From: Longimicrobium sp.
Lineage (GTDB): Bacteria; Gemmatimonadota; Gemmatimonadetes; Longimicrobiales; Longimicrobiaceae
Length of the DNA: 41,587 nucleotides
Assembly (NCBI GenBank): GCA_036377595.1
Contig: DASUYB010000208.1
Coordinates: forward strand, 1-41,587
Direction: 5' to 3'
In this document: piece by piece, positions 1 through 41,587 of the stretch
How the letters are laid out: every line of letters starts with the position of its first letter
Position numbering within the stretch: position 1 is the stretch's first letter
Position numbers and translations under genes: made by a program
Notes under the pieces: model-generated
What the model saw: the letters and a program-made list of their open reading frames with translations, nothing else
Told to the model about the DNA's origin: nothing
Databases searched by the model: none

Positions 1-78
1 GCGCTCGCCCTCGACCAGCTGGAGGTAGCGGGCGTCGGGGCCGCGCTTGCGGGGTGAGACGACCTCGCGCAGGTACAT
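1..78 (-). CDS. Probable transposase, IS1634-like, N-terminal fragment (runs off left edge)
   Basis: Only 26 codons are visible, from an ATG at 78 down to the window edge. The residues (MYLREV, then a basic stretch, then RYLQLVEGER) resemble the opening beta-strand of IS1634/IS4-type DDE transposases, in which a short 'YLQLVE' strand follows the start. No catalytic residue lies in the window, so activity cannot be judged. The bases just upstream form an inverted repeat that could belong to the end of the element. A different protein with a similar N-terminus is possible. Confidence 0.5.
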   Translation of the reverse strand, partial: MYLREVVSPRKRGPDARYLQLVEGER

Positions 79-80
79 GT

Positions 81-107
81 GCAACAGGATAGGTGCATGC
101 CTGTTGC
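81..107. repeat. Inverted repeat upstream of the transposase start
   Basis: GCAACAGG (81-88) and CCTGTTGC (100-107) are perfect inverted arms separated by 11 bases, starting 3 bases upstream of the transposase ATG. This may be part of an insertion sequence end or a hairpin in the transposase leader. The outer IS boundary was not located. Confidence 0.4.
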
Positions 108-176
108 TGAGTCAATGCACATCGAAAATCCGTGTACAACAAAAAATCGGTAAATCCAGTGTTTTGAGCGCGAAAA

Positions 177-202
177 ACCCAGGATTGGCGCCAATCCTGG
201 GT
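177..202 (-). terminator. Rho-independent terminator (minus strand), second of a tandem pair
   Basis: A perfect 26-bp palindrome, beginning ACCCAGG and ending CCTGGGT, is followed on the minus strand by TTTTTCG. It lies beyond the terminator at 257-287 and would serve as a backup stop for the gene at 305-574. Confidence 0.6.
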
Positions 203-256
203 CTCGCATGTAGCCGGAACTGTCGAACGCCTGCTGTGAGAGGCCTCAAGAAAAGC

Positions 257-287
257 GGGCGCCGCACGAGATCCTCGTGCGGCGCCC
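257..287 (-). terminator. Rho-independent terminator (minus strand)
   Basis: Arms GGGCGCCGCACGAG (257-270) and its exact complement (274-287) enclose a 3-base loop. On the minus strand the stem is followed by GCTTTTCTTG. It sits 17 bases beyond the stop of the small gene at 305-574, which supports that gene as a real transcription unit. Confidence 0.8.
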
Positions 288-304
288 GTCGATTCTCAGC
301 GCGA

Positions 305-574
305 TCAGGCTGTGGATTCGGGAGGCCGGCCGAGGTCGCGCTTCCCGAGGCGGCCGATCTCGATGTGGACCTTGGTCAGGTCGCCGGACAGGTCGGTGAT
401 CTTCTCGGTCAGGTCCAGCACGGCGCGCACGCCGTCGCCCCACACCTCGGCCACGTAGCGGTCGCCGGCCTTGAACATCACCCGCTGTGCCTCCTCCAGC
501 GTCTGGATGGCCTCCCACAGCATCTCGCGGGCGCGCTCCAGGTGCTCGTTCGCGTTGGGCTCGTGCTCGGACAT
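305..574 (-). CDS. Small helical hypothetical protein (89 aa)
   Basis: An 89-residue soluble protein with no recognised family. From about residue 8 to 80 it is almost continuously helix-forming and charged (HLERAREMLWEAIQTLEEAQ), with heptad-like spacing that suggests a short coiled coil or helical hairpin. There is no signal peptide, Cys pair or membrane segment. Two strong terminators lie directly downstream, so it appears to be expressed from its own unit. The intergenic gap to the toxin gene at 664 is short. Function is unknown. A structural or adaptor role would fit the helical content but is only a guess. Confidence 0.65.
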   Translation of the reverse strand: MSEHEPNANEHLERAREMLWEAIQTLEEAQRVMFKAGDRYVAEVWGDGVRAVLDLTEKITDLSGDLTKVHIEIGRLGKRDLGRPPESTA

Positions 575-663
575 GCGCGGTGGAACGAGGTGGGCGGGAA
601 ACGTTCGGCCATCTACAACCTAGCGCCTCGCGCCGATGCCGTCACGATGCGCACGCCACCGCG

Positions 664-1044
664 TCACTTCACGTACGGCTGTACGGTCACGAGGCCCGGC
701 ACCGAACGGAAGTGCTTCACGTTGAACGTACACAGCTCGGCTCCGATCTCGATCGCCGTCGTCGCGATGAGCGAATCGAGCAAGCCGAGGCTTTGCGACA
801 GGTGAAGGGTGGAGAAGATCGTGAGCGCTCTCGCGCAGCTTTCACGATCCGGCCAGACCACCGGCATCCGCGAGACGAATCGCAGCGCCCGTTCTACTTC
901 ACGCGTGTTCCTCGCCGACTGTACCAGCTCCATGACCACGAAGCCCGGAACCGCGGGCGATTCCGGGAGCGAGTAGAGCCATTCCGCAGCCGGCGCATAG
1001 CCACGCTGAACGTCGATGAGAACGTCGGTATCCAGCAGGTACAC
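664..1044 (-). CDS. vapC: VapC-type PIN-domain toxin
   Basis: A 126-residue PIN-domain protein of normal VapC length. VapC toxins are Mg-dependent ribonucleases that cut tRNA or rRNA and are neutralised by VapB. The N-terminal LLDTDVLID places the first acidic residues (Asp5 and Asp7 region), a Glu lies in VVMELVQSA, and later acidic residues in LGLLDSLIATTA complete the usual quartet. The C-terminal ELCTFNVKHF matches the typical 'TxNxxHF' end of PIN toxins. The start is a GTG at 1044, two bases after the antitoxin stop, so the pair is translationally linked. The pairing with 1047-1322 makes the call firm, but the target RNA cannot be inferred. Confidence 0.85.
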   Translation of the reverse strand: MYLLDTDVLIDVQRGYAPAAEWLYSLPESPAVPGFVVMELVQSARNTREVERALRFVSRMPVVWPDRESCARALTIFSTLHLSQSLGLLDSLIATTAIEIGAELCTFNVKHFRSVPGLVTVQPYVK

Positions 1045-1046
1045 GG

Positions 1047-1322
1047 CTATTCGCGGATCCGGCGCTCCGCCCGCCGCCGCAGCTCTCGCGCGTACTCCAC
1101 CGAATCGGTGATGTCCGGCCGATCGCCGATCAAACCTTCACGCCTCCAGAAGTCGACCAGCTCCGCACCGGTCCGGGCAATCGGGCTCTCGTCAGCAGAA
1201 ACGCGGCCCTCCGCCAGCACGCGAAGCGCATATTCCTCGAGAGGGATCCCGAGCTCGGCGGCCTCGGCAGCCAGAGCGCGCTCGAGCTCGTTGGGCAGAT
1301 CAAGGGTGAGGGTCACGTCCAT
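1047..1322 (-). CDS. vapB: VapB-type antitoxin
   Basis: A 91-residue protein just upstream of the PIN toxin. The N-terminus (VTLTLDLPNELERALAAEAAELG) has the beta-strand then two-helix pattern of ribbon-helix-helix antitoxins, which dimerise on their own promoter. The C-terminal half (roughly residues 50-91) is acidic then Arg-rich and would wrap the toxin. ATG at 1322 is chosen because the RHH strand begins immediately after it; longer readings in this frame are the shadow of the aminotransferase. The stop TAG is followed by two bases and then the toxin GTG. Autorepression is expected for the family, but no operator was resolved. Confidence 0.8.
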   Translation of the reverse strand: MDVTLTLDLPNELERALAAEAAELGIPLEEYALRVLAEGRVSADESPIARTGAELVDFWRREGLIGDRPDITDSVEYARELRRRAERRIRE

Positions 1323-1408
1323 CCTCCATCGGACTTGTTCCTGCCATCCGGACGGTGCTCGCCAAGGTGACAATTGTAATCTGCCGGCCTCGTGCCCATC
1401 CGTCCATC

Positions 1409-2722
1409 TCACCGCCGCGCCAGCGTCGCCAGCCGTTCGGCGGCGGCGGTGAGGGTCGCGTCGGTCTTGCAGAAGCAGAAGCGCACCTGGCGGTCGCCGC
1501 CCAGCTCGCGCGCGTGGTCGGCGAAGTAGAACGACGAGCCGGGTACCACCGCCACCCCCACGTCGCGCACCAGCCAGCGGGTGAACTCCACGTCGTCCGC
1601 GTGCCCCAGGTGCGCGAACGGGGTGATGTCGGTCATCACGTAGTACGCCCCGTCGGGGTCGGTGAACGCGAACCCGGCCTCGCGCAGCGCGCCGCACAGG
1701 AAGTCGCGCCGGCGGCGGTAGGCGGCCTGCAGCTCGTCGTAGTACTCGCGCGACATCCGCAGCGCGTGCGCGCCCGCGGCCTGCAGCGGCGCCGCCGCGC
1801 CCACCGTCAGGAAGTCGTGCACCTTGCGGATCCCGCTCGTGATCTCCGCCGGCGCGATCGCCCATCCCACCCGCCACCCGGTCACCGAGTACGTCTTCGA
1901 CATCGAGTTGATCACCACCGTCCGCTCGCGCATCCCCTCCATCTGCGCCATGGAGATGTGCTCGCAGGGCCGCTCGCCGGCCGGGTAGAGGATGTGCTCG
2001 TAGATCTCGTCCGAGAAGCAGAGCACGTCGTGCTCCACGCACAGCCCGGCGATGAACTCCATCTCCTCGCGGCTGAACACCTTCCCCGTGGGGTTGTTGG
2101 GGTTGCAGAGGATGATGGCGCGCGTGCGGTCGGTGAACGCGGCGCTCAGCTCGTCGCGGTCGAAGCTCCAGTCGGGCCACCGCAGCGGCACGTAGCGCGG
2201 CGTGGCATCGGCGAGGATGGCGTCCGGCCCGTAGTTCTCGTAGAAGGGCTCGAAGACGATCACCTCGTCGCCCGGGTCCACCGTGGCCATCATCGCCGCG
2301 ATCATCGCCTCGGTCGAGCCGCAGGTGACCACGATCTCGCGCTCGGGGTCCACGTCCAGCCCCAGGTGCCAGCCCGCTTTATCGGCGATGGCGTCGCGCA
2401 GGTCCTTGGAGCCCCAGGTGATGGCGTACTGGTTGACGTCGGCGGCGATGGCGCGCGCGGCCGCCTCCTTGATCGCCTCGGGCGCGGCGAAGTCGGGGAA
2501 GCCCTGCGACAGGTTCACCGCGCCGTGCTTCAGCGCCTCGCGCGTCATCTCGCGGATCACCGACTCGGTGAAGCGCGCGGCCTTGCGCGACACGCGCGCG
2601 TGCGGACTCAGGAGCGTGGACATTCGGGTCTTGTGGATGGGGAGGATGGACGACGCTCGACCGGTCCCGAACCTTCGCACCGTCGTCGCGCGGAAGCAAG
2701 TCGCCATCACCGCGTCCACCAC
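1409..2722 (-). CDS. PLP aminotransferase of the kynurenine / glutamine transaminase K type
   Basis: A fold-type I, class I/II aminotransferase of 437 aa. Family hallmarks are NLSQGFPDF (about 70-78), as in kynurenine aminotransferase/cysteine conjugate beta-lyase enzymes, NPNNPTG (207-213), the cofactor-binding Asp in SDEIYE (238), and SMSKTYSVTGWRVGW with the Schiff-base Lys276. Likely reactions are transamination of kynurenine, methionine or aromatic amino acids; the substrate is not decided by sequence. The start is ambiguous. GTG at 2722 has an excellent AAGGAGG seven bases upstream, whereas ATG at 2623 (MSTLLSPHARVS) begins where homologues normally begin but has no ribosome site. The 2722 start adds a 33-residue Arg-rich extension. 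It is divergent from acetyl-CoA synthetase. Confidence 0.85.
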   Translation of the reverse strand: MVDAVMATCFRATTVRRFGTGRASSILPIHKTRMSTLLSPHARVSRKAARFTESVIREMTREALKHGAVNLSQGFPDFAAPEAIKEAAARAIAADVNQYAITWGSKDLRDAIADKAGWHLGLDVDPEREIVVTCGSTEAMIAAMMATVDPGDEVIVFEPFYENYGPDAILADATPRYVPLRWPDWSFDRDELSAAFTDRTRAIILCNPNNPTGKVFSREEMEFIAGLCVEHDVLCFSDEIYEHILYPAGERPCEHISMAQMEGMRERTVVINSMSKTYSVTGWRVGWAIAPAEITSGIRKVHDFLTVGAAAPLQAAGAHALRMSREYYDELQAAYRRRRDFLCGALREAGFAFTDPDGAYYVMTDITPFAHLGHADDVEFTRWLVRDVGVAVVPGSSFYFADHARELGGDRQVRFCFCKTDATLTAAAERLATLARR

Positions 2723-3031
2723 ACGGATGCCTCCTTACGCGACGTAATATTGGTTGATCCGGAAGTCCGCGGAGGCGGACTGTGTGCCGTTGTAGCCGCG
2801 GTTTCAGCCTCATCGTCCTCCCCCTGGTTCCCCCGTCGTCTTTCCCTCGATCGCGGTCGATCCCCGTTTCGATCAGCCCCGTTCCGGATCGTGATCCCCA
2901 TCCCCCGCAGCGCGACTGCCTGATTGCGCCCCGGCGAGGGACTTGCGGCGTGGCTCGCGCGGGACGCATCATCCGTCCCCCTGATCCCGATCGAACCGAA
3001 CGACCCTTCGCCGCGCGGCCGGAGACCCACG
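2723..3031. promoter_or_regulatory. Divergent intergenic region between aminotransferase and acs
   Basis: This 309-bp gap must hold promoters for both flanking genes. Visible are the minus-strand ribosome site AAGGAGG at about 2730-2736, an AT-rich core around 2743-2752 (TAATATTG), a small hairpin AGTCCGC-GGAG-GCGGACT (2764-2781), and a pyrimidine-rich, C-tract leader from 2810 to 2920 leading to acs. No confident -35/-10 pair could be assigned. No gene was seen in it. Confidence 0.4.
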
Positions 3032-5050
<2,019 letters not shown>

Positions 5051-5076
5051 TCACTTCAGGAGTGGAGATAAGTAAG

Positions 5077-5110
5077 GAGGCGCCGACGCGAAGTCGGCGC
5101 CTCTTCTTCA
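5077..5110 (+). terminator. Rho-independent terminator after acs
   Basis: GAGGCGCCGAC (5077-5087) pairs with GTCGGCGCCTC (5093-5103) around the loop GCGAA, followed by TTCTTC. It lies 26 bases beyond the acs stop. Confidence 0.8.
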
Positions 5111-5142
5111 TTGGGGGCGACACGCAGTCTTGGGAGAGACGT

Positions 5143-5207
5143 CATCCTGAGGCCGGCCAGACCGTAACCGGCGTCTACGCAACCGCTTGCAGGCCGAAGG
5201 ATCTATC
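5143..5207. repeat. Dispersed-type intergenic repeat (single copy here)
   Basis: The stretch starts GTCATCCTGAGG and ends CCGAAGGATCTA, the arrangement I associate with abundant 'GTCATCCTGAG...CGAAGGATCT' intergenic repeats in related high-GC genomes. Only one copy lies in this window, so the repeat status rests on recognition and not on a second copy. Confidence 0.35.
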
Positions 5208-5264
5208 ATCGACGCCGCACGATCATCTCCAACCCGCATCGACACCTGACCGCGGGGATTCGAT

Positions 5265-5852
5265 CTACCGCGGCCGCGAGCTCTGCATCGTCGTGTAGAT
5301 GAAATCTCCCAGCGGCGAGTCGTCCTTGTTCGCCGATGTCCCCGCGGCGTGGAAGACGACCTCGCCCGCGGCCGGATCGGGCGCCGTCCACTCCACCGTC
5401 CACTCGACGCGGCCGGCGGTGGTGAGCTGGATTCCAGGCCGCGTGTGGCTGGCGTACTGCACGCCCGACGGCGCTGCCTTCACCTGCACGCGATCGTCCG
5501 TCGTGCGCAGTGTCCCAGCCTGCTTCCCCGCCGACGGCCCATCCTTGACCCGCGCCGCCAGTTGGAACCCGCCCGCCTGCATCGCCCCGCGCTGCAGCGC
5601 GATGGTGATGCGATACGTCTGCCCCGGCACGTAGCCCTGCGGCAGGCCGGAGATGGTGAGCGATCCGCCCGCCGCGTTCTCCTCCCCATCGAAGTGGCAG
5701 GCGTGGCAGGTCTGCTCGCCGAACCCGCCCGTCCGCGCGAGCGGCGGCCCATCGGGAAACGCCGGTCCGGGGTGATCCGCGCGCCCGATCGACGCCCCGC
5801 CGGCGAGCGCGAACCCGATCGCCCCGGCGAGCAGCGGCACGCGGTACCTCAC
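5265..5852 (-). CDS. Exported CxxCH protein, choice-of-anchor/reeler-like fold
   Basis: A 195-aa exported protein. Residues 1-26 form a signal peptide (YRVPLLAGAIGFALAGGASIGRA). Soon after the cleavage site comes GFGEQTCHACHFDGEEN, a CxxCH heme-c binding motif (about 49-53). The rest is a beta-rich domain (SLTISGLPQGYVPGQTYRIT, then VEWTVEWTAPDPAAGEVVFHAAG) typical of the reeler-like 'choice-of-anchor V' modules that follow such motifs. The start is GTG at 5852, overlapping the upstream stop as GTGA, so it is translationally coupled to the beta-propeller gene. A periplasmic or surface electron-transfer or heme-sensing role is inferred. There is no C-terminal sorting motif in the visible sequence. 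Confidence 0.75.
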   Translation of the reverse strand: MRYRVPLLAGAIGFALAGGASIGRADHPGPAFPDGPPLARTGGFGEQTCHACHFDGEENAAGGSLTISGLPQGYVPGQTYRITIALQRGAMQAGGFQLAARVKDGPSAGKQAGTLRTTDDRVQVKAAPSGVQYASHTRPGIQLTTAGRVEWTVEWTAPDPAAGEVVFHAAGTSANKDDSPLGDFIYTTMQSSRPR

Positions 5853-6826
5853 GGCAGCTTCGCGCGGCCGATGGTGTTGTTGTCCGTGCCGAACCAGATC
5901 TCGCGCGCGGGCCGGTGGAAGAACATGTGCCGCACCACGCCGCCGCCGCTGGGAATCGGAGTGATGCCGAAGAACTGCTCCGTCCGGGGATCGAAGCCGA
6001 CGAAGCGGTTCGGCTGCGCACCTGTCTCTACCGCCCAGATCTTGTCGGTGTCGTCGACCGCCATCGCGTAGGGGCGCGCTTGGGCGCCGCCGGGCATCTG
6101 CCACTCCTTGAACTGCCGCGTGGCCGGGTCGTAGCGCCCGAGGTAGCCGCCCGCGTAGTCCACGTACCACAGCTTCCCGTCCGAGGTGATGCCGATGCGC
6201 CGCCCGCGCGCCGACTCGCGCGGCATCGCCACCTCGGTGAGCTGCATCGTGGCCGGGTCGATGGTGCCCACCTTGTTGGTGCCGAACAGGTTGAACCACG
6301 GCCGCCCGCGCGCGTCCAGCACGATCCCGTACGGCCGCGATCCCGGCGTCGGCATCCGCACCAGCCGCACCTCGCCGCCCGCGCTCATCCGCCCGACGAA
6401 GTTGCCGCCCTGCACGGTGAACCAGAAGTCGCCGTTCGGCGCCTGGATGAGCGTGTGCGGGTCGCGCGCGGCCGCGTCGGGCATGCGGATGATGCGGATC
6501 TGTCCCGTCGCAGGGTCCAGCCGGCCGATCGAGCCGTTCCCGTTCCCCGCATACCACACCGCGCCGTCGCGACCCACGACCAGGTTGTGCGGCAGCGCGC
6601 CGTCCTCGAGCTCGTAGCGACGGAACTGCCCGCTCGCCGGTTCGAGGTAGGCGACGTAGTTCCCCCGCTGCCCCACGAACCACACCCGCCCCTGCCCGTC
6701 CACGTACGGATCGCGCGGCCGGCTCTGCTCCCAGGGCACTGGCCACTCGCGGATCTCGACCTGCTGGTAGGAGCCAGCCGCGACGCTCGCCGCCGAAAGC
6801 GCAAGGATGACGGTTTTGTTCAACAT
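5849..6826 (-). CDS. Exported Vgb-type (virginiamycin B lyase-like) beta-propeller
   Basis: A 325-aa beta-propeller of the streptogramin lyase/NHL-like superfamily. After a signal peptide (MLNKTVILALSAASVAAGS) it carries about seven blade repeats, visible as recurring 'G.vWf...gn.igrldpatg' units: GRVWFVGQRGNYVAYLEP, GAVWYAGNGNGSIGRLDP, GDFWFTVQGGNFVGRM, GRPWFNLFGTNKVGTIDP, GKLWYVDYAGGYLGRYDP, DKIWAVETGAQPNRFVGFDP and REIWFGTDNNTIGRA. True Vgb is a cytoplasmic antibiotic lyase. The export signal and the coupling to a CxxCH protein argue that this one has another, probably periplasmic, role. ATG at 6826 is seven bases from GGAG; the ATG at 6829 is an alternative. Confidence 0.8.
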   Translation of the reverse strand: MLNKTVILALSAASVAAGSYQQVEIREWPVPWEQSRPRDPYVDGQGRVWFVGQRGNYVAYLEPASGQFRRYELEDGALPHNLVVGRDGAVWYAGNGNGSIGRLDPATGQIRIIRMPDAAARDPHTLIQAPNGDFWFTVQGGNFVGRMSAGGEVRLVRMPTPGSRPYGIVLDARGRPWFNLFGTNKVGTIDPATMQLTEVAMPRESARGRRIGITSDGKLWYVDYAGGYLGRYDPATRQFKEWQMPGGAQARPYAMAVDDTDKIWAVETGAQPNRFVGFDPRTEQFFGITPIPSGGGVVRHMFFHRPAREIWFGTDNNTIGRAKLP

Positions 6827-6829
6827 CAT

Positions 6830-7134
6830 AGCTCTCCCGGTTGGATCCATTGGCGAATTCGCGGTGGGGCCGAATGCCTAGGATCCATGATGCTTGCGAA
6901 GCTGCAGATGTCAACCGTTCGGCAGGAGATCAACGCGCAGTTTGATGCGAGGCGAGACTTTGCACCATCGGTAATTAATGCCTCACTGCGAGACGCCCTT
7001 CTCGCTGATGATTCACAGCTTTCGCGAGAAAAACCCATCCACGGAAAATCCGCTGCTGCCGGCCATCTGTTTGTTCGTTCCGCGCCGCCTTTCAAGGGCG
7101 CAGCACCTCCTGCGTTTATCAGGAAGAGCATACC
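6830..7134. other. Intergenic region, 305 bp, no gene seen
   Basis: Less GC-rich than its surroundings, as is the gene that follows. It contains the Shine-Dalgarno sequence AGGAAG about nine bases before the ATG at 7135. It should hold divergent promoters for the flanking genes, but no clear pair of hexamers was found. Reading frames through it are short or are extensions of antisense shadows. Confidence 0.4.
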
Positions 7135-8910
7135 ATGCATACTTCATCGGACAACACCGCCACACTCAACCGCTATCGTGGACCGCGGTCAGCGCTCCGC
7201 GAGATCCCCCGCCTCAAACGGAAAGCCATCCGTCGGGAGGTGTCGTGGTGTACAACCGTTATGGTTGCGACGGTGTCCCTCGTATGCTCGCCGCTCGCGG
7301 CACAACGGCACCAGACGGTGAAGAACCGCTGCAACAACGCGAATGGTGACATCGTTCATGTGCAGTGGCGGCTGAAGGGCGACACGCTTCCCTGCGAGAC
7401 CACGCTGCATACCGGTGCAGTGGTTCGCGTCACGGTACGCGGAGCCAATCCGGCTGTCGCGCAGTACTCGCTCAGATCCGCATCCGTGACAGTCGATTCG
7501 GTCGCGACGGCCCCGCGAGTCCCAGCACCGTCGGATTCATCGACCCAGAGCATTGCGGCCCCGGCTCGCCCGGTGCTTCTAGACAACAACATCCCGCAGC
7601 GACCCGCCTTCCCGATCTTCGTTTCGGTCGCGAATAAGGAAGAGCCGGACACCATGACGAAGCGGGCTCAGAACCGGTATCACATCGTCGAGCATCTCGA
7701 CTTGGCGAACCGGCTTCTGGAGGAGATCGCCAGCGCGAGAGCGGCGAAGCGGCCGGAGATGGACGTCATCTGCGACGGGTATGCTCCCAGGATGAGCACG
7801 CTTACCATGCAACCGAACGACTACTGGGCTGTCGCAGAGAATGCCGTATTTCTTCGGCGGACTGTACGAAACGCACTTAAAGAGGTGCTTCCTCCCGTCC
7901 GGCCGACCCAGTTGCGGAATGCGCAGCGGTGCATCGATGAGCTGACTTCTTCACCAACGTGGGGTGCTTTCATGACACTTGGGGCTGCGACGGCAGGACA
8001 GGCGTACGCGGAGTCCCGGGCGCTGCTACGTAGCTACGTGCAGCGTGCGACACCGCTTCGAGACACCCTGCAAAGCCTCGCGATCTCCACGGCAGGGTGG
8101 GATCCTGGCCAGCAGGAAGCAATCACCAACTACCGGAACGCGCTGCTCGTAAGCCTCACCCAACTGATAAACTCGGCCCAGATCGCGTACGACAACGATT
8201 TCACCTCCGATGGGCTCGCCAGCGTCACGGCCGGGTTGCGGGACGCTGCACGCTGGGCGGACGTGATCGCCCGATCGGACAGCATTGCCATCGTTCAAAC
8301 GACTGTCAGCGGCGGGCGAGGACGCTCGCGAAACCTCGAGTTGGACTGGGTCCCGAACGCGGGGATTCCGAACGCGCAGTCCGGTTCCGAAATCGTACTG
8401 GTTGACCGGTTTCGTGGATTCCTACTGACCGTCACCGGTGCCGCTGGATTCGCGGGAACCCAGGTGCACGATGTGGTGACGCGCGCGGCGTTCACCCCTC
8501 AAGGTGTACTGATCGCGGATTCTCTCGATGTTGTCGAGAACCGTCACCTGGTATGGCGACCGGCGCTTTCCACGGGCCTCTCGTTGAATTGGGTAGCGAG
8601 AAGTGGCTTCTTGGTGGGTCTGGGTACTGAGTTCGCGGTGCTCAGTAGCGACGCCGGCGGTGCCACCACACGGATCGTCGCGCCGGTGTTTCACTTCGGA
8701 CGCGACGATCTGCGGATCTTCGTGGGGAACTTGCTCGGGGGTCAGGATCAGTTCTCTCTGCCACCGAACGTGGATCACCTGCGGATCGCACGCACTGATT
8801 CAATTCCCACGGATCTGGTCGTGCACCGGAGGCGTAACTGGCCTCCGGACTTCTACATTGGAATCGTGGTCGGGTCGAAAAGCCTGAATCCCACGACAAC
8901 CCAGCATTGA
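7135..8910 (+). CDS. Unrecognised large exported protein (591 aa)
   Basis: I do not recognise a family. The start at 7135 has AGGAAG at good spacing. It gives a long basic N-region (residues 1-36, including RLKRKAIRRE), then a hydrophobic core (WCTTVMVATVSLVCS) and a likely cleavage after PLAAQ, near residue 57. A Cys-containing segment follows (KNRCNNANGDIVHVQWRLKGDTLPC). Residues 180-390 are mainly helical, with Cys at the ends of that block. From about 395 the protein becomes beta-rich with alternating hydrophobic residues (FLVGLGTEFAVLSS, APVFHFGRDDLRIFVG, PPDFYIGIVVGSK), which would fit a small outer-membrane barrel. Codon and base use is visibly less GC-rich than in neighbouring genes, suggesting later acquisition. 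Confidence 0.6.
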   Translation: MHTSSDNTATLNRYRGPRSALREIPRLKRKAIRREVSWCTTVMVATVSLVCSPLAAQRHQTVKNRCNNANGDIVHVQWRLKGDTLPCETTLHTGAVVRVTVRGANPAVAQYSLRSASVTVDSVATAPRVPAPSDSSTQSIAAPARPVLLDNNIPQRPAFPIFVSVANKEEPDTMTKRAQNRYHIVEHLDLANRLLEEIASARAAKRPEMDVICDGYAPRMSTLTMQPNDYWAVAENAVFLRRTVRNALKEVLPPVRPTQLRNAQRCIDELTSSPTWGAFMTLGAATAGQAYAESRALLRSYVQRATPLRDTLQSLAISTAGWDPGQQEAITNYRNALLVSLTQLINSAQIAYDNDFTSDGLASVTAGLRDAARWADVIARSDSIAIVQTTVSGGRGRSRNLELDWVPNAGIPNAQSGSEIVLVDRFRGFLLTVTGAAGFAGTQVHDVVTRAAFTPQGVLIADSLDVVENRHLVWRPALSTGLSLNWVARSGFLVGLGTEFAVLSSDAGGATTRIVAPVFHFGRDDLRIFVGNLLGGQDQFSLPPNVDHLRIARTDSIPTDLVVHRRRNWPPDFYIGIVVGSKSLNPTTTQH

Positions 8911-8968
8911 TCCCGGACCGATTGAGGCGAATGGCCGTGAGCACTTCTTCGGTCAGTCCGGAGCGCGT

Positions 8969-10596
<1,628 letters not shown>

Positions 10597-10600
<4 letters not shown>

Positions 10601-10938
10601 GAGGCCCTCCCCGCGTGCCGGCCCACGATCTCGTGCTCGCGCGCGTCGAAGTCGCGTGCGCGGCGGACGTACATCGCCATTACCACCCACGCCATCGCGA
10701 ACTGCGACAGGGCGAAGAGATAGGCCACGTTGATCTCCCCGATCACGTCCTTCTCCATCATCCCCGGGAAGTAGCCCACGAGGACGGGAAGGGCGAAGTA
10801 GTAGACGATGAAGAAGACGGTGGCGGGGAGGATGAACCGCCGCTTGGCGCCGACCAAGTCGCGGAAGGCGGGCTCCGCCTCGATCGCGGGCCAGTCTGGC
10901 GCGGTGGGGGGATGGGGATGCGGCGTGGGATCAGGCAT
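10597..10938 (-). CDS. DUF485 family small membrane protein (YjcH-like)
   Basis: A 113-aa inner-membrane protein with two transmembrane segments (RFILPATVFFIVYYFALPVLVGY and VAYLFALSQFAMAWVVMAMYV) and the DUF485 signature (FRDLVGAKRRFILPATVFF). A Pro/His-rich N-terminal tail of about 20 residues precedes it. DUF485 genes sit directly before actP-type symporters in many bacteria; here the stop overlaps the symporter GTG by four bases. It probably assists assembly or activity of the symporter, but its biochemical role is not established. Confidence 0.85.
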
Positions 10939-11040
10939 CGCGCGCTCCGGCGAGGGTTGGGCGGCGGTCCGTCCTGCACTGGGCTGGAGATTGGGAACGC
11001 ATGGTACGCGCCCGGCCTGTCTTCCACAAGAACGGACGGC

Positions 11041-11117
11041 CTCACGCGGAGACGCGGAGTCGCGGAGAGCTCACCGCACGGGCTGAGTTTCTCCGCGACT
11101 CCGCGTCTCCGCGTGAG
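11041..11117. repeat. Palindromic intergenic repeat, CTCACGC family, copy 1
   Basis: Arms at 11041-11068 and 11090-11117 are a perfect 28-bp inverted repeat with a 21-bp centre. Each arm is built of 8-bp units (ACGCGGAG, ACGCGGAG, TCGCGGAG) and the outer ends are CTCACGC and GCGTGAG. It fills most of the gap between the PBP4-type gene stop and the DUF485 promoter side. The same ends recur at 14319-14392 and 16917-16997. Confidence 0.8.
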
Positions 11118-11144
11118 AGCCGGCGATCTCCGTCGAACGAGCGA

Positions 11145-12652
<1,508 letters not shown>

Positions 12653-12656
<4 letters not shown>

Positions 12657-13258
12657 GTGCCGGAGGGAGTCCAGGGGCGCGCGAGATTGGCCTCGAGGCG
12701 CTCCTTCACCCCGGGCCACTCGTCGTCGAGGATGCTGAAATAGACGGTGTCGCGAAAGACGCCCGCGTCGTTGGCCATGTGCCGGCGCAGGGTCCCCTCC
12801 TCCTTCGCGCCGAGGCGGAGGATCGCGTTGCGCGAGCGCTGGTTGAGCGCGTTGGTCCGCAGCTCCACGCGCACGCATCCCCACGTCTCGAACGCGTGGC
12901 GGAGCATGAGATACTTCGCCTCGGTGTTGACCGGGGTGCGCTGCCACGGCCGCCCGATCCACGTGTACCCGATCTCCACCCGGCGATGCGCGGCCTCGAC
13001 GTTGTGGAAGCGCGTGCTTCCGATCACCCGCCCCGTCGCCGCCTCCGTCGTGGCGAAGGGGAGGGCGATGCCGCGCGCCCGCGCCTCCAGCGCCTCGTCG
13101 ACGTACCGCCGCACGTCGTCCTCGCAGCGCGGGTGGTTCAGCGTCCAGCGCCAGATGTCCTCGTCGTCCGCCACCGCCCACAGCGCGGGCACGTGCTCCG
13201 GCGCGAGCGGCACCAGGCGCACGTGGCGGCCGGCCAGGGTGACGGGCGAGAGATCCAT
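12653..13258 (-). CDS. GNAT acetyltransferase, RimJ/RimL-like
   Basis: A 201-aa GNAT protein. The pattern VTLAGRHVRLVPLAPEHVPAL at the start, VIGSTRFHNVEAAHRRVEIGYTWIGRPWQRTPVNTEAKYL in the middle (acetyl-CoA binding strand and helix) and VELRTNALNQRSRNAILRLGAKEEGTLRRH near the C-terminus is that of RimJ/RimL-type acetyltransferases, which acetylate amino groups of proteins or small molecules. The substrate is unknown. The stop overlaps the PBP4-type gene by four bases. No ribosome site is visible: the ATG at 13258 directly abuts a palindromic repeat that fills the whole gap to the VOC gene. Confidence 0.85.
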
Positions 13259-13260
13259 CG

Positions 13261-13388
13261 GGTGCGAAAGTGCGAGAGTGCGAGGGTGCGAGAGGGAAAT
13301 CCTACGCTGCGCGGGATTGTCGCACCAGCCAGGCTCCGCGGCGGCGGCGATTCACTCTCGCACTTTCGCACTCTCGCACCTTCGCACT
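13261..13388. repeat. Palindromic repeat of 8-bp GTGCGARR units, copy 1
   Basis: The left arm from 13261 carries tandem GTGCGAAA/GTGCGAGA/GTGCGAGG units, and the right arm (13352-13388) is their approximate inverse. The element begins three bases from the acetyltransferase start codon and reaches the VOC stop codon, so it makes up essentially the whole intergenic space. Related copies are at 30607-30699 and 37894-37987, with a half copy at 39092-39122. Confidence 0.8.
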
Positions 13389-13779
13389 AGCTGTTCCGCA
13401 CCTCGCTCATCAGCGCGGCCACGTTGTCCTCGCTGTCGCGGAAGAAGCACATCCACAGCTCGTGGTCCGGCATCCGCGCGATCAGGTGCGGCTCGTCCTC
13501 CACCCGCGCGCCGCCGGCCCGCAGCGTCTCGTACGCGGCGCGGATGTCGGGCACCCTGTAGTAGACGACGGACGCGGCGTGGTCGAACTCCGGCGTCTCC
13601 GGCTTCGCGAGATAGAGCCGCACCGAGCCTGCCTGGAAGAAGGCCGCGTTGGGGATCTCGAACAGGAACGGCAGCCCCAGCACGTCGCGGTAGAACCCGA
13701 TCGCGCGCTGCACGTCGTGCACGTTGATGGCGATCTGCCCCACGTCGGTGATCCCGACCGGCGTCGATGTCCCGTTCAT
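13387..13779 (-). CDS. VOC (glyoxalase/bleomycin resistance/dioxygenase) family protein
   Basis: A 130-aa single VOC protein made of two beta-alpha-beta-beta-beta modules. IAINVHDVQRAIGFYRDVLGLPFLFE opens module one and VVYYRVPDIRAAYETLRAGGARV opens module two; HLIARMPDHELWMCFFRDSEDNVAALMSE ends it. Candidate metal ligands are the Glu in LFEIP, the His in EPHL and the Glu/Asp near the C-terminus; the usual first-strand His is replaced by Asn in IAINV. The start at 13779 has GGAGGAGG upstream. It is divergent from a MarR regulator, a common arrangement in which the regulator controls the VOC gene. The substrate is unknown. Confidence 0.85.
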   Translation of the reverse strand: MNGTSTPVGITDVGQIAINVHDVQRAIGFYRDVLGLPFLFEIPNAAFFQAGSVRLYLAKPETPEFDHAASVVYYRVPDIRAAYETLRAGGARVEDEPHLIARMPDHELWMCFFRDSEDNVAALMSEVRNS

Positions 13780-13833
13780 CGCCCCCCTCCTCCCGCTGAT
13801 GTGAGATGCCCGTCAAATCGACGTTCTTGATTA

Positions 13834-13852
13834 TTTAGTTTGGCTAACTAAA
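13834..13852. promoter_or_regulatory. Candidate MarR operator
   Basis: TTTAGTT (13834-13840) and AACTAAA (13846-13852) are perfect inverted arms around five bases. The site is AT-rich in a GC-rich region, lies in the divergent gap between the VOC and marR genes, and ends 9 bases before the marR ATG. Spacing and symmetry fit a MarR dimer site; autoregulation is inferred. Confidence 0.65.
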
Positions 13853-13861
13853 TTGTCAAGC

Positions 13862-14311
13862 ATGGTGATCGAAGATCTCGACCAGAAGATGCGCGAGCGC
13901 GTGGAGACGGCAGCGGACCGGCTGCACTCCGCCAGCATCCACCTGCTCCGTCGCGTGCGGCGGCAGGACGACGAGAGCGGGGTGACGGCGCCGCACCTTT
14001 CCGCGCTCTCCGTCCTCGTCTTCGGCGGCGCGCGGACGCTGGGCGAGCTGGCCGCCGCCGAGCAGGTCACGCCGCCGTCGATGACGCGCATCGTCCGCAA
14101 CCTCGAGGCGGACGGCCTGGTCGAGCGCGAGGTGGACCCCGCCGACCGCCGCGTCGCCCGCGTCCGCGCGACGGAGAAGGGGCGGCGGATCCTGATGGAC
14201 GCCCGCGCCCGTCGCATCGCCGACCTCGCCGCGCGCATCGCCACGCTCGACGACGCCGACCTGGCCACCCTCGAGCGTGCGGCGGAGATCATCGAGACCG
14301 CGCTTCGCTGA
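13862..14311 (+). CDS. MarR family transcriptional regulator
   Basis: A 149-aa winged-helix regulator. Helices from about 10-35 form the dimer interface, RTLGELAAAEQVTPPSMTRIVRNLEADGLVERE is the recognition helix-turn-helix, and DRRVARVRATEKGRRI is the wing. MarR dimers normally repress adjacent genes and release DNA on binding phenolic or oxidative ligands. The ATG at 13862 is preferred; a TTG three codons upstream (13853) would begin immediately after the operator palindrome. The divergent VOC-GNAT-PBP4 genes are the likely targets together with itself. The CTCACGC-family repeat starts eight bases after its stop. Confidence 0.9.
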   Translation: MVIEDLDQKMRERVETAADRLHSASIHLLRRVRRQDDESGVTAPHLSALSVLVFGGARTLGELAAAEQVTPPSMTRIVRNLEADGLVEREVDPADRRVARVRATEKGRRILMDARARRIADLAARIATLDDADLATLERAAEIIETALR

Positions 14312-14318
14312 ACTGCAA

Positions 14319-14392
14319 TCTCACGCAGAGGGCGCAGAGGTCGCAGAGAACTAATCGCCGTTCTCTGCGACCTCTGCGTCCTCTGCGTGAGA
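14319..14392. repeat. Palindromic intergenic repeat, CTCACGC family, copy 2
   Basis: Arms of 33 bp (14319-14351 and 14360-14392) are complementary apart from one position, with an eight-base centre. Units are 9 bp (variants of NCGCAGAGG). Outer ends TCTCACGC and GCGTGAGA match the other two family members. It could also act as a terminator for marR. Confidence 0.8.
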
Positions 14393-14576
14393 CTCCTTTC
14401 CATTCCTGAATCTCCACGCCGCCGTTCGCTGCACCCGCGGCGCAGCCCGCCGCGGAATCCCCGCATCTCGCCGCAAACGCGCAACACGCATCGCCCTACG
14501 CTCGTTCAACTCGCAACCACGGCGGGAAACGCCCGCGGGTTGAACCGATCCCCTGGATGGAGCGAGCGAGGCGAAG

Positions 14577-15527
14577 ATGAAGACGAATGCAGCGTTGGCG
14601 ATGATCGTGCTGGCGGCCGCGGGGTGCGCGGATGCGTCGCAGCCCGGGCCCGTCGCCGTGACGGCGCAGCCGCGCGCCGAGTCGTGGCGCGTGAACCTCA
14701 AGGAGGCGCGGCAGGAGCTCCTCGCCGCCGACGCGGCCTGGGCCCAGGCCGCCGCGGCGAACGTTGTCGACGGCTTCACCAGCGTGATGACGGCCGACGT
14801 CCAGTTCCTCCCCTCGCGCGTGGACGTGCTGACCGGCATCCCGGCGGCGCGCGCCTACCTGCAGGGCTCGGTGTTTTTCGGCGCCATCCAGTGGAGCGCC
14901 GTCCGCGCCGACGTCTCGGCCGACGGCAGCACCGGCTACACCATCGACTACGGCACCACCACCCGGCGCGACAACGGCGTCACCGTCTACCTGCGCATGA
15001 TCACCTGGTGGCAGAAGCAGGCGGACGGCTCGTGGAAGGTGAAGGCCAACGTCCCCGGCCTCTTCCTCAACCCGTCGATCGACGCCCCCGCCGGCTTCGG
15101 CACCCCGACGGACAACGGCGTGCAGGGCGCCCCCGCGTCGGCGGCGACGGCGGAGGACGTGATGCAGGCCGACCGCGACTTCGCCGCGATGTCGCTGGCG
15201 CAGAACGCGAAGGTGGCGTTCGTGACCTTCGCCGCGCCCACGGCCATCGCCGTGGGAACGCCGGACTACGGCCCCGAAGCCATCGGCCGCGGCTTCGGCG
15301 ACGGCACCGGGTTCGTGCTGAGCTGGGGCCCCATCGCCGGCGGCATCAGCGGCAGCGGCGACCTGGGCTACACCATCGGCTACGCCAAGACGCAGCTGCT
15401 GAACCCCGACGGCACCCCGGCCGGCGCCAGCTTCAGCAAGTACGTCACCATCTGGCAGCGCCAGCCGAACGGGCAGTTCCTGTACGTGGCGGACGGCGGC
15501 ACTTCGCGCGCCCCCGGCGCGCACTGA
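14577..15527 (+). CDS. Lipoprotein with two tandem NTF2-like (SnoaL/DUF4440) domains
   Basis: A 316-aa lipoprotein. The signal (MKTNAALAMIVLAAAGC) ends in a lipobox Cys at 17. Two copies of a DUF4440/SnoaL-like cone fold follow. The first (about 42-160) begins LKEARQELLAADAAWAQAAA and ends GYTIDYGTTTRRDNG...WWQKQADGSWKVKANVPG. The second (about 188-305) begins VMQADRDFAAMSLAQNAKVAFV and ends GYTIGYAKTQ...IWQRQPNGQFLYVADGG. The repeat of GYTI-x-Y and W-Q-(K/R)-Q shows internal duplication. Such folds bind small hydrophobic ligands or act as scaffold domains, and no catalytic residues can be assigned. It appears to be transcribed alone. Confidence 0.8.
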   Translation: MKTNAALAMIVLAAAGCADASQPGPVAVTAQPRAESWRVNLKEARQELLAADAAWAQAAAANVVDGFTSVMTADVQFLPSRVDVLTGIPAARAYLQGSVFFGAIQWSAVRADVSADGSTGYTIDYGTTTRRDNGVTVYLRMITWWQKQADGSWKVKANVPGLFLNPSIDAPAGFGTPTDNGVQGAPASAATAEDVMQADRDFAAMSLAQNAKVAFVTFAAPTAIAVGTPDYGPEAIGRGFGDGTGFVLSWGPIAGGISGSGDLGYTIGYAKTQLLNPDGTPAGASFSKYVTIWQRQPNGQFLYVADGGTSRAPGAH

Positions 15528-15561
15528 CCCGCGGGCTCGCACCCCAACGGCACGTGCGCGG

Positions 15562-15584
15562 CGCCCGGCCCCCAAGGCCGGGCG
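15562..15584 (+). terminator. GC-rich hairpin after the NTF2-like lipoprotein
   Basis: CGCCCGGCC (15562-15570) pairs with GGCCGGGCG (15576-15584) around CCCAA, 35 bases beyond the stop. There is only a short T-containing tail (TTCG), so intrinsic termination strength is uncertain. Confidence 0.5.
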
Positions 15585-15738
15585 TTCGCCGTTCCGTCCG
15601 TCTCCGTCGAAACTCCATCTCCCGATTCCTCGTAAATCGCTGCCGCGCATGCAGTGAAGCTTGCGCGGCCGACGCGGCGGCGCAGATTTGGAGGCGCGCC
15701 TCCGCCACAGTATCCCCCCGGAACCGAGAATCCGCCCC

Positions 15739-16845
15739 ATGGGCCTCTGGGACTTCGTCAAGAGCGAGCTGATCGACATCATCCAGTGGCTGGACGACAC
15801 CGGCGACACGATGGTGTGGCGGTTCGACGGGCACGACAACGAGATCAAGAACGGCGCGCAGCTGATCGTCCGCCCCGGCCAGGCCGCCGTGTTCGTGAAC
15901 CAGGGGCAGGTGGCCGACGTGTTCGGCCCCGGCCGCCACGAGTTGCGCACGCAGAACCTCCCCATCCTGTCCACGCTGCTGGGGTGGAAGTACGGCTTCG
16001 ACTCGCCCTTCAAGGCCGACGTCTTCTTCGTGGCCACCAAGCAGTTCACCGACCAGAAGTGGGGGACCAAGACGCCGGTGATGCTGCGCGACCCGGAGTT
16101 CGGCCCGGTGCGCCTCCGCGCGTTCGGCACCTACGTGGTCCGCGTGATCGAGCCCGCCAAGTTCGTCGCGCAGATCGTGGGGACGAACGGCATGTTCAAG
16201 ACGGGCGACGTGGGCGAGCAACTGCGCTCGCTGGTGACCTCGCGCTTCATCGATGCGCTCGGCGAGGCGAAGGTGCCGATGCTCGACCTGGCCAGCCGCT
16301 ACGACGAGATCGGCGCGTTCATCCGCGGCAAGATGGCCGAGGACTTCGGGATGTGGGGGCTGGAGCTGACCCAGTTCCTGATCGAGAACATCGCCCTCCC
16401 CGAGGAAGTCGAGAAGGCGCTCGACAAGCGCAGCAGCATGGGGGTGATCGGCGACATGGGCGAGTACACCCGGTTCCAGACCGCCGAGTCCATCCCGCTG
16501 GCCGCGTCGAACCCCGGCGGCACCGCCGGCGCGGGGATGGGGATGGGGATGGGCTTCGCGATGGCGCAGCAGATGGCCGCCGCGCTGGGGCAGCAGGGGT
16601 CGCAGCCCGGCGCCGCCCCCACGCCGCCGCCGCTCCCGCAGCAGTCCAGCTACTTCGTCGCCGTGGACGGCCAGCAGACCGGCCCGCACGGGATGGACGC
16701 GCTGCGCCAGCAGGCCGGCGCCGGCGCGCTCGGCCGCGACACGCTGGTGTGGAAGCAGGGGATGGCCGCGTGGACCCCCGCCGGCCAGGTGGACGAGCTC
16801 GCCTCGCTCTTCGCCGCCGTCCCCCCGCCGCTGCCGCCGCAGTAA
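15739..16845 (+). CDS. SPFH-domain protein with C-terminal GYF_2 domain
   Basis: A 368-aa protein with an SPFH/Band-7-like domain at about 40-260 (QLIVRPGQAAVFVNQGQVADVFGPGRHEL, FGTYVVRVIEPAKFVAQIVGT), as in the YdjI-like 'virion core protein' group. A low-complexity Gly/Met/Gln linker (about 270-310) and a Pro-rich stretch (PTPPPLPQQ) lead to a GYF_2 domain (YFVAVDGQQTGPHGMDALRQ, TLVWKQGMAAWTPAGQVDEL). The end is again PPPLPPQ. SPFH proteins form membrane-associated scaffolds, and GYF_2 domains bind proline-rich ligands. ATG at 15739 begins at MGLWDFVKSELIDIIQW, where homologues begin. The exact role is unknown. Confidence 0.85.
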   Translation: MGLWDFVKSELIDIIQWLDDTGDTMVWRFDGHDNEIKNGAQLIVRPGQAAVFVNQGQVADVFGPGRHELRTQNLPILSTLLGWKYGFDSPFKADVFFVATKQFTDQKWGTKTPVMLRDPEFGPVRLRAFGTYVVRVIEPAKFVAQIVGTNGMFKTGDVGEQLRSLVTSRFIDALGEAKVPMLDLASRYDEIGAFIRGKMAEDFGMWGLELTQFLIENIALPEEVEKALDKRSSMGVIGDMGEYTRFQTAESIPLAASNPGGTAGAGMGMGMGFAMAQQMAAALGQQGSQPGAAPTPPPLPQQSSYFVAVDGQQTGPHGMDALRQQAGAGALGRDTLVWKQGMAAWTPAGQVDELASLFAAVPPPLPPQ

Positions 16846-16870
16846 CCACGGCGTTTTCGGCAGATGGCAT

Positions 16871-16904
16871 CGCGGCCCCGCTCGGACATCCTGGCGGGGC
16901 CGCG
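16871..16904 (+). terminator. Hairpin after the SPFH gene
   Basis: CGCGGCCCCGC (16871-16881) pairs with GCGGGGCCGCG (16894-16904), 25 bases past the stop, followed by CTGTCTTGG. A likely terminator without a long T-run. Confidence 0.55.
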
Positions 16905-16916
16905 CTGTCTTGGAAT

Positions 16917-16997
16917 CTCACGCAGGGTTAGCAGAGTCAGCAGAAAACAGCAGAGAAACCGCTGAAGTTGCTGCTGACCCTGCTAACCCTGCGTGAG
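16917..16997. repeat. Palindromic intergenic repeat, CTCACGC family, copy 3
   Basis: Arms of 27 bp (16917-16943, 16971-16997) are complementary except at one position. Units here are 9 bp (GCAGGGTTA, GCAGAGTCA, GCAGAAAAC). The core differs from the other two copies but the outer CTCACGC and GCGTGAG ends are kept. Confidence 0.75.
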
Positions 16998-17040
16998 GTC
17001 CTTCTGTTGAATCTCGCTCACCATTATACTGCCAAGGTGC

Positions 17041-17078
17041 GGGTGGGCGGGTAAGTATCCCGCCGCGCCATACCCACC
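17041..17078. promoter_or_regulatory. Candidate HxlR operator
   Basis: GGCGGG (17046-17051) and CCCGCC (17059-17064) flank TAAGTAT, and an outer GGTGGG/CCCACC pair lies at about 17042 and 17073. The nested symmetry just upstream of the hxlR gene and the AT centre suggest an autoregulatory site, by analogy with HxlR-family operators. It is not otherwise supported. Confidence 0.35.
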
Positions 17079-17080
17079 GA

Positions 17081-17470
17081 ATGGTAACCATGGGGATCAC
17101 GGAAACCCGCGGCGACGTGTGCCTCGAGCAGTGCGGCTCGCGGCAGGTGCTGGACCTGATCGCCGACAAGTGGGCGGTGATCGTGATCTACGTGCTTGCG
17201 CGCGGCACCCGGCGCTTCGGCGAGCTGCAGCGCACGGTGGGCGGCGTGTCGCAGAAGATGCTGACGCAGACCCTCCGCGGCCTGGAGCGCGACGGGCTGG
17301 TCGAGCGCAAGGTCTTCGCGGTCATCCCGCCGCGCGTGGAGTACTCGCTCAGCCCGCTCGGCGAGACGCTGGTGGAGCCGCTGGGCGCGCTCTGCCGCTG
17401 GGCCGAGGATCACTACTGGGAGGTGGAGCGCGCCCGCGGCACCCAGGCCACGGCCGTCGCCGGGGCATGA
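17081..17470 (+). CDS. HxlR family transcriptional regulator
   Basis: A 129-aa winged-helix regulator of the HxlR/YodB/HypR family. The family pattern is DKWAVIVIYVLARGTRRFGELQRTVGGVSQKMLTQTLRGLERDGLVER, followed by VPPRVEYSLS-like wing residues (IPPRVEYSLSPLGETL) and a C-terminal helix (ALCRWAEDH). Cys14 and Cys18 (DVCLEQCG) lie where redox-responsive members carry their sensing cysteine. An alternative start is ATG at 17090. The stop overlaps the clpS start (ATGA), so the regulator is translationally coupled to clpS-clpA, an arrangement I do not recall as standard. Confidence 0.85.
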   Translation: MVTMGITETRGDVCLEQCGSRQVLDLIADKWAVIVIYVLARGTRRFGELQRTVGGVSQKMLTQTLRGLERDGLVERKVFAVIPPRVEYSLSPLGETLVEPLGALCRWAEDHYWEVERARGTQATAVAGA

Positions 17471-17865
17471 GCCACGTTCATCTCCCGCCGGTGTATTACC
17501 CGATCGACGCGCGCCGGAAGGACGATCCGCCGCCCCCGCGGCGGGACGGAGGGCGCGGCACGGGGACGGAGCGCGAGGAGGGCGTCGCGGTCGCCGAGCG
17601 GCCGAGGACGCGCCGGCCCACCATGTACCGCGTGCTGCTGCACAACGACGACTACACGAGCATGGACTTCGTGGTCGAGGTCCTGGTGCGCCACTTCGAC
17701 AAGTCGCCCACCGAGGCCACCCGGGTGATGCTGCAGGTGCACCACATGGGGATCGGCGTCGCGGGCACCTACACGCGCGACGAGGCGGAGACCCGCATCG
17801 AACGCGTCACCACGGAAGCGAACGCCGCCGGGTTTCCATTGCTCCTGACGATGCAGCCGGAATAA
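17467..17865 (+). CDS. clpS: ATP-dependent Clp protease adaptor ClpS
   Basis: A 132-aa ClpS. ClpS binds N-degron substrates (bulky N-terminal residues) and delivers them to ClpA. The core domain starts near residue 55: MYRVLLHNDDYTSMDFVVEVLVRHF contains the HNDDYT/MDFV substrate pocket, followed by HHMGIGVAGTYTRDEAETRIERV, the ClpA-contact helix, and a C-terminal FPLLLTMQP strand. The first 55 residues are a charged Pro/Arg-rich extension, longer than in E. coli ClpS. The ATG at 17467 overlaps the hxlR stop. clpA follows after 53 bases. Confidence 0.93.
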   Translation: MSHVHLPPVYYPIDARRKDDPPPPRRDGGRGTGTEREEGVAVAERPRTRRPTMYRVLLHNDDYTSMDFVVEVLVRHFDKSPTEATRVMLQVHHMGIGVAGTYTRDEAETRIERVTTEANAAGFPLLLTMQPE

Positions 17866-17918
17866 CCCCGGCAGACGAGACTCACGCTCAACCCGATCGT
17901 ACGCCCAGGCCTGCACCG

Positions 17919-20228
17919 ATGTCGAGCCCCGCCTTGCGTCCCGAGCTGGAGATCAGCCTGCACCTTGCCGTCCTCGAGGCGGAACGGCGCGGCCACGCCT
18001 ACGCCGGCCTGGAGCACCTCCTCTTCGCGCTCCTCCACGACGAAGCCAGCGCCTCGGCGGTCGCCTCCGCCGGCGCCGACGTGGAGCGGCTGAAGCGCCG
18101 CATCGACCGGTTCCTGATCGACGAGGTCGAGGCCGCGCACGACGGGCCGCCGGAGTCGGTGACGCCCACGCTCGCCTTCCGCCGCGTGGTGCAGGAGGCC
18201 GCGCTGCAGGTCCTCCGCTCCGGCCGCGAGGAGGTCACCGGCGTGCACGTGCTCGTCGAGATGTTCGCCGAGGACGAGTCGTTCGCCGTGCACTTCCTGC
18301 AGGAGGAGGGCGTCACCCGGCTGGCGATGATGCGCGCCGCCGCGCACGGCCCCGGCCGCCCCTCCACCGGCGTCACCCGCCGCGTCGAGGTCGGCGCCGA
18401 CGGCGAGGCGGCGGGGGAGGGGGATGAAGGGCGAACGAAGCCGGGCGAGGCGCTGCAGCGCTTCACCGTCGAGCTCACCCGCCTGGCCGCCGAGGGGAAG
18501 CTCGATCCGCTGATCGGCCGCGAGAAGGAGATCAGCCGGGCGATCCACGTGCTGGCCCGGCGCCGCAAGAACAACCCGCTCTTCGTCGGCGACCCCGGCG
18601 TCGGCAAGACCGCGCTGGCCGAGGGGCTCGCGCTGAAGGTGCACGCGGGCGAAGTGCCGTCTCCCTTGCGAAATGCGGAGATCTACGCGCTGGACATGGG
18701 CGCCCTCCTGGCCGGCACGCGCTATCGCGGCGACTTCGAAGAGCGGCTGAAGGGGGTGCTCGGCGAATTGCAGCAGCGGCCCCGCGCAATCCTTTTCATC
18801 GACGAGATACACACCGTGGTTGGCGCCGGTAGCACCTCGGGCGGCTCCATGGACGCCAGCAACCTGCTGAAGCCCGCGCTGGCATCCGGCCTGCGCTGCA
18901 TCGGCTCGACGACCTACGAGGAGCACCGCTCGCACTTCGAGAAGGACCGCGCCCTCGCGCGGCGCTTCCAGAAGATCGACGTGCTCGAGCCGGGCGTCGA
19001 CGAGACGGTGCGGATTCTCGAAGGGCTGCGCGGGCGCTACGAGGAGTTCCACCGCGTCCGCTACACGCCCGGGGCCCTCCGCGCCGCCGCGGAGCTCTCC
19101 TCGCGCTACCTGCACGACCGCCGCCTTCCCGACAAGGCCATCGACGTGCTCGACGAGGCCGGCGCCGACGTGCGCCTCGCCACGGCGGAGGACGACGAGG
19201 CGTGGCCCACGGTGGGCGAGGAGGTGGTCGAGCGCATCCTCGCCTCCATGGCGCAGGTGCCGCCGAAGACCGTGGCCGGCAGCGACCGCGAGCGGCTGCG
19301 CACGCTGGAGACGGAGCTCAAGCGGCGCGTCTTCGGACAGGATGCCGCGCTCGGGCAGATCGCCGCCGCGATCAAGCTCTCCCGCGCCGGGCTGCGTGAT
19401 CCGCGGAAGCCGATCGGATCGTTCCTCTTCACCGGCCCAACGGGCGTGGGAAAGACGGAGGTCGCCCGCTCGCTCGCGGAGGTGATGGGGATCGAGCTGA
19501 TCCGCTTCGACATGAGCGAGTACATGGAGCCCCACACCGTCTCGCGGCTGATCGGCGCGCCGCCGGGCTACGTGGGCTTCGACCAGGCGGGGCTGCTGAC
19601 CGAGGCGGTGAGCCGCACCCCGCACGCGGTGCTCCTGCTGGACGAGGTGGAGAAGGCGCACCCCGACGTCTTCAACCTGCTCCTGCAGGTGATGGACTAC
19701 GGCAGGCTGACCGACAACAACGGGAAGCACGCCGACTTCCGCAACGTGGTGCTGGTGATGACCAGCAACGTCGGCGCGGAGGAGATCTCGCGCCGACGCG
19801 CCGGCTTCACCGCCGGGATGGTGGGAGGAGACGACGACCGGGCGTTCGAACGCACCTTTCCGCCCGAGTTTCGCAACCGGCTCGACGCGCGCATCTCCTT
19901 TGCGCCGCTAAACCTGGCGGTGATGGAGCGGATCGTGGACCGGCTCGTCGGCGAGGCGTGTGACCGACTGGCCGCCCGGAACGTCCATCTGATACTGGAT
20001 GCAGGAGCACGCGCCTGGCTCGCCGAGCGCGGCCTCGACCCGCTGATGGGCGCCCGCCCGCTCGCGCGGCTGATCCAGGACGAGCTCCTCCGCCCGCTGG
20101 GCGACGAGATCCTCTTCGGCCGCCTCGAGCAAGGCGGCACGGTCACCGCTGGAGTGGAGGGCGGCCGGCTGGCCTTCCGCTACGCGGATGCGGTGGACAT
20201 AGTTGCCATAAGCGCGCCGATGGTGTAA
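17919..20228 (+). CDS. clpA: ATP-dependent Clp protease ATPase subunit ClpA
   Basis: A 769-aa AAA+ unfoldase of normal ClpA size. The N-domain (1-145) carries two Clp-N repeats ([25 protein letters not shown]). D1 has Walker [14 protein letters not shown] (about 224) and [15 protein letters not shown] as Walker B; D2 has [13 protein letters not shown] (about 506) and [16 protein letters not shown], with arginine fingers near [12 protein letters not shown]. There is no long middle coiled coil, so it is ClpA and not ClpB/ClpC. The ClpP-docking loop, IGL in E. coli, aligns by eye with RRRAGFTAG, i.e. an AGF tripeptide. It unfolds proteins into ClpP, whose gene is not in this window. Confidence 0.95.
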
Positions 20229-20463
20229 GATTATTCGGCAACGCCGAGGCCGAAGAGGATCGGAGCGGATCTCGTACCAGAATGGTGCAGGAGTTGCTTG
20301 CGGGCGGGAGGTGTGGCGGATTGGGCGTTATTTCTGCTACCCAGCCCCGGAGCAGCGGCACGAAAATTCTGGCGCTTCGCCCCCGCGGCGCGTATCGTAT
20401 ACAGAAAGTGTACACAACCGTACCCCACGTGGGCCCCAAGTTCGACACACACGGAGACGATAG

Positions 20464-21762
20464 ATGAAGTCCTCCCGTACACGTACTGCGCAACCCCGCG
20501 CTCCCCGCCGCTGGCGCACCCCGCCTCCGCTCACCCGCGGCTCCGCCGAGACGCTCGAGGGAATGGAGATCCTTCGCGAGGTTCCGGGCGAAACCGGCGT
20601 GCTGCTCTGGCAGGCGTACCGCAACGTGATGTTCTGGGCCACGGCCGAGCCCCAGGAGCGCGGCAAGCTCTTCGCCGCCGACGCCGGCCAGCACCGGCTC
20701 GAGGACCTCCTCGCCGCCGACGTCCCCTCAGGGATCGTCGACGCGCTGGTGGCGGTGGGCCGTCTGCTGAGCGCCGCCGACAACACCAGCGGCGAAACGG
20801 TCTCGCAGGCCTGCCGCACCATCGCCGAATGGGCCTCCAGGGAAAGCTTCGACGCGACGGCGCTGTCCTTCACCCAGGCTGCCGCCCTCGCCACGCCGCG
20901 CAGCGCATCGCTCGCGCTGGCGGTGGCCCGACTCGCCCGCCAGCGCGGCGAGATGCCGCGCGCCGAGACCTGGTACCGCCACACCATCATGGTCGCCCGC
21001 CAGGCGGGCGACTGGGAGGCGTACGGGCGGGCCTACGTCGCGCTCGGCAACATGGCGCGCGACCGCGGCAACTTCCCGCTCGCGCAGCGCATGCACATTA
21101 AGGCGCTCCGCTCCGGCAAGCGTAAGGGCCTCATGCCGATTGTTGGCCAGGCATCGCACGACCTGTTCGTGCTTGCCACCGATGCCGGCCGTACCGAGCA
21201 GGCAGAGTATTTCGCGCGGCAGGCATTCCGTGCGTATGGGCCAGAGCACCCCAGGCTTCCTGCCCTGGCTCACGATATTGCGTACTCTTGGATGAGCCAG
21301 GGGTACTTCGGCCGTGCGCAACAGGTTTTCCAAGCGCTTCTACCGTTGCTGCCCGACATTAAACATCAGCTGACGGTACGTGCGAACATCGTCCGCTCGG
21401 CGGGTGGAGCCGGAGATCGCGAAACGTTCCGCAAGAGTTGGAACGAAGCGATGAAGCTCACGCGTGAGCCGGCAATCATGGGCGTTGTTGCTGACGCGAT
21501 GCTCGAGATGGCGCGTGGCGCCGCAAGCATGGGCGAATGGGATCGTGCCGAGCAAGTTGCTGAGCGGGCGATCGCGATTGCATCCGAGCGGAGCGACGCG
21601 ACTTCTCTCGTTCGCGGCGAGAGCATTCTCGAGTCGATCCGGAATGGGCGCTCGGTCGAGAAGGCGATTGCCTCGCGCACGAGTCGCACTGTCGATCACG
21701 CAGATGCGCTCGCAAATGAGATGGTCCGCTCGCTCGAGACACGAGTCGCAGTTGGCGCCTGA
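20464..21762 (+). CDS. TPR-like repeat protein, function unknown
   Basis: A 432-aa helical-repeat protein. Residues 1-30 are basic and Pro-rich. From about 120 there are paired helices of TPR type: ALALAVARLARQRGEMPRAETWYRHTIMVARQ, AYGRAYVALGNMARDRGNFPLAQRMHIKAL, DIAYSWMSQGYFGRAQQVFQALLPLL and ARGAASMGEWDRAEQVAERAIAIA. There is no membrane segment or enzymatic motif. Such proteins mediate protein-protein contacts, and in signalling loci can be sensors. GGAG lies about eight bases before the ATG. Codon use becomes less GC-rich in the second half. A strong bidirectional terminator follows, isolating it from the regulator downstream. Confidence 0.75.
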   Translation: MKSSRTRTAQPRAPRRWRTPPPLTRGSAETLEGMEILREVPGETGVLLWQAYRNVMFWATAEPQERGKLFAADAGQHRLEDLLAADVPSGIVDALVAVGRLLSAADNTSGETVSQACRTIAEWASRESFDATALSFTQAAALATPRSASLALAVARLARQRGEMPRAETWYRHTIMVARQAGDWEAYGRAYVALGNMARDRGNFPLAQRMHIKALRSGKRKGLMPIVGQASHDLFVLATDAGRTEQAEYFARQAFRAYGPEHPRLPALAHDIAYSWMSQGYFGRAQQVFQALLPLLPDIKHQLTVRANIVRSAGGAGDRETFRKSWNEAMKLTREPAIMGVVADAMLEMARGAASMGEWDRAEQVAERAIAIASERSDATSLVRGESILESIRNGRSVEKAIASRTSRTVDHADALANEMVRSLETRVAVGA

Positions 21763-21771
21763 CGTTGCAAG

Positions 21772-21819
21772 AAAAAAACGAGCCGACCGAGTGCAACCCG
21801 GTCGGCTCGTTTTTTTCTT
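21772..21819. terminator. Bidirectional rho-independent terminator
   Basis: CGAGCCGACCG (21779-21789) pairs with CGGTCGGCTCG (21799-21809). It is flanked by seven A on the left and seven T on the right, so it works for the TPR gene (plus) and for the small lipoprotein gene (minus). Confidence 0.92.
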
Positions 21820-21829
21820 GGCCCTAAGC

Positions 21830-22075
21830 TCAACCGCCGCTACCCAGCATGCCGCCGCTCTCGTACAGGCACTGCTCGCTGGTGGTGCCATCGGCGTTGA
21901 TGACGACGATCTTGATGCAGCCGGTGGCCGACTGCGATTCGCCGCTGTCACCCGGGGTGATGTCGGCGTGCGGACGCGCCGGCGCCGTGGTCGCGGGTGA
22001 CGTGATGGTGTCGCTGCCGCAGGCGGCAAGGACGGACGCGGCGGCGCAGGCCAGGAGGAACCGGGCGGTCTTCAT
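21830..22075 (-). CDS. Small lipoprotein (81 aa), unknown function
   Basis: A short exported lipoprotein. MKTARFLLACAAASVLAACG is a clear lipobox signal with the anchor Cys at 19. The mature part is Thr/Ser/Pro-rich up to about residue 50 (SDTITSPATTAPARPHADIT), then has TGCIKIVVINADGTTSEQC, in which two Cys 17 residues apart could form a disulfide around a beta-hairpin. It ends Gly-rich. It is divergently transcribed from the AraC-like regulator at 22205, with 129 bp between them, and ends at a shared terminator. Regulation by that neighbour is plausible. No family recognised. Confidence 0.75.
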   Translation of the reverse strand: MKTARFLLACAAASVLAACGSDTITSPATTAPARPHADITPGDSGESQSATGCIKIVVINADGTTSEQCLYESGGMLGSGG

Positions 22076-22187
22076 GGGTGTTCCAGTTTGTGGGGGAGAT
22101 CTTCGACAGAGACGCAGACAGCGTCCACGCGCGTGAAAAGTGCAGCCTTTCGCACCTGCGCGCCCATTCTCCTTTGCCCTCCCACCG

Positions 22188-22193
22188 TATAAT
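22188..22193 (+). promoter_or_regulatory. Candidate -10 element of the regulator at 22205 (near-leaderless mRNA)
   Basis: A perfect TATAAT ends 11 bases before the ATG at 22205, in a pyrimidine-rich, otherwise GC-rich stretch. The transcript would begin about five bases before, or at, the start codon, and indeed no Shine-Dalgarno sequence is seen. No good -35 hexamer is visible. Confidence 0.4.
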
Positions 22194-22204
22194 TCACGAC
22201 ACCC

Positions 22205-23089
22205 ATGGGAACGAGTCCGCGCCAGCTCATCGTGATGCACTCGAATGGTGCGTTCCGGGAGCTGGTCCGGCGTGTGACCAGCGGGACCTTCGAGTGCACG
22301 TTCCTCCCCGACTGGGAGTCGCTGCGGGCCATCATCCCCGACGCGCCGCCGGCGGCGATGCTGCTGGTGGACCCGTACGCGTCGGGAAGCCGCGACGGGC
22401 TGCAGCTGTCGCAGGCGCTGCGGGCGCTGCTTTGGGAGTTCCCCTCTGCCACGGTGGTGGCGGCGATGGAGCTTCGCCCCGGGCGCTCGCACGACGTGCG
22501 GACGCTGGGCGAATGGGGCGTCACCGACATCATCGCCATCGGCGAGGAGGACACGCAAGAGGCCATCAACCGCCGCCTTCGCTCGGCGCAGGGCCGCCCG
22601 CTGCAGCATCTCCTGCAGCGCTGCCTCCCCTCGAGCGTGTCGGGGCGGTCGCGGACGCTGCTGATGACGGCGGCCGAGGTGGTGTCGATGGGCGGGCGCG
22701 GGCGGGACCTGGCCAAGGCGATGCACCTTTCGGAGCGCACCGTGCTGCGCTGGTCGGAGCGCGCGGCGCTGCCGCCGCCGCGGCGGCTGATGGCGTGGAT
22801 GCGCATTCTCCTCGCCGCGTCGCTGCTGGACGATCCGGGGCGCACCGTGCTCGGCGTGGCCTACGCGTGCGGGTACTCGTCGGACAGCAGCCTGCGGCGC
22901 GCGATGCAGGACTTCCTGGGCACCATCCCCACCACGCTGCGGCGGGAGGGGGCGTTCTCGCGGGCGTCGCGGCGGTTCCTGGACGAGCTGGCGGAGGTGA
23001 AGACCTGGGGGAAGGACACCTGGAAGGAGAAGGCGCTGGAGGAAACCCGGCGAAAAAGGCGGAGACCACGGCGGAGATCGCGGGGCTGA
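22205..23089 (+). CDS. AraC-like regulator with receiver-like N-terminal domain, left flank of NRPS cluster
   Basis: A 294-aa regulator. The first 120 residues resemble a response-regulator-like alpha/beta domain (LIVMHSNGAFRELVRR, AAMLLVDPYA, LRALLWEFPSATVVAAME, LGEWGVTDIIAIGEEDT) but lack the canonical acidic pair, so phosphorylation is doubtful. The C-terminal part (about 150-260) has two helix-turn-helix units, GRDLAKAMHLSERTVLRWSERAALPPPRR and TVLGVAYACGYSSDSSLRRAMQDFLG, the second being the AraC signature. It is a clear paralogue of the protein at 36884-37840: the two bracket the biosynthetic cluster. The C-terminal tail is a run of Arg/Lys unlike the paralogue. Confidence 0.8.
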   Translation: MGTSPRQLIVMHSNGAFRELVRRVTSGTFECTFLPDWESLRAIIPDAPPAAMLLVDPYASGSRDGLQLSQALRALLWEFPSATVVAAMELRPGRSHDVRTLGEWGVTDIIAIGEEDTQEAINRRLRSAQGRPLQHLLQRCLPSSVSGRSRTLLMTAAEVVSMGGRGRDLAKAMHLSERTVLRWSERAALPPPRRLMAWMRILLAASLLDDPGRTVLGVAYACGYSSDSSLRRAMQDFLGTIPTTLRREGAFSRASRRFLDELAEVKTWGKDTWKEKALEETRRKRRRPRRRSRG

Positions 23090-23439
23090 GCGGGGTGCGC
23101 TCGGCCCTGTTTCGTGGCGCGCGCACTCGGACGAGGGCGATCGAGACTGCGCCAGGGACGAGGCGAGTTCGGTCCCCGAGAACGGATCACGTCGTCGAGG
23201 ACCGAGCGTTTCCGCGCGCAACTCCCAGCGTGGAACCTCGAACCCGTCGCGCACGTGCGTGAGGGATGCGCGCCCGAAGGGCCGGGACACCGCCGCGCGT
23301 GCGCCGTCACCGACGATCAGCGCGAATGGTTGGCGCGGCGGGGGCCCGGCGCGGTTGGGCACAGTTGTATCGTGCCCTACCGCGCGCGCAGCCCGGTTTG
23401 GCGTCTCGGCGCCAAACACGCCCGAACCCGACCGTTCTC
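23090..23439. other. Intergenic region between regulator and PPTase, half of it repeat
   Basis: The first part (23090-23256) shows no gene or clear signal. The second part is copy 1 of the structured repeat (23257-23426), ending 13 bases from the stop of the convergent PPTase gene. No simple poly-T terminator was found, so the repeat may take that role. Confidence 0.4.
23257..23426 (+). repeat. Structured ~170-bp repeat element, copy 1 (plus orientation)
   Basis: Begins GCGTGAGGGATGCGCGCCCG and ends ACGCCCGAA. Three stems can be drawn: a long GC stem (GCCGGG...CCGCCGCGC with GCGCGGCGG...CCCGGC) around a variable tip of about 35 bases; a two-part hairpin GCGGT-T-GGGCAC...GTGCCC-T-ACCGC; and GTTTGGCG...CGCCAAAC. 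The same element lies inverted at 25101-25269, and hairpin 2 differs there by compensatory changes. Its shadow reading frames give matching peptide strings only because the DNA is repeated. Confidence 0.8.
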
Positions 23440-24210
23440 TTACCGCTTCTGGGGGATGCCGAGCGGACGGGCGGGGTTCCAGTCGAACAATCGCAGCGTC
23501 CAGCCGCCGCCTTCCACCGCGAGCGCGCCGAGCCAGCCGGGGCCGGGGTCCAGCTCGCGGAGCGTCCACCGCGCGGCCTCGTCGGGGCGGCCGCGGGTGC
23601 AGAGGAGGTGCGCGGGCTCGCCGGGGCGCAGCGTGACGTCGAAGCAGTGGAGCGGCATGGTGAGCCCCTCGCCGATCGCCTTGATGTACGCCTCCTTGCG
23701 CGTCCAGCAGGTGAAGAACGCCGCGTCGCGCTGGTCGTCGGCGATGGTGTCGTAGACCTCGTTCTCGGGCACGGAGAAGAAGCGGCGCGCCACCGCATCG
23801 CGGTCGCCGACGGGGAGCAGCGCCTCGAGGTCCACGCCCAGCTCGCGGCCGCGCGAGACGGCCACCAGGAGCCCGTCCTCGGAGTTGGAGACGTTGAACT
23901 GGAGACCGCCGTCGGCACAGGGGCCGTCGAGGGCGGGCTTGCCGTGCTCGGCCAGGCGGTAGCGGAGGGCCGCGGGGTCGACGCCGAGGTAGCGGGAGAG
24001 GATGCGGCGCTGGATCCCGCGGCCGGCCACGAAGCGGTCGCGGTGCACCTCGAACCTGAAGCGCGCGGCGCGGGTGCGCTCGTCGTCGGAGAGCAGGGCG
24101 TGGTGGAGCGCCAGCTCGGCCGGCGCGGCCGCGAGCGAGGCGCGCCAGACGTGCACCTCGTCGCCCGCCAGCGTCAGGGAGGGCGGCGCGGGCTCCCAGC
24201 GGTCAGGCAT
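23440..24210 (-). CDS. 4'-phosphopantetheinyl transferase, Sfp type
   Basis: A 256-aa PPTase that moves phosphopantetheine from CoA to the conserved Ser of carrier proteins, here the two NRPS PCPs and the free ACP. Motifs: RFVAGRGIQRRILSRYLG (60-76, CoA contact), FNVSNSED (105-112), GVDLE (125-129, Mg-binding Asp127 and Glu129) and CWTRKEAYIKAIGEGL (168-183, catalytic Glu and Lys). The usual FN(L/I)SHS has Asn109 instead of His. The ATG at 24210 overlaps the end of the thioesterase gene by eight bases. It is the last gene of the cluster and converges on the regulator at 22205. Confidence 0.92.
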   Translation of the reverse strand: MPDRWEPAPPSLTLAGDEVHVWRASLAAAPAELALHHALLSDDERTRAARFRFEVHRDRFVAGRGIQRRILSRYLGVDPAALRYRLAEHGKPALDGPCADGGLQFNVSNSEDGLLVAVSRGRELGVDLEALLPVGDRDAVARRFFSVPENEVYDTIADDQRDAAFFTCWTRKEAYIKAIGEGLTMPLHCFDVTLRPGEPAHLLCTRGRPDEAARWTLRELDPGPGWLGALAVEGGGWTLRLFDWNPARPLGIPQKR

Positions 24211-25012
24211 ACATCGGATAGGCGCCGAGCCGCGCCAGCAGCGGCCGCAGCTCGGCGTTCAGCGCGGCCAGCACCCGGGCCTGGTCGCCGATCAGGAAGA
24301 AGTGGTCGCCGGGGAACATGCGGAGCTGGAAGGCGGCGCTGGTCTGCTCGCGCCACGCCTCCACCTCTTCCGGCGCCACCTCCGTGTCGCGCTCGCCGCC
24401 GTACGCGGAGATGGGGACCGCCAGCGGGGGCCCGGGCGTGTAGCGGTACGTCTCGCCGAGCGCGAAGTCGGCGCGGAGCATGGGCGCGATCAGCCCCATG
24501 ATCTCCGGGTTCTGCAGCACCTCTTCCGGCGTGCCGTTGAAGCGCCGCAGCGCGTCCAGGAACTCGGGCTCGGGAAGGTCGTGCAGCGGCGGGTCGCTGA
24601 GCTCCACCTGCGGCGCGGGCCGGCCGCTGGCGAACAGGTGCTCGGGCATGCGGCGGCCGGTGCGGCGCAGGAGGCGCGCCAGCTCGAAGGCCATCAGCCC
24701 GCCGTTGCTGTGCCCGAACAGCGCGAACGGTCGGTCCATGAACGGTGCCAGCTCGGCGCCGAGCTTCTCCGTCAGCTCCGCCATGTCGCTGTACGGCGTC
24801 TCGACCAGGCGGCTCTCGCGGCCGGGGAGCTGCACGGCCAGCAGCTCCACCTCGGGCGGCAGGTGGCGCGCCCACGGCGTGTAGACGGACGCGCTGCCGC
24901 CGGCGAACGGGAAGCAGAACAGCCGCAGCCGCGCGGTCGGCGTGGGGCGCGGGATGACGACCCACGGGCTGGGGCGCGCGGGGCGGCTCTGCGAGGGAGG
25001 CGCGTGAGACAC
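24203..25012 (-). CDS. Type II thioesterase (alpha/beta hydrolase)
   Basis: A 269-aa type II thioesterase of the GrsT/SrfAD family, which frees mis-primed or stalled carrier proteins. FCFPFAGGSASVYTPWARHL (33-50) is the family opening; the nucleophile motif is GHSNGG with Ser102 (GHSMGG is usual); an Asp in YGGERDTEV and His in PGDHFFL near the C-terminus complete the triad. Because the NRPS has no cis thioesterase, this enzyme may also release product. The start is a GTG at 25012, chosen because upstream codons enter the repeat element at 25101; no good ribosome site is visible. It overlaps the PPTase gene by eight bases. Confidence 0.9.
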   Translation of the reverse strand: MSHAPPSQSRPARPSPWVVIPRPTPTARLRLFCFPFAGGSASVYTPWARHLPPEVELLAVQLPGRESRLVETPYSDMAELTEKLGAELAPFMDRPFALFGHSNGGLMAFELARLLRRTGRRMPEHLFASGRPAPQVELSDPPLHDLPEPEFLDALRRFNGTPEEVLQNPEIMGLIAPMLRADFALGETYRYTPGPPLAVPISAYGGERDTEVAPEEVEAWREQTSAAFQLRMFPGDHFFLIGDQARVLAALNAELRPLLARLGAYPMYA

Positions 25013-25100
25013 GATCGGATCCGGACTGCGTCGTCGAAAGCTCGCGATCAGGTGCGTCGCCGGATTGGCCGGCGAAGCGGGAACTGCTTGAACTGCACGA

Positions 25101-25269
25101 TTCGGGCGTGTTTGGCGCTGAGACGCCAAACCGGGCTGCGCGCGCCGTAGGCCACGATACCACCGTGGCCAACGGCGCCGGGCCCCCGCCGCGCCAGGCA
25201 CCCGCGCGAACCTCAACATCCTGGCGCGCGCGGCGGGGTCCCGGCCCTCCGGGCGCGCATCCCTCACGC
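25101..25269 (-). repeat. Structured ~170-bp repeat element, copy 2 (minus orientation)
   Basis: Inverse copy of 23257-23426, with almost identical ends, a different 35-40 base tip, and hairpin 2 reading GCCGT-T-GGCCAC...GTGGCC-T-ACGGC on the minus strand. It sits upstream of the thioesterase start in the direction of transcription, so it would lie in the transcript between the acyl-CoA dehydrogenase and thioesterase coding regions. Confidence 0.8.
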
Positions 25270-25310
25270 GGGTGCGGCGAATACTTAAGCAGAGACTTAA
25301 GTATTGGGTA

Positions 25311-26504
25311 TCACCCGCGGGAGACCCGCAGCGCCTCCAACTCGGCGCGCGCGATGGCGACCTGCTGGATCTGCGTGCTTCCCTCGATGATCTCCATCAC
25401 CCGCGAATCGCGCAGGTAGCGCTCCACCGGGTACGCCTCGGTGACGCCGTTGGCGCCGTGGATCTGCACCGCATCCAGCGCCGCGCGCGTGGCCGCGGTG
25501 CTGGCGAAGTACTTGGCCACGAACGTCTCGTGCGCGGCGGCGGGGTCGCCCTGGTCGCGCAGCCAGCCGGCTCGCAGGCAGAGCCAGTGCGCGGCACGCC
25601 ACTCGGCGGCCATGTTCGCCAGCATCCGCTGCACCAACTGGTGCTCGCCGATGGGCGCGCCGAACTGCCGCCGCTCCGCCGCGTAGCGCAGCGACGCGTC
25701 CAGGCAGGCGCGGACGATCCCCGCCGCGCCGCAGGCCACGCTGTAGCGGCCCACCTCGAGCGTGGCCACGGCGATCCCCAGCCCGAAGCCGGCGCCGCCC
25801 AGCCGCGACTCCCTGGGCACGCGGCAGCCGTCCAGCCGCAGCTCGGCCAGCATCGACGCCCGCGTGCCGGTGACGCCGTGCAGCGGCTCGACGGTGAACC
25901 CCGGCGTCCCGCGCTCCAGCAGGAACGCGACCGGCTTCCCCTCGGTCTTCGCGAAGAGGAGGAAGACGTCGGCGATCTGGCCGTACGTGGTCCACTTCTT
26001 CGTCCCGTGCAGCACGTACGCGTCGCCGTCCGCCGTGGCCGTCGTCTCCACCGCCGCCGCGTCGCTGCCCACGGCGGGCTCGCTGAGCGCGAACGCGCCG
26101 ATGGCCTCGCCGCGCGCGAGCGGGCCGAGCCAGCGCTCCTTCTGCGCGCGGCTTCCCCAGCGCAGCACGGCGTGGGTGGCCATGCTGTGCACGGTCAGCA
26201 GCGAGCGCAGCGACGAGCAGCCGCGGCCCAATTCCTCGTTCAGCAGCCCGAAGGTCACCCAGTCCATCCCCGCGCCGCCCTGCTCGCGCGGGACGACGGC
26301 GCCCAGCCAGCCGGTCGCCGCCAGATCCCGGATCACCTCGCGCGGAGTCGCCGCGGCGCGGTCCCACTCCCCCGCGTGCGGGGCGACGTGGGCGTCGACG
26401 TACGTGGCGAACTCCGCGCGCGCGGCCTCCTGCGCGGAGCCCAGCTCCATGCGGAGCGCGGCCTCGGCAGAGGAGGACACGGGCGGGGCGGCCAGGTCGG
26501 TCAC
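25311..26504 (-). CDS. Acyl-CoA dehydrogenase family enzyme of an ACP-linked extender-unit set
   Basis: A 397-aa FAD enzyme with the full acyl-CoA dehydrogenase fold. GAFALSEPAVGSDAAAVETTA (FAD/substrate loop), KKWTTYGQIADVFLLFAKTEG, ERRQFGAPIGEHQLVQRMLANM and VQIHGANGVTEAYPVERYLRDSRVMEIIEGSTQIQQ are the family signatures, with a Glu in IIEGSTQ at the catalytic-base position. In zwittermicin (ZmaE), FK520 and ansamitocin clusters a homologue next to a free ACP and a 3-hydroxyacyl-CoA dehydrogenase oxidises glyceryl- or seryl-ACP to hydroxy- or aminomalonyl-ACP. That job is inferred here from the neighbours. The ATG overlaps the ACP stop by four bases. The downstream gap contains repeat copy 2. 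Confidence 0.88.
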   Translation of the reverse strand: MTDLAAPPVSSSAEAALRMELGSAQEAARAEFATYVDAHVAPHAGEWDRAAATPREVIRDLAATGWLGAVVPREQGGAGMDWVTFGLLNEELGRGCSSLRSLLTVHSMATHAVLRWGSRAQKERWLGPLARGEAIGAFALSEPAVGSDAAAVETTATADGDAYVLHGTKKWTTYGQIADVFLLFAKTEGKPVAFLLERGTPGFTVEPLHGVTGTRASMLAELRLDGCRVPRESRLGGAGFGLGIAVATLEVGRYSVACGAAGIVRACLDASLRYAAERRQFGAPIGEHQLVQRMLANMAAEWRAAHWLCLRAGWLRDQGDPAAAHETFVAKYFASTAATRAALDAVQIHGANGVTEAYPVERYLRDSRVMEIIEGSTQIQQVAIARAELEALRVSRG

Positions 26505-26755
26505 GCGGCGGGCGCGCCCAGCTTGCGCCCCACGAAGGCCGAGAGGGCATCGATCGAGCGGAAGTTGTCGAGGTCCAGGTCCTCGCTCTCCACCGTCACG
26601 CCGAACTCGCCCTCCACGAACTGCACCAGCTGCATGGCGAACATCGAGTTCACGTAGCCGGTGGCGAAGATGTCCTCGCCGTCCTGCAGGTCGTGCCCGC
26701 GGAAGAAGCGGCTCACGAACTCGCGCAGCCGCTGGCGGATCTGTTCGTCGTTCAT
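26501..26755 (-). CDS. Discrete acyl carrier protein, FkbJ/ZmaD type
   Basis: An 84-aa acyl carrier protein. DIFATGYVNSMFAMQLVQFVEGEFG places the phosphopantetheine Ser at 37; the V-N-S-(M/L)-F-A-M-Q-L pattern and the following VESEDLDLDNFRSIDALSAFV are typical of the dedicated ACPs of methoxymalonyl-, hydroxymalonyl- and aminomalonyl-ACP pathways rather than of fatty-acid ACP (DSL). It would hold the three-carbon unit while the two dehydrogenases act. ATG at 26755 is chosen because the first helix begins there. The 168 bp upstream (26756-26923) contain no gene. Confidence 0.9.
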   Translation of the reverse strand: MNDEQIRQRLREFVSRFFRGHDLQDGEDIFATGYVNSMFAMQLVQFVEGEFGVTVESEDLDLDNFRSIDALSAFVGRKLGAPAA

Positions 26756-26923
26756 CTCGTGCTCATGCGTTGAACGGCCTCGGAAAGCCCCGGTTGCGAA
26801 GGGCCGGCCACCAGCCGCGTCGATTGGATTCTTCGGTCGCTCGGGGGACGAAGGTGCAAGGAAAACCTCGGCGTGCGGGCTCCCCCGGAATGACATCGTC
26901 GGGATCCCGGCATCCATCCTCAT

Positions 26924-27808
26924 CTACGCCGCACCGGCGACGGTGTAGTCGTAGAAGCCGCGGCCGTTCTTGCGGCCGTGCAGCCCGGCGTCGACCATCT
27001 TCTTCAGCAGCGGACAGGGGCGGTACTTGCTGTCGTTGTAGCTCTCGTACAGCACTTCCACGCTGTAGAGGATGGTGTCCAGCCCGATCAGGTCCGCCGT
27101 CTCCAGCGGCCCCATCTTGTGCCCGAAGCAGGTCTTGAAGATGCGGTCGACGTCCTCGGCCGCGGCCACCTGGTCCTGCACCAGCCACACGGCCTCGTTG
27201 ATGGTCAGCATCAGCACGCGGTTGCTGACGAAGCCGGGCATGTCGTTCACCACGATCCCCTCCTTCCCCATCGCCCGGAGCAGCGCCTGCGCGGTGTCGA
27301 CCGTCTGCTGCGAGGTGTGGAAGGCGCGGATCACCTCCACCGTGGGTTTGAGGGGGACGGGGTTCATGAAGTGCATTCCCAGCACCCGGTCGGGCCGCCG
27401 CGTGAGCGAGCCGATGCGGGTGATGGAGTACGCCGAGGTGTTGGCCGCGAAGCAGGCGTGCGGCGGGCAGACCTCGTCGAGCACGGGGTAGATCGGGCTC
27501 TTGATCTCCCACTTCTCCGTAACGTTCTCGATCACGAAGTCGGCCTCCGCGAAGCCGTCGTACGAGGTGGTGAAGGAGATGCGCGCCAGCACCTCGGCCG
27601 CGGGCGGACCGCCCTTCTGCCGGCTGAACATCCCGTGGAAGCGCAGCCCCTTCTCGATCTCCGCGCGGGCGCGGGCGAGGACGTCGTCGCCCACGTCCAG
27701 CAGCAGCACGCGGTGGCCGGTCTGCGCCAGGTTCTGCGCCACCCCCACGCCCATCACGCCGGCGCCCACCACCCCCACGGTGGCCGGCGCCCCCTGGTTC
27801 TCGGTCAT
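26924..27808 (-). CDS. 3-hydroxyacyl-CoA dehydrogenase family enzyme, FkbK/ZmaG type
   Basis: A 294-aa NAD-dependent dehydrogenase. VGVVGAGVMGVGVAQNLAQTGHRVLLLD is the Rossmann motif, ANTSAYSITRIGSLTRRPDRVLGMHFMNPVPL contains the catalytic Ser/His/Asn region, and NDMPGFVSNRVLMLTINEAV starts the C-terminal dimerisation domain, ending FKTCFGHKMGPLETADLIGLDTILYS. In the extender-unit pathways this enzyme oxidises the 3-hydroxyl of glyceryl-ACP (or seryl-ACP) to the semialdehyde. Size and motifs equally fit 3-hydroxybutyryl-CoA dehydrogenase; the ACP and acyl-CoA dehydrogenase next door decide the call. ATG at 27808 leaves a normal N-terminus. Confidence 0.88.
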   Translation of the reverse strand: MTENQGAPATVGVVGAGVMGVGVAQNLAQTGHRVLLLDVGDDVLARARAEIEKGLRFHGMFSRQKGGPPAAEVLARISFTTSYDGFAEADFVIENVTEKWEIKSPIYPVLDEVCPPHACFAANTSAYSITRIGSLTRRPDRVLGMHFMNPVPLKPTVEVIRAFHTSQQTVDTAQALLRAMGKEGIVVNDMPGFVSNRVLMLTINEAVWLVQDQVAAAEDVDRIFKTCFGHKMGPLETADLIGLDTILYSVEVLYESYNDSKYRPCPLLKKMVDAGLHGRKNGRGFYDYTVAGAA

Positions 27809-27920
27809 TCCGTTTCCGTAACGAATGGAGTTTCGCCTCCCCGGCGGAGAGGCGACCATCGCTCGCCCGCGAACGCGGCGAGGGAGGCGGGCGCCCGGCG
27901 GCGGGCGCCCGCGCGGCGGC

Positions 27921-28139
27921 TCAGTCGAGCCCCGCCTCCTTCATCTTGTCGCGCAGCGACTTGGGCCGCATGTCCGTCCAGACCTCCTCGATCCAGGCCA
28001 GGACCTCGGGCTTCAGGCCGTGCTTGCCGGCGTCGCGCCACCCCAGCGGCAGCTCGCGGTCGGCGGGCCAGATGGAGTACTGCTCCTCGTCGTTCACCAC
28101 CGCCATGTAGATGGTGGTATCTTCGCGTTCGTCGCTCAT
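27921..28139 (-). CDS. MbtH-like protein
   Basis: A 72-aa MbtH-like protein, the small partner that binds and activates or stabilises NRPS adenylation domains. The signature is nearly complete: [28 protein letters not shown], then the conserved Trp in [15 protein letters not shown] short non-conserved N-terminus (MSDEREDTT) and a C-terminal extension ([13 protein letters not shown]) flank it. It lies between the exporter (53 bases upstream) and the dehydrogenase; a GC-rich hairpin-prone stretch (about 27885-27912) separates it from the latter. It indicates that at least one A domain of the NRPS is MbtH-dependent. Confidence 0.95.
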
Positions 28140-28192
28140 CTCGTGCGCTCTCAGGGTAGATGGGTTGGGTTGGACTGCGATGGAGCCGCGGG

Positions 28193-29614
28193 TCACCCCG
28201 CGACGGCCAGCTCCGCGCCGGCCTCGTCGGGCGCGGCGGCGGGGTGCGGCGGCGACTGCGGATGCGGCGCGTCGGCGACGTCGCGCTCGACGTGGCGGAT
28301 CCGGGGAACGAGCCAGGCGATGGTCGCGGTCAGCATCACCAGCGCGCCGAGGACCACGAACATCAGCGCCACGCCGCGCCCCTTCCCCACGCCGACCAGC
28401 GTGCCCGCGGTGCCGGCCAGCGCGCCGCCGGGGGCCATCAGCGGCTCGAAGACGCGCTCGGCCAGCGGGCCGGCGATCAGCACGGCCAGCGGGATCATCG
28501 ACATGAACGCCATCCGCCGCACCGCCATCACCCGCCCCATCAGCGCGTGCGGGGTCTTGCTCATCCAGATGGCCGAGCTGCTGGTCGCCAGCAGCGGCGA
28601 GGCGAACGCCCAGGCGAACATCGTCGCGGCGACCCAGGGGATCGACGTCCTCACCCCCGTGGCGGCGATGCAGGCGCCGACGATGAACACCGCGCCCAGC
28701 ACCCCGGCGATGCGGTGCCTGGGCCCGCCCCACGCGCCCACGACGATGCCGCCGGCCACCGCGCCCACGCCCACCGCCGCCTGGACGGTGGCCAGCGCCA
28801 CGGGCGAGCCGAAGCTCAGGATCATCGGCGCCAGCAGGGGATTGACGAACCCCGTCCAGAAGTTGACGAGCGCGACGAAGGCGAGCAACCCCAGCAGCCC
28901 CGGCCGCTCGCGCACGAAGCGCCACCCCACCGCCGCCTCGGCGCCGAAGCGGCGCGCGGCGGCCAGCCAGGCGGGACCGTCGTCTTCCGTCGACGCGACC
29001 TCCACGCGGGCGGGGCGGGGGATGGCCACCAGCGCCAGTCCCGCGATGGCGGCCAGGTAGGTGACGCCGTCGACCACCATGATCCCGCCGAGGCCGATCG
29101 TGACCAGGAGCGCGCCGGCGACCACCGGCGCCACGATCATGCTCACCGGCCCCAGCAGCTGCATCAGCCCCACCGCGCGTCCGTACTGGTGGCGCGGAAC
29201 GATGGAGGCCATGGCGGCGGTGAAGGCGGGCTCCTGGAACGAGGAGATGAACGAGGCGAGGGCCGAGGTGACGAAGAGATACCACACCTCGAAGTGGCCG
29301 GCCAGCACCAGCGCGGCGGTGGCCAGCGTCAGCAGCGCCGACCCCGTGTCGGCGGCGATGAGGACGCGGCGGCGGTCCCAGCGGTCCACCAGTGTTCCCG
29401 CCACGGGCGAGAGGAGGAGCGAGGGGAACATCCACGCGAAGATCAGCAGCCCGAACTGCTCGGCCGAGCCGGTCTTCTGGTACACGGCCACGGCCACGGC
29501 GAACGAGGTCAGCCCCGAGCCCAGCGCCGACACGAGCTGCCCCGCCCAGATCAGGAGGAAGGGGCGCAGCTCGCGCACGGACTGGCGGAAGGATTCCCCT
29601 CGCGCTGGCTTCAT
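28193..29614 (-). CDS. MFS exporter, EntS-like (MFS_3)
   Basis: A 473-aa major facilitator protein with about 12 membrane segments. The first ([28 protein letters not shown]) and the loop [15 protein letters not shown], the A-motif region between helices 2 and 3, are typical of the enterobactin-exporter-like MFS_3 group. The C-terminal 40 residues are a cytoplasmic tail rich in Pro/His/Ala. Placed between NRPS and mbtH, it is the probable exporter of the peptide product. ATG at 29614 is preferred to the longer reading from 29725, whose extra residues are not membrane-like. Confidence 0.9.
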
Positions 29615-29931
29615 CGGCTCCAGAAAGTCACGGAGCCCGTCCTGACCGGTGGGTTCAGGGCGGGCCTGCAACCGCTTCGAGATCATCGGGTTGGCGCATC
29701 CGCGCGGCGCGGAGCGCACGATCACGCCTCCGACTTGGCCGCGGCCGGGGGGCGCAGGGCCGCCAATCTAACACCTTTGCCGCGCGTTTTGAATCACCCC
29801 CGTACGGATTCGCCAATCCGGCACAGCGTGCACGCGCGGCGTCGTCGTCGCATGCGCATCGGCCGCCGCGGCGGGAAACGCGGAGCGGGCGCCGGGAGGG
29901 TGGCGCCCGCTCCGTTTTCGCCAGCGGCGGA
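29615..29931. promoter_or_regulatory. Gap between NRPS and exporter with terminator/attenuator
   Basis: This 317-bp space holds a 13-bp perfect stem just after the NRPS stop (29881-29914) and a less GC-rich stretch at 29770-29830 that could be a promoter for the exporter and downstream genes. No gene was seen. The cluster may thus be two transcription units. Confidence 0.4.
29881..29914 (-). terminator. Hairpin terminator after the NRPS gene
   Basis: CGGAGCGGGCGCC (29881-29893) pairs perfectly with GGCGCCCGCTCCG (29902-29914). On the minus strand GCGTTTCCC follows; on the plus strand GTTTTCG follows. It lies 17 bases past the NRPS stop and is probably partial or bidirectional. Confidence 0.6.
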
Positions 29932-32900
29932 TCAGTCGCCGCCGGCGCGCTCGGCCAGCAGCCGCTCGGCCTCCTCCTCGCTCAGGCTCTCGAGCCAGGC
30001 CAGCAGCTCGTCGTCGGGCCCGGCGGCGGCGCGGCGCTCGTCCACCAGCGCCGCGATCCCCCGCACCGTGGGGTGGTCGAAGATGACGCCGACGGGGAGC
30101 TCCACCCCCAGCCGCGCGCCGACGCGGGTGAGGATGCGCGTGGCGCGGAGCGAATGGCCGCCCAGGTCGAAGAAGTCGTCGGTGGCGCCCACGCGCTCCA
30201 GCCCCAGCACCTCGCGCCAGATCTCCGCCACCGCCTCTTCGGTCGCCGTCGCGGGCGGCGCGAAGGCGGCCTCGGGGTGCGCGGCGCCGGCGTCGGGCGC
30301 GGGGAGGGCGCGGCGGTCGACCTTGCCGCTGGGGGTCTTCGGCAGCGCGTCGAGCACGGTGAAGGTCGCGGGGATCATCCACGCCGGGAGGCGGCCGGCT
30401 AGGTGCTCGCGCAGCTCGGCCAGAGAGACCGTCCGCCAGTGCGCGGGCGCCACGTACGCGGCCAGCTGGCGCTCGCCGCCGTCCTGGCGCGCGACGACGG
30501 CGGCCTCGCCCACGGACGGGTGCTCGTGCAGCACCGACTCGATCTCCCCCGGCTCCACCCGGAAGCCGCGGATCTTCACCTGGTCGTCGGCGCGGCCCAG
30601 GAACTCGAGTGCGAAAGTGCGAGAGTGCGAAGGTGCGAAAGTGGTTTCGTCGCGAGGTGAGTCGCTTTCGCACTCTCGCACTTTCGCACTCTCGCACTCC
30701 TTCCACCTCGTCCGATCCCCCGTCCGGTACATCCGCGCGCCGGGCGTGGGGGAGAACGGGTCGGGGAGGAAGCGCTCGGCGGTGAGCGCCGGACGGCCCA
30801 GGTAGCCGCGCGAAAGCCCTTCGCCGCCCGCGTACAGCTCGCCGGGGATGCCGGCGGGGATGGGGCGGAGCGCCTGGTCCAGCACGTACGCCGTGGTGTT
30901 GGCGACGGGGCGGCCGATGGGAACGCCCGTGGCGCCGGGGGGGACGGCGCGCACCTCGTGCCAGCTGGTGTAGGTCGTGTTCTCGCTGGGTCCGTAGATG
31001 TTGACCAGCCGCACGGAGGGGCACGCCTCCACCACGCGGCGGAAGGCGGCGGGGTCGGCCGCCTCGCCGCCGGCCAGCAGGTGGCGCAGCGGCGCAAAGG
31101 TCTCGGGCGCCTCGTGCGCCACCTGGTGGAAGAGCGCGCTGGTCAGGAACATCGCGTCGATCCGCCGCTCGCGGATCACCGCGGCCAGACGGTGCGGCGA
31201 GAGGACGTCGTCGCGGTCGACGACGACCAGCGTGCCGCCGTTGGCCAGGGGCGCCCACACCTCCCAGGTGGCCGCGTCGAACGACGGCGCGGCGGTGTGG
31301 CCGATGCGGTCGCCCGGCCGCGGCTGCAGGTAGTCGGCCCCGCGCACCAGCCGCACGAACGCGCGGTGCGTGAGCATGCTCCCCTTGGGCGCGCCGGTGG
31401 AGCCGGAGGTGTAGACGACGTAGGCGACGGCGTCCGAGCCGAGGTCCGGCGCAACTGGTTCGCCCGCGGGCGCATCATCGAGGCGCGCGAGGGAGAGGAC
31501 GGGGCCGTTCCACCCCTCCAGCGAGGCGGGGACGCGGTCGCGCACCACCAGCGCGGCCGCGCCGGAGTCCGCGAGCATGTAGCTCAGGCGCTCCGCCGGA
31601 TACGCGGGATCGAGGGGGACGTACGCGGCGCCCGCCTTGAGCGCGCCGAGCATCCCCATCGCCTCCTCGGGCGAGCGCTCCATCGCCACGGCCACGCGGC
31701 CCTCGGGGCGCACGCCCATCGCCCGCAGCGCGGCGGCGATGCGGTCTCCCGTCACGTCCAGCTCGGCGTAGGTGACGGTGCGCGCGCCGTGCTCGATCGC
31801 CGCCGCCTCGGGCCGCAGCCGCGCCTGCTCGGCGACCAGCGCGTGCAGGGTGGCCTCGCGCGGGTAGTCCGTCGCCGCGCCGGCGAGGGCCAGGACGGCG
31901 CGCTCCTCCTCCGCGGGGAGCATGCGGAGACGGGAGACGCGGGTCGATGGATCGGCGAGCGCGTCGGCCAGCACCGCCTCGAAGTGGCCGATCATCCGCG
32001 CGACGGTGGCCGCGTCGAACAGGTCCTCGGCGAACTCCCAGATCATCACCACCTCGCTCCCCGCGTGCTGGTGGGCGCGGGGGATGACGATGACGTTGAG
32101 GTCGAACTTGGCGGACTCGTTCCCCAGCCCCTCCTCGATCTCAATCTCCGCATCTCCAAGCTCGAGATCGGGATAGGGCGCGTGGTGGAAGTTGAAGGCG
32201 ACCTGGAAGACGGGGAGGTGCCCGCGCGAGCGCTCGGGGTGCACTGCGGCCACGATCTCCGCGAAGGGCACGTCCTGGTGCTGATACGTCTCCACCGCGG
32301 CGGTGCGGACGCGCTCCACCAGCTCCTCGAACGCCGGGTCGCCGGAGAGGTCGGCGCGGATGGGGATGGTGTTCACCACCATGCCGATCAGGTCCTCGCT
32401 CTCCCGCAGCCGCCGCCCCGCGACGCCCGAGCCGACGCAGAAGTCCGTCTCGCCGGTGTAGCGGTGCATCAGCGCCTCGAACGCGGCGAACAGCGTCATG
32501 AACAGCGTGACGCCGTGGCGCCGGCTGAAGGCATCGGCCGCGTCGTACACCGCGCGGGACAGGCGCACGCGGTGGCTGCTGCCGCGGAAGCTCATCTCCG
32601 CCGGGCGCGGCCGGTCCGCCGGGAGCTCGAGGACGGGGGAGACGCCGGCCAGGCGGTGCTTCCACCACTCGAGGTGCGCGCGCGCCTCGTCCGTCTCCAT
32701 CCACGCGCGCTGCCACGCCGCGAAGTCGCCGAACTGCACGGCGGGCTCGGAGAGATCGTGCTCGCGGCCGCGCGCGAAAGCGTCGTAGATGGCCTTCAGC
32801 TCGCGCAGGAACACGCCGAAGCTCCACCCGTCGTGCACCAGGTGCTGCTCGATGGCCAGGAAGACGTGCTCGTCGTCCGCCAGCCGGAACAGCGTCCAGC

Positions 32901-35043
32901 GGACGAGGGGAAGCGCCTCGAAATCGAACGGCCTGCGGAACTCCTCCCCGAGCCGCCGCTCCAGCTCCGCCCGCCGTTCATCTCCCGAAAAGGCGGTGAG
33001 ATCGACGAGCGGGAGATGGACGGTCCACGGCGCGTGCACCACCTGCGCGGGCGCGCCGTCGACGGCGGGGAAGGTGGTGCGGAAGATCTCGTGGCGGCGG
33101 ACGATCTCGCCCAGCGCGCGCTCCAGCGCTTCCCGGTCCACGGCGCCGCGGATGCGGACCGTCGCCTGGAAGTTGTAGGAGCGCATGTCCGGCTTCAGGT
33201 GGTGGAAGAACCAGACGGTCTCCTGCGGGAAGGAAAGCGGGAGCGGCCGGTCGCGCGGCGCGCGCGGGATGCGCAGCGCGGTGTCGAGCGGGGACGCGGC
33301 GTCGGCCAGCTGCCGCGCCAGCTCTTCCACGTTCGGCATGGCGAAGAGCGTCCCCAGCGGCAGCTCGATCCCCATCCGCTGGCGCACGCGCGCGACGATC
33401 TGCGTGGCCAGCAGCGAGTGGCCGCCCAGCGCGAAGAAGTCGTCGCGGACGCCGACGCGCTCCACGCCCAGCACCTCGCTCCAGATGCGGGCGAGCGCCG
33501 CCTCGTCGGGGGTGCTCGGCGCGACGTACTCCGCGCCGGCCTCGCGCTCCGGCTGCGGGGCTGGAAGCGCCAGCCGGTCGACCTTGCCGTTGGGCGTGTG
33601 CGGGAGCTCGGACAGGAAGGTGAACGCGTCCGGCACCATGTACTCGGGGACGTGCCCGCGCAGGTGCTCGCGCAGCTCCGCCGTCCCCGGCGCGGCGCCG
33701 TCGGGGACGACGTACGCGGCCAGGCGCTTCTCCCCCCGGTCCTCCCACGCGGTGACCACGGCTTCGCGCACGGCGGGGTGGGCGGCCAGCGCGGTCTCGA
33801 TCTCCCCGGGCTCCACGCGGAAGCCGCGCACCTTCACCTGGTGGTCCATCCGCCCCAGGCACTCCAGGTCGCCGTCGGGAAGGACGCGGCCGAGGTCGCC
33901 GGTGCGGTACATCCGCGCGCCGGGGGCGCCCAGCGGGTCGGGGCGGTAGCGCTCGGCCGTCATCCCCGGCGCGCCCAGGTAGCCGCGGCTGACGCCCGCG
34001 CCCGCCATCCACACCTCGCCCGTCTCGCCGTCCGGCACCGGCCGCAGCGCCGCGTCCAGCACCCGCGCCGTCGTCCCGCTCACCGCGCGGCCGACGGTCA
34101 TCGCCCGCTCACGCCCCTTCTCCACCTCCTTGCAGGTCGAGTAGGTGGTGTCCTCCGTCGGCCCGTAGAGGTTGAGCACGCGGTCCACGTGGCCCAGCGC
34201 GTACAGCCGCTGCGCCAGCTCGTTGCGCAGCGGCTCGCCGCCCAGGAGGAAGGTGCGCGCGCAGGCGGGGATGGCGCCCATGCGCAGCAGCTCGGCCGCC
34301 GCGCTGGGAACCATCGCCACGGTGTGGACGGGCTCGCCGAGCGAGGCCAGGGAGAGCGCGTTCTCCACCAGCACCAGCGTGCCGCCCCAGCACAGCGTCC
34401 CGAAGATCTCCGCGATGGAGACGTCGAAGCAGACGGAGGTGGAGGCGAGTACGGACGCGCGCTCCTCGTCCGTCACCGTCGCCCGCAGCCAGCGGAGCAC
34501 CTCGACGGTGTTGCGATGCTCGATCTGCACCCCCTTTGGCCGCCCGGTCGATCCCGAGGTGTAGATGACGTACGCCAGGTTCTCCGGCCGCACCTCCACC
34601 TCCGGCGGCGAGGACGGCCGCGCGGCGATCTCCTCCCGGTCGACGTCGACGCAGACGGCGGCGCCGCGGTACTGCGGCACCCGCTCCGCCAGCGCGCCGG
34701 TGGTGACGAGGAGGGGGACGCGCGTGTCGCCCAGCATGTACTCCACGCGCTCGGGGGGATACGCGGGGTCGAGCGGCACGTATGCCGCGCCCGCCTTCAG
34801 CACCGCGAGCAGGGCGACGACGAGGTCGGGGGTGCGGGGGAGGAAGACGCCGGCGGGGACCTCGGGGCCGGCGCCGAGCGCGCGGAGGTGGTGGGCCAGC
34901 CGGTTGGCGTGCGCGTCGAGCTCGCCGTAGGCGAGGGTCTCGCCGCGCCAGCGGAGCGCGCAGCGGCCGGGATGCGCCGCGGCCTGGGTCTCGAAGAGGG
35001 AGTGGATGCAGCCGGAGGGGAGGGCGTTCGCGTTCATGTCCAT
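29932..35043 (-). CDS. Two-module nonribosomal peptide synthetase, A-T-C-A-T
   Basis: A 1703-aa synthetase. A1 spans about 15-495 (YTSGSTGRPKG 161-171; NLYGPTEDTTYS; MYRTGD 378; hinge GRMDHQVKVRG; PNGKVDR with Lys487). PCP1 has GGHSLLA (Ser543). The condensation domain is about 600-1040, with EQHLVHDGWS near 733 holding the catalytic second His but Gln in place of the first. A2 is about 1060-1560 (YTSGSTGAPKG near 1211; NIYGPSENTTYT; PSGKVDR) and PCP2 has GGHSLRA near 1627. No thioesterase or reductase domain follows; the last 35 residues are an acidic tail. By-eye codes are DVAMLGLTYK (A1) and DAWFLGITYK (A2); substrates are not securely assignable. A2 carries a 31-residue repeat-derived insertion (1449-1479). 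ATG at 35037 is an alternative start. Confidence 0.93.
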   Translation of the reverse strand: MDMNANALPSGCIHSLFETQAAAHPGRCALRWRGETLAYGELDAHANRLAHHLRALGAGPEVPAGVFLPRTPDLVVALLAVLKAGAAYVPLDPAYPPERVEYMLGDTRVPLLVTTGALAERVPQYRGAAVCVDVDREEIAARPSSPPEVEVRPENLAYVIYTSGSTGRPKGVQIEHRNTVEVLRWLRATVTDEERASVLASTSVCFDVSIAEIFGTLCWGGTLVLVENALSLASLGEPVHTVAMVPSAAAELLRMGAIPACARTFLLGGEPLRNELAQRLYALGHVDRVLNLYGPTEDTTYSTCKEVEKGRERAMTVGRAVSGTTARVLDAALRPVPDGETGEVWMAGAGVSRGYLGAPGMTAERYRPDPLGAPGARMYRTGDLGRVLPDGDLECLGRMDHQVKVRGFRVEPGEIETALAAHPAVREAVVTAWEDRGEKRLAAYVVPDGAAPGTAELREHLRGHVPEYMVPDAFTFLSELPHTPNGKVDRLALPAPQPEREAGAEYVAPSTPDEAALARIWSEVLGVERVGVRDDFFALGGHSLLATQIVARVRQRMGIELPLGTLFAMPNVEELARQLADAASPLDTALRIPRAPRDRPLPLSFPQETVWFFHHLKPDMRSYNFQATVRIRGAVDREALERALGEIVRRHEIFRTTFPAVDGAPAQVVHAPWTVHLPLVDLTAFSGDERRAELERRLGEEFRRPFDFEALPLVRWTLFRLADDEHVFLAIEQHLVHDGWSFGVFLRELKAIYDAFARGREHDLSEPAVQFGDFAAWQRAWMETDEARAHLEWWKHRLAGVSPVLELPADRPRPAEMSFRGSSHRVRLSRAVYDAADAFSRRHGVTLFMTLFAAFEALMHRYTGETDFCVGSGVAGRRLRESEDLIGMVVNTIPIRADLSGDPAFEELVERVRTAAVETYQHQDVPFAEIVAAVHPERSRGHLPVFQVAFNFHHAPYPDLELGDAEIEIEEGLGNESAKFDLNVIVIPRAHQHAGSEVVMIWEFAEDLFDAATVARMIGHFEAVLADALADPSTRVSRLRMLPAEEERAVLALAGAATDYPREATLHALVAEQARLRPEAAAIEHGARTVTYAELDVTGDRIAAALRAMGVRPEGRVAVAMERSPEEAMGMLGALKAGAAYVPLDPAYPAERLSYMLADSGAAALVVRDRVPASLEGWNGPVLSLARLDDAPAGEPVAPDLGSDAVAYVVYTSGSTGAPKGSMLTHRAFVRLVRGADYLQPRPGDRIGHTAAPSFDAATWEVWAPLANGGTLVVVDRDDVLSPHRLAAVIRERRIDAMFLTSALFHQVAHEAPETFAPLRHLLAGGEAADPAAFRRVVEACPSVRLVNIYGPSENTTYTSWHEVRAVPPGATGVPIGRPVANTTAYVLDQALRPIPAGIPGELYAGGEGLSRGYLGRPALTAERFLPDPFSPTPGARMYRTGDRTRWKECESAKVRECESDSPRDETTFAPSHSRTFALEFLGRADDQVKIRGFRVEPGEIESVLHEHPSVGEAAVVARQDGGERQLAAYVAPAHWRTVSLAELREHLAGRLPAWMIPATFTVLDALPKTPSGKVDRRALPAPDAGAAHPEAAFAPPATATEEAVAEIWREVLGLERVGATDDFFDLGGHSLRATRILTRVGARLGVELPVGVIFDHPTVRGIAALVDERRAAAGPDDELLAWLESLSEEEAERLLAERAGGD
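30607..30699. repeat. Palindromic repeat of 8-bp GTGCGARR units, copy 2, inside the NRPS gene
   Basis: Two 35-bp arms (30607-30641 and 30665-30699) of tandem GTGCGARR units in inverse orientation, four mismatches between them, with a 23-bp centre. The element is 93 bp, exactly 31 codons, and is read through in frame as ECESAKVRECES...APSHSRTFAL. It replaces the five or so residues (LPDGx) that link MYRTGD..W to LEFLGRADDQ in ordinary A domains. Confidence 0.9.
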
Positions 35044-35077
35044 CCAGAGGTCGTCATTCCGGAGATGCCTCCGCCCC

Positions 35078-35100
35078 GCGGACGGCGCGTGGCCGTCCGC
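35078..35100 (-). promoter_or_regulatory. Hairpin in the leader between aminotransferase and NRPS genes
   Basis: GCGGACGGC (35078-35086) pairs with GCCGTCCGC (35092-35100) around five bases, within the 156-bp gap upstream of the NRPS start. There is no T-run on the minus strand beyond TTTGC on the other side, so it is a possible pause or processing site instead of a strong terminator. Confidence 0.35.
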
Positions 35101-35199
35101 AAAGGCGCGGAGAGGAGTCCTGCGGAGTGTGACCCGGAGCCGGTGGGCGGCGTGCGGATCGGGACCTGCGGGTGGGGCGTGCTGCCGTGGTGAAGGAGA

Positions 35200-36450
35200 C
35201 TAGGCCGCCGCGCGCGGACGGGAGGCGCGCGCCGCGCGGCCGAGCCGCTCGATCCCCTGCTCGATCTGCGCGACCGAGGGGAAGCTGAAGTTGAGCCGCA
35301 TCCCGCGGCTGCCGCCGCGGCCGTCGAAGCTGAAGGCGGTGCCGGGAACGTACGCCACGCCCTCGCGCTCCAGCGTGGGGAGGAGAAGGTCCGCCGTGTC
35401 GTAGCCGTCGGGAAGCTCGGCCCAGACCAGCGCGCCGTGCCGCGGCACGCTCCACCGCGTTCCCGCGGGGAAGTGCGTGGCGATGGCGCCCAGCATGGCG
35501 TCGCGGCGCTCGCGGTAGGCGTCGCGCACGCGCTCCAGGTGCGCCTCGAAGCCGCCCGCGCGCAGGTACTCGGAGACGAGGCGCTGCGCGAAGGTCGAGG
35601 TGTCGATGTCGGCGCCGTCCTTGGCGCACCCCAGCATCGGCACCAGCTCTTCGGGCACCACCGTCCAGCCGCAGCGGAAGCCGGGCGCCATCACCTTGCT
35701 GAACGAGCCCACGTAGAAGACCCAGCGGTCCTCCATCGCCCGGATCGGGGGGAGCACGTCGCCGTAGTGCAGCAGCCCGTAGGCGTCGTCCTCGATGATG
35801 GGAACGCGGTGGCGGCGCGCCAGCTCGGCCAGGCGGATGCGCTTCTCCAGGCTCACGCTCACGCCCAGCGGGTTGTGGCCGTCGGTCACGCAGTAGATGA
35901 ATGCCGGGCGCGCGCCGCCCTCCAGGTACGCCTCCACCCGGTCCACGTCCAGCCCCGTCTCCAGGTCGCTGTTCACGGCGAGGATCTGCGGCCGGTACGA
36001 CTCGACCACCTGCTGGAAGCCCATGTAGATCAGCCGCTCGCAGACCACCTGGCCCTCCGGCTCCAGGAAGAGCCGCGCGAGCAGCGCCAGCGCCTGCTGC
36101 GCGCCCGTGGTCAGGAACACCTGCTCGGGGGCGCAGCGCACGCCGCGGCGCGCCATCAGCTCCACCACCTGCTCCTTGAGCGGGGCGTAGGGCACCTTGT
36201 ACTGCAGCGCCCCCGTGTCGGCGCGCAGCACGCGGTCGGCGGCCGCCACGTAGTCGTCCACCGGGAACAGCTCCGGGGCGGGAAGCCCCAGCGCGAACGA
36301 GATCACGCCCGGCCGCGCCATGTGGCCCATCATGGCCTGGATGGTCGACGGGCGGAGGAAGCGGGTCCACTCGGCCAGCGGAAGCGCGTCGAGGGCCGTG
36401 GCCGACGCGGACACGAGCGCCGGAGCGGGTGCGGATGAAACGCGAGTCAT
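35200..36450 (-). CDS. PLP aminotransferase of the LysN/MocR-like group, first gene of the cluster
   Basis: A 416-aa fold-type I aminotransferase related to 2-aminoadipate aminotransferase LysN and the catalytic half of MocR proteins, but without a GntR DNA-binding domain. Motifs: PGVISFALGLPAPELFP (48-64), LQYKVPYAPLKEQVVELMARRG, FLTTGAQQALALLARLF, the cofactor Asp in PIIEDDAYGLLHY, GHNPLGVSVSLEKR in the NPTG position, and VGSFSKVMAPGFRCGW with the Schiff-base Lys. It probably makes or modifies an amino acid for the NRPS. AAAGGTG lies four bases before the ATG at 36450. The divergent regulator begins 433 bp away; the NRPS starts 156 bp downstream. Confidence 0.9.
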   Translation of the reverse strand: MTRVSSAPAPALVSASATALDALPLAEWTRFLRPSTIQAMMGHMARPGVISFALGLPAPELFPVDDYVAAADRVLRADTGALQYKVPYAPLKEQVVELMARRGVRCAPEQVFLTTGAQQALALLARLFLEPEGQVVCERLIYMGFQQVVESYRPQILAVNSDLETGLDVDRVEAYLEGGARPAFIYCVTDGHNPLGVSVSLEKRIRLAELARRHRVPIIEDDAYGLLHYGDVLPPIRAMEDRWVFYVGSFSKVMAPGFRCGWTVVPEELVPMLGCAKDGADIDTSTFAQRLVSEYLRAGGFEAHLERVRDAYRERRDAMLGAIATHFPAGTRWSVPRHGALVWAELPDGYDTADLLLPTLEREGVAYVPGTAFSFDGRGGSRGMRLNFSFPSVAQIEQGIERLGRAARASRPRAAA

Positions 36451-36883
36451 GTCACCTTTGTGGGGTCCGCGATCCTTCGCGGAGCAGGCGGCGGACGGGA
36501 TGCCGCGTTTCCTGAGCCTGGACCGGCCGCGGCGGGTGGACGATGGGCGTCCGTGCGGCCGGATGAACTACTGACAGAGTGGCGCGTCGGTGGCGGTCGC
36601 GAACCACCCCGCCCGACGCGCGGACCGCAAGCATAACCACGTGTACGATTCAGGGCAAGTGCAGGCCGGTAAACTGATACACAAAGAACACGACGCGTCC
36701 CAAAGCTCACGGAATCTCTCGGAAACAAATGTAACCATGCGCACGGAAGGGCCGCCGGGACCCGCACGCAGCGGCGGGAAACATCCAGATTCGCGGACGG
36801 GACGCGAGGTGCGGCGGGAGAGGCTTCCCCGCGCCGCTCCGTTCACGGGAGACTGGACTCGCGCGGCGGGAGAGATTAGTTTG
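36451..36883. promoter_or_regulatory. Divergent control region of the NRPS cluster
   Basis: 433 bp between the first biosynthetic gene and the regulator at 36884. The part from about 36625 to 36735 is markedly AT-richer than its surroundings and is where promoters for both directions would be expected, but no reliable -35/-10 pair was found. GGGAGAG at 36868-36874 precedes the regulator ATG at 36884. No gene was seen. Confidence 0.5.
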
Positions 36884-37840
36884 ATGTACGTCTCGCGTAT
36901 GACGCGAGACGACACCCGAATGACGTACCTCAACCGGGAACGACAGGATATGCAACCGGTTCTCCGTCCGCTCATCGTGCTGCACTCCGACGCGGTGTTC
37001 AAGGAGCGCCTGCGCCGCATCGGCAGCCAGCGCTTCAAGAGCCAGTTCGTGAACGACTGGGACGGCCTGCGCACGGCGCTAAAGGAAGCGCCGCCCGCCG
37101 CGCTGGTGGTGGTGGACCCGTACACCCACAGCTACGGCGCCGAGGCCGAGCTGGCGCCCGAGCTGCGCTCGCTGCTGTGGGAGTACCCCACCGCCACGGT
37201 GATCGCCGCGCTGGAGGTGCGGCGCCAGCGCGTGCGCGACCTGCGCACGCTGGGCGAGTGGGGGGTGAAGGAGGTGATCGCGCTCGACGAGGAGGACACG
37301 CTCGAGGCCATCAGCCGCCGCCTGCGCGCCGCGCAGGGCCGGCCGCTGCAGAGCCTGCTGGAGCGCTCGCTGCCGGGAACGCTGAGCGGCCGCGCGCGCG
37401 CGCTGCTGATGGCGGCCGCCGAGGTGGTGGCCGAGGGCGGCCACGGGCGCGACCTGGCGGCCAGCCTCCGCCTGTCGGAGCGCACGCTGCTGCGCTGGGC
37501 CGAGCAGGCCGACCTCCCGCCGCCGCGCCGCATCCTGGCGTGGATGCGCGTCCTCCTCGCCTGCGAGCTGCTGGACGACCCCGGCCAGACGGTGCTGAGC
37601 GTGGCCTACACCTGCGGCTACGCCAGCGACAGCTCGCTGCGCCGCGCGGTGCAGGAGTTCACCGGCGTGCTGCTGACCGAGCTGCGGCAGGAGGGCGCCT
37701 TCGCCACCGCGTCGGAGAAGTTCCTGGCCGAGCTGGAGGACACTCGCGAGAGCGGCCGCGCCCGCCGCAAGGCCGAGCGCGCGGCGGCCCGTGCCGCCGC
37801 CGTGGCGGCCGCCACCGCCGCCGCCGGCGCGCCGAACTGA
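36884..37840 (+). CDS. AraC-like regulator with receiver-like N-terminal domain, right flank of NRPS cluster
   Basis: A 318-aa paralogue of the regulator at 22205-23089. Matching blocks include LIVLHSDAVFKERLRR, ALVVVDPYTHS, LRSLLWEYPTATVIAALEV, LGEWGVKEVIALDEEDTLEAISRRLRAAQGRPLQ, GRDLAASLRLSERTLLRWAEQADLPPPRR and the AraC motif TVLSVAYTCGYASDSSLRRAVQEF. The receiver-like domain again lacks a canonical phosphorylation set. The C-terminus ends in an Arg/Ala-rich helix. The start is uncertain: ATG at 36884 has GGGAGAG upstream; ATG at 36950 (MQPVLRP) matches the paralogue better, and would leave a 23-bp palindrome at 36889-36911 in the leader. It is divergent from the cluster and is its probable pathway regulator. 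Confidence 0.8.
   Translation: MYVSRMTRDDTRMTYLNRERQDMQPVLRPLIVLHSDAVFKERLRRIGSQRFKSQFVNDWDGLRTALKEAPPAALVVVDPYTHSYGAEAELAPELRSLLWEYPTATVIAALEVRRQRVRDLRTLGEWGVKEVIALDEEDTLEAISRRLRAAQGRPLQSLLERSLPGTLSGRARALLMAAAEVVAEGGHGRDLAASLRLSERTLLRWAEQADLPPPRRILAWMRVLLACELLDDPGQTVLSVAYTCGYASDSSLRRAVQEFTGVLLTELRQEGAFATASEKFLAELEDTRESGRARRKAERAAARAAAVAAATAAAGAPN
36889..36911. promoter_or_regulatory. Perfect palindrome at the start of the cluster regulator
   Basis: CGTCTCGCGT (36889-36898) and ACGCGAGACG (36902-36911) are exact inverted arms around ATG. It is either an operator or RNA hairpin in the leader (if translation begins at 36950) or part of the N-terminal coding sequence (if it begins at 36884). 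Confidence 0.5.
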
Positions 37841-37862
37841 TCTTCCGGTCGATAGTGACGAG

Positions 37863-37884
37863 AGCCCGGGCCGCGGCCCGGGCT
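37863..37884 (+). terminator. Terminator of the cluster regulator gene
   Basis: A perfect 22-bp palindrome, AGCCCGGGCC and its complement, followed by TTCGTCGTT, 22 bases after the regulator stop. Confidence 0.7.
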
Positions 37885-37893
37885 TTCGTCGTT

Positions 37894-37987
37894 GAGTGCG
37901 AAAGTGCGAGGGTGCGAGGGTGCGAGGGTGCGAAAGTGCGCCAGGTTCAACGCACTCTCGCACTTTCGCACCTTCGCACTCACGCAC
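37894..37987. repeat. Palindromic repeat of 8-bp GTGCGARR units, copy 3
   Basis: A left arm of tandem GTGCGAAA/GTGCGAGG units (37896-37940) faces a right arm of inverse units (37951-37987), with about 10 bases between. It lies just after the regulator terminator. Same family as the insertion inside the NRPS gene. Confidence 0.8.
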
Positions 37988-37998
37988 CGGAAAAGAGA

Positions 37999-38027
37999 AG
38001 GCCCGGAGCCTGGGAGGCTCCGGGCCT
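37999..38027. terminator. GC-rich hairpin, possible minus-strand terminator
   Basis: AGGCCCGGAGCC (37999-38010) pairs with GGCTCCGGGCCT (38016-38027) around five bases. On the minus strand it is followed by CTTCTCTTTT, terminator-like, but no minus-strand gene is recognised upstream. Confidence 0.5.
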
Positions 38028-38442
38028 GACTCGGGGGTCGGGCAGCGCCGAAGGGCGTCGGGGGCGGGGAGGTGGTGCGGGTAGGCGGGGCGGGCGGTTG
38101 CTGCGGGTTCTCGGTTTGATACTGCCAGGGTCCTGCGGTCGCTGTCCCCCCGGTTCTTCGCTCGCATGACAAAGCAATCGCGAGGCCAGACGCGGCCCGT
38201 CTGGCATCTCGTTGCGGCGCAATCACTTGGATTTTTGGTGGCTCGGAAACAGGTGGGGCGGTGGGACCTGGGGAGGACACCCTTTGGGACATCGGCGCCT
38301 CATCTCCCTCCATCCGTCGTGGGAGATGGCTCCAAGTGGTGCGGAAATCGCCCCGCGGTGCTCTGGAGCGGCCCGCCGGGTGGGTGTAAGTTCAGGAACC
38401 GGCTCGTTCCGGGGTGGAATTCTCGTCTCGGTGAAGGAACGG

Positions 38443-39087
38443 ATGGCCAGGAAGTACGGGATCAGGGAAGTGTTTCCCACGCTGCAGGGCGAGGGCGCGC
38501 AGGCGGGGTCGCCCGCGGTGTTCCTGCGCTTCGCGGGGTGCAACCTGGGCTACGACGTGTGCCCCTGGTGCGACACCGACTGGGTGAAGGCGGTCTACAG
38601 CGAGGACGTGGACGGCACCCTCGCGCTGGTCCGTGCCGCGGCGGAGGAGGGGTTCGGCGGCGAGCGGCCGGGCCTTCTCCTCGTGGCCACCGGCGGCGAG
38701 CCCAGCCTCCAGCTCGACCGGCCGCTCTCCGACGCGCTGCGGGCGCGGGGATACCGCATCTCCATGGAATCCAACGGCTCGCGCCCGGTGGACCGCTCGC
38801 TGGTGGACTGGCTCACCATCAGCCCCAAGCAGCCCGAGTTCGCGCAGAAGGAGGGCGACGAGCTGAAGCTGCTGTTCAGCGGCACCGCCGCGCTCGGCAT
38901 CACCCCCGACGTGGCCGCGGTGCGCCGCATCGCCGCGGGAACGCGCTTCGGCCACTACTTCCTGCAGCCGATCGACATCCCCGCGCACGGCGGGCCGAAC
39001 TACGAAGAGACGGTGCGCGCGGTGATGGAGCTCGGTCCGCCGTGGCGCCTGTCGGTGCAGACGCACAAGGTGATGGGGATCCCCTGA
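38443..39087 (+). CDS. queE: 7-carboxy-7-deazaguanine synthase (QueE-like radical SAM)
   Basis: A 214-aa radical SAM enzyme of the QueE family, which contracts 6-carboxy-tetrahydropterin to 7-carboxy-7-deazaguanine on the way to queuosine. IREVFPTLQGEGAQAGSPAVFLRFAGCNL is the family opening. The cluster Cys are in CNLGYDVCPWCDTDW, i.e. C-x6-C-x2-C, where many radical SAM enzymes have C-x3-C-x2-C. LLVATGGEPSLQ is the GGE SAM-binding motif, followed by SMESNGSRPV and the C-terminal FLQPIDIPAHGGPN and SVQTHKVMGIP. ATG at 38443 has AAGGA close upstream; a GTG at 38431 is possible. No other queuosine genes lie nearby. Confidence 0.88.
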   Translation: MARKYGIREVFPTLQGEGAQAGSPAVFLRFAGCNLGYDVCPWCDTDWVKAVYSEDVDGTLALVRAAAEEGFGGERPGLLLVATGGEPSLQLDRPLSDALRARGYRISMESNGSRPVDRSLVDWLTISPKQPEFAQKEGDELKLLFSGTAALGITPDVAAVRRIAAGTRFGHYFLQPIDIPAHGGPNYEETVRAVMELGPPWRLSVQTHKVMGIP

Positions 39088-39091
39088 GCCG

Positions 39092-39122
39092 AAGTGCGTG
39101 AGTGCGTGAGTGCGGGAGTGCG
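39092..39122. repeat. GTGCGTGA/GTGCGGGA half repeat upstream of the HDAC gene
   Basis: Tandem 8-bp units (AGTGCGTG, AGTGCGTG, AGTGCGGG, AGTGCGAC) related to one arm of the GTGCGARR palindromes, immediately after the queE stop. It supplies the only canonical start codon (GTG at 39102) for the following gene. Confidence 0.6.
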
Positions 39123-40163
39123 ACGGAGCCCGTCGTCGCTTCCGCCTGCTGTCCCCTGTACCCTGTTCCCTGTCCCCTGAAGGCGTTCTACACGGACCGC
39201 TTCGTCCTTCCCCTTCCGCCGGGGCACCGCTTCCCGATGGTGAAGTACCGCCGGGTGCGCGAGCGCTGCCTGGAGGAGGGGATCATCGCGCCCGCGGACC
39301 TGGCCGAGCCGCCGGCCGCGGCGTGGGACGAGCTGGCCCTGGCGCACGACCGCGCCTACCTCGACGCGGTACGCGAGGGCGCGCTCCCGCCGCTGGCCCA
39401 GCGCCGCATCGGCTTTCCCTGGAGCCCGGAGATGGTGGAGCGCTCGCGCCGCTCCGCGGGGGCCACCATCGCCGCCTCGCGCGTCGCCCTGGCCGAGGCG
39501 GCGGAGCGGGGATGGGGCGTCGCCGCCAACCTCGCGGGCGGCACGCACCACGCCGGCCCCGACCACGGCGAGGGCTTCTGCGTGTTCAACGACGCCGCCG
39601 TCGCCGCGCGCGTCCTCCAGCGCGAGGGCGTGGTCCGCCGCATCGCCATCATCGACTGCGACGTGCACCAGGGGAACGGCACCGCCGCCATCTTCGCGCG
39701 CGACCCCACCGTCTTCACCTTCTCCATCCACGGCGCGCGCAACTTCCCCTTCCGCAAGGAGCGCGGCTCGCTCGACGTCGATCTCCCCGACGGCGCGGAG
39801 GACGACGCCTTCCTGGCCGCGCTGGAGCTCCATCTTCCCCACGTGCTCGACGACTTCCGCCCCGAGCTGGCCATCTACCTGGCCGGCGCGGACCCGTGGC
39901 GCGACGACCGCTTCGGCAGACTGGGGATGACCAAGGAAGGGCTGGCCGAGCGCGACCGCTACGTCCTCCACCTCCTCCGCGACGCCGGCGTCCCCACGGC
40001 GATCGCGATGGCCGGCGGCTACGCGCGCGACACCGAGGACACCGTCGACATCCACGTCACGACTCTTCGCATCGCCGCGGCGATGCACCGGCAGAACGGC
40101 AGGTCTCACACGGAGCCACCGTCGCCCTCGGGGCAAACCCGCCCCCGGGTGGACCTCCGCTGA
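39102..40163 (+). CDS. Histone deacetylase family (AcuC/class IV-like) deacetylase
   Basis: A zinc amidohydrolase of the arginase/deacetylase fold, acting on acetyl-lysine or acetyl-polyamines. AFYTDRFVLPLPPGHRFPM is the family start; NLAGGTHHAGPDHGEGFCVFNDAAVAA carries the tandem active-site His; IIDCDVHQGNGTAAIF has zinc-binding Asp/His; LAGADPWRDDRFGRLGMT holds the third zinc Asp; AGGYA is near the end. The match to class IV/AcuC-like enzymes is good. The start is problematic: family similarity begins at KAFYTDR (39180), preceded by repeat DNA, and the only in-frame ATG/GTG/TTG upstream is GTG 39102 inside a repeat. A CTG at 39177 is another possibility. The last 20 residues are non-conserved. 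Confidence 0.85.
   Translation: MRECGSATEPVVASACCPLYPVPCPLKAFYTDRFVLPLPPGHRFPMVKYRRVRERCLEEGIIAPADLAEPPAAAWDELALAHDRAYLDAVREGALPPLAQRRIGFPWSPEMVERSRRSAGATIAASRVALAEAAERGWGVAANLAGGTHHAGPDHGEGFCVFNDAAVAARVLQREGVVRRIAIIDCDVHQGNGTAAIFARDPTVFTFSIHGARNFPFRKERGSLDVDLPDGAEDDAFLAALELHLPHVLDDFRPELAIYLAGADPWRDDRFGRLGMTKEGLAERDRYVLHLLRDAGVPTAIAMAGGYARDTEDTVDIHVTTLRIAAAMHRQNGRSHTEPPSPSGQTRPRVDLR
39148..39179. repeat. Short tandem CCCTGTNC repeat before the HDAC domain
   Basis: Degenerate units (CTGTCCCCTGTACC, CTGTTCC, CTGTCCCCTG) run up to the first conserved codon of the deacetylase. The shape is that of a low-complexity intergenic repeat and not of coding sequence. Confidence 0.5.
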
Positions 40164-40204
40164 CTCCGATGACTCCGTGCGAGTCTCTTTCCTGTCCAGG
40201 CGAA

Positions 40205-40235
40205 CGAGCCGGGAGCTGACACCGCACCCGGCTCG
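40205..40235 (+). terminator. Terminator after the HDAC gene
   Basis: CGAGCCGGG (40205-40213) pairs with CCCGGCTCG (40227-40235), 41 bases past the stop, followed by CTCATCTATTCC. Weak T-tail. Confidence 0.55.
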
Positions 40236-40271
40236 CTCATCTATTCCCGCAGCCCGTTGTTTTCCGATCCA

Positions 40272-40306
40272 GGGCCGGCGCGCGGGCATTCGATCCGCGC
40301 CGGCCC
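40272..40306 (-). terminator. Terminator after the nitroreductase-domain gene
   Basis: GGGCCGGCGCG (40272-40282) pairs with CGCGCCGGCCC (40296-40306), eight bases beyond the stop of the minus-strand gene. The two convergent genes thus have separate hairpins. Confidence 0.6.
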
Positions 40307-40314
40307 GCCTGCGT

Positions 40315-41587
40315 TCAGGCCGCCATCGCCGGGCGGCCGTACGTGAGCACCGACTCCAGCGGCAGCCGCGGCGCCCGGGCGCTCGGCGCGCCCGCCACGC
40401 CCACGCGGAAGAGCAGCAGCCGCGTGTTTCCTTCCGCCGCCTCGAACAGCGCGTCGAAGCGCGCCCGCAGCTCGCGCAGCTCCTCGCGCTCGCGCGCCGA
40501 GAAGACCGTGGCCGCGCTGCCGTCCAGCATCTCGAACATGTAGATCAGCGCGGTCACCGGCTGCACGGCCAGCCCCAGCGACGTCGCGGTCAGCCACACC
40601 CGCTCCACCGCCCGCCCGCCGCGCAGCGCGCACGCCGCCGTGCCGCCCCCCACCGTCACCAGGCCGACGGCGGACGAGCGCAATACCGCCTTCTCCACCC
40701 GCTCCTGCAGCACCCGGCCGCCGCCCAGCTCGCGCAGCGTGGCCGCCACCTCGGGGCGCTGGGTCACCCGCAGCGCCGCCCGCTGCGCCGCGGTCAGCTC
40801 CAGCGCGTCCACCGGCACGCCGTCGCCGGCGCGCTGGGCCTCGTCGGGGGTCCAGCGCAGCTCGCGCATCATCTCGCGGTGCAGTTCGCGGGTGAGCTGG
40901 CGGATGCGCTCGCCGGCGCCCAGCAGGTGCGCCAGCTCGGCCAGCCCTTCGTCATCCGTCACCATGTCCAGCCGGGCGCCGCGCACCCGCGCCGCGTCGG
41001 CCAGCGCCGTCAGCGCGTCGGCGCCCAGCGGCACGCGCTTGCCCGTGCGCCGGTTGGTGACGCGCGTGGCCAGGTGCGCGAAGAGCGCCGCGTCGTCCTC
41101 GGGATCGGCCCCGGCGCGCTCGAAGGTGATGGCGGCGGCCACGCCGGGGTCGCGCGGGCGCGGGAAGGGCTCCATCCGCGCGCGGTAGCCGCGGTGCGCG
41201 GCGGCCACGGCCACGTTCTCCACCGCCGCGCCCAGCGCCACGTGCGCCGCGCGCTGGTGCGGGTCCAGCAGCGAGGCCGAGCGGGCGCGGTCTTCCAGCA
41301 CCCACAGCCGCTCGCCGTCCCAGCTGAAGCGCCACGGCTGCCGGTTGGCGGACGACGGCGCCAGCACGCCGTGCTGCACGCAGAAGCGCACCAGCTCGGG
41401 GATGCGCCCGTCCACGCCGCCCAGCGCGCGCCCCGGCTGCCACCCCGCCGCGGCGGTGATCGGCGTGACCGTGGCCTCGCCGTCCGCCAGCACGGCGTGG
41501 GGATCCAGGTGCCGCCGCCCGCTGGGAAGCGGCTGCCCCAGCGCCAGCCGCCGCACCGCCATCGCCACGGCCGCGCCCCCCAGCGCC
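40315..41587 (-). CDS. ThiF/nitroreductase fusion protein, C-terminal part (runs off right edge)
   Basis: The frame is open to the window edge, so the gene is partial. The visible 423 residues contain a nitroreductase-like fold: HGVLAPSSANRQPWRFSWDGERLWVLEDR (FMN-binding opening, about 70-98), LDPHQRAAHVALGAAVENVAVAAAHRGY, RVTNRRTGKRVPL and, near the C-terminus, VWLTATSLGLAVQPVTALIYMF. The residues at the edge (ALGGAAVAMAVRRLALGQPLPSG) look like the end of a ThiF/E1-like NAD-fold domain, as in the mycobacterial Rv1355c-type proteins that join ThiF and nitroreductase halves. The function of such fusions is unknown. The apparent ATG at 41568 is probably internal. Confidence 0.75.
   Translation of the reverse strand, partial: ALGGAAVAMAVRRLALGQPLPSGRRHLDPHAVLADGEATVTPITAAAGWQPGRALGGVDGRIPELVRFCVQHGVLAPSSANRQPWRFSWDGERLWVLEDRARSASLLDPHQRAAHVALGAAVENVAVAAAHRGYRARMEPFPRPRDPGVAAAITFERAGADPEDDAALFAHLATRVTNRRTGKRVPLGADALTALADAARVRGARLDMVTDDEGLAELAHLLGAGERIRQLTRELHREMMRELRWTPDEAQRAGDGVPVDALELTAAQRAALRVTQRPEVAATLRELGGGRVLQERVEKAVLRSSAVGLVTVGGGTAACALRGGRAVERVWLTATSLGLAVQPVTALIYMFEMLDGSAATVFSAREREELRELRARFDALFEAAEGNTRLLLFRVGVAGAPSARAPRLPLESVLTYGRPAMAA

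Follow-up and report, generated by a model that had tools for sequence, protein, structure and literature searches.

The locus considered here raises the question of what the two related intergenic sequences are that flank a thioesterase (TE) gene and a phosphopantetheinyl transferase (PPTase) gene in inverted orientation, and that differ from each other by base changes which keep their stems paired. The first-pass annotation of the window, by which we mean the whole 41,587-nucleotide stretch of Longimicrobium sp. DNA that was analyzed, had read these changes as selection on structure and offered three options: a noncoding RNA family, a transposable palindrome recognized as hairpin DNA, or an mRNA processing element. 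Both copies lie where they had been placed, with covariance-model ends at 23257-23423 on the plus strand and 25104-25269 on the minus strand, and a repeat search of the window recovers them as a long imperfect inverted pair with arms that are 86-91% complementary. The pairings described for the central hairpin are also correct, including both double substitutions and the internal T/T. The features of the pair and its neighbors are as follows.

23257..23423, plus strand: element copy 1, 167 nt, the best match to covariance model R1 (181 bits); its 5' end is exact, because the flanks of other copies are unrelated.
23257..23261, plus strand: outer stem 1, 5' side GCGTG, with the 3' side CACGC at 23417-23421 (alignment A1, columns 1-5/164-168).
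23263..23271, plus strand: 5' side of stem 2, which has a fixed A/G mismatch (166/167 copies); the 3' side is at 23386-23394.
23272..23282, plus strand: arm 3, the small hairpin GCCC-GAA-GGGC (alignment A1).
23283..23348, plus strand: arm 4, a long hairpin with a covarying stem and a hypervariable tip at 23299-23332.
23349..23385, plus strand: arm 5, the central hairpin of the earlier description, with the T/T mismatch, the loop AGTTGTATC and CTAC (GTAG on the minus strand).
23396..23417, plus strand: arm 6, the third hairpin of the earlier description, GTTTGGCG...CGCCAAAC; the final base of this arm doubles as the opening base of stem 1 in the consensus.
23424..23437, plus strand: 3' tail of copy 1, consensus RAAYCCYGCNGTTC.
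25104..25269, minus strand: element copy 2, 166 nt, an R1 match of 164 bits.
25090..25103, minus strand: 3' tail of copy 2.
23440..24210, minus strand: neighboring PPTase gene (PF01648), outside the element.
24203..25012, minus strand: neighboring TE gene (PF00975), outside the element.

The pair is part of a much larger set, as the covariance search proposed in the earlier annotation reveals. Model R1, built from 30 copies, finds 67 copies in the same genome (G000), in which a pattern search finds 65 places and a search with copy 1 as the query gives 40 scored matches. Among 21 genomes of the same family, R1 matches in 12 (67 copies in G000, 58 in G011, at least 136 in G014, 40 in G005, 25 in G017, 12 in G009, 11 in G004, and 1-4 in each of five further genomes) and has no match in the other nine. 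Only six of 298 genomes of the phylum match, all from the same family, and the exact pattern, searched across 84,980 species from which genomes near our own were possibly left out, matches only two MAGs named Gemmatimonadetes. No copy was found in plasmids, the exact pattern was not found in viral contigs, and nothing in the window scores above the gathering cut-off of any Rfam 15 family. Several contig ends in G000 fall within or near copies (C54:144, C120:144, and C67:37); the assembly has probably been broken at the repeat, which makes the number of copies given for this genome a lower bound. The element is a dispersed intergenic repeat family, confined to one bacterial family among the 298 phylum genomes searched.

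All 167 copies examined fall outside genes, as called with a simple script based on codon usage. The gaps occupied are 109 tandem, 25 convergent, and 15 divergent, a distribution that differs from that of gaps lacking the element (p 1e-4), with divergent-gene gaps under-used relative to the roughly 35 expected by length. The 318 neighboring genes are ordinary and diverse and include unrelated housekeeping genes; they give only small clusters of ordinary families, with no recurrent neighbor that could be a 'master' gene. The location of the window's pair around TE and PPTase is incidental. A pyrimidine directly precedes the element in 163 of 166 copies, and a purine follows CACGCCC in 159 of 166. 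We also considered orientation relative to the leading strand of replication, using the flanks of 148 copies in G000, G011, G014, and G017 and with a GC3 control; GC skew on the element strand is positive for 115 of the 148, but it fades within about 3 kb and is a local effect. In the long-flank subset the element sits on the locally G-rich strand, with 57 of 71 positive at 500-1000 bases upstream.

Several other repeats occur near the element or elsewhere in the window. A conserved upstream block, AGGGGAGGGGAGAACTCAG, was dropped as a candidate part of it, being a separate abundant repeat (CCCCTCCCCCGCTGCGCAGGGGAGGGGAGAACTCAG) found at 139 places in the same genome with two or fewer mismatches (L228-L257) and often situated a fixed distance upstream of the G000 copies (e.g. 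L002, L004, and L015). The window also contains 8-base tandem repeats of the GTGCGAAA/GTGCGAGA type at 13258-13395, 30597-30713, 37884-37995, and 39082-39134, several as inverted pairs, and repeats of the same kind abut the 3' end of most element copies in G017. Near-perfect intergenic hairpins of the type TCTCACGCAGAGG...CCTCTGCGTGAGA / CTCACGCAGGGTTAGCAG... are present at 14319-14392 and 16917-16997. Finally, positions 22404-22995 and 37149-37740 are paralogous regions 14.7 kb apart with 74-77% identical DNA, the first coding for a regulator that has an AraC-type domain (HTH_18).

All copies of the element fit one multi-branched fold of 52 pairs in six helices, with the consensus order of the outer stem GCGTG/CACGC, stem 2 with its A/G mismatch, a GCCC-NNN-GGGC hairpin, and arms 4, 5, and 6; the 3' tail of about 14 bases is weakly conserved, and no extra pairing was found between the 5' and 3' flanks. 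Across 84 aligned copies from 12 genomes, double substitutions are present at 38 of the 52 pairs and 98.0% of cells are paired, compared with a mean of 87.0% after shuffling. These copies exceed all 500 of 500 shuffles on every measure, and the fold is therefore not a product of chance. Much the same holds for a second set (47 copies, some of them shared with the first) when fitted to this model. Because the alignments of both sets were fitted to the model, a tree-based test was added, and on a tree of 167 copies there are 123 same-branch two-sided pair changes against 10.6 under a null that preserves the number of substitutions per branch, an excess of about 12-fold. Our own R-scape-like tests, whose power is limited by conservation, return 5-6 column pairs at E<0.05, all of them within the structure. 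The branched shape is preserved by matched base changes, and the selection on structure first proposed from two copies is upheld by the many others that covary beyond the tree-based null.

The arms differ in how they vary. The third hairpin (arm 6), reported as unchanged, is indeed so between the window's two copies. In the family as a whole, however, no arm varies more: double changes occur at all eight arm 6 pairs, and one pair is divided almost evenly between C-G (42) and U-A (41). Pairs in arm 5 swap among C-G, G-C, and A-U, and tips of arm 4 share only about 57-61% identity from copy to copy, where the remainder of the element shares 87-89%. The arm 5 loop has the consensus RGYNGTATC, CTAC is present in 157 of 167 copies, and the two mismatches are fixed, T/T in 160 and A/G in 166 of the 167. 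Such constancy of the T·T and A·G mismatches and of the loop suggests that a protein recognizes the element in a strand-specific manner. We note that in some copies (L147-L163 in G014, and L067 and L076 in G009) the variable tip of arm 4 contains an arm-5-like loop (CACAGGGGTATCGTG; CACAGCAGTACCGTG), as though by duplication or exchange of arms.

Covariation is the classical sign of a structured RNA, and the element could on this account be a small RNA in its own right or, within a transcript, a leader or 3'-UTR processing element. RNA folds accept G·U pairs and reject A·C. The 167 copies provide 8,105 pair cells (with the first and the last arm 6 pair omitted), of which 7,915 are Watson-Crick, 40 are G·T (0.49%), 29 are A·C (0.36%), and 121 are others. 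In contrast, G·U accounts for 6.5% and A·C for 0% in 55 tRNAs of these genomes, with the proviso that ARAGORN may favor standard pairing; the corresponding values for three RNase P RNAs, also of these genomes and in part from misaligned regions, are 6.2% and 2.6%. With G·T as rare as A·C, neither strand of the element shows an RNA signature, although the low G·T could stem partly from selection for very stable GC-rich stems. Copies in tandem gene gaps show a slight sense excess (65 sense vs 47 antisense), which together with the depletion between divergent genes is in keeping with a transcribed element, but the bias is not significant (p 0.11) and the 47 are antisense to both neighbors. No conserved sequence precedes GCGTG among recent copies, whose flanks are unrelated up to the first base and so leave no room for a conserved promoter; there is no T-tract beyond the 3' end, and the neighboring genes are diverse and unrelated. 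The scarcity of G·T, the lack of significant sense bias, and the unrelated 5' flanks favor a fold at the level of DNA, and we regard a structured RNA as unlikely. Of the three options raised at the outset, the transposable palindrome acting as hairpin DNA fits best, and a noncoding RNA and an mRNA processing element are both disfavored.

Evidence for movement comes from recent copies and from comparison of sites among genomes. G014 and G017 contain copies that are 98-99% identical with unrelated 5' flanks. At the locus studied here, G009, G011, G014, G015, and G017 all retain the order regulator - PPTase - thioesterase - acyl-CoA dehydrogenase, but the element is present as both copies in G011, as the left copy only in G017, and not at all in G009, G014, and G015. 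Filled and empty sites around a kept gene order indicate that copies came and went and that the resident genes are not cargo; a composite transposon carrying TE and PPTase is ruled out by the three genomes that have the same order with neither copy.

Other sites are shared. At least 14 of 63 copies in our genome occupy the same gap in the same orientation in G011, or 20 if one-sided evidence is counted, and these shared-site copies hold their structure even though the intergenic flanks have diverged beyond alignment. This is consistent with a model in which each copy is a host DNA site, with a role in nucleoid organization, gyrase binding, replication, or insulation as proposed for BIMEs, and is kept by selection; the greater identity of the body (87-88%) than of the tips (about 60%) and an orientation that tracks the local G-rich strand could be understood in the same way. 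However, hardly any sites are shared with G017 or G014, nine of the 21 family genomes do without the element, empty sites occur at conserved gene order, and the arm sequences at shared sites are genome-specific, and such a role for each copy seems to us improbable. Shared-site copies of our genome and G011 are scarcely more alike than unrelated ones (tip identity 0.60 vs 0.57, and body 0.88 vs 0.87), and the arm 6 loop is GCGTCT in 39 of 62 copies in our genome, with none of the GCGCCT type, whereas in G011 it is of the GCGCCT type in 38 of 51 and GCGTCT in two, shared sites included. Genome-specific loops at shared sites imply either that each genome homogenizes its copies or that the copies at these sites have been replaced. 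Such homogenization or replacement might also be taken to mean that the compensatory changes are mutational, arising by template switching or gene conversion between arms or copies with no selection on the fold. Correction of one arm by another would remove internal mismatches, and yet T/T persists in 160 of 167 copies and A/G in 166, which argues against purely mutational compensation and leaves this the least probable of the explanations considered.

A dispersed, non-coding, high-copy sequence with a short terminal inverted repeat (GCGTG/CACGC) could be an ordinary MITE of an insertion sequence whose DDE transposase acts on double-stranded DNA. However, the repeat is only 5 bp long, no target-site duplication is visible by eye around the near-identical recent copies, and an internal branched fold under selection with fixed mismatches is unexpected for the ends of a double-strand-acting transposase; we consider an ordinary MITE quite improbable. 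In size (100-200 bp) and in being non-coding, intergenic, foldable, and non-autonomous the element can be likened, by description, to ERIC, RU-2, and MITEs (PMC2229807, PMC2759123), with the distinction that its branched-fold covariation with fixed mismatches is demonstrated here.

The closest known kind is REP/REPIN. Like REPs, REPINs, and BIMEs (PMC3733652, PMC3116915), the element consists of many dispersed intergenic imperfect palindromes with conserved stem mismatches, found in tandem and convergent gene gaps rather than divergent ones. REPs include GTAG- and CGTC-tagged types (PMC3733652, PMC3116915), and arm 5 likewise begins with GTAG when its minus strand is read, a resemblance that is suggestive but weak; the GTAG of a REP is at the 5' foot of the hairpin, whereas in the element it lies at the T/T mismatch, embedded in a longer arm (157/167, minus strand). 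TnpA-REP (RAYT), which moves REPs, reads the GTAG tag, stem irregularities, and the loop on single-stranded DNA (PMC8266576), and the mismatches (T/T and A/G) and loop that are fixed in the element resemble the bulge and loop features read by this enzyme. A REP, however, is a 20-40 bp hairpin, as a single or two inverted units, and the element is 167 nt, multi-branched, and composed of six helices. G·T pairing, cited by Di Nocera et al. as support for an RNA function of REPs, is scarce in it. No RAYT (NF047646) scores above the curated cut-off in any of the 21 family genomes. We also considered the integron attC, likewise a folded single-strand site, which IntI recombines in cassette arrays; the element copies are dispersed singly.

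The ends of IS200/IS605 elements are a further parallel, being mismatch hairpins recognized as single-stranded DNA by Y1 transposases with no target duplication. Genes for Y1 transposases occur in 13 of the 21 family genomes, but not in step with the element; G005, with its 40 copies, has none. Those Y1 proteins that were examined belong to the IS200 type and bear Y---Q--HH, a signature of subclass 1.2 (PMC6006769). Unlike IS200/IS605, the element has no copy adjoining any of the Y1 genes examined, the nearest being kilobases away, nor was an autonomous Y1 element with the same ends found near them. RAYT and the Y1 enzymes were accordingly set aside as the mobilizer. By analogy, the element may resemble REPs or IS200-type ends in how it works, and we assign it to neither.

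We consider it somewhat more probable than not that the pair represents copies of a new non-autonomous mobile DNA repeat family recognized by its structure. The family, its fold and covariation, its dispersal and turnover, and the scarcity of G·T are well supported by the comparisons above; that single-stranded DNA is the acting form and that mobilization occurs in trans we infer. The recognition unit would be a branched hairpin of one DNA strand, comprising the outer stem, the small hairpin, and three larger arms, and forming as single-stranded DNA or as a cruciform. A trans-acting enzyme, probably working on the folded single strand in the manner of TnpA-REP, would bind the mismatch and loop features and copy or move the element between genes, and purifying selection for mobility together with homogenization among copies would keep the arms paired. 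Against a mobile DNA repeat stand the results of the search for a mobilizer (G005 without Y1, RAYT in 0/21, and no Y1-adjacent copy), the structure kept at shared sites despite diverged flanks, which also fits a per-site function, and the part that selection for stable GC-rich stems perhaps plays in the low G·T.

A mobile repeat of this kind points to a mobilizing system in a poorly studied phylum, and the exact 5' ends, recent copies, and taxonomic boundary make its enzyme searchable. In usual practice covariation is near-proof of a structured RNA, but this element covaries equally strongly with a DNA-like signature, and counts of G·U against A·C as well as strand bias deserve checking before such repeats are filed as RNAs. 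More tentatively, and with appreciable doubt, we raise the possibility that a multi-branched single-stranded DNA fold could be the heritable unit for a new class of mobilizing enzyme, with copies evolving in concert at fixed sites. If so, this would be a structured-DNA family that covaries strongly enough to be mistaken for a noncoding RNA.

Follow-up and report, generated by a model that had tools for sequence, protein, structure and literature searches.

The second adenylation domain (A2) of an NRPS encoded in the 41,587-nucleotide stretch of Longimicrobium DNA analysed here (the window) contains, in frame, a palindrome built of GTGCGARR octamers, and at least 60 copies of the same repeat family occupy this one codon position, which lies between motifs A7 and A8; the modules that carry them are unrelated and come from six related species, and the colonisation is recurrent and apparently harmless. 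The explanation that we consider probable is that of an RPE-like in-frame palindrome, tolerated by the protein, that spreads among A domains via short copy events.

An octamer palindrome in the A2 hinge

The NRPS gene (29932-35043, minus strand; A1-T-C-A2-T, 1703 aa) reads open, without a stop, through a 93-bp type I element at 30607-30699(-) that contributes about 31 residues (KECESAKVRECESDSPRDETTFAPSHSRTFAL). Two 35-nt arms, with GTGCGARR units on the plus strand at 30607-30641 and YYTCGCAC units at 30665-30699, are 89% complementary around a 23-nt spacer (30642-30664), and nearly the same loop recurs in other hinge copies; across the window, a three-octamer pattern gave 21 matches against 0.07 expected from shuffles. 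A2 itself (30253-31869(-)), assigned by Pfam, an AlphaFold model and PDB fold matches, retains intact motifs A7 (YRTGD, 30715-30729(-)) and A8/hinge (GRADDQVKI, 30571-30597(-)). The complete interval between them (30598-30714(-)) measures 39 codons, compared with 13 in A1 of the same gene (33856-33894(-); LGRVLPDGDLECL) and in almost every A domain examined that has no insert. Counted from MYRTGD to LGR there are 12 residues in A1 (LGRVLPDGDLEC) and 38 in A2, and since the insert replaces the LPDG turn between A7 and A8 the net gain over an ordinary hinge is 26 residues. Repeat search and translation thereby confirm the stop-free palindrome, the difference in spacing and the loss of the turn described in the initial annotation. 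An MFS transporter (in ORF 28193-29725) adjoins the NRPS and an MbtH-like gene (end of ORF 27921-29435) lies beside it, within 27921-29725 of the window.

How much the open frame says about selection depends on the octamer itself. GTGCGARR has no stop in any of the six frames, and as its period of eight is not divisible by three, 24 bases encode the same eight residues in every frame, namely a VRECESAK-like peptide on one strand and a TFALSHSR-like peptide on the opposite one. That a lone copy consists of whole codons and lacks stops is therefore weak evidence of selection, and the evidence on in-frame status comes from recurrence, not from any single copy.

The initial annotation had placed the same family at two intergenic sites of the window, and both copies are real: one, at about 13262-13387, lies outside genes near the 5' end of the S13-peptidase ORF, 81 bp before the start (13181) of its longest version, and the other, at 37893-37988, separates the HTH_18 ORF (36590-37840) from ORF 38166-39101. 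A short GTGCGTGA/GTGCGGGA array is also present at 39094-39122, where the latter ORF joins a histone-deacetylase-like ORF (39102-40163). No known RNA family was found in the window.

Recurrence and movement of the insert

The window's own genome (G000) holds 299 matches to the octamer-array pattern and many palindromic copies of about 70-130 bp, and the exact pattern was present in 6 of 395 genomes of the phylum, five from this genus and a sixth with one match. We regard the family as genus-restricted and mostly intergenic. In-frame, stop-free hinge copies, counted by profile search with hinge inserts, number about 24 in G000, at the same codon position of different A domains, and about 28 in the sister genome G003, with 6 in G002, 3 in G001 and 1 each in G008 and G009; the table of hinge copies has 60 entries and lacks at least two that the profile found, the total being at least 60. 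The genome search proposed in the initial annotation did find further in-frame copies; that annotation had missed that the site is occupied in dozens of A domains from six species. In coding frames of at least 1000 aa, 57 octamer arrays in long NRPS frames lie at the hinge and 3 elsewhere, a count that covers the examined contigs of draft genomes, chosen for their NRPS content. Two of the three non-hinge arrays also read in frame, in a C-domain loop just before HHxxxDG (G003:C152:12065-12096) and in a T-C linker (G003:C65:8054-8090). Long direct octamer arrays of 10-24 units were seen in G000 on contigs C82, C104, C74 and C84, some at contig ends, where they are probably responsible for assembly breaks.

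The inserts fall into three types, of which type I consists of GTGCGARR and type II of GTGCGGRA/GTGCGTGA units, and type III, from G003, is a type I insert that encloses another palindrome (CCCTCCCCCAG..TGGGGGAGGGACAGGCG) as a nested element. This second palindrome (CCCTCCCCCAGNCNGTTTTGGGGGAGGGACAGGCG) is unrelated to the octamers and lies in frame within the G003 hinge inserts (C152 hinge copies, 2521-50277; C65:2122/12247/36327); it also occurs in frame in the A-sub of other modules (G000:C65:53194), and outside NRPS frames (G000:C65:59684, C118). Loss appears to have taken place as well. On contig C151 of G003, four hinges of normal length look like in-frame excision scars (AG(A/G)TGG...AGTGCG remnants), one at 98684 (LARWKESAVLEFL), resembling the deletion of a type II copy, and three in neighbouring domains at 89219, 92378 and 86057, with AG(A/G)TGGAGTGCG remnants.

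Orthologues of the window gene in G003 (L047, 83% identical), G001, G008 and G014 (L048, L049 and L050 being the other loci) have the short turn and no insert, so that alignment with homologues in other genomes finds the insert absent, and the unrelated loop of equal length that the initial annotation had allowed for is not what all homologues carry. The 12-residue hinge of the orthologue (RVRWHGGALEFL), possibly a scar, holds no octamer remnant. On a tree of 172 A-cores, insert presence requires no fewer than 36 changes (starred branches force 26 of these), and types I, II and III scatter as they do in shuffles. Presence and type of the insert do not track A-domain phylogeny, and because of this scatter one ancestral insertion followed by module duplication is insufficient as an explanation.

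Several features of the inserts and their surroundings instead point to movement of the block between unrelated A domains, and between hinges and intergenic sites. Inserts are up to 92% identical between domains whose flanks are 58-77% identical, and where sites are orthologous between G000 and G003 (five cases, flanks 77-88%) the arms of the insert are mostly less alike than those of same-genome paralogues, the exceptions being two right arms. AGA/AGG, otherwise rare Arg codons in these NRPS genes, immediately precede the insert position on its 5' side in 18 of 28 insert-bearing and 4 of 30 empty domains of G003 (p=1e-4; the four empty ones look like scars), and in 4 of 22 against 0 of 36 in G000. 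Moreover, the entire 25-nt loop of hinge copy C108_77736 is identical to that of a copy lying upstream of a ChrB_C gene at a distance of 60 bp. In pairs whose inserts resemble each other the near flanks are barely closer (0.80 vs 0.75) and far flanks differ about equally; any conversion tract would accordingly be very short, and large tracts are unsupported. The candidate effect of raised core/sub recombination in insert-bearing domains was set aside as inconsistent, type II exceeding insert-free domains and types I and III being mixed and mostly lower.

Effect on the adenylation domain and competing explanations

AlphaFold models of 45 A domains from the window and the examined loci had a mean pLDDT of 89 and a pTM of 0.84, and in the insert-bearing models the insert forms a low-confidence loop (mostly pLDDT <60) between two strands, followed by a normal hinge and A-sub. 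As modelled, the insert is compatible with a normal A-domain fold, from which it is predicted to emerge as a solvent-exposed, disordered loop, in line with the suggestion of the initial annotation that the domain can fold around an insert in a surface turn. The PDB fold matches are NRPS A domains, including the methyltransferase-interrupted 5WMM (interrupted at a different site), the sequence alignment with LgrA breaks exactly at the insert position (residues 389-391/421), and the best alignment stretches of nearly all other solved chains also end there. Motif A8 is intact in 59 of the 59 insert-bearing domains scored, and most of these domains show the A10 lysine pattern, the exceptions being sequence variants or containing something additional, either an A-sub insert or a further domain.

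A-core dN/dS over 13 pairs was 0.27-0.55 for insert-bearing pairs and for most others, insert-free ones included. Between the window gene and G003, A2 has diverged faster than A1 (A-core dN/dS 0.46 vs 0.23; dN 0.18 vs 0.08 in the core and 0.14 vs 0.01 in A-sub), which allows a mild or partial relaxation of A2. The same orthologue pair would favour decay, i.e. that the insert has inactivated A2 or altered its activity, as the initial annotation had offered as one option; with catalytic motifs intact, dN/dS still below 1, a good predicted fold and giant frames that stay open through at least 60 stop-free, in-frame copies, however, we regard decay as quite unlikely. On the sequence and model data, inactivation of A2 is unsupported and mild relaxation possible, and what stands of the initial reading is an intergenic-type palindrome lying in frame, absent from orthologues and compatible with the fold. 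A domesticated role in the mRNA, in which ribosomes would be slowed by a strong hairpin between A-core and A-sub to allow co-translational folding, suits the location at a subdomain boundary, and the hinge copies do form much more stable folds than shuffled sequences (-60 to -77 kcal/mol, z -5.3 to -8.6). Nevertheless, A.C arm mismatches are equally frequent in and out of register, so that selection for hairpin pairing is not seen, and the insert is absent from most A domains of these genomes; such a role seems very improbable. That the structure is an assembly artefact at a repeat, to which a draft of 208 contigs, some starting within octamer arrays, might lend itself, is a negligible prospect given the same structure at the same codon, always in frame and inside contigs, in six independent genomes.

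A more serious, though still somewhat unlikely, alternative is that the element inserts independently at preferred A7-A8 DNA, one candidate point being close to the LEFL-encoding GTTC, a motif similar to the element's outer end CGCACTTCNGTTC, with no spread from hinge to hinge. The exact loop match between a hinge and an intergenic copy, the two octamer types at one site, the further insertions in the C-domain loop and the T-C linker, and the several intergenic copies that end in CGCACTTCAGTTC or CGCACTTCTGTTC, as some hinge copies do, are all in keeping with this. Independent insertion does not, on the other hand, sit easily with the absence of the LPDG turn from all copies or with the rare AGA codon preceding the insert in unrelated domains, and a transposase for the octamer family was not found.

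We favour tolerance combined with copying between hinges, in which the octamer palindrome would be one copy of a short repeat family acting like RPEs in coding DNA. Because the octamer has no stop in any frame, a frame-preserving copy would read as a flexible polar loop, and copies accumulate in NRPS genes at the solvent-exposed A7-A8 beta-turn, directly before the hinge, where we infer that the domain tolerates the loop and keeps its function. After founder insertions, the block would have spread to many A domains, probably because near-invariant A7/A8 coding sequences together with the octamer arrays allow short recombination or gene conversion from hinge to hinge, and it would also have been shortened, taken in nested elements and been deleted, the frame being kept each time. 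It is improbable, if conceivable, that the A7-A8 loop is instead a dedicated exchange site kept for its benefit, the palindromes there supplying portable homology and so driving A domains to recombine with one another where core and sub meet (or setting a co-translational pause).

Comparison with known systems

Interrupted A domains such as 5WMM, with its methyltransferase, likewise have extra sequence near the hinge, and the added part in them is a folded catalytic domain lodged between A8-A9, A2-A3 or A4-A5 (PMC8097286); the insert described here sits between A7 and A8, is disordered and contains no Pfam domain, and is not an interruption of this kind. Exchange of A-domain sequence, for which conserved core motifs may act as hotspots, was described by Baunach et al. 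2021 (PMC8097286), the difference being that A-core recombination moves the substrate pocket and the octamer case moves a short loop. REP/BIME and MITE-type repeats, including the enterobacterial RU, are abundant intergenic hairpins with occasional in-frame copies in genes (PMC2759123, PMC10969869), from which the octamer family differs in having no known partner enzyme. Mobilisation as a RAYT-dependent REP was considered and rejected: both Y1 (RAYT-type) transposase genes (G000:C130:32727-33065 and G000:C192:1533-1874) are flanked by a different, AGTCCGCCTTCGCGGACT-like repeat of their own, the nearest octamer array at one locus being some 1 kb distant, and no mobility enzyme for the octamer family was identified.

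Palindromes at the NRPS A7-A8 site, or one hinge loop occupied across dozens of megasynthase modules, were not found in the open-access literature searched; in-frame palindromic elements as such, which the initial annotation had missed, are established in Rickettsia and Wolbachia as RPEs (PMC3767692, PMC10969869). The present case documents RPE-like invasion of protein-coding DNA outside these two genera, at one codon position in dozens of modules from six species, together with empty sites, nested insertions and candidate in-frame deletion scars, so that selfish tolerance and copying by conversion become testable against each other within one protein family. The A7-A8 turn may also serve NRPS engineering as a natural permissive insertion site, accommodating up to about 85 extra residues.

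The Rickettsia RPE family proper is defined by sequence homology to the elements RPE-1 to RPE-10, with their ATGAC-type or other established motifs, and membership is unlikely because the GTGCGARR octamers are confined to one genus of another group. The resemblance lies rather in behaviour. RPEs are short palindromic repeats found both between genes and in frame within them, where they encode solvent-exposed peptides, and different element groups lie near or at a shared site in orthologues (PMC3767692, PMC10969869). The octamer family likewise comprises many copies of a palindrome, somewhat shorter on average than the 100-150 bp or so typical of RPE-like elements, lies outside genes and in frame without breaking them, and is predicted by AlphaFold to encode an exposed, fold-compatible peptide. 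It is set apart by its sequence and phylum and by its 8-bp units, which yield one peptide per strand in any frame, and, whereas RPEs are scattered over many unrelated genes, it sits in the same homologous loop of NRPS modules that are paralogues of one another and number in the dozens.
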